Source: a bacterium
Lineage (GTDB): Bacteria; Patescibacteriota; Saccharimonadia; Saccharimonadales; UBA4665
Assembly (NCBI GenBank): GCA_021848145.1
Contig: JAJZMX010000004.1
Coordinates: forward strand, 434,001-498,000
Length of the DNA: 64,000 bases
Direction of reading: 5' to 3'
Shown here piece after piece: positions 1 to 64,000 of this stretch; the first letter of the stretch is position 1, and each line of letters starts with the position of its first letter. The notes below the pieces were generated by a model. That model was not told the origin of the DNA. It made no database searches and worked only from the letters and a program-made list of their open reading frames with translations. Both the position numbers and the translations under genes were made by a program.

Positions 1-872
1 TCTTTAACTAACGGAGCATAGGTATCGATGAATTCTTGAGCCGACGTTAATACACTATAACTTGATATAACATCTTGCTTAGATAAACTGTCGGCCTCGT
101 TTTGCAGTATTTGAGGATCAGTTGCGCTACCCCGACTTGGAGACCTTAACCCACGCCAAGACCTTAAAGCTCGCCAAGCCTCATCCTCGCTATGAGCAAA
201 TACTGACCAATGCGTAGCCAATACATCAAGTTTCTTGCCAGCAGAAGCTTCTATTGCAGGCTTAATAACAGTATCAAGTGATTCAGAAGCCTTCTTAACA
301 CTGGTAATTAGGCCCTCTGCAATCCTGCCGGTTAAAGTTGCAGTTTGGGAACCCGCGGCGGCTATATAAATCGGCACCTTATGTAACGGAGGGCTATATA
401 GTTTAGCGTTATTAGTTATGTAGTAGTCGCCTCTAAAAGTAAGCTTTTCCCCGTCCAGTAGTTTACGCATTATTTCAACGGATTCTTTTAATCTAGCTGC
501 TCTTTCCTTATATTCCGGAAAGGCTATCCCTAATGGAGCTTCATTAATCATCTCTCCTGAGCCAATTCCTAAGCTAAAGCGACCACCGCTTAAACGATCA
601 ACAGTAGCCGCAGCCTGTGCAACAATAGCCGGGTGATATCTGAATAGAGGAGTTGTAACAGCTGTTATTAGCTGTACTTTTTCAGTCATTGATGCAATTG
701 CACCTAAAGTCGTAAAAGCAAATCCACTTGCGCCACTATCCTCAACCCATGGGTGAAAATGCTCTGAAACCATTAGCCCATCAAAACCTGCAAGTTCTGC
801 AACTTTCGCATGCCTAACCAATACTTCGGGCTGATACTGTTCATGCCCTAAAAACCAATAAAACTTTGCCAC
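1..872 (-). CDS. LLM-class F420-dependent oxidoreductase, G6PDH-like family (C-terminus cut by window edge)
   Basis: This reading frame is absent from the ORF track because it runs off the left edge; about 290 codons are visible. The translation starts MAKFYWFLGHEQYQPEVLV and has the bacterial luciferase-like TIM-barrel pattern. The SEHFHPW segment and GSGEMINE match the positions that hold the F420 and catalytic residues (His, Trp, Glu) in the F420-dependent glucose-6-phosphate dehydrogenase family. The substrate is unknown. I chose GTG at 872 because a TATAAT box ends 7 nt upstream, which implies a leaderless message. F420 biosynthesis genes are not in this window. Confidence 0.85.
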   Translation of the reverse strand, partial: MAKFYWFLGHEQYQPEVLVRHAKVAELAGFDGLMVSEHFHPWVEDSGASGFAFTTLGAIASMTEKVQLITAVTTPLFRYHPAIVAQAAATVDRLSGGRFSLGIGSGEMINEAPLGIAFPEYKERAARLKESVEIMRKLLDGEKLTFRGDYYITNNAKLYSPPLHKVPIYIAAAGSQTATLTGRIAEGLITSVKKASESLDTVIKPAIEASAGKKLDVLATHWSVFAHSEDEAWRALRSWRGLRSPSRGSATDPQILQNEADSLSKQDVISSYSVLTSAQEFIDTYAPLVK

Positions 873-879
873 TAAAACT

Positions 880-885
880 ATTATA
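880..885 (-). promoter_or_regulatory. -10 box of LLM oxidoreductase (leaderless)
   Basis: Reading the minus strand, TATAAT is followed by 7 nt and then the GTG start, so transcription would begin at or next to the start codon. Confidence 0.6.
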
Positions 886-937
886 TGACATGTTCTATTA
901 TTGAGTATGACTTAATACTAAGACAAGATTACTAATC

Positions 938-2698
938 CTATTTCCCAGATTCTTTGTAATATCTACGCCAAATTAATTTATGAATCGGGACAAAACGCGG
1001 TAAATCTCTTAGCCCAGGGATAAAGGGCACCAACAACAGTATAGCTGTAGCTAAACCGGTAAGATAAATTGCTATTAAATCTACATTTGCGGAAGTGCTA
1101 AAACCTGGGATTTGATACCAGAGGCTATACAACCAAAGCCAAGGCTGGCCTGGGTAAGATCCTGATTCATTCATCACACCCCACTGTGTGCCATACAAAT
1201 GCTCCTTCTTTGCAATGGACGAGAAGTAGTTGCCGTCTTCAATAAACAATAAGGGCTTCGTATAGTCAGTTCCGTAAAATTTTTGTTGTGACAAAAGGGC
1301 TGTATCAATAGCTCCAGTTTTGGCTAAAGCGAACTCACTAGCAATAATTTCAGGGACTGGCCCATCATTAGCCTTGGGTACTATAGGTACTCCGTTTATA
1401 AACTTAACCTTCTTCAGCACGGTTAGATATGAATTAGACCAGGATTTTTGTAATGACTTAGCAGCAGATTTGAAGATTAATATAGCATCCTTTAACTTTG
1501 CGTTATTTGGTTGTAATTTGCTTAAGGGAGAAAGTACAAAAGTATTAGCGGAATTTATAGGTTGATGAACTCCTGCAAGCATTTGCCAAGATATGCCGCC
1601 AAGCTTCTGAACCATTCCTGATCCGTTATTGTAAGGAGGTCCATAGGTTGCTGTAACGCTTGTTCCTGCTAACTCGCTGGCTGCAGTAGCCATAAAATCA
1701 GCCGGAGCTACTCTGGACCAAGATGCAACAGTTACTGGAGGCTGGTCTGGTGATGACAATATTCCGGCGAGCAGAATAACTAAAACCAGCACAACTAAAG
1801 TAGCAATAGAACCTTCCTTAATAATGTCATAACGTTTTTTAGGGCCTCTCCATTCAGCGGCTTCGGCCACTTTTAATGCTTTCTTTTGCTGCTTAGAATG
1901 GGCTTTTTGAATAGGATGAGAGACTCCCCTTATACGAACTAGCAATATGTGAATTCCAACAACAGATACCAAGATTAAAGGAATAAGAACAATATGCCAG
2001 GTTATCATTTGTCCAAAGTTCATTAAGTTAAAGAAGGATCCTAGGCCAACGGAATTTATCGCATCCTTGCCATTAGTAGCTATCCATTGTGAATCAAAAT
2101 TTTGTTGTGACAAGTAACCCGTAAAGGCCTCTACTATGGACATTAAAAAGGCTAAGACTCCGGTCATCCAAGTAAGGGCACGTCTTCCTCGCCAAGCCGC
2201 CATCCAAAACTTACCCCACAAGTGGATAACCATAAAGGCCATGAATAGCTCCACTCCCCATAAATGTATGCTGTTAACGAAGTGCCCAAGAGAGCTCTGA
2301 TGCCACCAATTAACACCTCCTATAGCTAGAGCCATACCCGAGAATATGACCATTCCTAACGCTGCTAGTGTGGCTACGCCAAATACATAAACCCAGGACG
2401 CTACATAGGCTGGCTGGCTGTCAGGAAGTAGCTTTTTGGGTGGTAAGATTTTTAAAATGAAATTCCTAATACCACTTGTCCACATGCCATTTGATTCGCT
2501 ACCATCAGGTTTATAGTTATCATCTTCGGTTATTTCAATTTTTGATTTTGACTTAGGGAAAGGCAACAATAAAGCAAGGCCAAAAACTATAACCATAACA
2601 GCTATGATTATTAAATTAGCAAAAGATATGGAAATAAATGACCACTGGAAATAATGCTGCGGATGATTAAGATTTACAAGAGCGGCAAAGTTAAGCAT
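938..2698 (-). CDS. Cytochrome b (b6/bc-type), with large extracytoplasmic insertion
   Basis: This 586-residue membrane protein carries the two haem-ligating His pairs of the cytochrome b/b6 family: HLWG...VIHLWG (H-X13-H) and TWH...GIH (H-X14-H), followed by R-rich loop and further helices. An extra N-terminal helix precedes the core. Between the later helices lies a hydrophilic stretch of roughly 150 residues, and the usual PEWY quinol-site motif is not seen; QPWLWLYSLWYQ sits in the corresponding place. No Rieske or cytochrome c gene is adjacent. It is likely a quinone-linked electron-transfer subunit. Its promoter is leaderless and a Crp-like operator lies just upstream. Confidence 0.85.
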   Translation of the reverse strand: MLNFAALVNLNHPQHYFQWSFISISFANLIIIAVMVIVFGLALLLPFPKSKSKIEITEDDNYKPDGSESNGMWTSGIRNFILKILPPKKLLPDSQPAYVASWVYVFGVATLAALGMVIFSGMALAIGGVNWWHQSSLGHFVNSIHLWGVELFMAFMVIHLWGKFWMAAWRGRRALTWMTGVLAFLMSIVEAFTGYLSQQNFDSQWIATNGKDAINSVGLGSFFNLMNFGQMITWHIVLIPLILVSVVGIHILLVRIRGVSHPIQKAHSKQQKKALKVAEAAEWRGPKKRYDIIKEGSIATLVVLVLVILLAGILSSPDQPPVTVASWSRVAPADFMATAASELAGTSVTATYGPPYNNGSGMVQKLGGISWQMLAGVHQPINSANTFVLSPLSKLQPNNAKLKDAILIFKSAAKSLQKSWSNSYLTVLKKVKFINGVPIVPKANDGPVPEIIASEFALAKTGAIDTALLSQQKFYGTDYTKPLLFIEDGNYFSSIAKKEHLYGTQWGVMNESGSYPGQPWLWLYSLWYQIPGFSTSANVDLIAIYLTGLATAILLLVPFIPGLRDLPRFVPIHKLIWRRYYKESGK

Positions 2699-2705
2699 TA
2701 GTATT

Positions 2706-2711
2706 ATTATA
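2706..2711 (-). promoter_or_regulatory. -10 box of cytochrome b gene (leaderless)
   Basis: TATAAT on the minus strand is followed by AATACTA and ATG, a 7-nt spacing. Confidence 0.6.
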
Positions 2712-2734
2712 TATGCTTAATCTCCATATTTTAA

Positions 2735-2750
2735 TGTGACAGTGATCACA
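2735..2750. promoter_or_regulatory. Crp-like operator upstream of cytochrome b
   Basis: TGTGA-CAGTGA-TCACA is a perfect match to the E. coli CRP consensus geometry. Its centre is about 44 bp upstream of the predicted transcription start of the cytochrome b gene, close to the class II activator position. A Crp/Fnr protein with a matching recognition helix is encoded at 56474-57118. Confidence 0.6.
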
Positions 2751-2790
2751 GTACTTGTTTTAATACTAGTATTAAGTTAAAAATTACAAA

Positions 2791-3264
2791 CTATCGGTGT
2801 TTTTGGTACTTTCCAATCATATCGGCGCTAGAGACAATTTTTCCTTTCATTGCTTTTTCAACATCTGATTTAGTTGCGTTTTCATCTAGCTGAAGTGGCT
2901 CGCTTAAAACATACAACTTGAAAAAATACCTATGTTCTCCATTCGGAGGTGCTGGTCCAACATAAGTATTTTCTCCAGTCCCGTTCTTGCCGATGACCGC
3001 TCCGTATGGAACACTATTTTCCTGAATTATTGTAGTATCTGGAGATATATTAAATACCACCCAATGGTCAAAGGTTTTACCAGGACCATCTGGGTCTGTA
3101 GCAGCATCTGGGTCATCAATTACCAATACTAAACTTGCAGCGTCATGGATAAGCCCAGATATAACTAAAGGTGGACTGATATTTTCTCCATCAGAAGTAT
3201 ACTTCTTCGGTATACTACCACCGTTTTCAAAAACAGGACTAGAAATGCTTAAGTCTTCTTCCAT
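2791..3264 (-). CDS. YbhB/YbcL family Raf kinase inhibitor-like (PEBP) protein
   Basis: The 157-residue protein is full length for the bacterial phosphatidylethanolamine-binding protein family. Diagnostic segments are DDPDAATDPDGPGKTFDHWVV (shown in part: DPDGPGKTFDHWVV) and PPNGEHRYFFKLYVL, which line the anion-binding pocket. No signal peptide is present, so it is cytoplasmic. The biochemical role of bacterial members is unclear. A TAGCAT element lies 7 nt before the ATG, consistent with leaderless expression. Confidence 0.9.
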   Translation of the reverse strand: MEEDLSISSPVFENGGSIPKKYTSDGENISPPLVISGLIHDAASLVLVIDDPDAATDPDGPGKTFDHWVVFNISPDTTIIQENSVPYGAVIGKNGTGENTYVGPAPPNGEHRYFFKLYVLSEPLQLDENATKSDVEKAMKGKIVSSADMIGKYQKHR

Positions 3265-3384
3265 GACCTTAATGCTACATGAATAGTTATTTCATTATGT
3301 ATAAACTATTTTACTAATAATTTCGATTTATAAATTTCTTTTATAGTTGCATTTATTACGAAAAATACGGATCATTATATTGAA

Positions 3385-4848
3385 GTGGATACTAATATTG
3401 AGTCAGACCACGAATGGTTTCTAGACAAACCACACGAGGAATGTGGGGTAGTGGGCGCTCAAATACCAAGAAGCAATCCTGGGTTAGCAAGCATGCTAGG
3501 CGAAGGTTTGCTAAGCCTGCAACATAGGGGTCAGGAAGCAGCTGGTATTGCGATAATGACAGGAGGAGGTGAACTACAGATTCTTAAGGATTTAGGATCA
3601 GTAGAAAAAGTCATGGGTGGTTCTAGACTTGATACATTACCTGCCGGAAACATAGGAATAGGACATGTTCGATGGGGTACGGTGAGAAACGTTGAGCAAC
3701 ACGGTAATGCAAGCGCCGGGCCTTTCAATTTCCCTTCTAAAGATGGATCAAATGTTGTCTTGGCACATAATGGTCACATAAATAACACCAAAGAGATTGC
3801 CGCTAATTTCGGAATTGAGGAGGATTACTTAACTGATTCAGAATTAGCCGCTAGGGCCGTGGCAAGAGTAATGAATAAAAATAGGGATTTAGGTGATGCT
3901 TTAACTGAAGTTTTCGCCGTAGCAGATGGAGCCTTTTCTGTTATTGCTATGAACCAAGAGCAACTAGTTGCCCTTAGGGATCCACATGGTTTTAGGCCAT
4001 TGATGCTTGGTACTTATGATGGGGGTGGAATTGCTTTTGCATCTGAAACGCCCGCGCTGGAAGCCATGCAGGCAAATTACCGTTACGAAATACCCAGAGG
4101 GAGTGTTGTAGTAACAGATAAGGGAGGAGGATTATCCACTTTTTTTCCATTTCCTGAAAAACCAAGCAGTCTTTGTGCGTTTGAGTTAATTTATCTATCA
4201 GCTCCACACGGAACCCTGAACGAGCGTAGTGTGCATATGGTAAGAAAGCAAATGGGCAAGAATCTAGCGAAGGAGCATCCGGCCAATGCAGATGTTGTTG
4301 TGGGAGTTCCTGATTCCGGTATTCCTGCAAGCGAGGGATATTCCGAAGAGAGCGGCATTCGTAGAGTAAGTGGACTAATCAAGAACCGCTCAAGAAGAGT
4401 CTTTCTTGATCCAACAGAAGCAGAACGCTCACTTACGCTAAAACGTAAAATATCCGTTATTCAGTCAGAAATATATGGTAAGCGTATCGTTTTAGTAGAC
4501 GATTCTATTATTCGCGGAACCACTATGAAAGGAATCGTTGCAATGTTAAGGTCTAATAACGTCGACCAAGTTCATTTAAGAATACCTTGCCCTCCCTACC
4601 TTAATCCTTGCTTCTTTGGTATGAACACTTCAGAACCCAAAGAACTTATAGCAAATCAAATTCATAATAAGGAAGAGCTTTGCAAATACTTAGGGGTCGA
4701 CTCAATAGAATTTTTATCTATCGGTGGCCTAAGATCAGCTGCGGCCGATGCTGCAGGTAAGCTTTGCTTGGCATGCATGGATGGTAAATACCCAAGCAGC
4801 GTACCTATTGATCCTGCAAAGATTAAGTATCCTCAAGAAACAACATAG
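3385..4848 (+). CDS. purF: Amidophosphoribosyltransferase
   Basis: PurF makes 5-phosphoribosylamine from PRPP and glutamine, the first step of de novo purine synthesis. The glutaminase Cys is Cys20 in HEECGVVGA, so a 19-residue propeptide would be removed as in the Bacillus subtilis type. The PRPP loop is IVLVDDSIIRGTT. Four cysteines at the positions of the 4Fe-4S ligands are kept (SSLCAFEL, NPCFFGM, CLAC). The start is GTG at 3385. No other pur gene lies in the window, and the gene is convergent with the DinB gene. De novo purine synthesis genes are often missing from reduced CPR genomes, so this supports a larger metabolic repertoire. Confidence 0.95.
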   Translation: MDTNIESDHEWFLDKPHEECGVVGAQIPRSNPGLASMLGEGLLSLQHRGQEAAGIAIMTGGGELQILKDLGSVEKVMGGSRLDTLPAGNIGIGHVRWGTVRNVEQHGNASAGPFNFPSKDGSNVVLAHNGHINNTKEIAANFGIEEDYLTDSELAARAVARVMNKNRDLGDALTEVFAVADGAFSVIAMNQEQLVALRDPHGFRPLMLGTYDGGGIAFASETPALEAMQANYRYEIPRGSVVVTDKGGGLSTFFPFPEKPSSLCAFELIYLSAPHGTLNERSVHMVRKQMGKNLAKEHPANADVVVGVPDSGIPASEGYSEESGIRRVSGLIKNRSRRVFLDPTEAERSLTLKRKISVIQSEIYGKRIVLVDDSIIRGTTMKGIVAMLRSNNVDQVHLRIPCPPYLNPCFFGMNTSEPKELIANQIHNKEELCKYLGVDSIEFLSIGGLRSAAADAAGKLCLACMDGKYPSSVPIDPAKIKYPQETT

Positions 4849-4879
4849 CCATTGGCAGAAACCATAACTAATTGATAGG

Positions 4880-5383
4880 CTATTTCTTCTTAATTAGGCC
4901 ATGCACATATGCTGCTTGTCCTACATGTTGCAAGCTATCTGCAATTACACTAACAAGCCTTACAGCCAGAGTTACGGGCGGTTTCCAAGACCCGTCTACA
5001 ATTCTGGAATAATCCCCTTCATTTAATTGCTTTATCCAGCTAATAGTTGACTCATGGACATTGTCAAAATATTCAATAAGTAATTTAGAGCTAACTTTAA
5101 CCTTCGCTACTTCGTCCGAACTTTGTCCATAGCCCGTTGCAGATTTACTAAAAGGAAGGTCAAATTTTTCATACCAGCCCTGGTACCAAATTTGTTCCCT
5201 GTCAGCTATTCCGGCAATATGGTCATCCTGAACACGTGTTAGGTGCCAAATCAGCCAAGCAATAGTATTAGCATTTTCGGATGGTCGTTTGGTAAGTTCA
5301 TCTTCACTCAAATCTTCGATAACCGTATGTACTGAGTGCTTTATTCTTTCGTATGAGTCTATCATCAGATCATTTGCCAGCAT
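4880..5383 (-). CDS. DinB/YfiT superfamily protein
   Basis: The 167-residue four-helix protein has the three histidines expected for the DinB metal site (WLIWHLTRVQDDH and LQHVGQAAYVHG). Members include thiol transferases that use mycothiol or bacillithiol; the exact substrate cannot be read from the sequence. The ATG is preceded by a good Shine-Dalgarno sequence (AGGAG, 6 nt spacing). Confidence 0.8.
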   Translation of the reverse strand: MLANDLMIDSYERIKHSVHTVIEDLSEDELTKRPSENANTIAWLIWHLTRVQDDHIAGIADREQIWYQGWYEKFDLPFSKSATGYGQSSDEVAKVKVSSKLLIEYFDNVHESTISWIKQLNEGDYSRIVDGSWKPPVTLAVRLVSVIADSLQHVGQAAYVHGLIKKK

Positions 5384-5496
5384 TAATGTCTCCTAACATT
5401 ATCTTTTGGGTATTTATATTCCATTATGATAACGAAAAGTTATGTGTCAATTATTACAGCATTAAATTTTATCGTAACGTATACGAGCTTTTAGAG

Positions 5497-6369
5497 TCAT
5501 ACACCCTTTTCTTCTGCCCGCTGGACACGCGAAGACGTAGACAATATAACTATGCCCCAGCCAACGATACCGATACATAATAATTCCACTAAAAGCCGAA
5601 GGGGAGTATGAAGTATAGTATCGCCGAATACATTAATCCCAATAAGCACACTAACAGTAGGCTCAGTAACTTCAAGTATAGGTTGTGCTATAGCTAGAGG
5701 CCCTGATCCATATGCCGTCTGTAATAAATATATTGATAACACCCCAGACAAAATAAGCGCATAAATTGGCCAATCACTGAGCATGTACACAAATCCGCCA
5801 TTATGTAATTGGTTAAGTGAAAGTTTAGTAAATGCCGCTATAAGCGAAAACGACACAGATGCTGCGATTGCGCCTGCTGCAGCACGTTTTTTGGGTGATG
5901 TAACATGTTTCACTATATACAAGCAGGCGAGAATAACACTAGTAATAGATAGGGTCGTTATTATCCATGGAAAAGCCTGAAATTCTACACTACCACCTTG
6001 GGGATGAGCGGCAACGAAAAGGCCACTCATGCCAATAATCATAGCTGCTACGGCTAACCATTCCTTTAGCCCGACACGTAATTTCAATTTAAAGTGCAAA
6101 ATTAAGAGAAGGAAGATTAAGTCAGTCGTAAGTAGGGGTTCTACGACTACAAGTGAAGCTTGTGACAATGCTGCTGCCTGAGACAAAAAAGATAAGATCT
6201 GCAAGAGAAATCCGAAGACAAACAGTTTACTAAGAGCATTTTTAACCGCCTGCTTACGGCTAATCAAAGTATGTATTTCTGGTGCCTTGGTAGAAAGGCG
6301 CTCTAATACCGAAGCTCCAGCATTAAAAGCCGATGAGAACAAACTGGCAATTATTGCAACAATTAGCAT
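5497..6369 (-). CDS. DMT-family (EamA-like) membrane transporter, paralogue 1
   Basis: The protein has 290 residues and about ten predicted membrane helices with the two-fold EamA arrangement. It is clearly paralogous to the 290-residue product of 25502-26374, sharing segments such as VVEPLLT.DLIFLL, AFTKLSLN.L and GSGPLAI.QP. Both end in a basic SRVQ.A.EKG tail. The substrate is unknown; related actinobacterial proteins are annotated only as DMT transporters. Confidence 0.8.
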   Translation of the reverse strand: MLIVAIIASLFSSAFNAGASVLERLSTKAPEIHTLISRKQAVKNALSKLFVFGFLLQILSFLSQAAALSQASLVVVEPLLTTDLIFLLLILHFKLKLRVGLKEWLAVAAMIIGMSGLFVAAHPQGGSVEFQAFPWIITTLSITSVILACLYIVKHVTSPKKRAAAGAIAASVSFSLIAAFTKLSLNQLHNGGFVYMLSDWPIYALILSGVLSIYLLQTAYGSGPLAIAQPILEVTEPTVSVLIGINVFGDTILHTPLRLLVELLCIGIVGWGIVILSTSSRVQRAEEKGV

Positions 6370-6491
6370 TACAGCTATTATTCATTTACGCGTGGGTAAT
6401 TCACTATATAAAATCAAACTGCTACTTTTCACGTAAATGTTAATACCGACCGGACGTTTATCTACTGGCTATAAAAAATTTAAGCTTGTTA

Positions 6492-6497
6492 TATAAT
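6492..6497 (+). promoter_or_regulatory. -10 box of small ORF at 6504 (leaderless)
   Basis: TATAAT is followed by 6 nt and ATG at 6504. It overlaps the TTG start used in the ORF track, which would therefore not be transcribed. Confidence 0.6.
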
Positions 6498-6503
6498 TTA
6501 TTC

Positions 6504-6842
6504 ATGGATAGCGGAACGCTAAAAAGTGAAATTAGAACATCCATAGATTCATCCCCTAGGTCTGTATATAAAATCATGGCGGAGAACCCGGATCTAAGCC
6601 CCGACTGGGTTGCTATGCAAAAAATTGACGAAACATCACTTGCAAAGCTTTACTTGTTGGGATCTGCCGCTTACCTAACCGAAAGTTTAAACGATGTATT
6701 TTGTTCAGAAATTGATGCCGTTAATTTTACATACAGGCACATATTAGAAATTAGTGAATTTATTTTTGAAGGAAAGGCTAAGATCGACAACATATGGAAG
6801 GAAGCCTTAGCCGACTTATTAACAAAAACGCCTAACAAGTAA
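6504..6842 (+). CDS. Hypothetical protein, 112 aa
   Basis: I moved the start from the track's TTG (6486) to ATG 6504 because a TATAAT box lies directly before it. The product, beginning MDSGTLKSEIRTS, is soluble, rather acidic and mostly helical, with no membrane segment and no family I recognise. It is convergent with the GH76 gene, leaving only 4 bp between the two. Confidence 0.6.
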   Translation: MDSGTLKSEIRTSIDSSPRSVYKIMAENPDLSPDWVAMQKIDETSLAKLYLLGSAAYLTESLNDVFCSEIDAVNFTYRHILEISEFIFEGKAKIDNIWKEALADLLTKTPNK

Positions 6843-6846
6843 ACTA

Positions 6847-8118
6847 CTAAAAAAGTTGATTGTACTTGTTCTGTGGAAGCTTGACTAGAGCCTGAATCGC
6901 CGCCTTACCCGCTACATTTAATAAGGACTTTGGATTAGCGGGAGATTTCATATTTGTTTCCCTAACTGTAGAAATCACTTTATTTGTAAAACTCGCATTA
7001 TGGTAACGATAGGCTAAATCCATAAGGCCTTGGTCATAAATACTGTCAAATGCAGGATTCCCATAACCATTATTTTGGCCAAAATATGCCATGGATCTTT
7101 CAGCCAAGGATATGGCATTACTCAAAGGGTATTTTGAAGGATTTACTTCGTTTAGTTTACTCATGGCCTCAAACATAACAGCTTGGCCATAAGTATATTT
7201 TGCATAATCTATGACATTATTCCGACCAATGTGGTCGTTATATAGACCAGTGCCTGGATCATAGAGATTATGCTGTACCCAAGAATATACTTTTTCGGCA
7301 AACTTTAGGTAGGACTCTTTGCCTGTAGCTTTGTAGAGTTCAACTCCCAATATAACTACAGGGGCATTAGATACCAAAGCCCGCCCATGACTAACATTAT
7401 TGTCAAGTTGGTACTGCCAATATATGCCACCGCCATTCGGATCCCATTGGCTATGCGCTAAGTTAAACACAGCCTCAGTGTCCTTAAGGAGCAAAGGGGT
7501 TTTTGTACGCAAATACTCACGGAAGTCAATTAATCCCATCCAATTATTGTCATCTATCAAAGGAGCATCAGAAGAAACGTGAAAATTGGTCGGTCCTTGT
7601 TCATAGCACCTAAGCATTTTACCTGTAGGGTGATGATTGCCTAATTTCCTAGATGGAACTTCTCCGATATAGGAACTGTTGATAGCATTTAGACTAGCTT
7701 TAAAGTGCCTAGAATAACGACGTGACACACCATTGTCCAAGGAAGTTAAATATTCAGCATTAAGTGCTTGAGAAGAGAACCATGCTGAAGCTATCCAACC
7801 TATACTGTTTCCTTTAAAAAGATTATCTCCAAGTGAGTAATTATTGACTATGTTTGCCGCTTCATTTTGTGGAATCGAAGGCTTACTGGATAAATCCGAA
7901 ACTGCTAAGTCTGAAATCATTGAAGCATCTTTATGCAGCACTGGTGTTACATCTATGACTCCTGAAACTACCGCCAATGATAAGACTCCTCCAACCAGAC
8001 GTCTTGCTAACTTTGACCTTACGACATCCTGACGTTCTGTAGGTATAGAGTCAGCAATGACAGGTATAGGAATATGCGTCCGTGTTTCAACTGAATTTTC
8101 GCCAACTACAATACTCAT
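6847..8118 (-). CDS. GH76-like glycoside hydrolase, membrane-anchored
   Basis: The 423-residue protein has an N-terminal cytoplasmic stretch, a hydrophobic segment (GGVLSLAVVSGVIDV, about residues 43-57) and then an all-helical catalytic region. IDDNNWMGLIDF, DPNGGGIYW, GTGLYNDHIG and YTYGQAVMFEA resemble the repeated (alpha/alpha)6 motifs of family GH76 alpha-1,6-mannanases. The family match is by motif only, and the catalytic Asp pair should be verified. Actinobacterial envelopes contain alpha-1,6-mannan in lipomannan, so a host-envelope or biofilm target is possible but inferred. Confidence 0.6.
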   Translation of the reverse strand: MSIVVGENSVETRTHIPIPVIADSIPTERQDVVRSKLARRLVGGVLSLAVVSGVIDVTPVLHKDASMISDLAVSDLSSKPSIPQNEAANIVNNYSLGDNLFKGNSIGWIASAWFSSQALNAEYLTSLDNGVSRRYSRHFKASLNAINSSYIGEVPSRKLGNHHPTGKMLRCYEQGPTNFHVSSDAPLIDDNNWMGLIDFREYLRTKTPLLLKDTEAVFNLAHSQWDPNGGGIYWQYQLDNNVSHGRALVSNAPVVILGVELYKATGKESYLKFAEKVYSWVQHNLYDPGTGLYNDHIGRNNVIDYAKYTYGQAVMFEAMSKLNEVNPSKYPLSNAISLAERSMAYFGQNNGYGNPAFDSIYDQGLMDLAYRYHNASFTNKVISTVRETNMKSPANPKSLLNVAGKAAIQALVKLPQNKYNQLF

Positions 8119-8237
8119 TGAGCCAAACTACCCGTTCGTTATTAATTCTTAATTAAATTATAACCTTGCTTAACTTACAAAATGCTGTGCTTTATTCATC
8201 GTTGTATAAATCAAAATTTTTTAAACAATAACTAATC

Positions 8238-9668
8238 TTAATAAAGTTCGAAGACTAAACCCTGGTATCCTTGTAAATTCAGGCTAATTTTATTCTGGCT
8301 AATATTTACATCCGTTTCGTTATTAGAGCTTTGTGTATTAAAAACTTGTTTAATGTTATCGAATGTCTGGTCGATAAGGATTTCAGTTTTTTTCGTGGCT
8401 GGATCATAGTTAGATATTACAAAATAGTCTTTACTATTCGACGAAAAACTCCATGCAATTATCTTATCTTCTAAGCCATTTATTAATTTGTAACTAGAAA
8501 TGTCTGTAGAAAAGATATTTTGAAGGGCAAATAGACGATGGTAATAACCAGAAATTCCAGAATCGACTTCTTGAAATGGTTCACGATTAAGTTGTACTGG
8601 CGTACGAACAGAGAGGCCTTCTGCTTGGCCGTCATATATCATTTTTGACGAAGGAGTAGTCGCTATAATTAATAAGCATAACTGGTGCTTTTCCCAAGGC
8701 ATAGCTGAGGCGGCCCTATCTTCATCATGATTCTCTAAAAAGCGTACTAGCTGTATTTGTTCTTCTAGCTTTAGGTTTAAGTCATGTTTAATTTTATTAA
8801 CGCTATCTTCTTTAAGGAAGTCTAGAAAATCCTTGTCATAACAATAATCAAATCCAAAAGATAACAACTCCTCTTGAGTTTGCCAGTAACTTTCTGCTAT
8901 AAAGATAAAATCAGGGCATTTATCCTTAACTGCTTTAGTTATTTCAGTCCAATATTCAGTTTTTGGATAATAAGCCAGTCGACCCTCCCAGGTCTTAGAA
9001 AATATGCGATTCATTAGTAGCATTGCCATATCGCAACGTACCCCATCCGCAACTTTGCTAATAGAGATCAGCAGATCAATAACCGCACTCCTCAACTCCT
9101 TTGAAAATGCATTCAATTGCAGGACATCACTCCAGGGCTCATATTCGGGGTCTTTGCCTTTGGCATAAATATTTGCTCCTATTTCAATAAATGCCGATGA
9201 ATCATTTAAATCTTGGGGTACGCCCCTAATAAAGTACTCGGGATTAGATTCGGCCCAAGGATGATCAGGAGCAACATGATTAGGTACAAAATCTAGTATT
9301 AACTTCATTCCCCTCTTGTTTATATCTGACCTTACTTTCAACAGATCTTCGTGGCTTCCTATAAGGCTGTTAATATTGTAATCACTAATGCTATATGCCG
9401 ATCCAGCCAAGTCCGTACTAGGATTAAAATCTGGCAGTACAGTCTTCATGTTTTCTATAAAAGCCTGGTCTGAGAGATTTATTTTCAGGGCAACAGAGCT
9501 TCGTTTCCACACTCCCATTAGCCAAACGCTATTAAAGCCTTTTTCTTTTAAGCTATCCCATTCTTCATCAGGTATATTAGATAAATTAATTCCAGTCTTG
9601 TACTTAATGCTCAGCTTATTAAGCCAGATAAGTGTATTGATTTCGTAAATGTTAAGGCTACTACTCAT
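8238..9668 (-). CDS. GH13 alpha-amylase-family glycosidase/transglycosidase
   Basis: The four GH13 signature regions are present: ILDFVPNHV (I), DGVRCDMA with the nucleophile Asp near residue 212 (II), FIAESY with the general acid Glu (III) and LENHDE (IV). I start at ATG 9668, not 9680, because this ATG overlaps the TGA of the upstream peptidase gene in an ATGA arrangement, implying translational coupling. There is no signal peptide, so it is probably cytoplasmic, unlike its partner. The specificity (maltosyl transfer, trehalose-related or amylolytic) cannot be settled. Confidence 0.85.
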   Translation of the reverse strand: MSSSLNIYEINTLIWLNKLSIKYKTGINLSNIPDEEWDSLKEKGFNSVWLMGVWKRSSVALKINLSDQAFIENMKTVLPDFNPSTDLAGSAYSISDYNINSLIGSHEDLLKVRSDINKRGMKLILDFVPNHVAPDHPWAESNPEYFIRGVPQDLNDSSAFIEIGANIYAKGKDPEYEPWSDVLQLNAFSKELRSAVIDLLISISKVADGVRCDMAMLLMNRIFSKTWEGRLAYYPKTEYWTEITKAVKDKCPDFIFIAESYWQTQEELLSFGFDYCYDKDFLDFLKEDSVNKIKHDLNLKLEEQIQLVRFLENHDEDRAASAMPWEKHQLCLLIIATTPSSKMIYDGQAEGLSVRTPVQLNREPFQEVDSGISGYYHRLFALQNIFSTDISSYKLINGLEDKIIAWSFSSNSKDYFVISNYDPATKKTEILIDQTFDNIKQVFNTQSSNNETDVNISQNKISLNLQGYQGLVFELY

Positions 9669-10807
9669 GAGCTTTGCCACGTTACATCAAAACTTTCATT
9701 ATCACTGCCCACAACCGATGGTACTGCCATTGGCTTATTACTACTATTCACCATTTCTATGTTATACGCTGATGAGGTTACTAAATTCTCCATGACCCCT
9801 CCTACTACGGTGGTGGCATTAGAGAACGCAACACTCCCAAAGTCATCAAATGGAATAAGGTTGCCTGACTGGTCAGAAGGATCCTCTTCTATCCATTCTG
9901 CCGAGGATAAGCTTGAGTTATATGCTTCTTTGATTGAAAAAGTGCTTCCATCGGTTGTGTCGGTTATAGATATATTCCATTCGCCAGTTGAAAGTTCGCT
10001 AATCGAAGCTTTAATGGTATCCCCTGGATTAACAGTCATGCTCGTAATGCTAATGGAAGCATTCGGTAACATCTCGTAAAAAGCCTCCGTATACACCTTC
10101 CCACTGGCAGTAACAGTATTGTCAGTCCCAACTTGTATTAAATCGTTTGTTGTGATTCCCCCAATTCCAATCCAAGTAGCATCAGCAGAGGTGGTAGTAC
10201 CATTGCCTGTTGGAGTAGGAGCAACCCATGAACCATTAACAGAAGTATACTTTGCTCCTGAGGCAAAGTACCCTGACCAGTTACTTGAAGTATAGTCTAC
10301 AGATGCCGCTGGCAAACTACTTGAGCTAGTAGAAGTAGAACTACTGGTACCAGAACCCGAGGTACTTCCCGTTGTAGTACTACCTGAAGACGTACTACCA
10401 GAAGAAGTACTACTGCTTGTAGAAGTTGAAGTTGATGGTGGTTGAAGATTTGAAACACTGCTCGAAGGGGAGGTCTTAATTGGAGTTGGTGCTGGGGCTG
10501 GTGCTGGGGCTGGTGCTGGTGCTGGTGCTGGTGCTGGGGCTGGGGCTGGGGCTGGGGCTGGTTTGCTAACTTTATGAGTGGCTGGTTTAGGTTTGGCTTT
10601 TGCCACTTGATGTTTGGCAGTCTTTGGAGGTACTTTAGTAAGTTGTATATTTGTTCTAATTAGGGGGGGCAAAAAGAAGATAAACATTGCCGCCATAAAG
10701 CCAACGATACCAATAACGGGTAAGGTATGCTTCATATAACGAGCGTAAGGTCTGAGCCGTTGAAATAGCACCATTATTGAATTGTCATTTTTGTTTTTGC
10801 TTGACAA
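9665..10807 (-). CDS. G1-family (eqolisin) glutamic endopeptidase, membrane-anchored with Ala-Pro linker
   Basis: The protein has an N-terminal membrane helix (VIGIVGFMAAMFIFFLP), a long Ala-Pro repeat, a Ser/Thr-rich spacer and a C-terminal beta-sandwich of about 200 residues. SNWSGYFA, WIGIGG, LIQVGTD and SAEWIEEDP match scytalidoglutamic peptidase, including the catalytic Gln and Glu. Family members act at acid pH. The start is TTG at 10807; TATAAT ends 4 nt before it, so a slightly later start is possible. The stop overlaps the ATG of the GH13 gene. Confidence 0.85.
   Translation of the reverse strand: MSSKNKNDNSIMVLFQRLRPYARYMKHTLPVIGIVGFMAAMFIFFLPPLIRTNIQLTKVPPKTAKHQVAKAKPKPATHKVSKPAPAPAPAPAPAPAPAPAPAPAPAPTPIKTSPSSSVSNLQPPSTSTSTSSSTSSGSTSSGSTTTGSTSGSGTSSSTSTSSSSLPAASVDYTSSNWSGYFASGAKYTSVNGSWVAPTPTGNGTTTSADATWIGIGGITTNDLIQVGTDNTVTASGKVYTEAFYEMLPNASISITSMTVNPGDTIKASISELSTGEWNISITDTTDGSTFSIKEAYNSSLSSAEWIEEDPSDQSGNLIPFDDFGSVAFSNATTVVGGVMENLVTSSAYNIEMVNSSNKPMAVPSVVGSDNESFDVTWQSS
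10488..10561. repeat. Imperfect GGNGCT hexamer tandem repeat inside the G1 peptidase gene
   Basis: About twelve copies of GGTGCT or GGGGCT run in tandem; read on the minus strand they encode the (Ala-Pro)n linker. Such repeats can vary in length between strains by slippage. Confidence 0.9.
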
Positions 10808-10820
10808 AAATATTATAGCA

Positions 10821-11096
10821 TTACTTTGTGCGAGTCTTAATAAATAGTGCCCTTTCTTTTTCTGTCATACCACCCCAAATTCCATATTTTTCAGCGTTAG
10901 ACAATGCATAATTTAAACAGTTGAGCCTAACAATACATTTGGCACATATGCGTTTAGCTATTGCTATCTCATCGTCTGACTGCTTCTGCTCATTGTGAGG
11001 ATAGAATATGTCTGGATCCATTTTTAGGCACTCTGCCTTCTGTCGCCAATTAGTATCTGATACATAACCAGAATTAAGCTCAGGATTAGTAGGCAT
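10821..11096 (-). CDS. WhiB-like (Wbl) iron-sulfur transcription factor
   Basis: The 91-residue protein has Cys23, Cys51, Cys54 and Cys60 in the C-X27-C-X2-C-X5-C pattern of Wbl proteins, which bind a 4Fe-4S cluster, then the GIWGG turn and a basic C-terminus (KTRTK). I shortened the track ORF: the ATG at 11096 has CATAAT exactly 7 nt upstream, while the longer start would lie inside the upstream gene. Wbl proteins act with the primary sigma factor in Actinobacteria and are otherwise known mainly from their phages, so this gene suggests transfer. It ends a three-gene minus-strand run. Confidence 0.9.
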   Translation of the reverse strand: MPTNPELNSGYVSDTNWRQKAECLKMDPDIFYPHNEQKQSDDEIAIAKRICAKCIVRLNCLNYALSNAEKYGIWGGMTEKERALFIKTRTK

Positions 11097-11097
11097 T

Positions 11098-12393
11098 CTA
11101 TATATTATGAGCCACGAAGGGAATTGTGACAAAGCTCCGAAGAAGCACAAACATACCGATTATCTTCATTATGCTACCATCTAATATGTCAGAATCTCTA
11201 TAAACTTGACTAAAGGAAATCTTTACTTCCCTAGTGCCAATGCGCTCTAGATCGACCCCTAAACCTTTCCTAGCTTGTGCTTTTTCTTCTTTAGAAATTT
11301 TCAAAAAAACCTGCACCAAAGAATTAATCTGGTCCCCGTTGAGCTCAAGATTAACTAACTCTAGTAATTCTATAATCTTTTCATTAATCTCTTCTTGAAT
11401 ATCTTCACTATCTATTCCAATTAATTCATCTATAGTAAATTCAATATCCTCAATCAACTCGGCGGCTTGAAACTTTATATCTGGAGTCAATTCCTCAAGA
11501 GCTAAAATTATATCTATAACTGATGTAAGATCTTGGTTATCTGTAATTTGGTCTTTGTCTTTATTGCCCAACATGTCTGCCTCAATCCTGATTAGATCTG
11601 CACTGAATAAATCAATTACACCCGTTTCCTCTTTTACTCCCTTGGGAGTCGAAAGTGAATCATATATACCTGTGTCAACCTCATCTTCTAATGTTTCATG
11701 AAACGTAACTTCTTCTTCGACAATTATGGGTTCTGCTAAGGCTTCAATACTAACCTCCTGCTCTTCCATTAGTGATGCTGGTGAACTATTAGTATCATCG
11801 CTAGGTGTATCAAAATTATTTTCTATAAAAATAGCTGCACCTATTTCTTGCTGCAGATGATCGTCTTCTGGAGTAGAAGCTATGCGGGTTTCCAATAATC
11901 TATCTTGAGCCATTGCGGGCTTTATTGTACTTTTGTAGTTTTCTAGAGCTTGTACGCTCGACTCATCAACTATACGGCTCAAAGGCGATTCGCTAGTAGA
12001 ATTTAAAACCGGGTCTAAAGTGGCAGGTTCAGCTAACTCAAATTCTGAGGGATCTATAGTAAGCTTTCTTCTTTCTTCCGCAACTAATATTTTGTTAATT
12101 AAGCTTTCACGCTCAATCTCCACATCAACAGATATTTTATTCGGCTCAATAGTAGAGATTGTCCTAGAAGCTGCCGTATTGGGTTCTTCGCTGTCTAGTA
12201 TTTCTACTTTACTATTGTTTATCTCAATTTCCTGACGCATTTCTTCACTTCCTAGTGAATATGCTTCTAAGATTACTTGGGCCTGTTCCATCGGCAATCC
12301 ACTAAGAAAAGGGCAACGTCGTATGGCTTCTAAAGACGATGTTGCACGTTCCACTTCGCCACTTGGCAATGTGTACTTGTATTCATTTTCCAT
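11098..12393 (-). CDS. Hypothetical acidic protein, 431 aa
   Basis: I recognise no family. The N-terminal part (SGLPMEQAQVILEAY) looks like a small helical domain; the middle of about 200 residues is rich in Glu, Asp, Ser and Thr and likely disordered; residues about 280-390 are helical with many ILELVNLEL-type heptads. The C-terminus has a short hydrophobic stretch (IIGMFVLLRSFVTIPFV) that may touch the membrane. It lies 6 bp after the 89-residue gene and directly before the WhiB-like gene, so it may belong to the same regulon. Confidence 0.6.
   Translation of the reverse strand: MENEYKYTLPSGEVERATSSLEAIRRCPFLSGLPMEQAQVILEAYSLGSEEMRQEIEINNSKVEILDSEEPNTAASRTISTIEPNKISVDVEIERESLINKILVAEERRKLTIDPSEFELAEPATLDPVLNSTSESPLSRIVDESSVQALENYKSTIKPAMAQDRLLETRIASTPEDDHLQQEIGAAIFIENNFDTPSDDTNSSPASLMEEQEVSIEALAEPIIVEEEVTFHETLEDEVDTGIYDSLSTPKGVKEETGVIDLFSADLIRIEADMLGNKDKDQITDNQDLTSVIDIILALEELTPDIKFQAAELIEDIEFTIDELIGIDSEDIQEEINEKIIELLELVNLELNGDQINSLVQVFLKISKEEKAQARKGLGVDLERIGTREVKISFSQVYRDSDILDGSIMKIIGMFVLLRSFVTIPFVAHNI
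11104..11109 (-). promoter_or_regulatory. -10 box of whiB-like gene (leaderless, internal to operon)
   Basis: CATAAT on the minus strand is followed by ATATAGA and the ATG. It lies in the last codons of the upstream gene, giving the Wbl gene its own promoter. Confidence 0.5.
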
Positions 12394-12399
12394 TGTTAA

Positions 12400-12669
12400 T
12401 TAATTATCTGCTTGCCCAGCTTCTGTTCCACTAAAAAACTTCTGCTCTATTTGCTGACTAATAATAAGGATGCTTGGATCATTATCAGGCAATGTTTCGA
12501 GATGCCTAAGTACGGGGAGTGCAAATTGCCTGCACTTAGGATTATCTAGAAAATCTTCACAGAGAGTATTGTCTATTGGATTTGGCTTTCCGATAAGATG
12601 ATCTAAATTCAATAGCCGCAAATACCTAATGCCTTCCTTTTCTTGCCCGCCCTTTTCTATTTCAGCCAT
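12400..12669 (-). CDS. Hypothetical protein, 89 aa
   Basis: This small soluble protein (MAEIEKGGQEKEGIRYLRL...) has two cysteines (NTLCEDF, NPKCRQF) eight residues apart and no membrane segment. A TAAAAT box ends 7 nt before the ATG, so it is the leaderless first gene of the run that leads to the 431-residue protein and WhiB. No function can be assigned. Confidence 0.6.
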   Translation of the reverse strand: MAEIEKGGQEKEGIRYLRLLNLDHLIGKPNPIDNTLCEDFLDNPKCRQFALPVLRHLETLPDNDPSILIISQQIEQKFFSGTEAGQADN

Positions 12670-12676
12670 TTTATTA

Positions 12677-12682
12677 ATTTTA
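12677..12682 (-). promoter_or_regulatory. -10 box of the 12669-10821 gene run
   Basis: TAAAAT on the minus strand is followed by TAATAAA and ATG (7 nt). Confidence 0.45.
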
Positions 12683-12768
12683 CCACTAAATTTCGACTAA
12701 TCAGAACAACAACTCTTTGGTCTTATTGGGCATCAGGGATCTTATGTGATTGACTTATCGATCACTAA

Positions 12769-13059
12769 TTAAGCTGCAAAACCTCTTTCAGATACATAAT
12801 GGTCGTTTCTTAGCATGAAACCCCTCATTAACTTATTGTCCATAAATTTTTCAACGATACCTTTTGTGTTTTCCTGCTTACCACCATTAAGCGCTATGCC
12901 TCTGAATCCTTTAGATAACTGACCGACAAAATCCATTCTCTTCTACATTTTTATTCTTTCGGCTAATGCTTTAATTGAGTATTCTTAAACATTTTTGGCT
13001 TCACTATCTGAAAATCCCGAATCATGCTGAACTTGTTTTATTAACCAAAGCTCACCCAT
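12769..13059 (-). pseudogene. Decayed 96-codon reading frame with two in-frame stops
   Basis: The roughly 510-bp gap between 12669 and 13184 holds one reading frame that starts at ATG 13059 (MGELWLIKQVQHDSGFSD), meets TAA after 24 codons and TAG after a further 14, and then stays open for 56 codons (RMDFVGQLSKGFRGIALN... ending VSERGFAA) to a TAA. All parts are in the same phase, and the amino acid composition of each part looks protein-like, so a small gene inactivated by point mutations is the simplest reading. I do not recognise the family. Confidence 0.5.
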
Positions 13060-13183
13060 GGTACTTTCTACTTAACACACTAGATTAACCAACTAGTGTA
13101 ATTAGGTACATTCATTAATCCTACATACGACTAGAAATATTACACTAGCGCAGTCTCAGGTTTTATTGATAGATTTATAAATA

Positions 13184-15379
13184 ATGGCAAGACGATTATT
13201 TAATGTTGGCGGAAAGTTAAACTTTTATGAGCAATTTTTTCCGGCTCGGCCAAGACGACTTTGGTCACGTGCCCGGAAGTTTGTATCTAACCCTATAAGC
13301 ACACATCAATTTGGGGCAGCAACTTCTCGGAATAAAAACTACATTTCTTGGCTTGAAAGAGAGTCGATGCTTTTTGGAGCGAATAAAATAGCCAAGAAAT
13401 ACTCGGCTCAAGGTAGTATGTGGCAACGGCCGTTTGCCAGACCAAGACCAAGAACGGCCGTCAAGATGGCCTCCGTTTGGTACACCGCTTACGCACCTTC
13501 GCTTGTAACAAGGAATGGTGAATCAATCTTGGCAACACTTGGAGATGATAAACTCTGGGATTCATTCCAACAGATAGGAATTGACGCGGTTCACACTGGG
13601 CCCGTTAAGCTCGCGGGTGGCATAAAAGGATGGAAGCAAACTCCAAGCATTGACGGTCACTTTGACAGAATAAGTACTAAAATCGATACGATTTTTGGCA
13701 CTGAAACGGAATTTAAGAAAATGAGTGATACGGCTAGTAGACATAACGGGATTGTCATTGATGACATCATCCCTGGCCATACTGGAAAAGGTTTTGATTT
13801 CCGCCTCGCAGAAATGGGTCATGGTGAATACCCGGGCATATACCACATGGTGGAGATAGCACCAGAGGACTGGAACATATTACCAGAAGTACCCAAAGGT
13901 CAAGATTCAGTGAATCTATCCCCGGAAGCGGAAGAACAGCTAAAGTCCAAGGGTTACATAATAGGTAGGCTTCAAAGGGTAATATTCTATGAGCCTAAAA
14001 TAAAAGAAACTAACTGGAGCGCTACCGAAGAAGTTAGAGGAGTTGACGGAAAAGTTAGGCGCTGGGTTTATTTACACTACTTCAAAGATGGACAACCTTC
14101 CATTAATTGGCTTGACCCGTCCTTCGCTGGGATGAAACTCGTTATAGGGGATGCCTTGCACTCACTTGGAGATTTAGGTTCTAATGCCCTGAGGCTTGAC
14201 GCCAATGGCTTTTTAGGTGTAGAAAAATCAAGCGAAGATTTACCTGCATGGAGCGAGGGTCATCCCTTGAGTGAAGCGGCAAATTTACTAATCTCCGGAA
14301 TGGTCAGAAAAGTTGGCGGCTTCACATTTCAGGAGCTCAACTTATCTATAGACGATATAAAAATTATGAGCCAAGCAGGTGCCGACCTGTCTTATGACTT
14401 CATTAACAGACCCGCCTATCACCATGCTTTGGTTAAAGGAGATACAGAATTTCTGAGATTAATGTTGCGCTCAGCCCATGAGTTAGGGGTTGACCAAGCC
14501 TCTTTAGTGCATGCCTTACAAAACCATGACGAACTGACCTTTGAGCTAGTCCATCTTTGGACTGTTCATAAAGATGACGAATATGTTTTTAGAGGCGACA
14601 AGATTACAGGCCTTGATCTAAGAAAACTGATCAGAAGCGAGCTCGAAACAGCGCTCACTGGCGATACTGCACCATATAATTTAACGTTCACCACAAACGG
14701 CATTGCTTGCACGACCACTAGTGTAATAACGGCAGTATTGGGCTACCGAGACTTAGAGAAGTTAAGACAAGAAGATATTGAAGTTATTAAAAATGTCCAC
14801 TTGCTTCTGGCAAAATTCAACGCCTGGCAACCAGGAGTCTTCGCTTTGTCAGGTTGGGATTTATGCGGAGCTTTAACTCTAGACAGAACAAGCGTAAAGG
14901 ATCTACTAGAAAGCGGCGATACACGCTGGATTAACAGAGGCGGCTATGACCTAATGGGGTTTAACCCGGACGCTAAACTAAGCAGTGCCGGCATACCATT
15001 AGCACGTAGCTTATATGGCTCACTCAATAAGCAGCTAGAAGATAGTGATTCTTTTGCTTCGCAGTTGATGCACATTATTGAAGTAAGAAAAAACTATGGA
15101 ATAGATACAGCAAGACAAATCGATATTCCTGAAGTATCAAATAAAAGCCTATTAGTAATGGTGCATAAACTAGAAGATAGCGACAACTTACAACTAACAG
15201 TATTGAATTTCTGTGGGGAGTATATTTCTGGAAGTATAAATTCAGAGCATTTAATACCTGGCTCTATAGTTTTAGACATGTCAACAAATCAACAACTAGC
15301 CATTATTGACGACCTTAATACATTTTCGCTTGCCCTTATGCCCTATCAGGGACTATCACTGCTGGTCACTTTCCCCTAA
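13184..15379 (+). CDS. Large GH13-like glucan-active enzyme (trehalose synthase-like)
   Basis: The 731-residue protein carries divergent but complete GH13 regions: [13 protein letters not shown] (I), ALRLDANGF with the nucleophile near residue 337 (II), FTFQELN with the acid Glu near 383 (III) and LQNHDE near 448 (IV). An Arg-rich N-terminus of about 90 residues is unusual and has no signal peptide; a C-terminal beta domain follows the barrel. Overall it resembles maltose alpha-glucosyltransferases (TreS) more than amylases, but specificity is uncertain. A TAGATT box 8 nt upstream fits a short or absent leader. Its 3' end overlaps the convergent receiver gene by 24 bp. Confidence 0.75.
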
Positions 15380-15817
15380 CGGAGTTGTTCTTTGATCTTC
15401 TTTTGTTTCAAGTAGAACATCCTCCTTTTGGTCAGCCGGTTTTAAGATGTTGTCAACCAACTGATCTAATTGGTTGTCAGATAAATTGGCTTTAACAGCA
15501 TAGCCTTCTATGCCCATGCCTCTCAATCCTGCTGGTGCATCAGCTTCATTTAAGTTAGAAATTATAAATACTGGAATATTACGCCCCCAATCGTTCTTGC
15601 GCATGGTCTCTAAAATTTGGTCACCAGCAATTTTAGGCACCATAAGGTCAAGTAGAACTAAATCCGGTAACTCATTCTGGATAATATTTAGGGCCGCTAC
15701 GCCATCATATGCCGTCATACACTTATAACCAAGTAGCTCTAGTCTTGTCTTATATATATCCGCTAAACTAACATTATCTTCTACGATTACTATTTTCTGT
15801 TGTCTAGATTGATCCAT
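15356..15817 (-). CDS. Single-domain response regulator (CheY-like receiver)
   Basis: A receiver domain spans about residues 8-125: acidic pocket VEDN, phospho-acceptor Asp in LVLLDLMVP, the Ser/Thr switch in FIISN and the conserved Lys in YAVKAN. The C-terminal 30 residues ([15 protein letters not shown]...) are charged and contain no output domain. No histidine kinase is adjacent. It could act by protein-protein contact or in a phosphorelay. Confidence 0.9.
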
Positions 15818-15909
15818 AACAATATTTAACCATAACTATTTAAATGCTGCCTACATTTAATACGACCTTTTACATGCATTAAACGCCGGTAAAGTACTAC
15901 TAAAATCAC

Positions 15910-16542
15910 TCATGATGATGAATTTTTATTTTTTAGTCTTGGCTTAATTAAATGTTTGTACGCTAGACGCCCGCCAACTATAAGCACAAATGCAACCGTA
16001 ATATACAAGTCAAAGTGTATAAATGTGTTTAAGTGACTACCTCCGTAGTAGCCAATTAAAGACCAAAAAGCTATCCATACAGCTGCACCAATTAAGTTAA
16101 AGGTAATGAACTTTACCCAGCGCATTTCACTAATTCCAGCAATAATGCCATTCAATTGTCTCAATCCATCAATGAATCGAGCTATAGCGACAATTTTACC
16201 GCCATGACTATTAAAGTAGTGCTCCGCCTTATCTAGTCTTTCTTTATTTAAAAGAACATACTTACCAAATCGTTCAACTAAAGGCCTACCTCCATAATTA
16301 CCTATAGCAAAACCAACATTGTCTCCGGCTACTGCAGCAATAAAACCAAACAGGGCAACAAGCAATATATTAAGTTGACCCAAACCAGCATAAAAAGCCG
16401 CCGCAATTAATACAGTCTCCCCGGGGACAAGTGCCCCAAAGTCCTCTAAAAATAGTAATCCAGCCACTGCGAAATACCCATAATGGTCAATGATTGGTGC
16501 TAGGGCCTGTATGTAGCTTGGAGCATTATGTAATTGATGCAT
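15910..16542 (-). CDS. DedA-family membrane protein
   Basis: The 210-residue integral membrane protein has the DedA core: FLEDFGALVPGETVLIAAAF, GDNVGFAIGNYGGRP and ARFIDGLRQLNGIIAG, the last holding the conserved Arg-containing re-entrant motif. Some DedA proteins recycle undecaprenyl phosphate or move phospholipids across the membrane. It precedes the phosphoesterase gene's 3' end by 22 bp on the same strand, but co-function is not shown. Confidence 0.9.
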   Translation of the reverse strand: MHQLHNAPSYIQALAPIIDHYGYFAVAGLLFLEDFGALVPGETVLIAAAFYAGLGQLNILLVALFGFIAAVAGDNVGFAIGNYGGRPLVERFGKYVLLNKERLDKAEHYFNSHGGKIVAIARFIDGLRQLNGIIAGISEMRWVKFITFNLIGAAVWIAFWSLIGYYGGSHLNTFIHFDLYITVAFVLIVGGRLAYKHLIKPRLKNKNSSS

Positions 16543-16564
16543 TCTAGTTTATTTTAACAAGCTG

Positions 16565-17578
16565 CTAGTTAATAAAACTTGTCATTATTGGGGCATTGGC
16601 ATCATTGGAGTTTAATGGCCTTAATCCCCACAACTGTTCAATAGTGTGAAGAAGAGAATAGTGGTTATAGGGAGCGCTCGACTTATACCCCTTTTTAGCA
16701 GCTGACCCAGCAAATATAGCAGGCACTACATTATTGCCAACATAGCCCTCGTCCCATGTAATTACTAATAACGAACGTTGGCTTTGGAATGCTTTAGAAT
16801 TGAGAATCATAGGTACATATTTAGCAAGCCAGGCGTCACCCACGGCAACAGAACAACTATGCATATCATTACAAAGGTTAGGTGTTATAAAAGCATAATT
16901 TGGTGTTGTTGATATTGACTTTAGATCGCTGCTTAGCTGAGAAAATGGCACAATATGGCTATTGCATAGCGAGCTGTTATTGACTATATCTTTGTAATAA
17001 AGAAATGGTACGTGCTTTGTAGCAAAATCACTTCCACTGTTCAACATGTAACAAGGGGACGGCATACTCTCGGCATAGGCCTTCCAGGTACGTCCACTCG
17101 CTTGTATCTCATCAGCTATGTTTAAGACATTAACTATACAACCGGCACCGGGAGGATTGCAGTCCGTGGTAATCCCATCGGTTGAGCCGCTCGTAAGAGC
17201 AAGATAATTAGGCAAACTTGGATGTGTGACACCCGAGTAATTACTAGCAAAAGCATAAGTATTGATTAAACTGTTGATATATGGGGCCTGACTGTTACCG
17301 ACAATAGTATCAGAAGGCTTATTCTCATCGACAATTATAAATATATGGCTTATAGCTGTTGAATTGGTCTTTTTTTCTGTTGGCTTAGAGTTTATTGAGG
17401 ATTCAGTTATGGTGCTTTGGTGTATTGTTTTATTTGAGCCATGATTAGAGATATAAAGGTAAGAAGCTCCTCCAACCAATAAAGCAGCGATTATGGCTAG
17501 ACTGATCTCTTTCCAAATTTTAGTCACTTTAAAAATATATCTACCATAGCTTAATAAATGCTGTTTATTATTTGACAT
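16565..17578 (-). CDS. Secreted/anchored phosphoesterase (acid phosphatase/phospholipase C superfamily)
   Basis: After an N-terminal membrane helix (ISLAIIAALLVGGASYLYI) comes an alkaline-phosphatase-fold domain with HIFIIVDENKPSDTI, GVTHPSLPNYLALTSG, LCNDMHSC, VITWDEG and SAPYNHYSLLHTIEQ, the metal-site pattern of AcpA-type phosphoesterases. I use the ATG at 17578 rather than 17695 because the longer form would overlap the divergent protease gene and begin inside its promoter. Six cysteines suggest extracytoplasmic disulfides. A role in phosphate scavenging is plausible. Confidence 0.8.
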   Translation of the reverse strand: MSNNKQHLLSYGRYIFKVTKIWKEISLAIIAALLVGGASYLYISNHGSNKTIHQSTITESSINSKPTEKKTNSTAISHIFIIVDENKPSDTIVGNSQAPYINSLINTYAFASNYSGVTHPSLPNYLALTSGSTDGITTDCNPPGAGCIVNVLNIADEIQASGRTWKAYAESMPSPCYMLNSGSDFATKHVPFLYYKDIVNNSSLCNSHIVPFSQLSSDLKSISTTPNYAFITPNLCNDMHSCSVAVGDAWLAKYVPMILNSKAFQSQRSLLVITWDEGYVGNNVVPAIFAGSAAKKGYKSSAPYNHYSLLHTIEQLWGLRPLNSNDANAPIMTSFIN

Positions 17579-17648
17579 CTTGGTATATACCTTAAATCCA
17601 ATCTTATATATTAGAGATAATGTTATGAATATATTATTGTAAGTAGAT

Positions 17649-18692
17649 ATGAGCAACAATAGCACTTTTTTCGAGAAAACCATTGATGAAAACAATCATT
17701 TGTTTTTCGATAATATTCACAATAAGAGCTCAACCCTAATGAATAAGATAATGCTTGTCGTTAAATTATCAGGCAGTCTTTTGTTGGCAAATTATGTAAT
17801 AAATGCATCCCTCAATTTTTTTAAAGATAGTGGGGGTGGCGCAAGTGCTAATGCCGTCACTTCAATAAGCCTAGATACGTTACCCGCTAAATTGCCAAAA
17901 GCTATTCAAGAAGAAACTAACAACGTTGGCGTAGTTGGAGTTACGATTAACAACGATGATAGCTCTTTGATATCTGGGTTATATTCAGCTTCAGGTATTG
18001 AGATTAGTCCTGGAATAGTGTTAACCGCCGGGCATGTACTTGACTTAGCAGGTAGCGATAACCCACCTCCCACTTCAACCCAATGTGAAAGTTTCCAATT
18101 TACTGACCCAGTATTTGTTGGCAGCATGAAAAAAAGCTATTCAACTGCCAGCTTTAAGCCAGTTGCATATACGCCCGACTTAAGTGTAATTAAAACCGAG
18201 ACGCCCAACTGGCTGACTAAGGTCGACTTTGGCACATCAAACACTAAAATTAGCACAAGACCACTTAAGGTAGGTCAGGCTTTATTTTTTGTTAATTATG
18301 AGCCAGAAGCAAATGGTGATTATAGGTCTTTTGAAGCAACAGGCCCAGCAATTTATGGGGGAATCTACGTCGGCAAAACAAGTTACAATAATTACCGAGC
18401 AATAACTGGTCTAAAAAGTTATGGGAAAGTATATGACAGCTCGTCAAGACCAGGAGCTAGTGGTGGTCCGGTGTTTAATGCAGCGGGCGCTCTTGTAGGC
18501 TTGATCGTAAGGGCAACAAACGGAACATCTAGTGTTAGTGCGTACAGTTCTTACCTTAACGTTAATCTAAAAGGTGTTAAAAGTAATAAAAGTGTTTCTA
18601 GCAGCATAGTCCAGCCGCTAACGCCATCTCTTATTAATGAATATAAGTCTAAAATGAGTTCATCAAATCAAGAATGTCATTCTGAATATTAA
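17649..18692 (+). CDS. Membrane-anchored trypsin-like serine protease
   Basis: The chymotrypsin-fold triad is intact: His in VLTAGH (near residue 129), Asp in TPDLSVIK (near 177) and Ser in GASGGP (near 270). A hydrophobic helix at about residues 34-52 precedes the domain, so the protease faces outward. The gene is divergent from the phosphoesterase. The 3' end overlaps the convergent methyltransferase gene by 4 bp. Confidence 0.85.
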   Translation: MSNNSTFFEKTIDENNHLFFDNIHNKSSTLMNKIMLVVKLSGSLLLANYVINASLNFFKDSGGGASANAVTSISLDTLPAKLPKAIQEETNNVGVVGVTINNDDSSLISGLYSASGIEISPGIVLTAGHVLDLAGSDNPPPTSTQCESFQFTDPVFVGSMKKSYSTASFKPVAYTPDLSVIKTETPNWLTKVDFGTSNTKISTRPLKVGQALFFVNYEPEANGDYRSFEATGPAIYGGIYVGKTSYNNYRAITGLKSYGKVYDSSSRPGASGGPVFNAAGALVGLIVRATNGTSSVSAYSSYLNVNLKGVKSNKSVSSSIVQPLTPSLINEYKSKMSSSNQECHSEY

Positions 18693-19447
18693 GTTTTTTC
18701 AACCAAAAAGAAAACGCTTGGACCAAAATCTATAGAAGATAAGGGCCCCTGAATGGAACGCTCGACCGCAAGCATAGTTTGCAAGGACAAATGCTTCTTG
18801 AGTATTTGGTTCCTTAAGTTAGATACTGAAAGTTTGTCTTTAGTGTTTAAGCCTAGCTCATCAAGTAAAGAACTTATAGTGTTCGGGTTATGATTAACAA
18901 AAGGGGTGTCATCAACAAGACCATTGGCACGTTTTCCAATCGGCACAGGATCTTTTGGTACAGTCTGCAATTTCTTTAAATATCTAAGTCGATTAACAAA
19001 GTGAGCTTCACTAGCGATTTCAATGATTCCCACACCTCCAGGTTTTAAAACGCGGGCAATTTCAGAAAAAACTTTGTTAGGTTCCGGTAAGTGATGGGAA
19101 ACCCTTATCATGACTAGCAAATCAAGAGAGCTATCCTCTGCTGGCACATTATCTTTTTTGGTTTGACGCACAAATTCAACGTTCATGCCTTTAAGTTTTT
19201 CTCTCCCTATGTCTAGTTGTTTTCTTGAAGGGTCAACAAGTACTACCTTATCGGCAAATTCTAAAAGTGTAGGTGTTACGCGACCATAGCCACCACCATA
19301 GTCCATAGCTAGTTCAAAGTGACGCCCTTTAAGTAAACGCTTAATGGCAATTAGCTCTGACTGATGCTCATATTCCCGCCCTACCCAAAACTCTTCATAA
19401 CTTTTTTTATCATCATCATAAAAGTCAATCTTGTCTTTATTTACCAT
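18689..19447 (-). CDS. Class I SAM-dependent methyltransferase
   Basis: The 252-residue protein has the SAM-binding motif I MDYGGGYGRVTP, motif II VVLVDPS and the post-I LLVMIRVSHHLP, followed by EIARVLKPGGVGIIE, as in Methyltransf_11 proteins. The substrate is unknown. It lies 46 bp before the 3' end of the flavin cassette but on the same strand and could be co-transcribed or independent. Confidence 0.85.
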   Translation of the reverse strand: MVNKDKIDFYDDDKKSYEEFWVGREYEHQSELIAIKRLLKGRHFELAMDYGGGYGRVTPTLLEFADKVVLVDPSRKQLDIGREKLKGMNVEFVRQTKKDNVPAEDSSLDLLVMIRVSHHLPEPNKVFSEIARVLKPGGVGIIEIASEAHFVNRLRYLKKLQTVPKDPVPIGKRANGLVDDTPFVNHNPNTISSLLDELGLNTKDKLSVSNLRNQILKKHLSLQTMLAVERSIQGPLSSIDFGPSVFFLVEKT

Positions 19448-19492
19448 TCGTTTTTCTAACCCTGCTTATTTTAATTAATGCTGACTGTTTTT

Positions 19493-21022
19493 TCAGGCGT
19501 AGCCAGAGAAGAAGTCAATCTTAATGTTAGCACGGTTTACGCCAACGGCGATAAGATCTTCTTTAATTTCTTCAGTCATTTTTAGCGGACCCGAAATGTA
19601 AATTAGCCTGTCTTTAAAATCTGGTACTTTAGAGGATATAAGTTTAGCGTTCAGCCTACCGTTAATGCCATTCTCTAACCTACCAGCCTGGTTGCCATCA
19701 ATTACGTAACCTACTTTTAGATTAATTTTCTTTGCAGCTTCATCAAATAGTTCAGTATACGCGACATACTCAGGACTTCTTGCAGAATAAAACAGTACTA
19801 TATCGCGTTGTTGCCTCTTATCTATAAGGTATTTGACCATACTTCGGAAAGGAGTAATGCCTATGCCGCCAGCTATAAACAATAGTTTCTGGCTGGGATC
19901 TTTTGGTAAAGTAAAATCCCCGGCAAGTTGTGCGGCAACAATCTGATCTCCCGGTTCAATATCTGCTAAAGCCGACTTATAGCTACTACCATCCTTATAA
20001 AAACGAACTCCAATCTTAACATCTGGCTCGGTCGGAGACGATGATAGAGTAAACCATCGTCTCGATCCCCTAGTATCTGGCTTATCGTGAGGTAATGTAA
20101 ACTCCATATACTGACCCGGTTCGTAAGCAAACTTATGCTGAGGTGCAAAAACAAATTCAGCACTATCCTTAGCTATTAAATATTTTTTTCGAAGGGTAGG
20201 GAACAATTTGTCCTTATTGCTTACTATATATGCGAACAGGTTGCCAATAACTAAAGCGAATTCTGGAGTTGAATAGTAGTGGCCTATATGAAACTGGGGT
20301 GCCAATATTACACCTATAATTGCACCGTAAAGCATTCTCTTGCCTTTCGTGTCGGGAGAAGTATATGGTTCTGTCAGCATTACGAAACCAAGGAAAAATA
20401 CAGCTGAATTAAGAGCCATGTTCTTTAGGTTAGTGGCGACCCCGTTACCACCAATAATAGAAAATAGCGCCGTAGCTATAGTTGTTGCCAAAAGATAAGT
20501 TATAACCATTGGCTCACGCCGAATCTTACGTGTTATTAATATCCCGCCGATAATAACAAACGGCAACATTGATGCCGTTCCTATCCACCAGCTAGCACTT
20601 TGATGGGGTCCAATAGCTGTTAGAAAAACTGCTATAGCAGCTGGGTTAAATATGTGCTTGCTCTTTATGCTCAATAGGTATTTAGAGCCCATTGCCAGGC
20701 CAGCAGCTGCAAGCATAAATAAAAGACCAAAACCTGATGGACTTGATGGAATGATTAGTGCAAGTATGAGGCCCGTCAGGATGGACGATTCTGGGTTGAT
20801 TGGGGCATCAAATATGTAAGCAAATAATTTATTAATTATCCAGCAACTAAGCACCAGAACTATGGCGCTAATAGCTATGCTCAATGCACTAAAATGCATT
20901 ATCCCTACTGAAGAAAAGATAATCGCCACGACAATTAATCCTATTAAGTAATAAAGCAGCAACCTGTACATAGACAGTTTGTTAACCATACGGTCGATGG
21001 GGTATAGAAGCTTATCGAACAT
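19493..21022 (-). CDS. RnfD/NqrB-like membrane domain fused to a ferredoxin-NADP reductase domain
   Basis: About 270 N-terminal residues form some nine membrane helices with the RnfD/NqrB hallmark SKHIFNPAAIAVFLTA; no SGAT-type covalent flavin site is seen in this part. The C-terminal 230 residues are an FNR module: FAD motif RRWFTLSSS, NAD(P) motif GGIGITPFRS, YISGP and the terminal FFSGY. The fusion could move electrons from NAD(P)H into or across the membrane. I start at ATG 21022, which overlaps the ApbE gene by 11 bp; the track start at 21067 lies deeper inside it. It is the third gene of the flavin cassette. Confidence 0.85.
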   Translation of the reverse strand: MFDKLLYPIDRMVNKLSMYRLLLYYLIGLIVVAIIFSSVGIMHFSALSIAISAIVLVLSCWIINKLFAYIFDAPINPESSILTGLILALIIPSSPSGFGLLFMLAAAGLAMGSKYLLSIKSKHIFNPAAIAVFLTAIGPHQSASWWIGTASMLPFVIIGGILITRKIRREPMVITYLLATTIATALFSIIGGNGVATNLKNMALNSAVFFLGFVMLTEPYTSPDTKGKRMLYGAIIGVILAPQFHIGHYYSTPEFALVIGNLFAYIVSNKDKLFPTLRKKYLIAKDSAEFVFAPQHKFAYEPGQYMEFTLPHDKPDTRGSRRWFTLSSSPTEPDVKIGVRFYKDGSSYKSALADIEPGDQIVAAQLAGDFTLPKDPSQKLLFIAGGIGITPFRSMVKYLIDKRQQRDIVLFYSARSPEYVAYTELFDEAAKKINLKVGYVIDGNQAGRLENGINGRLNAKLISSKVPDFKDRLIYISGPLKMTEEIKEDLIAVGVNRANIKIDFFSGYA

Positions 21023-21743
21023 AATCCGAAAAGTTAGCCGTGTATGTTGCGCGTTTATTATCATCAATCATGTAAGCTGCAAATCCTGGCAATGCGCTAA
21101 TATAGTTAATCCCTGACTTTCCCATTGCAAATGCAGCAGTAGCAAAACGGTCAGCCTCAAAAATATTTGGACCAATGACCGTTAGGCTAACAATACCCTT
21201 TGGCACTTCAGTTCCGCTTGGGTCATATATATGCTGCCCCCTTAGGTAGGTACCACTTGTGGCAACGCCTTGGCCGCTAACACTAATAGACTTAATAATC
21301 TCAGATATATCAAAAGGGTTTCTAATACCGACATCCCATGATTCTCCAAATTCATTAACCCCTTCAGCCTGAATGTCTCCTCCTGCCTCTACATAAAAAT
21401 TATTAATACCCTTTTCTTTTATAAGTCTTGCGGCATTGTCTATGGCCCATCCTTTAACCAACCCAGAGGTATCAATTTTGCCCTTATGGCGAATCTCGAA
21501 ATATCCTCCTGTTATTTTCTTTGTCTGCTCACAGAGCTGCATAACTTCCTTCATCTCCGTCGACCAACCATCTACGTCAAGGCCATTATTTATAGCATTA
21601 AGCTCGCTAGTATCCTTGTATGGACTAAACCTGCTATCGACAGCTCTGAAGTAGTCAAACACTTCATCAAAAACGTTCTTCTTGCAGTTATCAACGACTT
21701 CTATAGTTATTGGCATTCCCATAATTAATTGAGTTTCTTTCAT
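21012..21743 (-). CDS. apbE: FAD:protein FMN transferase (ApbE)
   Basis: ApbE attaches FMN to a Thr of target proteins, using FAD. The family motifs are present: SRFSPY, SGLVKGWAID, VEAGGDIQAEG, HIYDPSG and EADRFATAAFAMG. At 243 residues it is short and lacks the signal peptide or lipobox of exported homologues, so it would act in the cytoplasm. It sits between an FMN-binding-domain protein (3 bp upstream) and the RnfD-FNR fusion, whose ATG overlaps its end, making the upstream protein its likely target. Confidence 0.92.
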   Translation of the reverse strand: MKETQLIMGMPITIEVVDNCKKNVFDEVFDYFRAVDSRFSPYKDTSELNAINNGLDVDGWSTEMKEVMQLCEQTKKITGGYFEIRHKGKIDTSGLVKGWAIDNAARLIKEKGINNFYVEAGGDIQAEGVNEFGESWDVGIRNPFDISEIIKSISVSGQGVATSGTYLRGQHIYDPSGTEVPKGIVSLTVIGPNIFEADRFATAAFAMGKSGINYISALPGFAAYMIDDNKRATYTANFSDYVR

Positions 21744-21746
21744 GAA

Positions 21747-22235
21747 TCAGGCCTTACTAAGTGCTGACTTTAATGATTGTATGAAGCCTTCTGAAGTAAA
21801 GGTGGCACCAGAAATAATTTGTACTCTAGAGTGTTGAGTCTGCAGAGCCTCCTGCTTAAGATACGGCATTGCCTGCTGATTTATATAAACGGAGGTTGCG
21901 TGAGTATTGGGGTACTGCAGGAACTGGACGTCAGATATACGGCCATTGTTAATTCTTACGGAAACTTGAACATTCCCATAATAAACATTTTCAACCTTCC
22001 CTATATATGTCCCGTCGCGATATGGACCTAGGCTAGTGCTTTTTGAACTTGTCGAATTGCTACTGGAAGATGGATTATTGCTGTAGGTTTTTGTTGGATT
22101 CGCAGACTTATTACTGTCATTGCTAGATTTAGCCAAAGAAGGAGGCTTGGCAATAATAGGGTGTTGGTGTCTAACTCCAATAGAATAAACGCCATAAATA
22201 GCTAGAACACCCAAACCTAATGCTGTTTTTTTCAT
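21747..22235 (-). CDS. Membrane-anchored FMN-binding domain protein (RnfG/NqrC/PplA-like)
   Basis: After an N-terminal hydrophobic helix (ALGLGVLAIYGVYSIGV) and a Ser/Asn-rich linker lies a single FMN-binding domain that ends with SGATFTSEGF, the motif whose Thr receives covalent FMN in NqrC and RnfG. The domain is probably outside the cell membrane. With the ApbE gene 3 bp downstream and the RnfD-FNR fusion after it, the three genes form a compact flavin electron-transfer operon. Confidence 0.88.
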   Translation of the reverse strand: MKKTALGLGVLAIYGVYSIGVRHQHPIIAKPPSLAKSSNDSNKSANPTKTYSNNPSSSSNSTSSKSTSLGPYRDGTYIGKVENVYYGNVQVSVRINNGRISDVQFLQYPNTHATSVYINQQAMPYLKQEALQTQHSRVQIISGATFTSEGFIQSLKSALSKA

Positions 22236-22287
22236 GCCGTTAATATTTACAATTTTTCCTGTAGTTTTGCTGATGGGTATTATCTGA

Positions 22288-22293
22288 TAGTAT
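22288..22293 (+). promoter_or_regulatory. -10 box of galU (leaderless)
   Basis: TAGTAT is followed by GCATGTA and ATG at 22301 (7 nt); it overlaps the earlier ATG used in the track. Confidence 0.5.
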
Positions 22294-22300
22294 GCATGTA

Positions 22301-23188
22301 ATGGTGCCTATAACAAAAGCCGTAATTGCTGTAGCCGGATTCGGCACAAGGTTTCTTCCACAAACTAAGGCAATGCCTAAGGAAATGTTACCTTTGGTTG
22401 ACAAGCCAATTATTCAATACGTCGTAGAAGAATTAGTGAGCGTAGGCGTAACGGATATTGTTATCGTAACCAGCCAAAATAAACGTAGCATTGAAGATCA
22501 CTTCGACAGGCCAACTGAAGACTTAATAGCCAATTTAAGGGCTGGCGGTAAGTCTAAAGAGCCTTTGCTTAAAATGGTAGAGGACATTGCTAACCTAGCA
22601 AACTTTATCTACGTCAGACAAAAAGGCGACATTCACGGCAATGGCATGCCGCTAATAAACACCGAGCACTTAATCGGCGATGAGCCTTTTATATACACCT
22701 GGGGGGATGATTTTATTAGAGCTACTCCTCCAAGGTTTAAGCAAATGATCGATGCGTATTCCAAATACAATAGACCAGTGCTGAGCCTTATTCCTGCTGA
22801 AAACGATACAGATTATGATAAGTATGGTTTTGCCGGAGGAGAAGAAATTGAACCTGGAATTATTGATGTTAAGCAAATAATAGAGAAACCGGGCAAAGAA
22901 AATAGTCCAAGTAGCTTGGCGACAGTTAGTGGCTTTGTCTTAACTCCAGATATTTTTGAATATATGCATAAAGCTAAGCAGGCACTAGAAACTGGTAAAG
23001 AGTTATATAGTAATGATGCCCTAAAGCTTATGTTAGCTGACGGAAAACAGATAGTAGCTTGTCGAATTAACAATTGCCGTTATGTCGATGCAGGAAACAA
23101 GCTAGATTACATAAAGGCAGTTATTGAATTTGCGCTAGAGAAAGAAGACTTAAAGGGGCCTTTAAAGGATTTTATTAAAAACCTCTAA
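22301..23188 (+). CDS. galU: UTP-glucose-1-phosphate uridylyltransferase
   Basis: GalU makes UDP-glucose for envelope glycans. The nucleotide-binding signature AGFGTRFLPQTKAMPKEMLP, the uridine-loop LPLVDKPIIQY and EKP-containing segments are all present and the length (295 residues) is normal. I start at ATG 22301 because a -10 box ends 7 nt before it. The gene is divergent from the flavin cassette. Confidence 0.95.
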   Translation: MVPITKAVIAVAGFGTRFLPQTKAMPKEMLPLVDKPIIQYVVEELVSVGVTDIVIVTSQNKRSIEDHFDRPTEDLIANLRAGGKSKEPLLKMVEDIANLANFIYVRQKGDIHGNGMPLINTEHLIGDEPFIYTWGDDFIRATPPRFKQMIDAYSKYNRPVLSLIPAENDTDYDKYGFAGGEEIEPGIIDVKQIIEKPGKENSPSSLATVSGFVLTPDIFEYMHKAKQALETGKELYSNDALKLMLADGKQIVACRINNCRYVDAGNKLDYIKAVIEFALEKEDLKGPLKDFIKNL

Positions 23189-23228
23189 CGTGAAATCGTA
23201 AGCAAGGTAAGCAAAAGAGCAAAAACGC

Positions 23229-24824
23229 CTAGGTAAATTGCTCTAAATCATTAATTGAAACTTTACTTAAGGTGGAGTTTTTTCTCTTATTTAAAACATA
23301 TACTACAAACGATAAGATAGTCGTGAGAGCTAAAAGAGAACCCGAAATATTAAGAGCTATGGTCAGTCCCCTGCCAAAAGCAGAATAAGCCGCTTGGGTA
23401 ACCTGGTCTACGACTGACGCATGTTTGACTAATTCGGCTACCGAAACGTGCAGTCCCTTTGGTGTATGCCCACCGTGAGTTATTGCATAGATTACAAAAG
23501 ACTGGAAATTAGTTGGTAAATTGAGATCACGCAAACGTCCTACGAGTCCTGATGTCAACTGGGCATTAACAACTGATCCTAAAACCGCAACACCAAAAAC
23601 GCCACCAAGTTCACGGAATGTATTCACAGTAGAAGCGGCCATCCCTGAACGCTTCGGGGTAACAACACCAAGAACAGATGAAGTCATACTAACAAGACAT
23701 ATGCCGAATCCAAAACCAGCTAAGGCTAAAACCCATGCTAAATCAAGGGCAGTTATACCGGGACGAATAATTACGTTAAGTAGGAAAATTCCAGTGCTAG
23801 ATAGCGCAGTACCGACAATAATAAGCGGGATTGATCTTTTAAAAGAATAAACCCTGCCTACTATTAGCGACGAAACTACAATAGCTGCCGTCATTGATAT
23901 AAATGAAACTGCTATTTGATAACCACTAAATCCAGCAATAAATTGTAGGTAAAGCGCTACGAAAAAGAAGACGGCAAAGATGCCAAAGTTAACTGTAAAC
24001 GCTACACAGTTAGCAATAGAAAATTGAGGAAATTTAAAGAATTTTAAGAGCAGTACGGGATCTGTCTTTTTCTTTTCAATCAATATAAAGACGATCAGCG
24101 CCAGTACCGATAATGCAAACAACGCAATAATGAAAGTATTGTGGTAGCCTCTGTTTTCACCAAGTATTACGGCAATAGTAGATGAACTTACAGCAATCCC
24201 TCCGGTCAATAACCCAAGAATGTCGAAATGACGGCCTTTACTGTCCAAACTTTCCGGTAAAAAGACCCAGCCACTGATTAATGCCAATATCCCGAAACCG
24301 ACGCTAAAAGCAAATACGCCACGCCAACTTGAAAAACCAATTATTATGCCTCCTAAAATAGGGCCGAATGCCAAAGCTATGCCGGATACTGCAGACCAAA
24401 TGCCAAGTGCCTTTGCCCGTTCATGGCTTTTAGGATACAGATGTCGAATCATTGAAAGCGTACCAGGCTCACTCGCTGCAGCACCAAGACCCATGACTAC
24501 ACGGCCAGCAATCAAGACATCAACATTACTCGCCAACATTGCTATCAATGAGCCAATAGTAAATAGCCCGACACCTCCAAGCATTACTTTCTTCCTGCCC
24601 CAAACGTCACCCAGCGTACCACCACTTAACATAAAAACAGCAAAGACGAGCATATATGCGTCAACAACCCATTGCAGGTCTTCTACTCCAGCAGCTAGAG
24701 TTGACTGGACATTCGATAGAACGATTGCAACGATTGTGTTATCTAGGAAAGTCAGAAAAAGAATCGTACACAGAACAACTAATGAATAACGGCCTGTTGT
24801 ATTCCGTGCAAGGTTCTTTAACAT
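23229..24824 (-). CDS. MFS drug transporter, DHA2 (14-helix, EmrB/QacA-like)
   Basis: The 531-residue protein has the DHA2 markers LDNTIVAIVLSNVQ in helix 1, GGTLGDVWGRKKVM in loop 2-3 and GPILGGIIIG in motif C of the antiporters. About fourteen helices are predicted. It starts 6 bp after the stop of the small exported protein gene at 24831-25337, so the two are likely one transcript. The exported substrate is unknown. Confidence 0.88.
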   Translation of the reverse strand: MLKNLARNTTGRYSLVVLCTILFLTFLDNTIVAIVLSNVQSTLAAGVEDLQWVVDAYMLVFAVFMLSGGTLGDVWGRKKVMLGGVGLFTIGSLIAMLASNVDVLIAGRVVMGLGAAASEPGTLSMIRHLYPKSHERAKALGIWSAVSGIALAFGPILGGIIIGFSSWRGVFAFSVGFGILALISGWVFLPESLDSKGRHFDILGLLTGGIAVSSSTIAVILGENRGYHNTFIIALFALSVLALIVFILIEKKKTDPVLLLKFFKFPQFSIANCVAFTVNFGIFAVFFFVALYLQFIAGFSGYQIAVSFISMTAAIVVSSLIVGRVYSFKRSIPLIIVGTALSSTGIFLLNVIIRPGITALDLAWVLALAGFGFGICLVSMTSSVLGVVTPKRSGMAASTVNTFRELGGVFGVAVLGSVVNAQLTSGLVGRLRDLNLPTNFQSFVIYAITHGGHTPKGLHVSVAELVKHASVVDQVTQAAYSAFGRGLTIALNISGSLLALTTILSFVVYVLNKRKNSTLSKVSINDLEQFT

Positions 24825-24830
24825 TTATTT

Positions 24831-25337
24831 TTAATGGATGTTATTGCAAACTGACGGAGTTTTCCCGCCCAAGCTAAAGAGCTGGCAAAGTGTAGAATCA
24901 CTAACTTTCCATGTGTTGTTTATTAATAGAGCTTCACCAGTTTGATTCTTAAGTACGGGCTGACCATCTAAATTAATGGTGTAGTTGACATCTGCGCTGG
25001 TATTTGTCTTAAAAACGACGCTATTTATACTAATGCTTGGGTTTTGTGTACCTAGTTGTTGGAACTCAGATTGCATTGGTTGCGCAAACTTAGTTCCACT
25101 TTGGAGTAGCATTTCGCGCTCGTTTAAAGAAGTGTTTTTTGCGAAAAAGGTCGTAAAGTTCGCTTTGATCTCTTTAGTGTCTGATGCTTTTTGGGCAGAA
25201 TTCAAACTAAGTTTTACGGTTGCAGTATTAGAATTTTTGCTCTTGTTGTTGCTGCTCGGGACAAATACAACCAGTAGCACCACTGCCACTACTACAACTA
25301 TAATACTAACAGTGGTCCAAACTAACTTCTTTGACAT
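24831..25337 (-). CDS. Anchored extracytoplasmic protein, possible NTF2-like fold
   Basis: An N-terminal helix (VSIIVVVVAVVLLVVFVP) is followed by a 140-residue outer domain with the pattern KANFTTFFAKNTSLNEREMLLQ (quoted in part: FTTFFAKNTSLNEREM) and WKVSDSTLCQLF that recalls Mce-associated or MTB12-like NTF2-fold proteins of Actinobacteria. Two C-terminal cysteines may form a disulfide. A strong Shine-Dalgarno sequence (GGAG, 7 nt) fixes the ATG. It probably shares a transcript with the MFS gene. Confidence 0.65.
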   Translation of the reverse strand: MSKKLVWTTVSIIVVVVAVVLLVVFVPSSNNKSKNSNTATVKLSLNSAQKASDTKEIKANFTTFFAKNTSLNEREMLLQSGTKFAQPMQSEFQQLGTQNPSISINSVVFKTNTSADVNYTINLDGQPVLKNQTGEALLINNTWKVSDSTLCQLFSLGGKTPSVCNNIH

Positions 25338-25501
25338 AATATTACTCCTCTCTTAAGAACCTGCTTAAGGTGTCCTAAAATTTACTATAACACGCAACAC
25401 ATATTGTAGTGTTATTTTGATCGTTGATTTCACCTTTACTTTGTAAGATTACATTGGCGCTATCTTAAACTTGCGTTAACTACTACAATTAATCTAAAGA
25501 C

Positions 25502-26374
25502 ATGTACCCGATATCCTACTCTGCAGCCGTACTGGCAGCAATGATGAACGCATCCTCATCGGTTATTCAACGTTGGGCGACCCACAAACCCGATGCAATT
25601 AAACTGTTTGGCAGTCAGTTTGCTTACGATATGTTGAAAAGCCGTCTTTTCCTAGTAGGATTTGTACTCCAGGTTCTTGCATTTGGAGCCCAAGCAATAG
25701 CGCTTAAGAATGGTCCATTAATAGTCGTAGAACCTCTGCTCACGAGTGATTTAATATTTTTGTTAGTAATAATCCATTGGCGAATAGGTATTCGTATGAA
25801 ACCCAGGGACTGGATAGCCGCTTTAGCCATAATTGGGGGTTTGACTGGAGTATTTATTGCGACCAACCCTAAAGAGGGTCATTTAAATTACCATGCATTC
25901 CCCTGGATAGTTTTATTATCTATCGTTACTCCTTTAATAGTTTCACTGGCAATAACTGTTCGCCATTTGAAATCTCCACGTCTTAGAGCACTTCTAGCAT
26001 CTTTAGCTGCTGCAATAACCTTTGCTCTCAACGCAGCCTTCACGAAACTGAGCTTAAACCTATTATCTAATCATGGTTTAGTGGTAATGTTTACTAGCTG
26101 GCCAATTTTCGCACTAATTATTTCAGGGATCGTGTCTCTTTATCTTATGATGAACGCTTTTGGGTCTGGTCCATTAGCAATATCCCAGCCAGTAATGGAA
26201 GTTTCTGAGCCAACGATTGCGGTTATTATAGGGGTTATGATCTTTGGTGATAGTTATAACTCATCTCCAGTAGCATTGGCCATTGGTCTTGTGTGTGCGT
26301 TGATTTTAGTTGGCGGAATTATACTTTTAGGGAGTTCCCCTAGGGTACAACAAGCAGGAGAAAAGGGAATTTAA
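25502..26374 (+). CDS. DMT-family (EamA-like) membrane transporter, paralogue 2
   Basis: This 290-residue protein is the second copy of the transporter encoded at 5497-6369, with the same length and the shared segments VVEPLLTSDLIFLL, NAAFTKLSLNLL and GSGPLAISQPVMEVSEPT. About ten membrane helices are predicted. The two copies are about 20 kb apart and on opposite strands, so they are diverged paralogues, not a recent tandem duplication. Confidence 0.8.
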   Translation: MYPISYSAAVLAAMMNASSSVIQRWATHKPDAIKLFGSQFAYDMLKSRLFLVGFVLQVLAFGAQAIALKNGPLIVVEPLLTSDLIFLLVIIHWRIGIRMKPRDWIAALAIIGGLTGVFIATNPKEGHLNYHAFPWIVLLSIVTPLIVSLAITVRHLKSPRLRALLASLAAAITFALNAAFTKLSLNLLSNHGLVVMFTSWPIFALIISGIVSLYLMMNAFGSGPLAISQPVMEVSEPTIAVIIGVMIFGDSYNSSPVALAIGLVCALILVGGIILLGSSPRVQQAGEKGI

Positions 26375-26490
26375 GTAAATAGCTAGCCTTAATAGCCAAA
26401 CCTATTGGTCTTAAGCTGTTATCTTATTGACATCATGATAACAATAATTGTAATAGATCTTGTTAATTGGAAGGTTGGCTTAAAGCAAGA

Positions 26491-27111
26491 CTAACACTTT
26501 GCAGTACTTACTACATCTGGACCGCCAGTCTCGCGTCCTCGCTTAAGCTCAAAAAAGTATGGCTTTTCGGCTAGGGTAATGAAAGCGTCCCACAGTTTAA
26601 GAGATTCTTCCTGGTCAGGAAGCGTCTGAATAACTGGACCAAAGAAACCTGTAGCTTTACCTTCTTGGTTATTAAATACTATTGTAGGTACTCCTATATC
26701 TTGCCCCACGGTGGCAACTGCTTCGTCGATGTAAGATTTTAACTCGGCATCCAAGCTAATGTCGTCAGCAGACTTAGCCAACCCAGCATCTAGCTTTTGG
26801 GCATCAAGTACCTGAGCTATTACTTCATCGCTATACTCTTCACCGGCTAGGAAATGCTGAATACCGAAGGCTTTATATAATTCGCCCAAATCTGCACCCA
26901 GCTCGCTCGCGGCTAAGAGTACCCTGACAACTCGGTGAGCTGGCATATGATTATATCCACTTTTATTTCCATCTAACTCATTATTCTTAATTGCTAAGCT
27001 AAAAGGCTTCCAGTTAATCTTTAGCTCTCGTTTGTTGCTGACCATTAAAAGCCAGCGGCTCGTAACCCAGCAAAAAGGGCACGAAGGGTCAAAATAAAAT
27101 GTAACTTCCAT
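26491..27111 (-). CDS. DsbA-family thioredoxin-fold oxidoreductase (Rv2466c, mycothiol-linked nitroreductase type)
   Basis: The 206-residue protein has the CXXC site CPFC in FDPSCPFCWVTSRW at its N-terminus, a helical insertion and a C-terminal FFELKRGRETGGPDVV, the layout of the Rv2466c family of Mycobacterium and Corynebacterium, which works with mycothiol. No signal peptide is present, so it is cytoplasmic. Mycothiol synthesis genes are not in the window; the reducing partner in this organism is unknown. Transfer from an actinobacterium is a reasonable inference. Confidence 0.8.
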   Translation of the reverse strand: MEVTFYFDPSCPFCWVTSRWLLMVSNKRELKINWKPFSLAIKNNELDGNKSGYNHMPAHRVVRVLLAASELGADLGELYKAFGIQHFLAGEEYSDEVIAQVLDAQKLDAGLAKSADDISLDAELKSYIDEAVATVGQDIGVPTIVFNNQEGKATGFFGPVIQTLPDQEESLKLWDAFITLAEKPYFFELKRGRETGGPDVVSTAKC

Positions 27112-27165
27112 AGCATTATTGTAAGGTTAAAAATACGTTAAGGTCAAAAAATACCTACAGGCGCC

Positions 27166-27702
27166 TTAAATGCCACGGCGTAGACGATCTCCATCAATTA
27201 GTATGCAGTCGTTAACATTAGCAAGCCTGACAGCTGATGGAGTAAATTTTGTATTAGTTACTACCATAGCCTGATTACAACCATAGATCTTCAACCCCGC
27301 AACTGCCGCACGAACAGCGGCAACACCGACAGGTTTAGATGCGCGTTTTACTTGCACGCCAAATACATAACCTTGTTTTGCCGCTAATATATCCACGCCT
27401 TGGTCAAAGTATTCTGTTTTTTCAATATGTGAATACCCACATTTATTAAGCCATATGACTATTTGATCTTCAAACTCAAGACCATTCATATTATCCCAAC
27501 GCTTAGGTCTTAGGATGTTTCTTTTTTGCCTTAGCCAATTAGCTATAAAGTAAGCTGCTAGTAATAATATAGCAAAAGAACACGTAACCCATACTAAGTC
27601 GAATATATTTCTTAAAAGCTTTCTGTGGCTCCAAGATGCTGCAAAAATAATTAATATTCCTAGCAGAAGAATGCCTTCATTTCCGGCCTGTTTCTGACGC
27701 AT
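27166..27702 (-). CDS. Membrane-anchored Mrr-like restriction endonuclease domain protein
   Basis: Two hydrophobic helices (GILLLGILIIFAASW and LVWVTCSFAILLLAAYF) precede a PD-(D/E)XK domain of the Mrr type: GLEFEDQIVIWLNKCGY, then the catalytic GVDILA...FGVQVKR. A role in cleaving modified or incoming DNA at the membrane is possible; there is no methylase or partner gene nearby. A TATACT box ends 8 nt before the ATG. Confidence 0.8.
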   Translation of the reverse strand: MRQKQAGNEGILLLGILIIFAASWSHRKLLRNIFDLVWVTCSFAILLLAAYFIANWLRQKRNILRPKRWDNMNGLEFEDQIVIWLNKCGYSHIEKTEYFDQGVDILAAKQGYVFGVQVKRASKPVGVAAVRAAVAGLKIYGCNQAMVVTNTKFTPSAVRLANVNDCILIDGDRLRRGI

Positions 27703-27765
27703 AGATCTTCAGTATATTTAACTAAAATATATCGATGAATAGATGATTAAGAAATAATTAAGTCT

Positions 27766-28224
27766 TTAGAGTGTTTCAACGGACTTTAAATCAAAATCTA
27801 GTAGATTATTGTTGGAGTCAAAATTAAAAGTGCCTTCCAGCTTTTCACCAGCCAACACCCTAGGTAACCAATGGCTGTCATCGGGCCACATTTGATCAAA
27901 TGGGATATCCTCAACGTTAAACCATTGTGGCCTCATTTCTTCGCTCTCTTTAGGCTCGCCATCCCATTTTTGGCAAAAGAATACGTCCACTAATAAGTCA
28001 TCATTATCTGGACTAGTAAACTTAAACCTAGCCACACTGCTAAGTTCTATTGGTGTAACGAAAATCTCTTCTAAACACTCCCGTTTTGCGGCTTCTATCA
28101 CGCTTTCTTGAGATTTGCTTTTACCACCTACGCCATTCCATAGACCCTCACCAAAACCTCTTTTCTTTAATGCAAGCAATATATTTTCGCCCTCGATAAG
28201 AAATACCAAGTTCATCCCGACCAT
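27766..28224 (-). CDS. MTH1-like NUDIX hydrolase
   Basis: The NUDIX box is complete (GGKSKSQESVIEAAKRECLEE) and the preceding KKRGFGEGLWNGVGGK matches the substrate loop of MTH1, which removes oxidised purine nucleoside triphosphates. At 152 residues it is full length. A strong Shine-Dalgarno (AAGGAG) lies 7 nt before the ATG. It follows the 256-residue gene by 11 bp and may be co-transcribed with it. Confidence 0.88.
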   Translation of the reverse strand: MVGMNLVFLIEGENILLALKKRGFGEGLWNGVGGKSKSQESVIEAAKRECLEEIFVTPIELSSVARFKFTSPDNDDLLVDVFFCQKWDGEPKESEEMRPQWFNVEDIPFDQMWPDDSHWLPRVLAGEKLEGTFNFDSNNNLLDFDLKSVETL

Positions 28225-28235
28225 TGTCTTTCTCC

Positions 28236-29006
28236 TTATAACGTACTTAAACTATTTACGACTGTTAAAGCAGCGTTAATCGCCGCCAATATATCCCTAT
28301 TGCCTGTAGCAAGGTTTACATTAATAACCTTAATACTATATTTACCGTTATATAACTTATTATACTGCTCGCTAGCTAGAGCCTTGCCCAAAGACACGTC
28401 AGCGTTAAGAGTAGTTAGGTCGGCTTCTAGATTAGTAACAGGATCTCCGCTATGAACTCCGCTTAACTGGATAGCCTTCGGCAATTTAACCGCCAACTGG
28501 GCCAATAGACCTTCGGCAACCAACTGATCGTCGCTTACTTTAATTAGTGTTATCTTAGGAACCATTAGCTTATAGAACTCCAAGCCATTAAGCTCCCCTG
28601 TTATGTTTAACTTTTGTATCTGCGATAATAGATTGGTCTTTTTCTGTTTAGGCATTTGCGTTAAAGTTTTAATCTCGCTTTTTAAAACCCTATTCCAAGC
28701 TAGGATCGAGCCAATATCTGGCTTGGATGACATAACACTAGAAATAAGTATATTGGCAGTCGATTGATCAATTTTTTCTTGTTTTACAACTCTAGTAATC
28801 TGGCTAAGGTCTTGTCTAAAATCTGATAATTTTATACCGGAATTAATGGATAAGCCCAATCTCGGTTCATTAAAAGAAGAGTAATTTAAATTTGTTCCGT
28901 TTGAGGAAAATGATGCTATGTAACCGGTGTAGCCTATAGCCGCAACTACTACAATAGAAAGAAAAATGTTAACAAAACTAATCTTAAGCTGGTTTATTTT
29001 TTGCAC
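28236..29006 (-). CDS. Hypothetical membrane-anchored protein, 256 aa
   Basis: An N-terminal helix (FVNIFLSIVVVAAIGYTGYI) is followed by about 220 residues that are mostly helical and probably outside the membrane. There are no cysteines in the outer part and no family I recognise. The start is GTG at 29006 with a weak GAGAAG ribosome site. The 134-bp gap to the divergent glycosyltransferase gene holds a TATAAT box for the latter. Confidence 0.55.
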   Translation of the reverse strand: MQKINQLKISFVNIFLSIVVVAAIGYTGYIASFSSNGTNLNYSSFNEPRLGLSINSGIKLSDFRQDLSQITRVVKQEKIDQSTANILISSVMSSKPDIGSILAWNRVLKSEIKTLTQMPKQKKTNLLSQIQKLNITGELNGLEFYKLMVPKITLIKVSDDQLVAEGLLAQLAVKLPKAIQLSGVHSGDPVTNLEADLTTLNADVSLGKALASEQYNKLYNGKYSIKVINVNLATGNRDILAAINAALTVVNSLSTL

Positions 29007-29140
29007 AATTATGTCTTCTCTCTAAAATTAGTTTAGCAAATAGAACCTAAATATGACGATCTGTTTCTGTGAATCAGCTGCACCTATACTACTCATCACG
29101 GGCAAGAACTTGAATTCCCTGTTATAATCTCATAGACGTT

Positions 29141-30133
29141 ATGAAATTGGTGATAATGATACCTTGTCTCAACGAAGAGGCAACACTCCCACTAGTGCTT
29201 AAAACCATACCGAAAAAAATTGCCGGTATTGACGATATTGAAATACTCATTATTGATGATGGTTCAACAGATAATACCCAAAAGGTAGCCGAAAAATTTG
29301 GCGTAGAACATTTCTTAATCCATACCAAAAATCAAGGATTAAGTCGCAGCTTCCGACATGGGCTCAATCGTGCCCTTGAGATGGGCGCAGATATAATTGT
29401 GTTGACTGAAGGGGATAACCAGTACCCACAAGAACGAATTCCAGACCTCATTAAACCCATCCTGGATGGTAAGGCAGACACCGTTATTGGCGATAGGCAA
29501 ACCCATACTATTGAACATTTTTCCCCGAATAAAAAGTTTTTTGAGAAATTTGGCACTTGGGTTTTAAACAAAGCTGCCGGGAGTAATGTACCTGATGCTA
29601 TTAGTGGGTTTAGGGCTTATTCTCGCAATGCAGCAATGCAACTTAACCCTATAGCAGATTACAGCTGGGCCACCGAAACAACACTTCAAGCTTCTAGAAA
29701 AGGACATGCTATAGCGATCGTACCAATAGAAACAAACGAAAAACTCAGAGACTCCAGGCAGTTTAAGAGTTCTTGGCAGCACATTAGAAGAAGTAGTATC
29801 ACAATAATTAGAGCCTTTATAATGTACAAGCCTTATGCATTATTCTTCTCTCTTGGCCTTTTACTACTTGCTTTGGGGCTTGCGCCTTTAATTAACTTCT
29901 TCATATTGACCATAACCACAAAAAATCCTTTCGGTCCCCATCATTTACAAACACTAATCATTGGCTCAATGCTAGTTGTAGGATCGTTTATTTGCTTCAC
30001 CCTAGCAGTAATATCTGACTTAATACGAATAAATAGGATGCTTCTAGAAGATATGCTTGAGCTAACAAAACGTAATGTTTATGACAACCAAAAGCCAGCA
30101 AAGAAGAACTCCGGGTTAATCAAAGAACCATAA
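29141..30133 (+). CDS. Family 2 glycosyltransferase (dolichol-phosphate mannosyltransferase-like)
   Basis: The GT-A domain covers about residues 1-230 with IPCLNEEATLP, IIDDGSTDNT and the DXD-like LTEGDNQYP; two C-terminal membrane helices follow (YALFFSLGLLLLALGLAPLI and MLVVGSFICFTLAVI). This is the DPM/PglH-like layout that makes polyprenyl-phosphate sugars. It is convergent with the GT-C-type gene, with an 18-bp overlap, and may supply its donor. A TATAAT box ends 12 nt before the ATG. Confidence 0.88.
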   Translation: MKLVIMIPCLNEEATLPLVLKTIPKKIAGIDDIEILIIDDGSTDNTQKVAEKFGVEHFLIHTKNQGLSRSFRHGLNRALEMGADIIVLTEGDNQYPQERIPDLIKPILDGKADTVIGDRQTHTIEHFSPNKKFFEKFGTWVLNKAAGSNVPDAISGFRAYSRNAAMQLNPIADYSWATETTLQASRKGHAIAIVPIETNEKLRDSRQFKSSWQHIRRSSITIIRAFIMYKPYALFFSLGLLLLALGLAPLINFFILTITTKNPFGPHHLQTLIIGSMLVVGSFICFTLAVISDLIRINRMLLEDMLELTKRNVYDNQKPAKKNSGLIKEP

Positions 30134-31642
30134 TCGAGTAGAATACTCCTTATACCCTGAAACTACGACTTTCTTAACTACCTTTCGGGCAGTATTGTTA
30201 ACCTTAACAACTGCTTTATTGTTGATATCCCAAGTCGAATCACTACGAATAATAAAAGTAAGTACTCCACCGCCCTCTAAGAACAAAAATAACGCTACCA
30301 TGGCGAAAACTATCTTGCGGTTTTGCATTTTACGAAAAGCCACACTCAAAGCTTGGCCAAATATTGCCGCTAGTAAGACTAAAATGGGCAAAAGGTAGCG
30401 CCCATTCATGTTCTCCAGTACAGCCGTGTAGCGATAGGTGAAGTAGCCTTGGCCAATCAGAGCTAAACAATACCCGGCTACTACAGCAAGTAACAATGTT
30501 AGATAAAGGTTGCCTGCAAATATTTTTCGCCACCACTTAATAAGCGCAACAATTCCTGCGATAAACAACACCAAAGCTGCAGCACTAGGCAAAGGGAGGG
30601 GTGGGTAGTTTTTAAAATGCGCCTTCGGGCCATTAACGGCGAAGAATAGTCTGTACCACATCCAGTATAGCCATTGGAAGGGATAAATTATTGGGTTACT
30701 AAAGCTGGCTAATCCGGCTTCGATTTTTATGTGGTTCCTGTAGTTGTATGCCCATGGACTATATGCCAAACATTGCTTAACGGACAGTACCTTTTGGCAA
30801 CTTGGCTTAATGCTATGGTACTCGACCAGATTAACTAAATCCCTTTGTGCAAAAAGACCGAAGGGAATAATTATAACTAATGGAATAATAATTTTGGTAA
30901 TTAACTTCTGCTTGCGCCAACTCTTGCCTAGCTGAATAAAGAAAAACTTTAAATTCTTCTTGTATACATATATTGATAGAACAATTAAAAAGAGCAGCAT
31001 AGCTGCAAATATTGGAAGAAAGGCGTACTTGACGACACTAGTCATAAAACAAAGCCCCAAAAACAAAGCAGTATGGTATATGGAAAGCTTCTTTGATCGA
31101 ATTTCATCCATTATCTTAAAGCAGTAAAGAATGCTTAACGCAGTTAAGGGTATCATCAAGTTGTCGTAACTTATCTGTCCTGCTAGCTGAGGAACTATGG
31201 GTATTAGAATAAATAACATTAACACTAGGTTTGTTAATGCTTTAGAGGAACCTACTCTTAACAGGATTTTACGAAACAAAGTGAGGCCCCAAGCAAACAT
31301 GGCTACATTAATCAAGCGAAGTATTATTACTTGAATAATTTGTGATTTCGTAAATAGCTCTATGAACCTATAAGGAAAGCTCATAATGTAGTGGTAGAAA
31401 TATGAAGGCTCACGAGCAACTGCGCCATAAGCGTCAGCATGAGGAGGTTGATGGCTTAAAAATGGTAACCAATAGTGTGAATAAACTTTAATTAGCCCAA
31501 AGTGATAGTTTTCGTCAAAAGCCTGGGGGTATGCCGCGGAAACGGCTATCCATACAGCCTCAATAACAAATACAACTAAGATAAGCCTAAAGAACTTATC
31601 TGATCGGAGATAATCTAAAAACTTCGCCAAAATTTTCGGCAT
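30116..31642 (-). CDS. Polytopic GT-C-type glycosyltransferase-like membrane protein
   Basis: The 508-residue protein has about eleven predicted helices. Its first outer loop has QAFDENYHFGLI, an acidic motif in the position of the catalytic Asp/Glu of GT-C enzymes such as ArnT and PMT. It could transfer sugars from a polyprenyl carrier to proteins or envelope glycans on the outer face. The family assignment rests on topology and this motif, so the substrate remains open. Confidence 0.65.
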   Translation of the reverse strand: MPKILAKFLDYLRSDKFFRLILVVFVIEAVWIAVSAAYPQAFDENYHFGLIKVYSHYWLPFLSHQPPHADAYGAVAREPSYFYHYIMSFPYRFIELFTKSQIIQVIILRLINVAMFAWGLTLFRKILLRVGSSKALTNLVLMLFILIPIVPQLAGQISYDNLMIPLTALSILYCFKIMDEIRSKKLSIYHTALFLGLCFMTSVVKYAFLPIFAAMLLFLIVLSIYVYKKNLKFFFIQLGKSWRKQKLITKIIIPLVIIIPFGLFAQRDLVNLVEYHSIKPSCQKVLSVKQCLAYSPWAYNYRNHIKIEAGLASFSNPIIYPFQWLYWMWYRLFFAVNGPKAHFKNYPPLPLPSAAALVLFIAGIVALIKWWRKIFAGNLYLTLLLAVVAGYCLALIGQGYFTYRYTAVLENMNGRYLLPILVLLAAIFGQALSVAFRKMQNRKIVFAMVALFLFLEGGGVLTFIIRSDSTWDINNKAVVKVNNTARKVVKKVVVSGYKEYSTRLWFFD

Positions 31643-31680
31643 AACTCTTGACTATTATACCTTGTCGTCTGAAGCATGGC

Positions 31681-32751
31681 TTAAACGCTTGAATTTGGGG
31701 ATAGGTAATAGACTACTTGACCGGCACTTCCATTACTGGTTATTTGGTTTTCAGCCATGTCACCGTTACCTGTAATTGGATCTTTTGTTCCTGAATCACC
31801 GTATATAAAGGTTGGGTGTCTGCCTCCCTTTACGACAATCTCAACATGCCCTCCAGAGTAGTCGAAGTAAGCGACATCACCAGGCTTGGGAATATATCCA
31901 CTATTAGCTGGGTGGTAACTAAAACCCTGGTTTTGTATATAATTTGCGTTGTATTCATCCCAGCCAGACCTCTCACCGTTACTAAATGGAGCTCCCGCTT
32001 CTTTATATACGAAACTGACAAAATCCGCACACCACTCTTCGTTGGCGTTACCATCAGTGTAATCATTTAGTAATGCGTAATGGAGCTTTGGTTCTGTTTG
32101 CCACGCCAACCACTCACGCTTTGCTACGCACGCGACCCTGTTACCAAGATTCGCCTGTCTACAAGACGGGTCTGAGCTTAAAGTCATTGGCTTGCCGCTC
32201 CATTGAGATGGAGTCCAAGTCTCACTAAGTTTAGTAAAATTACAACTAGATAGTATTAATTGCTTACTACTTGTCCCGCTAGGAATCGATAGGCATTTAT
32301 TACTTGCTTTATTCTTAAAGCCGACATCATCCCTTTCCCATTTCTGGCTAGCAAGGTTATTTGAGCACTTATTTATGACTACTTTATCTCCAGATACATC
32401 AAGGCAATATTTCGTATCTTTGACTATACTAACTCCGTTAAAACTAAACTCCTGAGCTGGAGTTCCGTTACACGACCAATCTACAACCCTAGAATTAGGC
32501 TTTGTGACATTATGGTAATCATCTATACAAAATCCTGACAGGCCTGACTTAATCTCAGGTATCGGTGCGTCCGCACTAGCTTTGTTTACCCCGACAATTA
32601 CAAAACCAACCCAAACTAAAAACATCGCCACTATTAAAAGTAGTGAAATCTTAAATATGGGCCTTTTTCTTTTTGGCTCGACGATATTTATGTCCGAACG
32701 CCTTCGAAGTTGTGGCACCGGTCTTGAACCTATATAACTGTTTTGATTCAT
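31681..32751 (-). CDS. Cell-wall hydrolase: ricin-B lectin domain plus CHAP domain, membrane-anchored
   Basis: In order: a basic cytoplasmic tail, one membrane helix (ISLLLIVAMFLVWVGFVIVGV), a ricin-type beta-trefoil with repeated CLD/CLS and QKW/ETW motifs (about residues 75-190) and a C-terminal CHAP domain with catalytic Cys in EWCADFVSF and His in GGHVEIV. CHAP enzymes cut peptidoglycan as amidases or endopeptidases. I use the ATG at 32751: a TATAAT box overlaps the track's ATG at 32778, so that codon would not be in the message. It may remodel the cell's own wall or act on a neighbour's. Confidence 0.85.
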   Translation of the reverse strand: MNQNSYIGSRPVPQLRRRSDINIVEPKRKRPIFKISLLLIVAMFLVWVGFVIVGVNKASADAPIPEIKSGLSGFCIDDYHNVTKPNSRVVDWSCNGTPAQEFSFNGVSIVKDTKYCLDVSGDKVVINKCSNNLASQKWERDDVGFKNKASNKCLSIPSGTSSKQLILSSCNFTKLSETWTPSQWSGKPMTLSSDPSCRQANLGNRVACVAKREWLAWQTEPKLHYALLNDYTDGNANEEWCADFVSFVYKEAGAPFSNGERSGWDEYNANYIQNQGFSYHPANSGYIPKPGDVAYFDYSGGHVEIVVKGGRHPTFIYGDSGTKDPITGNGDMAENQITSNGSAGQVVYYLSPNSSV

Positions 32752-32857
32752 TTTTGTTTTATTTCGGGCAGAAATCATTATATAACAGCCAAATCGTATC
32801 CACCATTCATTTTTTGTACTAATTAAGCTAAAATATTAGGAAACGAGTATAGTAGCT

Positions 32858-33295
32858 GTGATTAAGACAGAGATAGATAACAACGAAGACACAACCAACA
32901 ATAAATCTACCGCCGACTACCCTGACGAATTGACTACAAAGCGTTATATTACAATAACAATCATAGCTAGTGTGTGCGTGCTGGCAGTTGCTTCTTTTCT
33001 GTTTGCTAGTTTAAGCGGTAATGGCAACTCTAAAAAGGCAAGGGGTAGTAATTTAGGCAATAATCTTCCCGCGCTACCATTAGCTAGTTCGTCAAATAAG
33101 ACTTTAAACGCAAGAAATTCCAGCAAAAATAGTGCCGGACAATCTGCATCTAATGTAAGTGGCTTAAGTTCATCGAGTATTGATCTGCAGAATAATTTGC
33201 CATCAAATCCCAACCAACCAAAAACCAATAGCTTACAATCTGCAAACCAAGCCCAAAATACTGGACAGACTATTAACAATAACTTGCCCTATTAG
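32858..33295 (+). CDS. Anchored low-complexity surface protein, 145 aa
   Basis: An acidic N-terminal tail and one membrane helix (YITITIIASVCVLAVASFLFA) precede about 90 residues rich in Asn, Ser, Leu and Gln with NNLP repeats (GNNLPAL, QNNLPSN, NNNLPY). It looks like a disordered extracytoplasmic stalk. The start is GTG at 32858. No function is assigned. Confidence 0.55.
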   Translation: MIKTEIDNNEDTTNNKSTADYPDELTTKRYITITIIASVCVLAVASFLFASLSGNGNSKKARGSNLGNNLPALPLASSSNKTLNARNSSKNSAGQSASNVSGLSSSSIDLQNNLPSNPNQPKTNSLQSANQAQNTGQTINNNLPY

Positions 33296-33298
33296 TAT

Positions 33299-33315
33299 TT
33301 ACTTACCCTAAGTAA
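33299..33315. promoter_or_regulatory. Putative MarR operator of the efflux operon
   Basis: TTACTTA-CCC-TAAGTAA is a perfect 7-bp-arm palindrome that ends 6 bp before the -10 box of the marR gene, where a bound repressor would block polymerase. Autoregulation by the MarR protein is the natural inference. Confidence 0.5.
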
Positions 33316-33321
33316 CTAATA

Positions 33322-33327
33322 TATAAT
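33322..33327 (+). promoter_or_regulatory. -10 box of marR-emrB-drrAB operon (leaderless)
   Basis: TATAAT is followed by AGGGTA and the GTG start at 33334 (6 nt). Confidence 0.6.
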
Positions 33328-33333
33328 AGGGTA

Positions 33334-33804
33334 GTGAAAGAGAATATTAATAACGATCTTGAAAAACTAGAAGGTGCCCTTTTTGCCTGTATAAGAATAA
33401 CAAAAAGGCCATCTTACTGGGATGAATTCCAAAAACGAGCCAATGTAACGATAGATCGCCCTGCTGCTTTTATATTAATGGTACTCAATAAGCATTCCCT
33501 CCAGTTCCAAGACCTAGTAAACAAACTCGGCGTCGAAGCACCATCAGTCAGCCGCAAGGTCCACGAGCTAGAAGACAGTGGCTATATAAAAAGACAGCCA
33601 ACAACAGACCGACGTGTTCATTTATTAACTTTGACGCCAGAAGGAAACGCGGTGGCTAAGAAGATTAATGAATCACGCCTGGCAATTTTTTCAGAAATTA
33701 TGTCTACCTGGCCGGAGGAAGATAAAAAACAACTTTCTTCTCTTCTTTCTAAGTTGTCCGAAGATTTGTCTAATCGCTTTAGTCAAAGAAAGGGACAAGA
33801 ATGA
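33334..33804 (+). CDS. MarR-family transcriptional regulator
   Basis: The 156-residue winged-helix protein has the MarR core [20 protein letters not shown] and the wing [19 protein letters not shown]. It starts a four-gene operon: its TGA overlaps the ATG of the MFS gene, followed by an ABC ATPase and permease. It most likely represses this operon through the palindrome just upstream and releases it when a drug-like ligand binds. Confidence 0.92.
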
Positions 33805-35384
33805 GCTCAAACAAACCTCAAGCGATCACCGATACCCAATACAATAAATCGCATAGTGAAATCATGGTGGTAATTACCGCCCTAATGCTAGCAATGCTGC
33901 TAGCCGCTCTTGATCAGACCATTGTAGCTACTGCCCTGCCACGTATAGCTAGTGACCTACACGGCTTAAGCAAACTGTCTTGGGTGGCAACGGCTTACTT
34001 GTTAACAAGTGCAATATCCACACCGCTTTATGGCAAGATTGGCGACCTATATGGGCGGAAGAAAATCTTTCAAATTTCTATCGTAATATTTTTAGTTGGA
34101 TCAGCGCTATCTGGCCTGAGTCAAACGATGAACCAACTTGTGCTGTTCAGGGCGTTGCAAGGTATAGGAGCCGGTGGACTGATATCTTTAGTGCTAGCAA
34201 TAATTGGTGATGTTGTGCCTCCCAGGCAAAGAGGACGTTACCAGGGCTATTTCGGTGCAGTATTTGGAGTAGCTAGCGTAGTCGGGCCACTTCTTGGTGG
34301 ATTCCTGGCTGATGCACATACCCTTCTAGGTGTAGCGGGTTGGCGCTGGATCTTCTATATAAATATTCCCATTGGAATAGTTGCGTTAATGGTCATAGCC
34401 ACAAGGTTACATCTACCCATAAAGCGTCTAGAGCACAAGATTGACTATAGTGGAGCGTCGTTACTGACAGTTGCTTCAGCTGCCTTAATTCTAGTTTCAG
34501 TATGGGCAGGCATAACCTACACTTGGACATCGTGGCAAATATTGACTCTTTTCTTAGTGGGCGTAATTTTTTCCGTTCTCTTTGTATTTAACGAACGCCG
34601 GGCAAAAGAACCTATTATACCTATGAATCTTTTTAGGGGTAGCATATTTACTGTTTCGGTTATTATGTCGCTGCTTTCTGGAGTAATAATGTTCGCTACA
34701 ATTCTCTACATTCCTGAATACCAACAAATCGTAAGAGGATATAGCCCAATAAAATCTGGGCTCATGCTATTTCCTATGGTGCTAGGTTTATTCGTAGCCT
34801 CACTGGTTTCTGGTCGCTTAATTACACGCTTAGGTCACTACAAGCCTTACCCTATCATCGGTGGTGTACTTTTAATAATTGGCCTGTGGTTATGGTCTGG
34901 ATTAGGACTGCATACTTCAGAGTTCACCTTGGGTTGGTGGATGGTCATAATTGGTTTAGCAATAGGCCTGCTAATGCAGGTACCTACTTTAGCAGTCCAG
35001 AATTCTGTACCGTTTGAAAAAATGGGTGCTGGAACCTCGACAACTACATTTGCCAGAAGCATTGGAAGCTCTTTTGGTGGTGCAGTTTTTGGGACAATAT
35101 TAATCTCTAGGCTCAACACCCACATACACAACCTACTGCCCCAATTCAAAGGCAGTATTAACGCATCTTCATTCTCGGGGGGAACTGCAAGCTTAAGTCA
35201 TTTGCCAATTTATATCCAAGATAAGGTCTTACGAGCATTTGTAGGGGCATTTCATGACCTTTTTATCTACGCTATACCAATAGCCGTACTAACTCTAATT
35301 ACTGCTGTGCTACTTAAGGAAGCGCCTCTTAAGGATGTAGCCAAAGAGTATGCCGAGGGCGAAGGCTTTAGTCTGGGTGGTTAA
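33801..35384 (+). CDS. MFS drug transporter, DHA2 (EmrB/QacA-like)
   Basis: The 527-residue, 14-helix exporter has [18 protein letters not shown] in helix 1, [10 protein letters not shown] in loop 2-3, [14 protein letters not shown] and [10 protein letters not shown] (motif C). The ATG overlaps the marR stop as ATGA, and the ABC ATPase gene starts 2 bp after its stop, so it is translated with both. It is a second DHA2 transporter besides the one at 23229-24824. Confidence 0.92.
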
Positions 35385-35386
35385 CT

Positions 35387-36175
35387 ATGATTGAAGTAAA
35401 ACACTTAACCAAGAGGTTCGGGGATTTCGCCGCCGTCAACGACATAAGCTTTCATGTAGAGCGCGGAGAGCTGTTTGCCTTATTAGGTCCAAATGGTGCT
35501 GGTAAGTCTACTACCATTAAGATGCTCACCACACTCTTACGACCAAGCGAAGGAAGCCTAAAGCTTGACGGACATGATGTCGTAAAAGAACAAGACGCAA
35601 CAAGAAAGAGCTTCGGTATAGTTTTTCAGGATCCCTCACTAGATAACGACCTGACTGCTTACGAAAACATGGAACTTCACGCAGTTATGTATAACGTACC
35701 GCCTAAAGAAGTCGCGCCAAGAATAAAGGAACTTTTGACCCTAGTTGAACTATGGGATCGAAGGAAAAGTTTAGTTAGGACTTTCTCGGGAGGGATGAAA
35801 CGAAGGTTGGAGATTGCACGTGGGTTATTGCATCATCCAAAGGTGCTATTTTTAGATGAGCCAACACTTGGTCTTGATGCCCAAACACGTAATTTACTTT
35901 GGAACTATGTAGGAAATCTGGCTAAAGAAAAGGAGATGACTATTCTATTCACTACTCATTATTTGGAAGAAGCAGAAGCTAATGCCAACAAAATTGCAAT
36001 AATTGACCATGGCAAATTATTAACTATAGGCACTGCTAAGGAACTTGAGGAACAAACCAAAACCGATACACTCGAACAAGCATATCTAGCCCTAACTGGC
36101 CGAGAGATTAGAGATGAAGAAGTAGACCCACATGAAGCATGGAAAGCCAGACACCGATCAAGGAATATGCGATGA
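35387..36175 (+). CDS. ABC transporter ATP-binding protein (DrrA-like)
   Basis: Walker A (GPNGAGKST), Q-loop (VFQDPSL), signature (FSGGMKRRLEIARG), Walker B (VLFLDEPTLGLD) and the switch His (FTTHYLEEAE) are all intact. The C-terminal extension after the ATPase core resembles daunorubicin-resistance ATPases. It overlaps the permease gene by ATGA. Confidence 0.93.
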   Translation: MIEVKHLTKRFGDFAAVNDISFHVERGELFALLGPNGAGKSTTIKMLTTLLRPSEGSLKLDGHDVVKEQDATRKSFGIVFQDPSLDNDLTAYENMELHAVMYNVPPKEVAPRIKELLTLVELWDRRKSLVRTFSGGMKRRLEIARGLLHHPKVLFLDEPTLGLDAQTRNLLWNYVGNLAKEKEMTILFTTHYLEEAEANANKIAIIDHGKLLTIGTAKELEEQTKTDTLEQAYLALTGREIRDEEVDPHEAWKARHRSRNMR

Positions 36176-36918
36176 GAGTAATGTACATATTATGGCTAAG
36201 GCAGATTAAACGGTACTTCAGGAGTCGCTCTAGGATAATTGGTGCTATTGGTCAGCCCTTATTGTTCCTGCTGGCGCTAGGCTATGGTCTAGGTTCAGTA
36301 TATAAGGCTGCAGGTCAAGGCAATTATTTAGAGTTCTTAGTTCCTGGCATTATGGCACAGACAATTCTTTTTTCCGCTATGTTCTTTGGAGCCATGATTA
36401 TATTTGACCGGCAGTTTGGCTTCTTAAAAGAGACAATGGTGGCTCCAGTAAGTCGCCTAAAGATAATGCTTGGGGGTGCTTTAGGTGGCGCTACAACTTC
36501 CGTCATACAAGGGGTACTAGTATTTTTTATTTCACTGGCACTAGGGTTTAGGCCGCACGACTGGTTAATGGCCTTAGTGGCCTTAATATTCATGAGCATG
36601 CTAGCAATAGCCATTACTAGCTTTTCGTCCGGTATTGGATCATTTGTTCAAGATATGCAAGGATTCCAAGCTATAAACCAGTTTTTAGTCTTCCCACTTT
36701 ACTTTTTAAGTGGAGCGTTATACCCGCTTACACATGTACCGACATGGCTTAGAATAATAGCCGAAATAAACCCCATATCCTACACAGTGGATGCCCTTCG
36801 TTGGGCACTGATTGGAACTTCTCGATTTGGCATAGGTAGCGATATAATTGCCATGGGGATAACGATGGTGGTTTTAATCACCTTCGGTGCTATACGCTTC
36901 AGATATATTGAAGCTTGA
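36172..36918 (+). CDS. ABC-2 type permease (DrrB-like)
   Basis: The 248-residue protein has six predicted helices and the ABC-2 family segments EFLVPGIMAQTILFSAMF and INPISYTVDALRW. I place the start at ATG 36172, overlapping the ATPase TGA by ATGA, rather than the track's 36139, which lies inside the ATPase gene. With the ATPase it forms a DrrAB-type exporter, the last gene of the marR operon. Confidence 0.92.
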   Translation: MRVMYILWLRQIKRYFRSRSRIIGAIGQPLLFLLALGYGLGSVYKAAGQGNYLEFLVPGIMAQTILFSAMFFGAMIIFDRQFGFLKETMVAPVSRLKIMLGGALGGATTSVIQGVLVFFISLALGFRPHDWLMALVALIFMSMLAIAITSFSSGIGSFVQDMQGFQAINQFLVFPLYFLSGALYPLTHVPTWLRIIAEINPISYTVDALRWALIGTSRFGIGSDIIAMGITMVVLITFGAIRFRYIEA

Positions 36919-36932
36919 ATAACCTAGGCGAA

Positions 36933-37166
36933 CTACTTACCAACTCGTTTTATTAATTCTGAGCTTAGAAGTCTATCTGCATCGTAATAGCGATCGAGCA
37001 CTGCTTTTCTTTTCGTGTCACTAATTGATTCATCTATATAGGTTTTGGCTATAGCAACATTTCCAGACCTAAAAGCAGTTAATAACTGTTCATTACTAAG
37101 ATTAGGAGCCATAACTGAAGCAAGTTCAAAGCTTGTGTATCTTTCTGTAGGTAATTCATTAGACAT
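36933..37166 (-). CDS. Hypothetical protein, 77 aa
   Basis: A small soluble protein (MSNELPTERYTSFELASVM...) that is mostly helical and lacks cysteines. It is convergent with the permease gene. I do not recognise a family; coding status is supported only by the open frame and sensible composition. Confidence 0.5.
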   Translation of the reverse strand: MSNELPTERYTSFELASVMAPNLSNEQLLTAFRSGNVAIAKTYIDESISDTKRKAVLDRYYDADRLLSSELIKRVGK

Positions 37167-37223
37167 AAATATATATTGACATACTAATTCGTAATATGCA
37201 ATATGGCTAAGGTGTTTAAATGA

Positions 37224-37544
37224 TCAATTATGAACCCTTGGCCATATGACTTTGGCTAGTATGTCAGTTTTAGACACCCATCCAAAGTGACGACTGTCGC
37301 TGCTATATTCTAAGTTGTCTCCAATAAAAAACACCCTGCCGTTACTTACTCTCTCGGCGCGTTTTATTTTCTCTCTTCCGCCCTGGTAAAAAATGCACAC
37401 TTCACCTGCCCGGATTTTTTTATACATTCCCGTAGCTATAACTAGTTGGCCGGGCTTGAGTTTTGGACTCATACTAGCGCCTACGATTCGACGCAGAACG
37501 AGCCTAGGCCTTCTTGGTTTTCCAAAATATTTCGGCAATTGCAT
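37224..37544 (-). CDS. sodX: S26-type peptidase, probable nickel superoxide dismutase maturation protease
   Basis: This 106-residue protein has the signal-peptidase fold without a membrane anchor: catalytic Ser in GASMSPKLKPGQLV, the Lys in REKIKRAERV and the C-terminal GDNLEYSSDSRHFGWV. Short S26 proteins of this type cut the propeptide from nickel superoxide dismutase, and its ATG lies 41 bp inside the 3' end of the sodN gene. The context makes the SodX role likely. Confidence 0.85.
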   Translation of the reverse strand: MQLPKYFGKPRRPRLVLRRIVGASMSPKLKPGQLVIATGMYKKIRAGEVCIFYQGGREKIKRAERVSNGRVFFIGDNLEYSSDSRHFGWVSKTDILAKVIWPRVHN

Positions 37545-37887
37545 CGACTTGGTCTATTAGCTTTTGCCCTTCTTGGATGTCCAGAGAGTGCTTACAATTA
37601 CTGGCTTGTTTAATAGCAAACCAAAACTTCTCGTGCAAATCTGGAAACTTCTCTAAGTGCTCCGGCTTAAAATAGTCTGCCCAGAGTACCATCAGGTGAT
37701 GCTTAACTAATTCGGCTCTTTCTTCCTTAATTATGATAGCCCGAGTCTTGTTATGGTCATCTAGCCCGTCATAACGTTTCAGAATTTCTAGCACTGACTT
37801 AGCTTCAATCTGGGCTTGGGCCGGGTCATAGACACCACAAGGCAAGTCACAATGTGCATATACTGGCTTAATACTAAACATTTTCAT
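37504..37887 (-). CDS. sodN: Nickel superoxide dismutase
   Basis: The Ni-hook HCDLPCGVYDP follows an 11-residue propeptide; cleavage after Ala11 would expose His12 as the N-terminal ligand with Cys13 and Cys17. The rest is a helical bundle of normal length (about 116 residues when mature). The enzyme removes superoxide in the cytoplasm and needs the protease encoded downstream. A Shine-Dalgarno-like AGGAGG is 12 nt before ATG 37887. NiSOD is best known from Streptomyces and marine cyanobacteria. Confidence 0.95.
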   Translation of the reverse strand: MKMFSIKPVYAHCDLPCGVYDPAQAQIEAKSVLEILKRYDGLDDHNKTRAIIIKEERAELVKHHLMVLWADYFKPEHLEKFPDLHEKFWFAIKQASNCKHSLDIQEGQKLIDQVDAIAEIFWKTKKA

Positions 37888-37970
37888 TAATTATCTATCC
37901 CTCCTAAATTTAGATCTATTAAATCTATTATATCCCTGCCAACAAATACTTTGTTGTGGAGTATTTCGCT

Positions 37971-38636
37971 TCAGCTTAAGCGGCCACTATTTTGAACTCG
38001 CCACTCCTCTATCTCCTTATGGTTGCCACTAAGTAAAACTTGAGGAACCTTTAGGCCTTGGTAAATTTCAGGACGTGTGTACTGGGGAAACTCTATGCGG
38101 TCTTCGCTGCCTTGGAAAGACTCTATCTCTGTAGAATGTTCTCCCCCTAGTACTCCTGGAAGCAGCCGGACAATAGAATCAATAATTACCATTGCCGGCA
38201 GCTCGCCCCCTGTTAGGACATACCTTCCTATGCAGTATTGTCTATCTACCCAATTAACAATTCTTTCGTCATAGCCTTCATAACGGGGACAAACAAGGAT
38301 TAACCCTTTGGCGTTCTCAGCTAAATCGTTAGCAGCTGATTGGCTATACAACTCTCCTCGTGGAGTCGGCAAGATAACAAGTGCTCCCGGATCCCGTTCT
38401 TTAGCGCTTTCAATAGCCTTTACTAACGGTTCGATCATAAGAAGCATGCCATCCCCACCGCCATATGGCGTATCGTCAACCTGATGCCTTATTCCTTTGC
38501 CAAAATCCCTAAGGTTAATCAAATGATAACCTACAATACCTCTGTCTTTTGCTTTAAAAAGCATACTCGAATTCAAAACCCCCTCAAACATCTCCGGGAA
38601 GAGGCTAATTATCTGGATCTGCATTTTAAACTTCAA
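37971..38636 (-). CDS. trmD: tRNA (guanine37-N1)-methyltransferase
   Basis: TrmD methylates G37 of tRNAs that read CNN codons. The SPOUT knot residues are present: RYEGYDERI, YVLTGGELPAMV and DDTPYGGGDGMLL. The likely start is the internal ATG that gives MQIQIISLFPEMF. It follows the KH-domain and rpsP genes, the common order, but rimM is absent between them. Confidence 0.95.
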   Translation of the reverse strand: MKFKMQIQIISLFPEMFEGVLNSSMLFKAKDRGIVGYHLINLRDFGKGIRHQVDDTPYGGGDGMLLMIEPLVKAIESAKERDPGALVILPTPRGELYSQSAANDLAENAKGLILVCPRYEGYDERIVNWVDRQYCIGRYVLTGGELPAMVIIDSIVRLLPGVLGGEHSTEIESFQGSEDRIEFPQYTRPEIYQGLKVPQVLLSGNHKEIEEWRVQNSGRLS

Positions 38637-38640
38637 ATAA

Positions 38641-39054
38641 CTAGAGATCGAGGTCGTCCATTTCCTCTAGTTCACGGCGAGTCTTACTATAGCGGTCGTT
38701 ATCTTCTTCCACTTCGTCGTTATCTTCTTCTGGAAGACTAGTTTCTAACTCACTCTCACTTTGTGGCTCGACCTTTTCGGTTCTTCTTTCACGCTTTTCA
38801 GCCGGTAAGCCATTGTCGACTATCTTTAGGTTGTAGTGGGCATCGTTTTTAGTCCCCAATGCCCGAAGTAGTGTACGGAGACTTTGCGCAGTTGCGCCCC
38901 TTTTCCCGATCACCCTTCCTAGATCCTCTGGGTCAACGGTGAGCTCGAGTAGAACTCCCTTTTCATCTATACGCCGCTCAATCTTTACCGCGTCAGGCTT
39001 GCTGACCAACGACTTTACTACATACTCGACAAATTGTTCGTCGATGCTACTCAT
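38641..39054 (-). CDS. KH-domain RNA-binding protein (KhpA-like) with acidic tail
   Basis: The first 75 residues match KhpA, including the GXXG loop in VIGKRGATAQSLR. The remaining 60 residues are acidic (EEDNDEVEEDND) and not part of the family core. KhpA binds RNA with KhpB/EloR and influences cell growth in Gram-positives. A Shine-Dalgarno (GGGAGG) precedes the ATG by 10 nt. Confidence 0.9.
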   Translation of the reverse strand: MSSIDEQFVEYVVKSLVSKPDAVKIERRIDEKGVLLELTVDPEDLGRVIGKRGATAQSLRTLLRALGTKNDAHYNLKIVDNGLPAEKRERRTEKVEPQSESELETSLPEEDNDEVEEDNDRYSKTRRELEEMDDLDL

Positions 39055-39114
39055 TACAAGAAATCCTCCCTACGGTTAGCAAACTTAGTATAACATTATG
39101 ACTGGTTATTAGCT

Positions 39115-39588
39115 TTAGCTTTTGTCTGAATTTTCGTCTTCGCTACTTTTTTGGGTGTCTTCGTTATTCTTTGGTTCTTCCGTCGCAGCTTCAATTGCCA
39201 CTTCCTCATTAGTTCCTTGTTCCTTTAATTCAGCAGTTTCTTCTGCACTTGTTTCAGGTAATTTTTCCTCTTGAGCAGGAGCAGTTGAACGCCGTTTATC
39301 AGGATTACGCACTGGTTTAGTCTTAGCCTTTGGCTCTACAACCCACTTTGGCAGCTTAACCTTTTCTTCTTTCAAAATAGAAATAACACGGGGAGACGGC
39401 TGAGCTCCATGCCCTATGTAAAAGTCCGCCTTATCTTTATCTAACTGAATCTTTTTCGTGTGCGGGTCGTAGCTGCCTATATAGGCTACTATCTTGCCGC
39501 TGGTTGGTGAACGATGGGAGTCTTGAACAACCACCCTAAACATGGCGTGTCCCTTACGACCAGTACGCTGCATGCGTATAGCTAACAT
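39115..39588 (-). CDS. rpsP: 30S ribosomal protein S16 with acidic C-terminal extension
   Basis: Residues 1-80 are S16 (MLAIRMQRTGRKGHAMFRVV, IGSYDPHTK, GAQPSPRV). An extension of about 75 residues rich in Glu, Ala and Asn (ending SSEDENSDKS) roughly doubles the length. It starts the rpsP-KH-trmD cluster from a sigma70-type promoter and has an AAGGA ribosome site. Confidence 0.95.
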   Translation of the reverse strand: MLAIRMQRTGRKGHAMFRVVVQDSHRSPTSGKIVAYIGSYDPHTKKIQLDKDKADFYIGHGAQPSPRVISILKEEKVKLPKWVVEPKAKTKPVRNPDKRRSTAPAQEEKLPETSAEETAELKEQGTNEEVAIEAATEEPKNNEDTQKSSEDENSDKS

Positions 39589-39626
39589 TTAATTCCTTAT
39601 TTTCCAATACTTGACAATGGTTTAAT

Positions 39627-39655
39627 ATTTTACAGATAAGCTAAGGAGTAGTCAA
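39627..39655 (-). promoter_or_regulatory. sigma70-type promoter of rpsP
   Basis: On the minus strand TTGACT and TAAAAT are separated by 17 bp. The predicted start leaves a leader of about 30 nt that carries the AAGGA ribosome site. It lies in the 138-bp gap before rnc, which holds nothing else. Confidence 0.55.
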
Positions 39656-39726
39656 TACGGTAAATAAATATTACACAGTAAAAACAATTCATTGACCATA
39701 AAACCACTAAATTATACTTTTTTAGT

Positions 39727-40422
39727 TTAGCCTGCGTAAACTTTAAGAGCTGATTCTGCAGCCTGTTGTTGTCCTGCCTGCTTGCTCGGACCCATGCCTT
39801 GGCCAAGTAATTCACCATTCACATAGACACCGACTGTAAAGGTTTTGTCATGATCGGGACCCTCTTCTACTATAACTTTATATATCGGAGTGAAGCCTTC
39901 CTTGCTCTGTACTATTTCCTGAAGTTGGGATTTAGGATCAAGCCAGGTTCCCTTAGATAAAATTTCACTAAAAGTAGAGAGGATGGACTTGGTTATAAAT
40001 TCTTTTGTAATTTCATAGCCCTGGTCTAAGTAAATTGCCCCAATTACCGCTTCAAAGCTGTTTGCTAAAATCTGAGCCCGGCCACGCTCACTACCTTTTT
40101 TTTCGCCCCTGCTTAAGCGGAGTAGCGGTCCAAAGCCATATTTTTTGGCTGCTGCACCAATACTTTCTGTCCTAACTAAGGCACTGCGCCAATTAGTCAA
40201 GACACCCTCCGGGTCCTTATGGTTATTATATAAGTACTCCGTAACTACTAATTCTAGAACCGCATCGCCCAAAAACTCGAGACGCTCGTTATGTTCTTTT
40301 ACTGTCTTCTTGTGCTCATTAAGGTATGATCGGTGGGTAAAAGCGGTAACTAACAGGTTAATGTCTTTAAAACGGAACCCTAGAATCTCCTCAGCAAAAC
40401 GTTGGTAGGTCTCTATGTCCAT
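39727..40422 (-). CDS. rnc: Ribonuclease III
   Basis: The 231-residue protein has the RNase III signature ERLEFLGDAVLELVVTEYL, the second metal-site acidic patch EAVIGAIYLDQGY and a C-terminal dsRNA-binding domain (DPKSQLQEIVQ ... GPSKQAGQQQAAESAL). It starts 2 bp after the NUDIX gene on the same strand, so the two are co-transcribed with nusB upstream. Confidence 0.95.
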   Translation of the reverse strand: MDIETYQRFAEEILGFRFKDINLLVTAFTHRSYLNEHKKTVKEHNERLEFLGDAVLELVVTEYLYNNHKDPEGVLTNWRSALVRTESIGAAAKKYGFGPLLRLSRGEKKGSERGRAQILANSFEAVIGAIYLDQGYEITKEFITKSILSTFSEILSKGTWLDPKSQLQEIVQSKEGFTPIYKVIVEEGPDHDKTFTVGVYVNGELLGQGMGPSKQAGQQQAAESALKVYAG

Positions 40423-40424
40423 CT

Positions 40425-40922
40425 TTAGAGCTTCGCGTCCCTCACTCGTTTAAGTCCAAGAAGAAGTAACTTGCCAATATCTTCATAAGCTATCTTGTCT
40501 ATTGCTTCATTAGCAGGCATCCATTTTAGATCGGTTAGCCATTCTTCTCCTTTAAGATCGTCGGAATCTCCCAAGCCTTGAACTAGGTATATATGCATCG
40601 TCATTAAGACAAGCGTATGGTTACGCCGATAGCGAAAATTTACTTTTCCCAGCCATGACATAACTTTCATATCTTTAAGTCCGGTTTCCTCACTAATTTC
40701 CCTTTCAGCTGTGCGTTTAGGGTCTTCACCTGGCTCTACGTGACCTTTTGGTATTGTCCAGCGATGTTTGGCATCTTGAATTAATAAAAGTTCGATCTCG
40801 TTAGTCTTGGCATTCCTACGCCAAATAATGCCACCAGATGTAGTTTCATGTACCGCTTCGGCTATTTCCGGGCTTCTTTTAACCAGCCTCTTAAAACCTT
40901 TAATTGGTTTTGGCCGCCTCAT
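40425..40922 (-). CDS. NUDIX hydrolase (diadenosine polyphosphate hydrolase-like)
   Basis: The NUDIX box is GHVEPGEDPKRTAEREISEETG, with the typical IPKGH entry of Ap4A hydrolases just before it (WTIPKGHVE). An N-terminal basic tail (MRRPKPIKGFKRLVKRS) is unusual. It is the middle gene of a tight nusB-NUDIX-rnc run, with 2-bp gaps. Confidence 0.88.
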   Translation of the reverse strand: MRRPKPIKGFKRLVKRSPEIAEAVHETTSGGIIWRRNAKTNEIELLLIQDAKHRWTIPKGHVEPGEDPKRTAEREISEETGLKDMKVMSWLGKVNFRYRRNHTLVLMTMHIYLVQGLGDSDDLKGEEWLTDLKWMPANEAIDKIAYEDIGKLLLLGLKRVRDAKL

Positions 40923-40924
40923 AT

Positions 40925-41404
40925 CTACTTTTTAACCGCTTTCTTAGTGTTTTTCTTAGGCTCTTTTTTTTCTGTTTTTTCGTTTTCTTGCCGTAATAGA
41001 GTTCCTAAAACACCATTAATAAACTTTGATGAGTTCTCGCCCCCAAACGCTTTTGCGAGCTCAACGGCTTCGTTAATAACAACTTTTGGCGGAACGTCTG
41101 GTTCGTTTGTAAGCTCCCACAAGCCCATTCTTAATATAATCTTGTCCATTCTAGCTATCTGGTCAATAGGCCATTCCGGAGCAACTGGCTGCAACTTCTT
41201 ATCCAGCTTAGTGGCATCCTTGATTACGCCCTTAACAAGACGCTTAATAAACTCCGTATCTTCAACCGTCTCACTGTAGCGCCCAATATTGCGGGATGTA
41301 ACTTCGGCAATATCTAGCTTCTTGTCACCTGAGCCTATCCTAAAGTCGTACTCATAAAGTGTTTGTAGGGCTATGATACGGCCTAGATGTCTGTTTGATG
41401 CCAT
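40925..41404 (-). CDS. nusB: Transcription antitermination factor NusB
   Basis: The all-helical NusB pattern is present: LQTLYEYD, IDQIARMDKIILRMGLWEL and VVINEAVELAKAFGGENSSKFINGVL (quoted in part). It ends in a Lys-rich tail (KKNTKKAVKK). NusB binds the boxA of rRNA operons with S10. A GAGGA ribosome site is 6 nt before the ATG. Confidence 0.93.
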   Translation of the reverse strand: MASNRHLGRIIALQTLYEYDFRIGSGDKKLDIAEVTSRNIGRYSETVEDTEFIKRLVKGVIKDATKLDKKLQPVAPEWPIDQIARMDKIILRMGLWELTNEPDVPPKVVINEAVELAKAFGGENSSKFINGVLGTLLRQENEKTEKKEPKKNTKKAVKK

Positions 41405-41462
41405 AATTAATCCTCTAAGACGCCTTAATGTACCAAAATAGTTTTAAAGCAAGCAAAAGAAC

Positions 41463-41612
41463 CTAGGCTTTTACTTTTTTGCCAGTTTCCTTTTTGGTTG
41501 TTGTAACTTTCACCGGTGAACTAGCATTTACTCTTCGAGCCAGTTTAAGTACTAAGTGGCTGCGTCTGGCGCCAGTTGCACGTGGACTGGTACGTTTTTT
41601 GGGTTTTCCCAT
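41463..41612 (-). CDS. rpmF: 50S ribosomal protein L32 (cysteine-free form)
   Basis: This 49-residue gene is too short for the ORF track. The product begins MGKPKKRTSPRATGARRSH, the L32 N-terminus, and lacks the four Zn-binding Cys of the C+ form. Its Lys/Thr-rich tail ends KETGKKVKA. A strong AAGGAGG ribosome site lies upstream of the ATG. It sits between nusB and leuS, within the translation-related block. Confidence 0.9.
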   Translation of the reverse strand: MGKPKKRTSPRATGARRSHLVLKLARRVNASSPVKVTTTKKETGKKVKA

Positions 41613-41697
41613 TTTTTAAACGTCTCCTCCTTAAATATAGTAATACTTAGCTTTTACTTTAACAGAATTAACTTCTTATTTTCAATAAAGTTCAGCC

Positions 41698-44568
41698 TTA
41701 CTTTACCAGGAAGTTAATAATCCTACCAGGTACGAAAATGACTTTTTCGACTTTACCCTCTAGATATCGTGATATCTTAGGGTCACTTTTAGCCGCCACT
41801 TCAACACTTTGCTGGTCAGCATCAGCACCTACCTCTACGTCGCCACGTAGTTTGCCATTAACTTGTACGGCAATTACTATTCGGTCACTTACTAAGAATT
41901 TATCGTCATAGCCTGGCCATTCCTGAAGATGTATCGATTGTTCACCACCTAACTGCTCCCAAACCTCTTCGGCCATATGTGGGGCAAAAGGTGCCAACAG
42001 CTTTGCTAATGTCTCTAGAGCCCACTGCCATTCAACCGAACTATATGAGTCTTGGGCTTTGAGCGCATAAAGATCATTAACGCATTCCATCAGTCCTGCA
42101 ATTGCCGTATTAAAGCTCAAATTGAGCAGGTCTTGGCTAACCCGTTTTACTACACGATTAATTACCCGCTTAAGGTCATTACTCTCATTAGTGCCACCTT
42201 CGCTTGTGTTATATTCCTGGACGAGATTCCAGACCCTTTGCAAAAACCTGAAAGTCCCGCCAAGGCTTTCTGGACTCCATGGCGTAGTCTGGTCATAAGG
42301 GGCAAGGAATATTACAGCCAAGCGTAAAGCATCAGCCCCATAGCCACTGTCAATAACTTCTGTGGGGTCAACTATGTTGCCCCTACTTTTACTCATCTTC
42401 GTGCCATCTGCAGCAAGTATTATTCCCTGGCTCCTACGTGCCTTATATGGTTCAGGAGTTGGAACTAAGCCCAAATCAAAGAAGAACTGGTGCCAAAAAC
42501 GTGAATAAAGTAAGTGCAGTGTAATATGCTCAGTCCCACCTAGATACAAATCGACATCTTGCCAGTACTTAAGTTTATCTAAAGAAGCAAACTGCTTGGA
42601 GTTTTTGGGGTCAAAGTAGCGTAAGTAGTACCAACTACTTCCGGCCCAGTTGGGCATCGTATCCGTTTCACGCCTAGCTGGTCCGCCGCATTGTGGGCAA
42701 ATAGTATTTACCCAGTCGGTAGCTGATGCTAACGGACTTTCACCGTCATGGGTTGGTTCATAGTTGGTAATATTAGGCAGCTTCACTGGCAAATCTTTAT
42801 CTGGCACGGCTACTGCACCGTGCTTCTCGCAGTGGATAATAGGTATGGGTTCACCCCAGTAACGTTGGCGGCTAAATATCCAATCCCGAAGACGATAGTT
42901 GATTCTCTCATAAGCTAAACCCTTGCTGGTTAAATCTGCTATAACCTTATCGCGCATAACTGAGCTGGGTAATCTGTCGTATTTACCACTGTTGGCCATA
43001 AGGCCTTCTTTGGTTAGGGCGCCTCCAAATAACAAGCTTAAAAACACCTGACGATGAGCCTCGTCATCCGGCTCCGCTTTAGATATTGGTAGCCATTTGG
43101 TCTTGAACTTGCCCTTCTCTCCTTCATCAAGCTTAGGCCTAACTTTTTCGTGGTCAACTAGATCAAATAGAACACCATGTATTTTTGCATAATAGTTGGC
43201 ATTTTTTACGTTTGAATAGTAGTGGCTATGAACACTAAAAGGTAGCCCTTTGTTAAATCTAACGTTAACATATCCCGTTTCTTCGGTAATTTCCCGTTTG
43301 GCACCTTCAATAATATCTTCTCCAGTATCCAAGCCGCCACCAATAAACAGCATCCCTCCATAGCGGTCTTTACGTGGTCCCCAATCGAGCATTAAAACTT
43401 CATCAGTCTCAGGATCCCTAAGTATGGCCACTACTGCTTCTTTCTCAATTTCCCCGTCTAAACTGTCTCCGTATTCTGGCTCAACAACATACTTGATTGG
43501 CAAACCATATTTAGTAGCAAAAGCAAAGTCACGATCATCATGAGCCGGTACTGCCATGATTGCACCTGTTCCATAGCCCATTAATATATAGTCTGCTATC
43601 CAGACTGGAATGCGCTCACCACTAGCAGGATTAATTACGTAGGCACCGACAAAGACACCACTTTTATCCTTTTCAGATTCCTGTCGCTCAAGATCACTTT
43701 TTGAAGCCGCTTCACGGACATAAGTATTTACAGAAACTTTTTGTTCTTCGGTAGTTATTTGCCCAACAAGTGGGTGCTCTGGAGCCAATACCATAAATGT
43801 CGCACCGTAAATCGTATCCGGTCGAGTCGTAAAGACTTTAATACTTTCATCATGGCCTTCCAGTTTAAAGTCAATTTCCGCACCCTTGCTTCGGCCAATC
43901 CAATTTATCTGCTGTTCGGCTATCCATTTTGGATAATCCAGGTCGTTTAAGCCTTCAATCAAGCGTTCGGCATAATCAGTAATCCTAAGTACCCACTGCT
44001 TGATCAACTTTTTATCTACTGGAGTATCGCAACGTTCGTGCCTGCCATTAACTACTTCTTCGTTAGACAAACCAGTCTTACAAAACGGACACCAGTTGAC
44101 GGCAATCTCAGCCTGATATGCCATACCTTGCTTAAAGAAGCGCAAGAACAGCCATTGGGTCCATTTGTAGTAGTTTGGGTCGGTAGTTTTAATGCTTCTG
44201 CTCCAATCAAAGCTGAAGCCCATGCTAACTAATTGTTTCTGGAAGTTATTAATGTTCTCTTCTGTAGCCTTTTGAGGGGTAACTTTGTTTTTAATAGCAT
44301 AGTTCTCAGTAGGAAGACCAAAAGCATCATAGCCCATAGGATAAAGCACATTAAACCCAAGCATCCTTTTCTGGCGAGCAATAACATCACCTAGGGTATA
44401 TTCTCGCATATGGCCAATATGCATTCCTGACCCGCTAGGGTAGGGAAACTCGGTAAGCATTACATACTTGGGCTTTTCTTTATCAAAGTCCACGGCATGG
44501 TATGTTCCGTTGTCTTCCCAGGTTTTTTGCCACTTTGGCTCTATTGACTTAGGGCTGTATCTACGCAT
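41698..44568 (-). CDS. leuS: Leucyl-tRNA synthetase with a NUDIX domain inserted in the editing domain
   Basis: The 956-residue protein has the class I motifs (GMHIGHMREY and TKMSKSRG), the Leu zinc site (WCPFCKTG) and an intact CP1 editing site (TTRPDTIYGAT and VPAHDDRDFAFA). Between GLPIKYVV and the canonical GLMANSGKYDRL, where other LeuRS have about 20-30 residues, sit about 145 residues forming a complete NUDIX domain (residues about 370-515), with the box GGLDTGEDIIEGAKREITEE. The insert explains the unusual length. Aminoacylation should be normal; the role of the extra hydrolase is unknown. Confidence 0.95.
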   Translation of the reverse strand: MRRYSPKSIEPKWQKTWEDNGTYHAVDFDKEKPKYVMLTEFPYPSGSGMHIGHMREYTLGDVIARQKRMLGFNVLYPMGYDAFGLPTENYAIKNKVTPQKATEENINNFQKQLVSMGFSFDWSRSIKTTDPNYYKWTQWLFLRFFKQGMAYQAEIAVNWCPFCKTGLSNEEVVNGRHERCDTPVDKKLIKQWVLRITDYAERLIEGLNDLDYPKWIAEQQINWIGRSKGAEIDFKLEGHDESIKVFTTRPDTIYGATFMVLAPEHPLVGQITTEEQKVSVNTYVREAASKSDLERQESEKDKSGVFVGAYVINPASGERIPVWIADYILMGYGTGAIMAVPAHDDRDFAFATKYGLPIKYVVEPEYGDSLDGEIEKEAVVAILRDPETDEVLMLDWGPRKDRYGGMLFIGGGLDTGEDIIEGAKREITEETGYVNVRFNKGLPFSVHSHYYSNVKNANYYAKIHGVLFDLVDHEKVRPKLDEGEKGKFKTKWLPISKAEPDDEAHRQVFLSLLFGGALTKEGLMANSGKYDRLPSSVMRDKVIADLTSKGLAYERINYRLRDWIFSRQRYWGEPIPIIHCEKHGAVAVPDKDLPVKLPNITNYEPTHDGESPLASATDWVNTICPQCGGPARRETDTMPNWAGSSWYYLRYFDPKNSKQFASLDKLKYWQDVDLYLGGTEHITLHLLYSRFWHQFFFDLGLVPTPEPYKARRSQGIILAADGTKMSKSRGNIVDPTEVIDSGYGADALRLAVIFLAPYDQTTPWSPESLGGTFRFLQRVWNLVQEYNTSEGGTNESNDLKRVINRVVKRVSQDLLNLSFNTAIAGLMECVNDLYALKAQDSYSSVEWQWALETLAKLLAPFAPHMAEEVWEQLGGEQSIHLQEWPGYDDKFLVSDRIVIAVQVNGKLRGDVEVGADADQQSVEVAAKSDPKISRYLEGKVEKVIFVPGRIINFLVK

Positions 44569-44614
44569 ATATAAATCTTTCTCTTAAAAAGTATACCAAT
44601 GATTGTATAAAGGA

Positions 44615-45772
44615 TTAGTATTGCTTTAAGTAACTGGTGGAAAATGAAGTTGTTAGTTTTTGCTTTCCGGTTCGCCTCTCAAGTGCCAAATTGACTAGTT
44701 CTTCAACCAGTTTTACGTTGCTTATTCCAGCTTCTCTGAAGTTATGGGCGTAAAGACTTCCGGGCAGCGTATTAACCTCGTTAAAGTAGACTTTGTTTGT
44801 CTTGGAATCGATTAATAAATCAACCCTAGCTATACCCTTGCATCCTATAGCCTTGTATACCTCTAGGGCAGTTTGCTCACTCTTTTCGTACAATTTCTTA
44901 GGCAGTGGCGCTGGCAACTTACTGTAACCTTGAGCGCCTCTTTTGGCACTCTTGCCTTTTTTGCCACCGTGCATGTATTTACTATCGAAGTCAAAAAAAT
45001 CCTCGCCTTTAACCATTGGCTGCTCAACAAGTGCCGGCCTTGGATCGTCATTGCCTATTATTGGCACCGTTACTTCAATTAAGTTTGTTACCGCTTCCTC
45101 AACTATTACCTTATCGTCGTAGTGAGCCGCAACTTCAATTGCGTTTATTAAATCGCTCTCATTATTCACTCTGGATATGGCAATACTAGAACCGAGGTGC
45201 ACTGGTTTAACAAACAGTGGGTATTTCAAGGGTTTGATCATTTCTAAGACAAGCTCGAGATTGGTTTTGAAGTCCCTAGCATAAAACCATACAAACCGAC
45301 TAGTTGGTATGCCAGCCGCCTGAGCAATGATTTTGGCTAAAGACTTATCCATGGAAATAACACTAGACGGCAGATCACAACCTACATATGCTACATTGGC
45401 CATTTCAAGCATACCCATTAACTCCCCATCTTCACCGTGCGTACCATGTGTCGCTGGAAACACAATATCTACCTTAATACTGCGCTGTTTTAGGCCATTT
45501 CGTAAAACTATTTCCATGCCTACGCCAATACGCAAGGAGATCGGTTTTTGCTTATCCAAGAAGGTATCAATACTACCGCTGGTATATAGGGATATGTCTT
45601 TAAGCTTAGGATCACTAAACCATTGCCCCTTCTTGTCTATATAGACTGGAACGACAGAATATTTACCACTTAGCTCCAACGGTCTAATTATGCTAGCTAT
45701 CGCCGTAACAATGGAAACATCGTGTTCTGTTGAGCGTGATCCAAAAATAACTGCTACTGTAGGTTTTGACAT
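44615..45772 (-). CDS. ddl: D-alanine-D-alanine ligase
   Basis: The ATP-grasp ligase makes the D-Ala-D-Ala of peptidoglycan. Family segments include FGSRSTEHDVS, HGTHGEDGELMG, FVKPVHLGSSIAIS and YFNEVNTLPGSLYAHN. At 385 residues it is normal. The ATG is preceded by TATACT at 6 nt, so it is leaderless. It is followed downstream by leuS and preceded by murF in opposite transcription order on the same strand. Confidence 0.94.
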   Translation of the reverse strand: MSKPTVAVIFGSRSTEHDVSIVTAIASIIRPLELSGKYSVVPVYIDKKGQWFSDPKLKDISLYTSGSIDTFLDKQKPISLRIGVGMEIVLRNGLKQRSIKVDIVFPATHGTHGEDGELMGMLEMANVAYVGCDLPSSVISMDKSLAKIIAQAAGIPTSRFVWFYARDFKTNLELVLEMIKPLKYPLFVKPVHLGSSIAISRVNNESDLINAIEVAAHYDDKVIVEEAVTNLIEVTVPIIGNDDPRPALVEQPMVKGEDFFDFDSKYMHGGKKGKSAKRGAQGYSKLPAPLPKKLYEKSEQTALEVYKAIGCKGIARVDLLIDSKTNKVYFNEVNTLPGSLYAHNFREAGISNVKLVEELVNLALERRTGKQKLTTSFSTSYLKQY

Positions 45773-45778
45773 GGCTTT

Positions 45779-45784
45779 AGTATA
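45779..45784 (-). promoter_or_regulatory. -10 box of ddl (leaderless)
   Basis: TATACT on the minus strand is followed by AAAGCC and the ATG (6 nt). Confidence 0.5.
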
Positions 45785-45793
45785 ACTCTATTT

Positions 45794-47236
45794 TTAGGAG
45801 TAGTTGTCTGTCCAGTCATTTTGCATTAAAACTATATCCCCTTTAGCTACCATATGCTCAATATTGGAATAAAAAAACAAAGGGTCGTCAACTATTTGGA
45901 CTTCACCTTTGAAAGTGTTTTGTTCTAACCCTTTCTTAATTACACTTGAGACTGAGTTATTCATAAGTATCACCAAATCTGGACTGGATAATGCGATTAA
46001 CTTGCCCATTTCTAGGTGGATCCGTTCTGTTTCCTGACCTTGATCAACCAAACCAGGGGTAATATATATTTTCCGTTTAGCTTTGAGCTCTTTGAGTATC
46101 TGCGTTCCTGCCTTTATCCCTTCAATGTTGCCGTTATATGTATCGTCTATAATCCAGGCCCCACCTATGTTATATGGCTGCATCCTATGCTCGAATGGAC
46201 ATGTTTTTGCTATACCTTTCTCGATTTGATTCTTACTTAATCCTAGGTCAAAGGCAATTGCGGCGACTGCTGATAGCGGCCCAATTTGGTGCCTACCAAT
46301 TAGACTACTTTTTAGATTTAGCATTAATTTATCTGAACTAAGATTAAAACTTAGTCCCTCAATTCCTACCTTTACTCCACTAACTTTCCAGTCTCCTACC
46401 CCACTGGAATCATAGGTCAAATAATTAGGCTTAATAAATTGTCTAACAGCTTCTGATTCACCATTAACAAAGACATTATTGCCTTTTAGAAAACTTGCTA
46501 AATAAAAGATGTCTTTCCCGGCCGCTTCAATAGTTTTGTACTTATCTAAATGAGCAGGCGCCAGCCCGGTTATCACGGCATGAGTCGGCTTAGTAGTCTG
46601 GCTAAAGCGCTCGACGTCTCCGGGTGCCCCTTCGCCAAATTCAATTATTAACACCTCTTCTTTACCGTTTAGGCTTTTTGCAAACTTGGCATGTTCAATT
46701 GCAACGTTTTTGTTTGCAACAGTGGCAGCAACAGACCTGCCTTCACCTATAGTCGTATTAAGCAATTCTTTCATTGTTGTCTTTCCATAACTACCCGCAA
46801 CAGCGATCTTAACGGCCTCGTGTTTAGCGAACAGCTGGGTTGACTGAGCCACTAATTTCCGCTCGTTGGGCTCAACAACCAGAATCCTACCCAACTCAAG
46901 CGGTATAACAACAAGGTGCGACCAAACAAAGGGGTATGAAATTATGAGCGGTATGCCTAATTCCCATTCCCACACGGTACTAGTAATTATTCCTAGAATT
47001 AATAAAACTATACCGGCAATTATTTCCAGTGCCATGCCAAGTCTTAAGAAGGCCTCCAAAAGTTTTGCTTTAGAAGTACGTTCTAAAACGCGACGGTTTT
47101 GGACTTTAGAGAAGTCTGTTGTTCTCCAAAGCCAGTTTAAGTACGGCTTGCTTTGGTATTCAGTCGACTGGAGCATATATGCAACAACTGACGGGAAGCG
47201 AGGAGAATAGGTAGAGGTTATTTCTTTTAGCTTCAT
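45794..47236 (-). CDS. murF: MurF-type Mur ligase with N-terminal membrane helices
   Basis: The central ATPase has AVAGSYGKTTMKELL and the substrate-binding NVAIEHAKFAK, and the C-terminal domain contains IDDTYNGNIEGIKAG, typical of MurF, which adds D-Ala-D-Ala to the UDP-MurNAc-tripeptide. The N-terminal domain is replaced by about 120 residues with two or three hydrophobic helices (LEIIAGIVLLILGIITS and LGIPLIISYPFVW), so the enzyme is probably tethered to the membrane. Its ATG overlaps the upstream hydrolase stop as ATGA. Confidence 0.85.
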   Translation of the reverse strand: MKLKEITSTYSPRFPSVVAYMLQSTEYQSKPYLNWLWRTTDFSKVQNRRVLERTSKAKLLEAFLRLGMALEIIAGIVLLILGIITSTVWEWELGIPLIISYPFVWSHLVVIPLELGRILVVEPNERKLVAQSTQLFAKHEAVKIAVAGSYGKTTMKELLNTTIGEGRSVAATVANKNVAIEHAKFAKSLNGKEEVLIIEFGEGAPGDVERFSQTTKPTHAVITGLAPAHLDKYKTIEAAGKDIFYLASFLKGNNVFVNGESEAVRQFIKPNYLTYDSSGVGDWKVSGVKVGIEGLSFNLSSDKLMLNLKSSLIGRHQIGPLSAVAAIAFDLGLSKNQIEKGIAKTCPFEHRMQPYNIGGAWIIDDTYNGNIEGIKAGTQILKELKAKRKIYITPGLVDQGQETERIHLEMGKLIALSSPDLVILMNNSVSSVIKKGLEQNTFKGEVQIVDDPLFFYSNIEHMVAKGDIVLMQNDWTDNYS

Positions 47237-47979
47237 AGAAAATCCTCTATTATTTTAACAACTTCAGCGTTTTTTTCCTGGTGAATAAAATGGCTCGTTG
47301 ATTCCAGCACCACAAGCTTAGACCCTTTTATTAATTTATTAAATAGCTTAGCGTCACTTATTGGTATTGCCGGATCACGGTCAGCATTTATTAGTAGGGT
47401 GGGAAGGTTAAGTTTAGAGGCATCATCTTGTAGATCCTGACTTACAGTTAGCTTAAATGTTTCCTGAAGGTGTGGCGCCACAAGCATATCCGATCCAATT
47501 GTGCCATATAGTTTACGGCGCAACTGCTGCCTTGTTAGCTTCGGCAACCAAAAAGTGGATATCTTACCAACTTTAGCAACAATTTTTGTTACTAAACGCT
47601 TAGTCTTATTGGTGTTCCTAATTCCGGCCGATGCTAGTAGTACTAGCTTGTCAGCCTTTAATACTCCATCAGATAATCCACGTATTGCTAAAGCCCCACC
47701 ATTACTATGACCAATAATGGCATATGGATTTAGTTTTAACTTCATAAGGAAAGCGGCTATAAAGCGAGTGTAGTTATCTAGGTTCCAAACCTCATTCGGG
47801 CTCTGGCTGTCTCCAAAACCCGGTAAGTCCAAGGCCATTACTTGATATTTTTTTGACAAGGAACTTAGTAGGTAATCAAAAGTTTTATGGTCGTCGGCCC
47901 AGCCATGAAGCAAAAGCAAAAGTTTACCTTTACCATTTTGCTCATATGTCACTAAAAGGTCGTCTACTATTATCTGCAT
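47233..47979 (-). CDS. Alpha/beta hydrolase
   Basis: The 248-residue protein has the oxyanion segment LLLLHGWADDH, the nucleophile elbow GHSNGGALA and the C-terminal catalytic His in STSHFIHQE, with Asp in NADRDPAIP. The substrate is unknown. It is translationally coupled to murF (ATGA overlap), which suggests but does not prove a wall-related role. A TATAAT box is 14 nt before the ATG. Confidence 0.85.
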   Translation of the reverse strand: MQIIVDDLLVTYEQNGKGKLLLLLHGWADDHKTFDYLLSSLSKKYQVMALDLPGFGDSQSPNEVWNLDNYTRFIAAFLMKLKLNPYAIIGHSNGGALAIRGLSDGVLKADKLVLLASAGIRNTNKTKRLVTKIVAKVGKISTFWLPKLTRQQLRRKLYGTIGSDMLVAPHLQETFKLTVSQDLQDDASKLNLPTLLINADRDPAIPISDAKLFNKLIKGSKLVVLESTSHFIHQEKNAEVVKIIEDFL

Positions 47980-48032
47980 GTCTTCAAAGTGTAATTATAC
48001 GGCAATATTCGTTTATGCTTATTAAACGTTAG

Positions 48033-48866
48033 CTATATCTTAAGAAAGGTTTGTGAACTGACGGACTCTAAGGGTTCGTTATAGCCTTCTAGAAGTTTTT
48101 GCATTAGCTTTTGGTCTTCCTTGCGTTTCTTTTCGCTCAAACCTAAAAGCGAAGCATTCTCAAAAATATCAGGGCTTTCCTTTTGTTCTTCACTACCAAA
48201 GTGCTTGCTTAAATCCTCTAAAATTGCGCGTTTAGGTGCATAAATTTCACTTTTTGACTGCTGACAAGCTGCTAAGTTTAGTGACTTGATCTGTTTTGAA
48301 TTTAAATGTAGTTCAGGAATAATTATGTGCCATCTATCATTAATCCAAATAACAGGCTTATTAAAAGGACCTCTGCCTAACATCAATCCCAAATCTGGAC
48401 GTAGGGGAAACACATAGCCGTAAGAGTTCCAATGCGGGTTATGCATTGCGGCCATCCCTCGGTCATTTAAAACTAACTTGGCATTGTCACAGACAATTAT
48501 TGACCACCTAGCACGAAGCACCGCAGCTTCAACTTTTGGCCTATCCTCTTCGCTTGGGTTGAACAGGGAAGCAATATAGAAAGATACCTTAACCCACGCA
48601 TCAAGGCTAAAGACACTATCTTTGGCAGAAGCTAGCTCATTTATAGCTTGTTTAAGCTGCTCTTCACTAACATCAGAAATCGGTTTCTTGCTTTTTTTGT
48701 CTGTTTTAATCAGAGTGGTTTTTGCTTTATATGATTGAACATCGCTACTACTTAATTTGCCATTTGTCTTATAAAGGATCCAGACAGTTCCCGCTTTAGA
48801 CTTTCCGCTATTAACTGAAAATTGACTAATAGAAGAGGCCGTTAATTGATTGCTTTGCTTTGGCAT
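48033..48866 (-). CDS. Hypothetical protein, 277 aa
   Basis: The protein lacks membrane segments. The central part (SIIVCDNAKLVLNDRGM, YGYVFPLRPDLGLMLG) resembles the region of DUF4238-like proteins where a viral-type or bacterial product keeps FPLxPxLxL, but I cannot confirm this. The N-terminal 90 residues are basic and Ser/Lys-rich. It is followed by no operon partner; tRNA-Ala lies just upstream. Confidence 0.5.
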   Translation of the reverse strand: MPKQSNQLTASSISQFSVNSGKSKAGTVWILYKTNGKLSSSDVQSYKAKTTLIKTDKKSKKPISDVSEEQLKQAINELASAKDSVFSLDAWVKVSFYIASLFNPSEEDRPKVEAAVLRARWSIIVCDNAKLVLNDRGMAAMHNPHWNSYGYVFPLRPDLGLMLGRGPFNKPVIWINDRWHIIIPELHLNSKQIKSLNLAACQQSKSEIYAPKRAILEDLSKHFGSEEQKESPDIFENASLLGLSEKKRKEDQKLMQKLLEGYNEPLESVSSQTFLKI

Positions 48867-48893
48867 AACGTTTACCTACATTTACCCTATTTT

Positions 48894-48970
48894 TGGTGGA
48901 GTATGGCGGATTCGAACCGCCGGCCTCGGCAATGCGAATGCCGCGCTCTAGCCAACTGAGCTAATACCCC
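48894..48970 (-). tRNA. tRNA-Ala(CGC)
   Basis: The minus strand folds as a complete cloverleaf: acceptor GGGGTAT pairs with ATACTCC (one G-T), D-stem GCTC/GAGC, anticodon stem CGGCA/TGCCG with loop TTCGCAT, T-stem GGCGG/CCGCC with TTCGAAT. The anticodon CGC reads GCG (Ala). The 3' CCA is encoded. Confidence 0.93.
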
Positions 48971-49024
48971 AATTTTGTTCTTATTGTAACCGATAGTATA
49001 TACAATGGTAAGCGACGAGAGCAT

Positions 49025-49351
49025 ATGCTAAAAAAGAAACTAAAGAGAATAGGTATAAGCGCTTTAGTGATGCTAGTAATGTTTTTGGCTAGCGGGTTTG
49101 TCTACATCTATTACAGCGATAAATCGGCAGCACCAAACAAGACAAGTGCCAGACCCGCAGCCTTAAAGTACCAAGCCATTAAACCTCCGCCAAAGCCAAG
49201 CCCCAATGCTAAAGTCGGAGTAACTGAAGAATCCTTTGATAGTCCTGTTGCTCCAGGGGCAACCACTTCAATCATTATCCAAACTACAGCTGGAGCCACC
49301 TGCACAAATATGGTTACAAACCAGAATGGTCAAATAGGTTCAAGATACTAG
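49025..49351 (+). CDS. Hypothetical membrane-anchored protein, 108 aa
   Basis: The product has a basic N-terminus and one helix (ISALVMLVMFLASGFVYIYY), then a Pro/Lys-rich spacer and a short C-terminal domain (ATTSIIIQTTAGATCTNMV). It is likely exported and anchored. Function is unknown. Confidence 0.55.
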   Translation: MLKKKLKRIGISALVMLVMFLASGFVYIYYSDKSAAPNKTSARPAALKYQAIKPPPKPSPNAKVGVTEESFDSPVAPGATTSIIIQTTAGATCTNMVTNQNGQIGSRY

Positions 49352-49374
49352 AGCTATATATAGCGTTACTTTTA

Positions 49375-49402
49375 GTATTGATAGTCCTAATAGTATCAAT
49401 AC
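49375..49402. terminator. 9-bp-arm hairpin between small ORF and hsp20
   Basis: GTATTGATA and its exact reverse complement TATCAATAC are separated by 10 nt. There is no following T-run, so it may be an RNA hairpin or a regulator site rather than a true intrinsic terminator. Confidence 0.35.
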
Positions 49403-49420
49403 AGGAATAAACACCGTAAA

Positions 49421-49447
49421 TTAGCACTCTTGACATTAGAGTGCTAA
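49421..49447. promoter_or_regulatory. CIRCE element (HrcA operator) of hsp20
   Basis: TTAGCACTC-N9-GAGTGCTAA is the canonical CIRCE sequence without mismatches. Its spacer contains the -35 TTGACA, so HrcA binding would directly cover the promoter and release it on heat shock. An hrcA gene must lie elsewhere. Confidence 0.95.
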
Positions 49448-49459
49448 TTTTGGTATATA
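49430..49459 (+). promoter_or_regulatory. sigma70-type promoter of hsp20
   Basis: TTGACA (within the CIRCE spacer) and TATATA are separated by 18 bp, about 60 bp before the hsp20 ATG. Confidence 0.75.
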
Positions 49460-49521
49460 AAAATTGTGGGTTTACCACTATAAAAAATAAGTCACCTAAT
49501 TAGACTAAGAAAGGAGTAAAT

Positions 49522-50004
49522 ATGTTTGATTTATTTCACCGTCCCGACGACGCGCTCGGTCTGTCTACTTTTGAAGAGATGGACAAATTGTTTGATAACT
49601 TTTGGCATACTATAGGCATGCCAACCAATACAATTAATTTGCCCTCATTAGATATTTACAGTAAAGACGATGAGCATATGGTCGTTGAAATGCAGGCCCC
49701 AGGTTTTGATACAGAGGACATAGAACTCAACGTTCGTAACGGGGTCCTGGAGATCAAAGGCGAAAAGACTGAAAAGGCAAAAGATGAAGATAACAAAAGA
49801 AGTTACTTGGTTCGCGAGCGAAGTGCAAGTTTTGCTCGACGCTTAGTCTTACCAGAGGGTTCAGATGCGGATAATATTAATGCTGAGCTGGACAAGGGCC
49901 TACTTACTATTACCGTACCAGTAAACAGACCCAAGGCCAAACGCATCCAAGTCAAGAAAGCCAGAACATTAAACTCTAAAAAGCTGTCTGCTAATACTAA
50001 GTAA
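49522..50004 (+). CDS. Small heat-shock protein, Hsp20/alpha-crystallin family
   Basis: The 160-residue protein has the alpha-crystallin domain (LDIYSKDDEHMVVEMQAPG to LLTITVPVNRPK) with the conserved G-L/I-L motif DKGLLTITVP, a flexible N-terminus and a Lys-rich tail. It acts as an ATP-independent holdase. An AAAGGAG ribosome site lies 5 nt before the ATG. It has its own CIRCE-controlled promoter and is followed by a strong terminator. Confidence 0.95.
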   Translation: MFDLFHRPDDALGLSTFEEMDKLFDNFWHTIGMPTNTINLPSLDIYSKDDEHMVVEMQAPGFDTEDIELNVRNGVLEIKGEKTEKAKDEDNKRSYLVRERSASFARRLVLPEGSDADNINAELDKGLLTITVPVNRPKAKRIQVKKARTLNSKKLSANTK

Positions 50005-50020
50005 TAGGCCGTAGAAATAT

Positions 50021-50051
50021 ATAAAGCCCTGATACAGCAACAGGGCTTTAT
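50021..50051. terminator. Bidirectional intrinsic-terminator-like hairpin
   Basis: ATAAAGCCCTG and CAGGGCTTTAT are perfect 11-bp arms with a 9-nt loop. The hairpin lies between the + strand hsp20 and the - strand tRNA-Leu, and could stop both transcripts. Confidence 0.75.
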
Positions 50052-50063
50052 GTTTAGCTACAA

Positions 50064-50150
50064 TGGTGCGCGGGGCGGGAATCGAACCCGCACGCCCGGT
50101 TGGGCAACAGATTTTAAGTCTGTCTCGGCTACCAATTACGACACCCGCGC
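50064..50150 (-). tRNA. tRNA-Leu(TAA)
   Basis: On the minus strand the acceptor GCGCGGG pairs with CCCGCGC, the anticodon loop CTTAAAA gives TAA, and a long variable arm (class II) with the GCCC/GGGC stem is present. The 3' CCA is encoded. It is 6 bp from tRNA-Cys and likely co-transcribed. Confidence 0.95.
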
Positions 50151-50156
50151 TTAAAC

Positions 50157-50230
50157 TGGAGGCGCCGACCAGAATCGAACTGGCATAAAAGGTTTTGCAG
50201 ACCTCTGCGTAACCACTCCGCCACAGCGCC
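50157..50230 (-). tRNA. tRNA-Cys(GCA)
   Basis: The acceptor stem GGCGCTG pairs with a C-terminal half that ends GGCGCC, followed by discriminator T (U73) and encoded CCA, typical for Cys. The anticodon loop is CTGCAAA (anticodon GCA). It lies immediately upstream of tRNA-Leu. Confidence 0.95.
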
Positions 50231-50335
50231 AAAACTTTAATCTTACCTAGTATATCTTATAGGCGGCTTCAGACTATAATACTATAGCCTGCTAGACTTT
50301 CCACACTAAAAGATAACCAGATATAATAGGGTTAG

Positions 50336-50839
50336 ATGTCGTTCATAAATAGGATCAACACCCCCGTACTAGTTGGAGTATGTGCATTCTTACTAGTCAT
50401 TACTCTATCTCTCGGAATATATATATTTGCAGTTGGAAGCACTAGTCCAGTAGATAACCAGGCATTCCAAAGCACAAGTAGCACCAATCTATACAAAGTT
50501 CTGAAACCCGCTACCGTACCACCTAAAATTGCAGAATGCAAGCAATCACTTAGTTACGCGTCTAATGGCAATCCTTCACCCGTAAAGTGTTCTAATGGAG
50601 GTCTTAATGTATTAGCCTGGAATGCTATATCTGCCCAAGAACCAAAGGTGATGAAATTAGGATATTCACCGACTCAATCCCAGGTGCAAACAGCCATGTG
50701 CTCTGACGCAAGCGCTGCTAATCTAGATTCTAGCGTAGCTATTAGCGCACCAATAGAAGAAACAGCCTACTATCTATCTGCACTTTACTACGGTTGGAAT
50801 TTCAACATTAATCCTGCTGCGGTACTTTCCAGCTGTTAG
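50336..50839 (+). CDS. Hypothetical exported/anchored protein, 167 aa
   Basis: One N-terminal helix (LVGVCAFLLVITLSLGIYIFA) precedes a 130-residue outer domain with four cysteines (AECKQS, VKCSNG, AMCSDA, LSSC) that may form two disulfides. A TATAAT box is 8 nt before the ATG. It is convergent with the baeRF-type gene, overlapping it by 4 bp. No family recognised. Confidence 0.6.
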   Translation: MSFINRINTPVLVGVCAFLLVITLSLGIYIFAVGSTSPVDNQAFQSTSSTNLYKVLKPATVPPKIAECKQSLSYASNGNPSPVKCSNGGLNVLAWNAISAQEPKVMKLGYSPTQSQVQTAMCSDASAANLDSSVAISAPIEETAYYLSALYYGWNFNINPAAVLSSC

Positions 50840-51993
50840 TAACGCATGATAGCAAGCATCAATCTACCTTCTACAAGCATACTGCCAGCTTCTATATTTA
50901 CAAGTTCTCCACCTGAACCCCAAACCTCACGTGTAATATAGTTAGACAACTGTGCCGTCTCTTCTGGAGGCATAGTTATCACCGGGACTGGCTCTGAGTT
51001 ATCCTGAACCGTGTCGGTTGTCAACTTAATACCTGAAACTATTAACTTATCTACCCTACCATCATCCGCTGCTTTCGTAATAGCGGTGAAGTCATTGGCT
51101 ATCTTGTCAGTAAGCATGCCCCCTAACTGTAAATATTGGTTAACTATTGCTTCGTGCCTAGGCTTAATAATCTCCTCTTTAAAGAGTTTTAGTGCCTGAC
51201 TAAACAATGCTCTGGACTCATTGACTCCATCTACATGCCGATTTAAAACCTTTGGATAGTTAGTTTGTCTTCTGTACTCAGATATTTCATTTTTGGTCCC
51301 AGCTAAAATTAATGGCAGTTTCTTATCCGTATACTTAAGAACTCTCTGATCTATCATGCGCCAAAAGCGATGACGTTCTTCTTCGGCAGAATTCTTGTGA
51401 CCACCTCTCGCATTAAAACCCTTTGTACTAGCGTAAACTGAACCTTGTCTCTCGTTAGTTAGACCAATTTCATCAATTAAAAGTCCCTCTTCTAGATTGT
51501 TGGGCAAACCTATAAGAATCTCACTTAAGCCATACAAGTCACCCTTATATATCTTAGGCTTATGTTGAGTTACGCAAAGAACGTAATAGTCCTTTAAATC
51601 ATTTAGCAAACTTAAAACTGGTGCTAAATGGAACATTTCGTCTACGGATAAATACTCTTGGGTATCATAAGGCAAATAAAACATAGAAAATTCTCCAGGC
51701 CTAGCACATATTAATAGTCCCCCTTTTTAACGTTCCCAAAACACAGTATCCGATAAGAAGCTTTCTAGGCTCCTATCTAGTTCCTCTGCAAATTTTGACG
51801 CTCTCTCTTCCCTGGCATTAAGAATTTTAATGGCCTTATTTTTAATGTTTTTTAACCTTATCTGGTCTTCTGACATGTGTGGGGGAGATGCGCTAATGTG
51901 CGTAGGAAGATAAATTGTTACAGCAGGCGCACGAGGCTTTTCAGATAAGAGTTCATTAATAGCTTGATAGCTAAGAACTTGAGGTTGTTCCAA
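50836..51993 (-). pseudogene. baeRF-family protein interrupted by one in-frame TAA
   Basis: The track lists two ORFs (51993-51727 and 51684-50836), but they are one reading frame. The N-terminal part (PAVTIYLPTHISASP, QIRLKNI, FLSDTVFWER) and the C-terminal part (KGGLLICARPGEFSMFYLP, HLAPVLSLLNDLKDYYVLC) match consecutive pieces of the bacterial archaeo-eukaryotic release factor family. A single TAA at codon 89, where related proteins commonly carry Gln, separates them. It may be a fresh nonsense mutation (CAA to TAA), a sequencing error or a read-through gene. The start is TTG with an AGGAGG ribosome site 6 nt upstream. Family members bind peptidyl-tRNA or ribosomes, but their roles are poorly known. 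Confidence 0.75.
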
Positions 51994-52057
51994 AGCCTAC
52001 CTCCTATTTTTAGCATTATTATGGTAAACAAATCTTTCATATTTTTCCGTGAGTATT

Positions 52058-52951
52058 CTAACTGGATTGAGCTTGAGTTGCCTTGCGGTAAATTACGGGC
52101 ATAAGTAAGTTAGAAACCTGATATGTTAGAGCAGCAAGTAGAGCAACTGAAAGCGTTGCTCCTACCCAATGCAGCGAAAGTGCCAAAGTTACAAGTATTA
52201 AACCGGCGCCACCTAGAGGTAGGCTACGCCGACTTATAACATAACCTGTGGCATAGGCAACCAATAGCGCGAACCAGCCCAATTTTATGTCAAAAAGCTG
52301 CAACGCTCCCCACAAAGCAAATAATTCACCAGTCCAGTATAGTAACATTCCCGCCATCAGGATAGTTAGCTCCTTTGCGCTTTGCTGTTTAAGCATGTCC
52401 AACATAAAATTCACTAACTTGTGGGCGTAGGGAAATTTAGATATATTCTTCCTAAAAATTATAGCGAGCGTGAACAGAACCGTACCTGTTGGCACGCCAA
52501 TAATCCAGGGCAGTATTAGGTTGGATGGGATGCCGCCATGAATATAGCCGTAAATAGACGCCACCATTACTGCCGGAGCAAGAGCTGCGTACTCCCATAG
52601 TCCTAAATAGTACACTCTTGCCTTACTGCCAAGTGAGATATGGGTAGCAACATCAAATCTTGTTCCACCGCCAGCTAAAAATGGATGAAATCCCGAAAAA
52701 GAATAATTAGCGGCCCTTTTATAACTAATCTTGAACACATGCTTGTATGGAAGAACATAAGCCCAGTAGGCTACTGATTGTGACGCAATAATTAAAAGTA
52801 ACCATACAGCATCAGCGTTAATAATGTGGGACGCAATTGATTTGAATCCTGCTCGATATGACATCCCAACAAAAGATGCACCAACAAGGAAAATGATGAT
52901 CCCAAAAAGTAACGTCCTACTTTTTAGTAGTTGGTGAAATTTTTCCTGCAT
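52058..52951 (-). CDS. Flippase-like integral membrane protein (lysylphosphatidylglycerol synthetase transmembrane type)
   Basis: About eight predicted helices over 297 residues include FSGFHPFLAGGGTRFDVATHISLG, in part, and SRRSLPLGGAGLILV, similar to the UPF0104/LPG_synthase_TM family. It lacks the synthetase domain of MprF, so it probably moves a lipid or glycan across the membrane. The specificity is unknown. Confidence 0.65.
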   Translation of the reverse strand: MQEKFHQLLKSRTLLFGIIIFLVGASFVGMSYRAGFKSIASHIINADAVWLLLIIASQSVAYWAYVLPYKHVFKISYKRAANYSFSGFHPFLAGGGTRFDVATHISLGSKARVYYLGLWEYAALAPAVMVASIYGYIHGGIPSNLILPWIIGVPTGTVLFTLAIIFRKNISKFPYAHKLVNFMLDMLKQQSAKELTILMAGMLLYWTGELFALWGALQLFDIKLGWFALLVAYATGYVISRRSLPLGGAGLILVTLALSLHWVGATLSVALLAALTYQVSNLLMPVIYRKATQAQSS

Positions 52952-53026
52952 GACACCAACAGTTTATTTTTAAAAACTAAATACAGCTATAAAAATTCAC
53001 CCTTTGAAAAGAAGCTAAACGGTTTA

Positions 53027-53326
53027 CTAAAATGCTGCTGATTCGGTTGAAAGCTGGGAACTGTCTACGTTATTTGAGCCAACGCTAGTTTGGTTTAGGG
53101 CAGTCATGGCACTGTTTAACTGAGATGCGTTATTGATTGTAGGAGCAGGTGGAGTAGTTACAGGAGGTGAAGTTAAAGCCTTAGAGCTACTGCTGTTTGC
53201 TGAAATGCTAGGTATGTGCGTGTTATTGCTTTTAACTACATAATAACCGACAACCACTATGGCAGCTAAAATTGCAACCGCTACAATGCCTTCTACAACA
53301 GCGAATCCAGATGATGATTTTTTCAT
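53027..53326 (-). CDS. Type IV pilin-like (prepilin) protein, 99 aa
   Basis: The N-terminus has a class III signal: a short basic leader ending in Gly, then FAVVEGIVAVAIL with Glu at the +5 position, as required for prepilin peptidase, and a hydrophobic helix. The rest is a short Ser/Pro-rich tail with no pilin head domain, so it may be a minor pilin or pseudopilin. Its ATG overlaps the preceding stop (TAATG). Confidence 0.75.
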   Translation of the reverse strand: MKKSSSGFAVVEGIVAVAILAAIVVVGYYVVKSNNTHIPSISANSSSSKALTSPPVTTPPAPTINNASQLNSAMTALNQTSVGSNNVDSSQLSTESAAF

Positions 53327-53940
53327 TAACTTTGTCCTCCCTGGCTAGTTGTACTAGTGCTAACTTTCACTCCATTAGCTTGAGCCACCGCTACTATTAA
53401 ATTCTTAACGGCAGTTTTTAGGCTTCTAAGACTAGATATTTCCGTCTTTAGATAGCCTTGGAAAGCTATCACCATTGCCTTAGGGTTACTGCTGTTACAA
53501 GTAAAAGAACTGTTGCCTTTTAGAGTGTTAAGACCCGACTGGGAAGTAGACACAGATGAATTTATTGCGGATATTAAACTCTGGTAATTTGCTACCTTTT
53601 TACCACTTTTATTAGCAAACGCTTCCACTCTAGAGGCAATTGTCATAAATAAGGTGAGCTGGTTCTGGGTTCGCTCATTAATTCGACTAATTATGTTCGT
53701 TACGGCTTTCTGTCTATTCTCGCATGCCTTCATCTGCCCGTTGACTTTATTTTGTGAACCATTTCCGGCATTAATACTACCGCTTGTGACGCTAGTATTA
53801 CCGGCACTAGATGAAGCGCTTTTTGGTATATTCTGAGCATGGGCTGATGCCTGAGGAGGCAACGCAAATGCCGTTGAGCCAACGATAACCGCCAATAATA
53901 AACCGCTGGCAAGACTAATTTTACTAACTGATATACGCAT
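53326..53940 (-). CDS. Secreted hypothetical protein, 204 aa
   Basis: It has a Sec-type signal (ISLASGLLLAVIVGSTAFALPPQASA, in part) followed by a Ser/Asn-rich spacer and a helical, two-cysteine domain (MKACENRQKAVTNIIS, FTCNSSNPKAMV). The gene is translationally coupled to the pilin-like gene and both start on the same transcript, so it may be a surface partner of the pilus. Confidence 0.65.
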   Translation of the reverse strand: MRISVSKISLASGLLLAVIVGSTAFALPPQASAHAQNIPKSASSSAGNTSVTSGSINAGNGSQNKVNGQMKACENRQKAVTNIISRINERTQNQLTLFMTIASRVEAFANKSGKKVANYQSLISAINSSVSTSQSGLNTLKGNSSFTCNSSNPKAMVIAFQGYLKTEISSLRSLKTAVKNLIVAVAQANGVKVSTSTTSQGGQS

Positions 53941-54040
53941 TAACTATTCCTTTGTTTAGGCATATAGCATAAAGCATAAGCTTAATATAAGTTTAAATCA
54001 AGCTTGCATCTTAACAAGAAATATATAGTTGTAGCTATTG

Positions 54041-55420
54041 CTAGTGATGAAACTTAGTTCTATTACCTTGTTCGTTTGTTTGAATACCACTTAGTTTATT
54101 TACTTGCAGCTTTAAGTCATTCACAAACAAGTCTGCCATATCCGAACTAAAGTTTTCTTTTACAACTATACGCATCACAACTGTGCTTTCAAGATTTGCT
54201 GGCAAAGTATATGCCGGTATTTGCCAGCCCCTCTCTCTCATAGCATCAGATAAGTCATAGAGCGTAAAGCTGTTGCTATTGCTTTTGAGCTTAAAAGCAA
54301 AGACAGGAAGTTCAGAGCCATCACTAACTAGTTCAAAAAAATCCATTTTAGAAATTTTGCTAGAGACATACATAGCAGTCTTTTGACACTGCCCGATTAC
54401 CTTTGAGTAGCCCTCCCTACCGAGCCTTAAGAAATTAAAGTATTGGGCGATCACCCCGTTACCTGGCCTTGAAAAGTTAAGTGCAAAAGTAGCCTCATTG
54501 CCCCCTAGGTAATTAACATTAAACATTAAATCTTCTGGTAAATCGTCTGGATGTCGCCAAATAACCCAGCCAACCCCAGGGTAAACCATCCCATATTTAT
54601 GCCCCGATGTATTTATGGATTTAACTCTCATTAATCGAAAGTCCCAGACTAAATCAGGTTGCAAAAAAGGCGCTACAAACCCACCGCTTGCAGCATCTAC
54701 ATGTATAGGTATATCCAGACCCTTCAAATTTTGAAGCTCATCTAGTAACCCACTTAACTTTTCGATTGGTTCATAACTTCCATCAAGAGTACTTCCAAGA
54801 ATACCAATAACGCCAATGGTGTTTTCGTCGCATTTTTCTATAGCTAGATCCGGATCAAGATGATACCGCCCATCACTTAGAGGTACATATCTTGGCTCTA
54901 TGTCCCAATAACGGCAAAATTTTTCCCAACATATCTGGGCATTAATTCCTAAAATCAGATTAGGGTTATCCTGTGGTTTACCTTGAGATTGCCGTTTCAT
55001 ACGCCACCGCCATTTTAAAGCTAGACCGGCTAGCATACAGGCTTCACTGGAGCCAACCGTTGAGGTACCAAACGCACTGTCGTCAGGAGCATTCCAAAGT
55101 TTAGCCAGAATATTAACACATCGTTTCTCTATTTCTGCGGTTTGGGGATACTCATCCCTATCGATAAGATTCTTCTCGAAAGTCTCTGACATTAACTGTG
55201 TAGCACTTGGCTCCATCCACGTAGTCACGAAAGTCGCTAAATTCATATGAGCATTTCCGTCAAGTTGAAGCTCATCTTTAATTACCCTGTAAACCGTTTC
55301 AGGATCTACACTTTGATCTGGTAAGGTATATTTGGGTAACGGGAAACTAAGCAGTCTAGAAGCATATGTTGGAGATATATTGTCGTTGCCATCTTCATTA
55401 CTCCCTAAGTTCTTATGCAT
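54041..55420 (-). CDS. gadB: Glutamate decarboxylase
   Basis: The 459-residue PLP enzyme has the catalytic Lys in NTSGHKYGMVYPG, the active-site STVGSSEACMLAGLA and the C-terminal WQIPAYTLP. It converts glutamate to GABA with proton consumption, which supports acid resistance. A TAATAT box is 6 nt before the ATG. No GABA antiporter is adjacent. A Crp-like site lies 57 bp upstream of the predicted start. Confidence 0.94.
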   Translation of the reverse strand: MHKNLGSNEDGNDNISPTYASRLLSFPLPKYTLPDQSVDPETVYRVIKDELQLDGNAHMNLATFVTTWMEPSATQLMSETFEKNLIDRDEYPQTAEIEKRCVNILAKLWNAPDDSAFGTSTVGSSEACMLAGLALKWRWRMKRQSQGKPQDNPNLILGINAQICWEKFCRYWDIEPRYVPLSDGRYHLDPDLAIEKCDENTIGVIGILGSTLDGSYEPIEKLSGLLDELQNLKGLDIPIHVDAASGGFVAPFLQPDLVWDFRLMRVKSINTSGHKYGMVYPGVGWVIWRHPDDLPEDLMFNVNYLGGNEATFALNFSRPGNGVIAQYFNFLRLGREGYSKVIGQCQKTAMYVSSKISKMDFFELVSDGSELPVFAFKLKSNSNSFTLYDLSDAMRERGWQIPAYTLPANLESTVVMRIVVKENFSSDMADLFVNDLKLQVNKLSGIQTNEQGNRTKFHH

Positions 55421-55426
55421 ATTTAA

Positions 55427-55432
55427 ATATTA
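55427..55432 (-). promoter_or_regulatory. -10 box of gadB (leaderless)
   Basis: TAATAT on the minus strand is followed by 6 nt and the ATG. Confidence 0.45.
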
Positions 55433-55469
55433 ACATTTAGGCTCAAGGTAATAGAAAAACGAACACTCC

Positions 55470-55485
55470 TGTGATTAGTATCACA
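55470..55485. promoter_or_regulatory. Crp-like operator between gadB and the divergent membrane-protein gene
   Basis: TGTGA-TTAGTA-TCACA is a perfect palindrome of the CRP type. Its centre is about 42 bp before a TATGCT-directed start for the + strand gene (class II position) and about 57 bp before the predicted gadB start. Confidence 0.6.
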
Positions 55486-55539
55486 GAACATATAGGACTT
55501 TTACGCTTATGCTTAAATATATTTAATATAGGAATCAAT

Positions 55540-56088
55540 ATGGCTAAAGCCGACAGAAAAATTATAGATAAGGTCTTCATACTTTTAGGGATAGTAACTA
55601 TTGTGATTTTATTAGTTGTTGGTGCTCTATCGTGGAAAGCCTACTCTTTCGCCACTAATAGTGTTAAAACAGAGTTAGCCGCTCAAAAAGTATTCTTCCC
55701 ACCTGCAAACAGTAAAGCCATAAAAGAGTTGCCTGTATCTGATCAAGAGCAAATGGATAGGTATGCAGGCCAACAGCTTTTGACGGGTCCCCAGGCCAAA
55801 GTATACGCAGATAATTTTATATCGTTTCACCTTTCGAAAATTGCTAATGGCAAAACCTACTCCCAAGTCAGTAGCGAAGCTCAGGCAGATCCAACAAACC
55901 CAACTCTAAAAGCGCAAGAACAGACTCTATTCCAAGGAGAAACCTTAAGAGGATTGTTGCTCGGAGATGGTTATGCGTATTGGACTTTTGGACAGATAGC
56001 ACAATACGCGGCTATTACGTCGTTTGTTGGTGCTGCAATAATGGCACTACTAGTCCTTCTAGGCTTAAGACATCTGAATAAAAGCTAG
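55540..56088 (+). CDS. Conserved two-helix membrane protein (actinobacterial family of unknown function)
   Basis: One helix at each end (FILLGIVTIVILLVVGAL and SFVGAAIMALLVLLGL) encloses a 110-residue outer domain with the repeating pattern KVYADNFISFHLSKIANGKTY, in part, and TLRGLLLGDGYAYW. I recognise this layout from unnamed actinobacterial membrane proteins. The start is moved from 55471 to ATG 55540, which has an AGGAAT ribosome site. It is controlled by the Crp-like site upstream. Confidence 0.65.
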   Translation: MAKADRKIIDKVFILLGIVTIVILLVVGALSWKAYSFATNSVKTELAAQKVFFPPANSKAIKELPVSDQEQMDRYAGQQLLTGPQAKVYADNFISFHLSKIANGKTYSQVSSEAQADPTNPTLKAQEQTLFQGETLRGLLLGDGYAYWTFGQIAQYAAITSFVGAAIMALLVLLGLRHLNKS

Positions 56089-56092
56089 GGTA

Positions 56093-56428
56093 TTATCTAG
56101 AAATACGGCTTATTAATGCATCTATAGCAAGATTAAGTTCGCTGACCCAGCGCTTACCCTTAATGCTTCTAGGGGGAGTGACAGTGTCTGCATCACCTGT
56201 TAAGATGCCGCCAACTATAGACCTAATAGCGTAACGGGCAGAAACTCCACGTGCATCAAAGCCCAATTGTGCCGCTAATGCAAAATCATTAACAATAATA
56301 TCTGTTAGCTGTGAATCGCTTAATTCCCTAAAGGCATTTGGTGTTGTAATTTGAGGAAACTCTATTATTTCACCAACAACACCATCACTGAATCGTGGGT
56401 CGCCATATCCATTCTCAGTGATAGCCAT
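56093..56428 (-). CDS. Hypothetical protein, 111 aa
   Basis: A small soluble protein (MAITENGYGDPRFSDG ... ISRISR) with a central helical part (LTDIIVNDFALAAQLGF) and no cysteines. A TATAAT box lies 11 nt before the ATG. It is convergent with the 55540-56088 gene, leaving 4 bp between them. No family recognised. Confidence 0.55.
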   Translation of the reverse strand: MAITENGYGDPRFSDGVVGEIIEFPQITTPNAFRELSDSQLTDIIVNDFALAAQLGFDARGVSARYAIRSIVGGILTGDADTVTPPRSIKGKRWVSELNLAIDALISRISR

Positions 56429-56473
56429 ACTAAATATGCATTATAGGCCTAAGCATAAGCAAAAAGATAATAT

Positions 56474-57118
56474 TCATTTAAAAACTGTACTTAGTTGTTC
56501 TGTTTGTTTGATTACAATATACCGTCCCTGACGATCAATTATGCCAAGTCCCTCAAGCCTTTCAAATTCTCGACTAACACTTTCTCGGGCCAGTTTTACT
56601 GTGTTGGCCAAAACATCGTGCGTAAGGGGTGCGTCTATTAGAATCCCTTCTTGGATGGATATCCCAAAGCGTTGTGCCAATATTAGTAAACAATACGCTA
56701 TCCTGTCTGATGCTTTCTTGTATTCTAAGTTGTCTATTCGATTTACTAATATTGCATATTGTCGAGCAAGTTTCTTAGCCATCAAGTTAGATTGCTCGAT
56801 ACTCATATGTATGTAGCTTTGAAACTGGTTACTAGTAATGCGCCATACGAATACCTTATCCATAGCCTCATAAAATAAGGAGGTCTGACTACCGAGATAA
56901 GCCCTAACGAAAGGAAAAACGTCTCCTGGCCCACCTATAACTTTTATCAGTTCTTCTCCTTCGTTACTTATCGAGTAGACCTTTATATAGCCTTTTTCTA
57001 TATAGTAAACACTTTTTGTTTCAGATATTCCGTCTACTACAATCTCCCCTTTGAAATACTCAATTGGTTCGCCGTTAGTAAACAGTTTATATACACTTAT
57101 AGCTTTATTTTCTACCAT
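56474..57118 (-). CDS. Crp/Fnr-family transcriptional regulator
   Basis: A cyclic-nucleotide-binding-like domain (about residues 10-120, YYIEKGYIKVYSISNEGEEL and GGPGDVFPF) precedes a winged helix (about 140-205). The recognition helix LARESVSREFERL keeps Arg-Glu-x-x-x-Arg as in E. coli CRP, which reads TGTGA; FNR-type Fe-S cysteines are absent, so oxygen sensing through a cluster is not expected. The two TGTGA-N6-TCACA sites in this window are natural targets. Confidence 0.9.
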   Translation of the reverse strand: MVENKAISVYKLFTNGEPIEYFKGEIVVDGISETKSVYYIEKGYIKVYSISNEGEELIKVIGGPGDVFPFVRAYLGSQTSLFYEAMDKVFVWRITSNQFQSYIHMSIEQSNLMAKKLARQYAILVNRIDNLEYKKASDRIAYCLLILAQRFGISIQEGILIDAPLTHDVLANTVKLARESVSREFERLEGLGIIDRQGRYIVIKQTEQLSTVFK

Positions 57119-57194
57119 TATTTAATACCACCTTAAAGCTATATAAGGACTGTTGTAAAAGTATATCTGTAAGTTTTATTACAACAAGCAAACA

Positions 57195-57428
57195 CTAGGT
57201 GTTCTTAATTATTTTTTTTCGTTGAAAGAACAACAGATAGATAATTTCAAGTAATCCTAGGGTATTTAAGATTAAAAGGGCAACAAACCAAACGCTTTGC
57301 TTGTTATTTCCAGCCTTCCATAGAGCTATACCCTTCCAAAACAGCTCCCAAATAACTAGAAGACCAACGAAGATCGCTTCTGATGAAGTGTATGTTACAT
57401 GGTATGTAAGTCCAAAAACATCAATCAT
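57195..57428 (-). CDS. DUF5652-like two-helix membrane protein
   Basis: The 77-residue protein has two helices with LVIWELFWKGIALWKAG and LILNTLGLLEIIYLLFF, the DUF5652 pattern, which is common in Patescibacteria. Function is unknown. It starts 9 bp after the ferritin-like gene on the same strand and has a GGAGA ribosome site. Confidence 0.75.
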   Translation of the reverse strand: MIDVFGLTYHVTYTSSEAIFVGLLVIWELFWKGIALWKAGNNKQSVWFVALLILNTLGLLEIIYLLFFQRKKIIKNT

Positions 57429-57437
57429 TAAACTCTC

Positions 57438-58064
57438 CTAGGTTGAACACTTTTTAAAAGCTGGCAAATGATTATTCAATGAAGCATCTTTAATTGAAGT
57501 AAATACTTGAGTTATGTCCGGGTAATTAGACACTTTAGGCAACAAGTTGACATACATATTGGCTGTATCGCTCTCATAAGCTGCACTTGTCTGGCAAGCT
57601 CCAGTAAACGTGGATATTTCAAATGACTTATTTGCCCAAGTGTTTTCATTTATTGTTAAGCCATATTTTTGGAATAAAGATTTTATTACTGCTATATGCT
57701 GTTGTTCCGCGCCAATAACCATCGCAAAAGGCCTGACATCGCCAAATTTAGCCATAACAGCTTGGTAATAAGCCTCAAGCTTATATTCATTATCCAGGGC
57801 CTGAGATAACGAATCTTTTACATCTTGTGATAGGTTTGCTGCCGGATATGTAAGATTTGGGATCTGTAGACATGAATCAGCTAGACAATTTTTTTCAGTA
57901 GCTTGCTGCTGGTTACTGTTAGCAGACTTACTTGTAGTTTGAGATTTACCAGATGATAATGAACTATTGCTATTTCCTGAATTACTAGTAATAAGATTTA
58001 TACTTGATCCAATTCCCGCACCAACTACTATTGCTGCTCCAAGTACAAGTACCACTAATCTGTT
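57438..58064 (-). CDS. DUF2202-like ferritin-fold protein, membrane-anchored
   Basis: An N-terminal helix (RLVVLVLGAAIVVGAGIGS) and Ser/Asn-rich linker precede a helical bundle with the ferritin-like EYKLEAYYQAVMAKFGDVRPF and GAEQQHIAVI, giving Glu/His positions that could bind a di-metal site. Four cysteines in the outer part may form disulfides. I start at ATG 58064, which has a strong GGAGG ribosome site 5 nt upstream, not at the track's 58094. Confidence 0.75.
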   Translation of the reverse strand, partial: NRLVVLVLGAAIVVGAGIGSSINLITSNSGNSNSSLSSGKSQTTSKSANSNQQQATEKNCLADSCLQIPNLTYPAANLSQDVKDSLSQALDNEYKLEAYYQAVMAKFGDVRPFAMVIGAEQQHIAVIKSLFQKYGLTINENTWANKSFEISTFTGACQTSAAYESDTANMYVNLLPKVSNYPDITQVFTSIKDASLNNHLPAFKKCST

Positions 58065-58163
58065 CATGGCCACCTCCAACATCAATACACACAAAATATA
58101 TTAGACACTACCAGATAACTCAATGACAATAATCACTAATGTGAATGACGTAAATCAATAGTT

Positions 58164-58207
58164 TAGGGTTAGCTAAACCTCTTTAATAGTGGCTCAAGCT
58201 AACCCTA
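58164..58207. terminator. 11-bp-arm inverted repeat downstream of the propeller gene
   Basis: TAGGGTTAGCT and AGCTAACCCTA are perfect arms with a 22-nt loop, 23 bp after the stop of the Vgb-type gene. It is likely to terminate that minus-strand transcript or protect its 3' end. Confidence 0.5.
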
Positions 58208-58229
58208 TATGATAACGATCTTGTTCTAC

Positions 58230-59390
58230 TTAGCGCCTGGTAGACAGTGCTCGTTTAACGAGTAAGCCACTGCCCCCTAGTACCGCTAAGCCACCTAACA
58301 ATCCTAAGACAAAAATAGTTGAACTTATTTGCCTAGGTTTGCCATAACCCGTGTTTGGAGCACTCGTGCTACTACTGCTTGTACTGGAAGTAGTACTTGA
58401 CGTAGTAGTTGCTGGAACGCTAATGCCAGTAACTTCACCCACCTGGTTAGCGGCGGCTGCAGACTCAACAAACCAAAGAGTATTGCTTGGTCCTGCGGTA
58501 ATGCCTAGGGGAGCGCTAGAAGCTGTAGGTATTGAATAAGTTGCAAATGTACCTGAAGTAGTTACAGATCCGACATTATTTCCAGTATTTTCCGTAAACC
58601 AAATATTCCCGTCTGGGCCCTTAACTACGAATTGAGGAGAGCTACTCGCTGTAGGTACTGCAAAGCTGGTAAAGGTTCCTGAAGTCGTGACTTCGTCAAT
58701 TGTATTATCTGTAGAATCAGCAAACCATAAGTTACTGTTAGAGCCTACAGTTATATTACCTACTGCCGATGGACTAGTGCCGGTTATCTTATAGTCAGTT
58801 TCGGTGCCAGTTGGGGTCATCTTAATAATATGCGTGCCCGCAGTTATCCATAAATTACCACTTGGTCCTTCAGCAATATAGTTTCCGCCATAGTTAGTGC
58901 TGTAAGTATTAACTACAGAGCCACTAGTGTTAACTTGGGCTACCGCTAAACCGTCCTGTTCAACAACCCACAAATCATTACTGGGACCAGACGTAATGCC
59001 TACAGGAAAAGTAGCCGCGCCAAGTAAATATTCATGAAAAGTTGAAGTAGCTATATCGAATACACCGACTTTGCCGGTATTCTCTTCGGTAAACCAAATA
59101 TTTCCGTCTGATCCTAGCGCAATACCAGTTGGGCCGCTGCTAGCTGTAGGAACAGTATATTCAGTTACTGTTCCACTTGGGGTTATCTTGCCTATTTTAT
59201 TTGTAGACTGTTCCGTAAACCAAAGATTACCGCTTGGTCCTTCAACAATGTTAGTAGGTGTAGCTCCACTAGTTGTAATCTTGTATTGGTTAATGGTAGG
59301 AGCTGCTAGTACGGTAGAAGTTCCCAAGACTACTGTTGCTAATAAGGTAGCCAAGAGGCCGGCAGTTTTAGTAATTCTAGAGTTTATCAT
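58230..59390 (-). CDS. Secreted Vgb-type beta-propeller protein with LPXTG-like anchor
   Basis: A signal peptide is followed by about six repeats of the NLWFTE/NIWFTE type, each about 40-45 residues (GNLWFTEQSTNKIGKI, DGNIWFTEENTGKVGV), as in virginiamycin B lyase-like propellers. The C-terminus has a Thr/Ser spacer, APNTGYGKP, a helix (IFVLGLLGGLAVLGGSGLL) and RR, the layout of a sortase substrate with Ala in place of Leu in LPXTG. The function may be carbohydrate or antibiotic binding; the lyase His is not obvious. Confidence 0.75.
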   Translation of the reverse strand: MINSRITKTAGLLATLLATVVLGTSTVLAAPTINQYKITTSGATPTNIVEGPSGNLWFTEQSTNKIGKITPSGTVTEYTVPTASSGPTGIALGSDGNIWFTEENTGKVGVFDIATSTFHEYLLGAATFPVGITSGPSNDLWVVEQDGLAVAQVNTSGSVVNTYSTNYGGNYIAEGPSGNLWITAGTHIIKMTPTGTETDYKITGTSPSAVGNITVGSNSNLWFADSTDNTIDEVTTSGTFTSFAVPTASSSPQFVVKGPDGNIWFTENTGNNVGSVTTSGTFATYSIPTASSAPLGITAGPSNTLWFVESAAAANQVGEVTGISVPATTTSSTTSSTSSSSTSAPNTGYGKPRQISSTIFVLGLLGGLAVLGGSGLLVKRALSTRR

Positions 59391-59473
59391 TAAATTGTTC
59401 CTTTTATATGCACATAATATCCTATAGCTCTACTTTCAACAACATTTTAGAAACTAACATTTTGCCTCAAGCT

Positions 59474-60400
59474 TCAGGCAGAATTTTGAGGAAAGTTGAC
59501 TAATGGGCGACCAGCAATTGTAAGCCCTGAAAGTTTCTTGAGTAGTACACCGGATGGGTCTTTTAGCATATTAGTGGAACTAGTAATAAACGGATTGCCG
59601 GGGTTTTCGTGATGATCCCCGTGATTAGCCTCACCAGCTGTTAAGAAAGCTAAGTTCTTAAAGAAGTTTGAAGCATATGAACCATTCTCGTCTGGCATTG
59701 CATCCTTCAATCCAAGTATAACCATGGTTCGCTCCCACTCGTTTTCTACTTGCCCGGTATGCCCCATCATATTAACGCCGCCACCTAGTGCAAGAACTCC
59801 AGGAATGTATGCTCCCATAGTTAGAGCTGCGACTCTTGGCCCACGTGTTGCAAGAATGGTTCCGCCTACTGCAGTTAAGCCAAGCATTCGCCCATGCGGT
59901 ATTTTGTCTATAACACGCTCGAAGTGACTTTGGCTTAAGTCTACATTTTTATAATGCGGGGGCCAAAGTTCACGAGGAACCTCCCTTTTCACTAAATCTA
60001 GCAAGTAAGGCATGATCTTTTTGGCAGCTTTCCTGTAATAGACCAACCCATTCTTAAATAACACATTGAGATGACCTTCTAGAATTGGAGAGTGAGGATC
60101 ACGAAATGCCTCAAAAGGAGCGCCTGGATATTGTTCTTGAATCATTCCCCACTCTTCTGGTGTAGGCTCTCTATCCGTGAAAGCGTGATGGGTTAAATGC
60201 ACAACCTTCCATTCAAGTGGCTTCATTCCTGAAAGCAACCAGTTTACTGCCTCGCCAACAAATCTAGCTTCAGGACTTAACTCTACGCTACCGTGAGCCT
60301 CAGCACGGTGCAGATCTGATGACATGGCAATACCTTCAGCCATCACCATTGCTCCACAAAGCAACGCGCTTTCAACAACTGGATGATTACTACTCTTCAT
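59474..60400 (-). CDS. Fatty acid desaturase (membrane di-iron, acyl-lipid or acyl-CoA type)
   Basis: Three His boxes are present: LHRAEAH (HX4H), HLTHHAFT (HXXHH) and NHGDHH (HXXHH), the di-iron ligands of the family. The protein is 308 residues with few clear helices. Desaturation of membrane lipids needs oxygen and an electron donor, which links it to an oxic lifestyle. A TATACT box ends 9 nt before the ATG. Confidence 0.9.
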   Translation of the reverse strand: MKSSNHPVVESALLCGAMVMAEGIAMSSDLHRAEAHGSVELSPEARFVGEAVNWLLSGMKPLEWKVVHLTHHAFTDREPTPEEWGMIQEQYPGAPFEAFRDPHSPILEGHLNVLFKNGLVYYRKAAKKIMPYLLDLVKREVPRELWPPHYKNVDLSQSHFERVIDKIPHGRMLGLTAVGGTILATRGPRVAALTMGAYIPGVLALGGGVNMMGHTGQVENEWERTMVILGLKDAMPDENGSYASNFFKNLAFLTAGEANHGDHHENPGNPFITSSTNMLKDPSGVLLKKLSGLTIAGRPLVNFPQNSA

Positions 60401-60427
60401 ACTTATTAAAGTATACCTTGTTTGAGA

Positions 60428-63400
60428 CTAAAGTAGCGGCGGTAAGCTAGATTGTGCCTCAACGGGAAGAGTCCTGAGTGTTGGTGCTGTAGAAAGCCAA
60501 ACTATAGGGGAATAATTGAATATTTCTGCAGAATGAGGAGAGCTAGTACTAGTTTCACTTGGACTACTCATATATAAGCTGCCGTTAGTCCTATAAAGGT
60601 TTATGTAATTGTTACTCACTACTGAACCATTAACAACTAATTGACTATGGCATGTTTGTGCAGATGGATTACTGGAATCTGGATAAAAGTTAATAGGATT
60701 GACCCCGTAGCAGTCATTAAAGTTACCATTCTCGGCAATGTAAGTTCCATCTAATTGAGTTACCCCCGGGCCAACATTTATTCCACCATTAGCAATAACG
60801 GTTAAACTTGGCAGGTTTTTAGGACTACTACTATTCGTAATCCCTGAATAGTTATATGTAATATTGCCGGTTACAGTAGCCGAGCCGTCAATATAAACTA
60901 TTAAATGCTCACCTGGATAAATTGTTGTTGCCGGAATATTTTGTGACCCTTTTAATAGATAGCTACCCGATGAGGGAATCACAATAGAAGTAACAGAAAA
61001 TGTGTGACCAGGTAAGGGCGGTGATCCTGTAATAGGTCCTGAAGCTCCAAGTATACTGCTGGCTGTTGTTGGTTGTGCAAAGCTAGCACCACCATCACCA
61101 TTTACACCTTGGTTGTAGTAATCTGGTAAACAACTAGGTGGAGTTGCAAAAGATCCTCCCCATGAACCTTGTGTATTAGAAAAAGTAAGTCCGACAGGAG
61201 GAGCAGGAGGAGGAGACCCTGTATAATTCTGTGCAGTCGCAAACATGTTGATATTGTCTAATGCTAGAGCCGCTAATTGGGTGCCTGCGCCAGCATAACC
61301 ATTTGCTCCGCCTTTGTTCCAGCCCTCTATACCAGCTGACTTATTCACATTCTCGCCGCTTGTACATTGATCAAATTGGGAAGTGGAAGAAAGGAAAGTT
61401 TGTGTACCTACGCCCGATAATACGTCACCATTAAACACCTTAAAGTAAGGTCGATGAGCGTATGGGACTGAACATACTCCTGTAGGTGCGGTACCATCTT
61501 GGCTGCCGTTAGTCGGGAAGTTATCTAAGTTGCCAGCACCTTCGGGACCAGTCACTTGTTGTCTAGCTCCTGCTCCAGGAGGTTCATAATACCAAGGTGA
61601 TCCCCATGAGTTAGTAGGAATTTGGTTTTGGGCGCTCTGGGTCCCGTTAATTTGGTTACCGGGACTAGTCTGGGTACCGTACGGATTAACAATCAAATCA
61701 ACACAAACCATGTCTCCTGGGCTTAAGGGGCCCGTTGAAATTGTTGCCGACGTAGCAGTGGTAGAGAAATTATTTGACTCGGAGGTATTACCAGTGTACG
61801 TAGACGGCCCGACAGTTTGCGAGCCATTAAACCCATTAACTATATGAACAGTCCCATTTTTATCTACATAGTAAACTTGCCAATTGATGTATGTATTAAT
61901 ATTTTGAACCTGACTAGCCACCCTTAATTGAGTAGGTGTATTACTCTCGCCAAATTGAGCATGCACATAGCCCGTATAATTTACAGAATTTGGCGCACTA
62001 TTAGCCTGATGATTAACACTCACGCTTCCATCCCCGATATGTGATTGAGCTTCCGGAGTCAAATTGAATGTACGATTATAACAAGCTGGCATCATTACTC
62101 CATTTATGTTGCTGGATGAACTCTGGGTGTAAGCGCCCCCGTCTGTCTGCCATTTATAATAGGCTGTAGCACCATATGAATATGAACAATTACTTCCTCC
62201 GGATCCCGAATAAGGAGACGGGCAAGGATTATTAGTGCAAGTAGTGGTAGATGTGCCAGTTTTTTTGTTTGTAGTAGTCGTGCAAGTTTGACCTGCATTT
62301 GTAGTTTCAGTACAAGTAGAACCGCTAAGCGACCCGCCTCCAGGGCATGAATAGTAATCAAAAGTTACGTCCCATTTCTGAACTTGCCAGTAACTATAGT
62401 AGGTGATTCCAGGTTGGTTTATATCATACGGGTAATTTTTAACATAGCTACTGTAGTCAAGGGTGATGCTGCCATTTGATGCTGAAGTTGATCCACCGGG
62501 AGCACTAGCCGAACCATTAATTTCACTAACCTCTTTAGGTGGATACCTAGAACCTCCATTGCTTATATCCTGTATAGAGCCTTGATTAGTATATGTTGCA
62601 CCAGATGGAGATTTTGTAACCCCAACACCCAAAGGAGTGTCCTCTTCTGCCGTTGCAGTACTATTCGTAGTATCTCCGATTGGAGGTGCGACATTTTTGC
62701 CTCTATAAGGCAAGTTATTATCTACTGAACTATAGTTAGGAAATGTTGGACAGGGGGCTGACGTTGAACCACACGAAATGGTTCTAATACCCATTAGTGG
62801 ATTATTGCCGTCTGGTTGACCTTGACTATTTATTCCGATTGCGTACAAATATACCTTAAACGATGATCCAGACTTAGCGTATTGGCCCAAAAAACTACTA
62901 GTCTGAGGGTCAATATTGAAACCGTGATTACCGGTTATATGATAAGCACTATCTACATCAGGTCGTGGATAATTTGCTAAATAACGTTTTCCTGGAGCTC
63001 CCGAACCGGCCGGGCCATTTACATATACGTCAACATTGATCGAAGCTGATGAGTCGTTCGAATCAAAGGCCCAACCTGAAAGCTGAGTACAAGTAGCATT
63101 ATCTATATTATAAGTAGGCCCAGGTGGAGTCTGAACAGTAAAATTAATTGTCATAGAGGCTGGGTATGTTCCGCAACCCCAAGGAGCTGAGTTGTTAGGG
63201 GGTGGGCTTGGAGCAACACCCCCGCTTCCAACGCAGTACCAAACACCATTCCATTGTTCAATTTGAGTATATTGCATCTTAAAAGTCACAGTAACGGTTT
63301 TAGTAAATTTTCCACCTGGAGGTACGAAATAAAACGGCACAGGACTATAGGGCCAGTATCTACTGCCTCCATTTGGATTTAAAGGCCCCATTGTGTCGCC

Positions 63401-63946
63401 CCCAGGGTAACCTCCGCCGCTAGACGCCAAACAAGGATTGCCACTAGATGAGCTGTCGCTTGTCACGCATCCCCAAGGTTGCCCGTTAGAGTAAGGTGTG
63501 ATGCTTGATATATATGTTTTAGACACCATGCTATCAATGCCACCACTGCCATTAGGACCTGCATTAGTAGGGTAGTAAACACCACCATTTACTTCCTGAT
63601 GGTAAAGGTAGGTCATTGAGTTAAGCTGAAGCGGAAAACTACTATTAGGATTAGTTACAGGAGCATTAGGAGTTTCGGTTGGATCACCTTGTTTTGATAT
63701 CCAAGTAGAAGTTGCAGGCTGGTTTGGATTATTTTGAGTACAGTCATAACTCCAAAAGTAGTTCTGAACCGAGGAGGGTAAATTAGCACTGGTGTAAGAA
63801 TTATTAGTAAAACCAGGGCAACCAGTTGCAAATGCAGTATTATTGCTAAATATTAGCGACAACCCTAGGGACACTACAGCAAAAACGCTAAAAATAAGCC
63901 CAAATTTAGCTACCCACCGAAATGCATGTATATTTTTAGTTCCCAT
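60428..63946 (-). CDS. Giant surface protein, 1172 aa, CPR-type
   Basis: After a signal/anchor helix (FGLIFSVFAVVSLGLSLIF), the protein is rich in Asn, Ser, Gly, Pro and Thr and almost lacks Lys and Glu. It includes a Cys-starting module (CTQLSGWAFDSNDSSASINV, in part) of the type seen in CPR pilus-associated proteins, Cys-rich stretches (CPGGGSLSGSTCTETT, CPSPYSGSGG) and a C-terminal beta-rich region (ATVTGNITYNYSG, VNGSVVSNNYINLY) that resembles a right-handed beta solenoid. No sortase motif or membrane helix ends it. It may be an adhesin or part of a surface fibre. No ribosome site or -10 box is clear before the ATG. Confidence 0.7.
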   Translation of the reverse strand: MGTKNIHAFRWVAKFGLIFSVFAVVSLGLSLIFSNNTAFATGCPGFTNNSYTSANLPSSVQNYFWSYDCTQNNPNQPATSTWISKQGDPTETPNAPVTNPNSSFPLQLNSMTYLYHQEVNGGVYYPTNAGPNGSGGIDSMVSKTYISSITPYSNGQPWGCVTSDSSSSGNPCLASSGGGYPGGDTMGPLNPNGGSRYWPYSPVPFYFVPPGGKFTKTVTVTFKMQYTQIEQWNGVWYCVGSGGVAPSPPPNNSAPWGCGTYPASMTINFTVQTPPGPTYNIDNATCTQLSGWAFDSNDSSASINVDVYVNGPAGSGAPGKRYLANYPRPDVDSAYHITGNHGFNIDPQTSSFLGQYAKSGSSFKVYLYAIGINSQGQPDGNNPLMGIRTISCGSTSAPCPTFPNYSSVDNNLPYRGKNVAPPIGDTTNSTATAEEDTPLGVGVTKSPSGATYTNQGSIQDISNGGSRYPPKEVSEINGSASAPGGSTSASNGSITLDYSSYVKNYPYDINQPGITYYSYWQVQKWDVTFDYYSCPGGGSLSGSTCTETTNAGQTCTTTTNKKTGTSTTTCTNNPCPSPYSGSGGSNCSYSYGATAYYKWQTDGGAYTQSSSSNINGVMMPACYNRTFNLTPEAQSHIGDGSVSVNHQANSAPNSVNYTGYVHAQFGESNTPTQLRVASQVQNINTYINWQVYYVDKNGTVHIVNGFNGSQTVGPSTYTGNTSESNNFSTTATSATISTGPLSPGDMVCVDLIVNPYGTQTSPGNQINGTQSAQNQIPTNSWGSPWYYEPPGAGARQQVTGPEGAGNLDNFPTNGSQDGTAPTGVCSVPYAHRPYFKVFNGDVLSGVGTQTFLSSTSQFDQCTSGENVNKSAGIEGWNKGGANGYAGAGTQLAALALDNINMFATAQNYTGSPPPAPPVGLTFSNTQGSWGGSFATPPSCLPDYYNQGVNGDGGASFAQPTTASSILGASGPITGSPPLPGHTFSVTSIVIPSSGSYLLKGSQNIPATTIYPGEHLIVYIDGSATVTGNITYNYSGITNSSSPKNLPSLTVIANGGINVGPGVTQLDGTYIAENGNFNDCYGVNPINFYPDSSNPSAQTCHSQLVVNGSVVSNNYINLYRTNGSLYMSSPSETSTSSPHSAEIFNYSPIVWLSTAPTLRTLPVEAQSSLPPLL

Positions 63947-64000
63947 TGTTGTGATGAAATGTTTTTGAATTAGTTTGCGCCTGAGTAAAGCTTTGTTGAA
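63947..64000. other. Upstream region of the giant surface protein gene
   Basis: The last 54 bp lie upstream of the 60428-63946 gene. I see no clear promoter, ribosome site or RNA in them. Confidence 0.4.

What the first reader, a model, noticed from the sequence alone, without database searches (positions are those of the whole stretch)
19493..22235. Three-gene flavin electron-transfer cassette: FMN-binding protein, ApbE, RnfD/NqrB-FNR fusion
One tight operon encodes a membrane-anchored protein with a covalent FMN site (SGATFTS), its probable flavinylating enzyme, and a single polypeptide that joins an RnfD/NqrB-like membrane domain to an NAD(P)H:flavin reductase module. This could be a minimal transmembrane redox route, the equivalent of Rnf/Nqr or flavin-based extracellular electron transfer compressed into three proteins. 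No other Rnf or Nqr subunit is nearby.
Basis: partly seen in the sequence, partly recalled or inferred. Interest (0 to 1): 0.72.

Follow-up and report, generated by a model that had tools for sequence, protein, structure and literature searches.

The report
Known minimal flavin electron-export operon
Three adjacent genes in a tiny Saccharibacteria genome very probably carry electrons from NAD(P)H across the membrane to a flavin fixed outside the cell; this type of operon is already described, but its flavin-attaching enzyme has no export signal in about 100 relatives, which is unexplained.

Summary
On the minus strand an anchored FMN_bind protein (SGAT motif), ApbE, and an NqrB/RnfD-like membrane domain fused to an FAD/NAD(P)H reductase form one tight gene cluster. 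It is not part of a hidden Nqr/Rnf: the 98%-complete genome has no other FMN_bind or PF03116 gene and no RnfA/E-NqrD/E. The type is already described as the 'NQR/RNF-like system' (Meheust 2021; Huang 2024), mainly from Actinobacteria and the CPR, so this is a new member of a known kind. My additions: (1) the membrane domain lacks the stretch that carries the covalent-FMN threonine in NqrB; (2) none of 104 cassette ApbEs has room for a signal peptide, although the FMN domain should lie outside, so flavinylation probably precedes export; (3) in the family the cassette often has its own two-component system, paralogous to one beside the bo-type quinol oxidase, and the window genome lacks the cassette copy; (4) in some other CPR an NRAMP or VIT iron transporter follows directly, favouring ferric reduction. 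Cassette and oxidase occur independently in the family. Donor, flavin attachment, topology and electron acceptor are untested.

The parts
21747..22235 (-). FMN_bind protein, 162 aa: N-terminal MKK + hydrophobic anchor, Ser/Asn-rich linker, FMN_bind domain (residues 85-160) with SGATFT; expected FMN on Thr145 (codon 21803-21801)
   Evidence: PF04205 39.9 bits; matches solved FMN-binding domain 8p2a at 2.1e-10; only PF04205 gene in the genome
21012..21743 (-). ApbE, FAD:protein FMN transferase, 243 aa, no N-terminal signal peptide
   Evidence: PF02424 138.5 bits; matches solved FAD:protein FMN transferases; open frame of 244 aa, so no longer start is possible
19493..21022 (-). Fusion protein, 509 aa: NqrB/RnfD-like membrane domain (about residues 1-270) + FAD/NAD(P)H reductase domain (about 275-509). 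TTG 21067 is the longest possible start
   Evidence: PF03116 and PF00175; profile match of membrane half to RnfD 8ahx and NqrB 7xk3; AlphaFold2 pLDDT 90.8; FNR folds incl. NqrF

Best explanation
An NQR/RNF-like flavin electron-transfer system. Cytosolic NAD(P)H reduces FAD in the C-terminal domain of the fusion; electrons cross the membrane through a non-covalent flavin in its NqrB/RnfD-like domain; they reach FMN on Thr145 of the anchored FMN_bind protein on the outer face; that flavin reduces an external acceptor, most likely ferric iron, whose Fe(II) is taken up by a separate importer. ApbE attaches the FMN, probably in the cytosol before export. Shown by sequence: gene identities, fusion, motif, order, missing covalent-FMN stretch, missing ApbE signal. 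Inferred: cofactors, direction, topology, acceptor and place of flavinylation. The confidence is for the electron route; ferric iron as main acceptor I put at about 0.45.
For: Domains and fold; conserved order FMN-ApbE-fusion in CPR, Chloroflexota, rhizobia and, with a diverged FMN_bind, Actinomycetota; no other Nqr/Rnf genes; the same route proposed in the literature (PMC8238504; PMC11334425). For iron: NRAMP directly behind the fusion in L113, L166, L170, VIT1 directly behind in L117, VIT near rhizobial copies and L067, Fur-like genes near L052, L071, L073; the genome has an NRAMP gene.
Against: No iron gene adjoins the cassette in the window. Iron-linked loci are few of 95 and not independent. 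No direct evidence of flavin binding, direction or topology; a signal-less ApbE is unexpected for an outer substrate.
Confidence: 0.82

Rival explanations
1. It belongs to respiration or redox balance: the outer flavin reduces a quinone or another envelope acceptor and drains NAD(P)H when the oxidase is limited.
For: The genome has a bo-type quinol oxidase; in the family 15 cassette-linked two-component systems are paralogous to 39 that lie within 8 kb of the oxidase.
Against: Cassette and oxidase occur independently: 52 genomes have both, 5 cassette only, 31 oxidase only, 5 neither, Fisher p 0.50. The 97%-complete G046 has the cassette and no oxidase hit. The kinase family may simply have been duplicated.
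Confidence: 0.25
2. Extracellular electron transfer of the Listeria type: the outer flavin passes electrons to minerals, shuttles or the surface of the host bacterium.
For: Same logic of NAD(P)H, membrane conduit and outer flavoprotein.
Against: FMN_bind protein scores only 22.5 bits to PplA against a cut-off of 325; it is the only FMN_bind domain in the genome; no other EET genes adjoin.
Confidence: 0.15
3. A relic of a full Nqr or Rnf operon without its own function.
For: Homology to NqrB/RnfD, NqrC/RnfG and the FAD domain of NqrF.
Against: The fusion and the order are conserved in CPR and several other phyla, with 38 invariant columns in 46 sequences; the covalent-FMN stretch is consistently absent; frames are open.
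Confidence: 0.02

Closest known systems
NQR/RNF-like flavinylation systems (Meheust et al. 2021, PMC8238504; Huang et al. 2024, PMC11334425)
   Same: FMN_bind protein and a fusion of NqrB/RnfD-like membrane domain with a PF00175 domain in one flavinylation cluster; reported primarily from Actinobacteria and the CPR; no covalent-FMN site in the membrane subunit
   Different: Nothing of substance. Not found in the text of those papers: the missing ApbE signal and the linked two-component system
Na+-NQR and Rnf complexes
   Same: Homologues of NqrB/RnfD, NqrC/RnfG and the FAD domain of NqrF
   Different: No D/E subunits, no ferredoxin domain, no covalent-FMN stretch in the membrane domain, a single electron path; pumping not expected
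Listeria-type flavin-based extracellular electron transfer
   Same: Outer ApbE-flavinylated protein fed from cytosolic NAD(P)H
   Different: Different membrane conduit; FMN_bind protein not a PplA by score
SpNOX and related NADPH oxidases
   Same: Membrane electron conduit and C-terminal FNR domain in one chain; Foldseek match, mainly through the FNR part
   Different: Conduit is NqrB/RnfD-like, not a haem protein; a separate outer flavoprotein takes the electrons

Membership tests
NQR/RNF-like system | Flavinylation cluster with an FMN_bind and/or ApbE gene | tested here: met
   Both present and adjacent
NQR/RNF-like system | Protein with N-terminal PF03116 membrane domain and C-terminal PF00175 domain | tested here: met
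   44.3 and 51 bits, both above cut-off
NQR/RNF-like system | Signal peptide or lipidation site in at least one flavinylation gene of the cluster | tested here: inconclusive
   FMN_bind protein has an N-terminal hydrophobic anchor; no SignalP available; ApbE has none
NQR/RNF-like system | Membrane subunit lacks the NqrB/RnfD flavinylation site | tested here: met
   About 20 residues where NqrB has 67 (208-276) and RnfD about 100 between the aligned blocks
NQR/RNF-like system | One-way electron flow from NAD(P)H to an outer acceptor | not testable with these tools
   Proposed, not shown, in the papers too
Na+-NQR / Rnf complex | NqrD/E or RnfA/E subunits | tested here: not met
   No PF02508 match at E up to 1 in the genome
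Na+-NQR / Rnf complex | Covalent FMN in NqrB/RnfD | tested here: not met
   Stretch absent
ApbE, classical exported form | N-terminal signal or lipobox | tested here: not met
   0 of 104 cassette ApbEs; Citrobacter control has a 40-residue leader with FVGC
Listeria-type EET | PplA-type FMN_bind lipoprotein | tested here: not met
   22.5 bits against cut-off 325

The most novel reading that the evidence does not exclude
Bacteria with this cassette attach FMN in the cytosol, with a signal-less ApbE, to a protein that is then exported. This would remove the need to export FAD for flavinylation and would mean that an FMN-bearing chain passes the membrane.
Probability: 0.4. Interest if true: 0.6.

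Novelty: new member of a known kind. Interest (0 to 1): 0.33.

Why it matters
The class is predicted but I found no biochemical proof of it. CPR genomes are tiny, so keeping a dedicated electron-export operon in 57 of 93 genomes of the family says that it matters to them. The conserved lack of an ApbE signal makes a general question testable: on which side of the membrane is the flavin attached? The NRAMP and VIT operons suggest a concrete substrate to assay.

Tried and rejected
Full Rnf/Nqr elsewhere in the genome: none by three families. Neighbours as partners: methyltransferase, phosphoesterase, DedA and galU are shared mainly within the genus, so not taken as part of the system. Obligate link to the terminal oxidase: not supported by co-occurrence. 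A first hydrophobicity measure (17-residue window) failed on the Citrobacter control (1.55, within the range of cassette ApbEs), so it was replaced by leader length before the conserved core. Promoter and terminator scan gave no more than shuffles. A tree of 85 fusions puts the window in a supported Saccharibacteria clade, but the deeper order is mostly unsupported, so no claim of gene transfer is made.

Full report
OBSERVATION. The window (G000:C5:434001-498000) lies in a 950 kb, 98%-complete genome in 5 contigs. Close relatives are titled Candidatus Saccharibacteria. On the minus strand lie an FMN_bind protein (22235-21747), ApbE (21743-21012) and a 509-aa fusion (ATG 21022 to 19493). Pfam places all three above cut-off. 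The longer TTG start of the fusion is probably wrong, since relatives align from about MFDKLLYP. The SGATFT motif puts the expected FMN on Thr145.

GENOME CONTEXT. There is no other FMN_bind, no other NqrB/RnfD/RnfE family gene and no RnfA/E-NqrD/E. RnfB, RnfC and NqrA were not searched. The genome has a bo-type quinol oxidase (CyoA/CyoB-like) near 208 kb with a pyridine-nucleotide-dependent flavoprotein close by, an NRAMP transporter, two Fur-family matches and a second ApbE next to the ATP synthase genes.

STRUCTURE. AlphaFold2 with 46 relatives gives mean pLDDT 90.8 and pTM 0.85 for the fusion. Foldseek matches its C-terminal part to flavohaemoglobin reductase domains, NqrF and related FNR enzymes. 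The membrane half matches RnfD and NqrB of solved complexes by profile. In that alignment about 20 residues lie between two aligned blocks where NqrB has 67 (208-276), and RnfD has about 100. The covalent-FMN threonine of NqrB (236 in V. cholerae, from general knowledge) lies in the missing stretch. Huang et al. 2024 likewise report that the NqrB/RnfD-like subunit lacks the flavinylation site.

DISTRIBUTION. Of 93 genomes of the same family, 57 carry the fusion, some in part; many other hits in that search are only separate FNR proteins. In a phylum sample 65 of 380 genomes match at 1e-40, a few only in part. Named relatives include many CPR lineages, Dictyobacter and Ktedonobacter, Mesorhizobium and Devosia, and Microbacteriaceae. 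FMN-ApbE-fusion is the usual order, with exceptions where apbE is not between the two. A tree of 85 fusions places the window in a supported Saccharibacteria clade.

LITERATURE. Meheust et al. [quoted passage not shown] six contain a VIT1 transporter. Huang et al. 2024 (PMC11334425) model the Ktedonobacter complex. The finding is therefore a member of a known kind. I read text and legends only, not figures or supplements.

APBE WITHOUT A SIGNAL. The open frame of this ApbE is 244 codons, so no longer start exists. In 104 distinct cassette ApbEs the conserved core was located in 102, a median of 7 residues after the start; of the eleven with longer leaders, some being only over-extended reading frames, none is signal-like. 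The Citrobacter ApbE used as control has a 40-residue leader with a lipobox-like FVGC. FMN_bind proteins nearly all have an N-terminal hydrophobic stretch (103 of 108 by one measure; 89 of 108 by another). A 2025 review says that most ApbEs are secreted, and its examples of cytosolic ones serve cytosolic targets or form part of their target (PMC12052999). A cytosolic ApbE with an outer substrate implies attachment before export, export of ApbE by another route, or a wrong topology guess. No SignalP or topology predictor was run, and all three remain open.

REGULATION. In several family genomes a response regulator and a histidine kinase lie directly upstream of the FMN_bind gene in the same direction. 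Searching the family with one such kinase, the 15 cassette-linked homologues score 242 bits or more, and 39 others with 161-226 bits lie within 8 kb of oxidase subunit I; 31 are linked to neither, many on other contigs. The query was itself a cassette-linked kinase, so the score order alone is expected; the link of the second group to the oxidase is the informative part. The window genome keeps only the oxidase-side system (C5:212794-214480).

FUNCTION. Iron is the best supported acceptor: NRAMP directly behind the fusion in L113, L166, L170, VIT1 directly behind in L117, VIT near rhizobial copies (L139, L159, L187) and in L067, Fur-family genes near L052, L071, L073. These are few of 95 loci and not independent, no background count was made, and no iron gene adjoins the cassette in the window. 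A respiratory role is weakened by the independent distribution of cassette and oxidase (Fisher p 0.50). Donor (NADH or NADPH), flavin attachment, direction and acceptor are untested.

Noticed in passing
G000:C5:197773-198675 (L007:7774-8676, minus): A second ApbE (300 aa, no signal) lies next to the ATP synthase genes although the genome has only one FMN_bind domain; its substrate is unknown.
   Followed up: partly
G000:C5:212794-214480 (L078:12795-14481, minus): Two-component system beside the bo-type quinol oxidase, paralogous to the system that precedes the flavin cassette in relatives; oxidase linkage seen for 39 homologues in the family.
   Followed up: yes
L065, L067-L070, L075, L077, L174, L176, L181, L182, L186: A second, diverged form of the cassette with an ApbE of about 290-315 aa of another subtype and an FMN_bind-like protein that is hard to recognise (L068:4181-4675 has no Pfam hit) and often lacks SGAT.
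   Followed up: partly
L187 (Mesorhizobium sp. B2-1-1 plasmid NZ_CP083955.1): Plasmid-borne cassette flanked by VIT-family, cytochrome b, two-component and PepSY genes.
   Followed up: partly
window:18689-19447, minus: A SAM methyltransferase gene follows the cassette in the same direction throughout the genus but was not seen outside it.
   Followed up: partly
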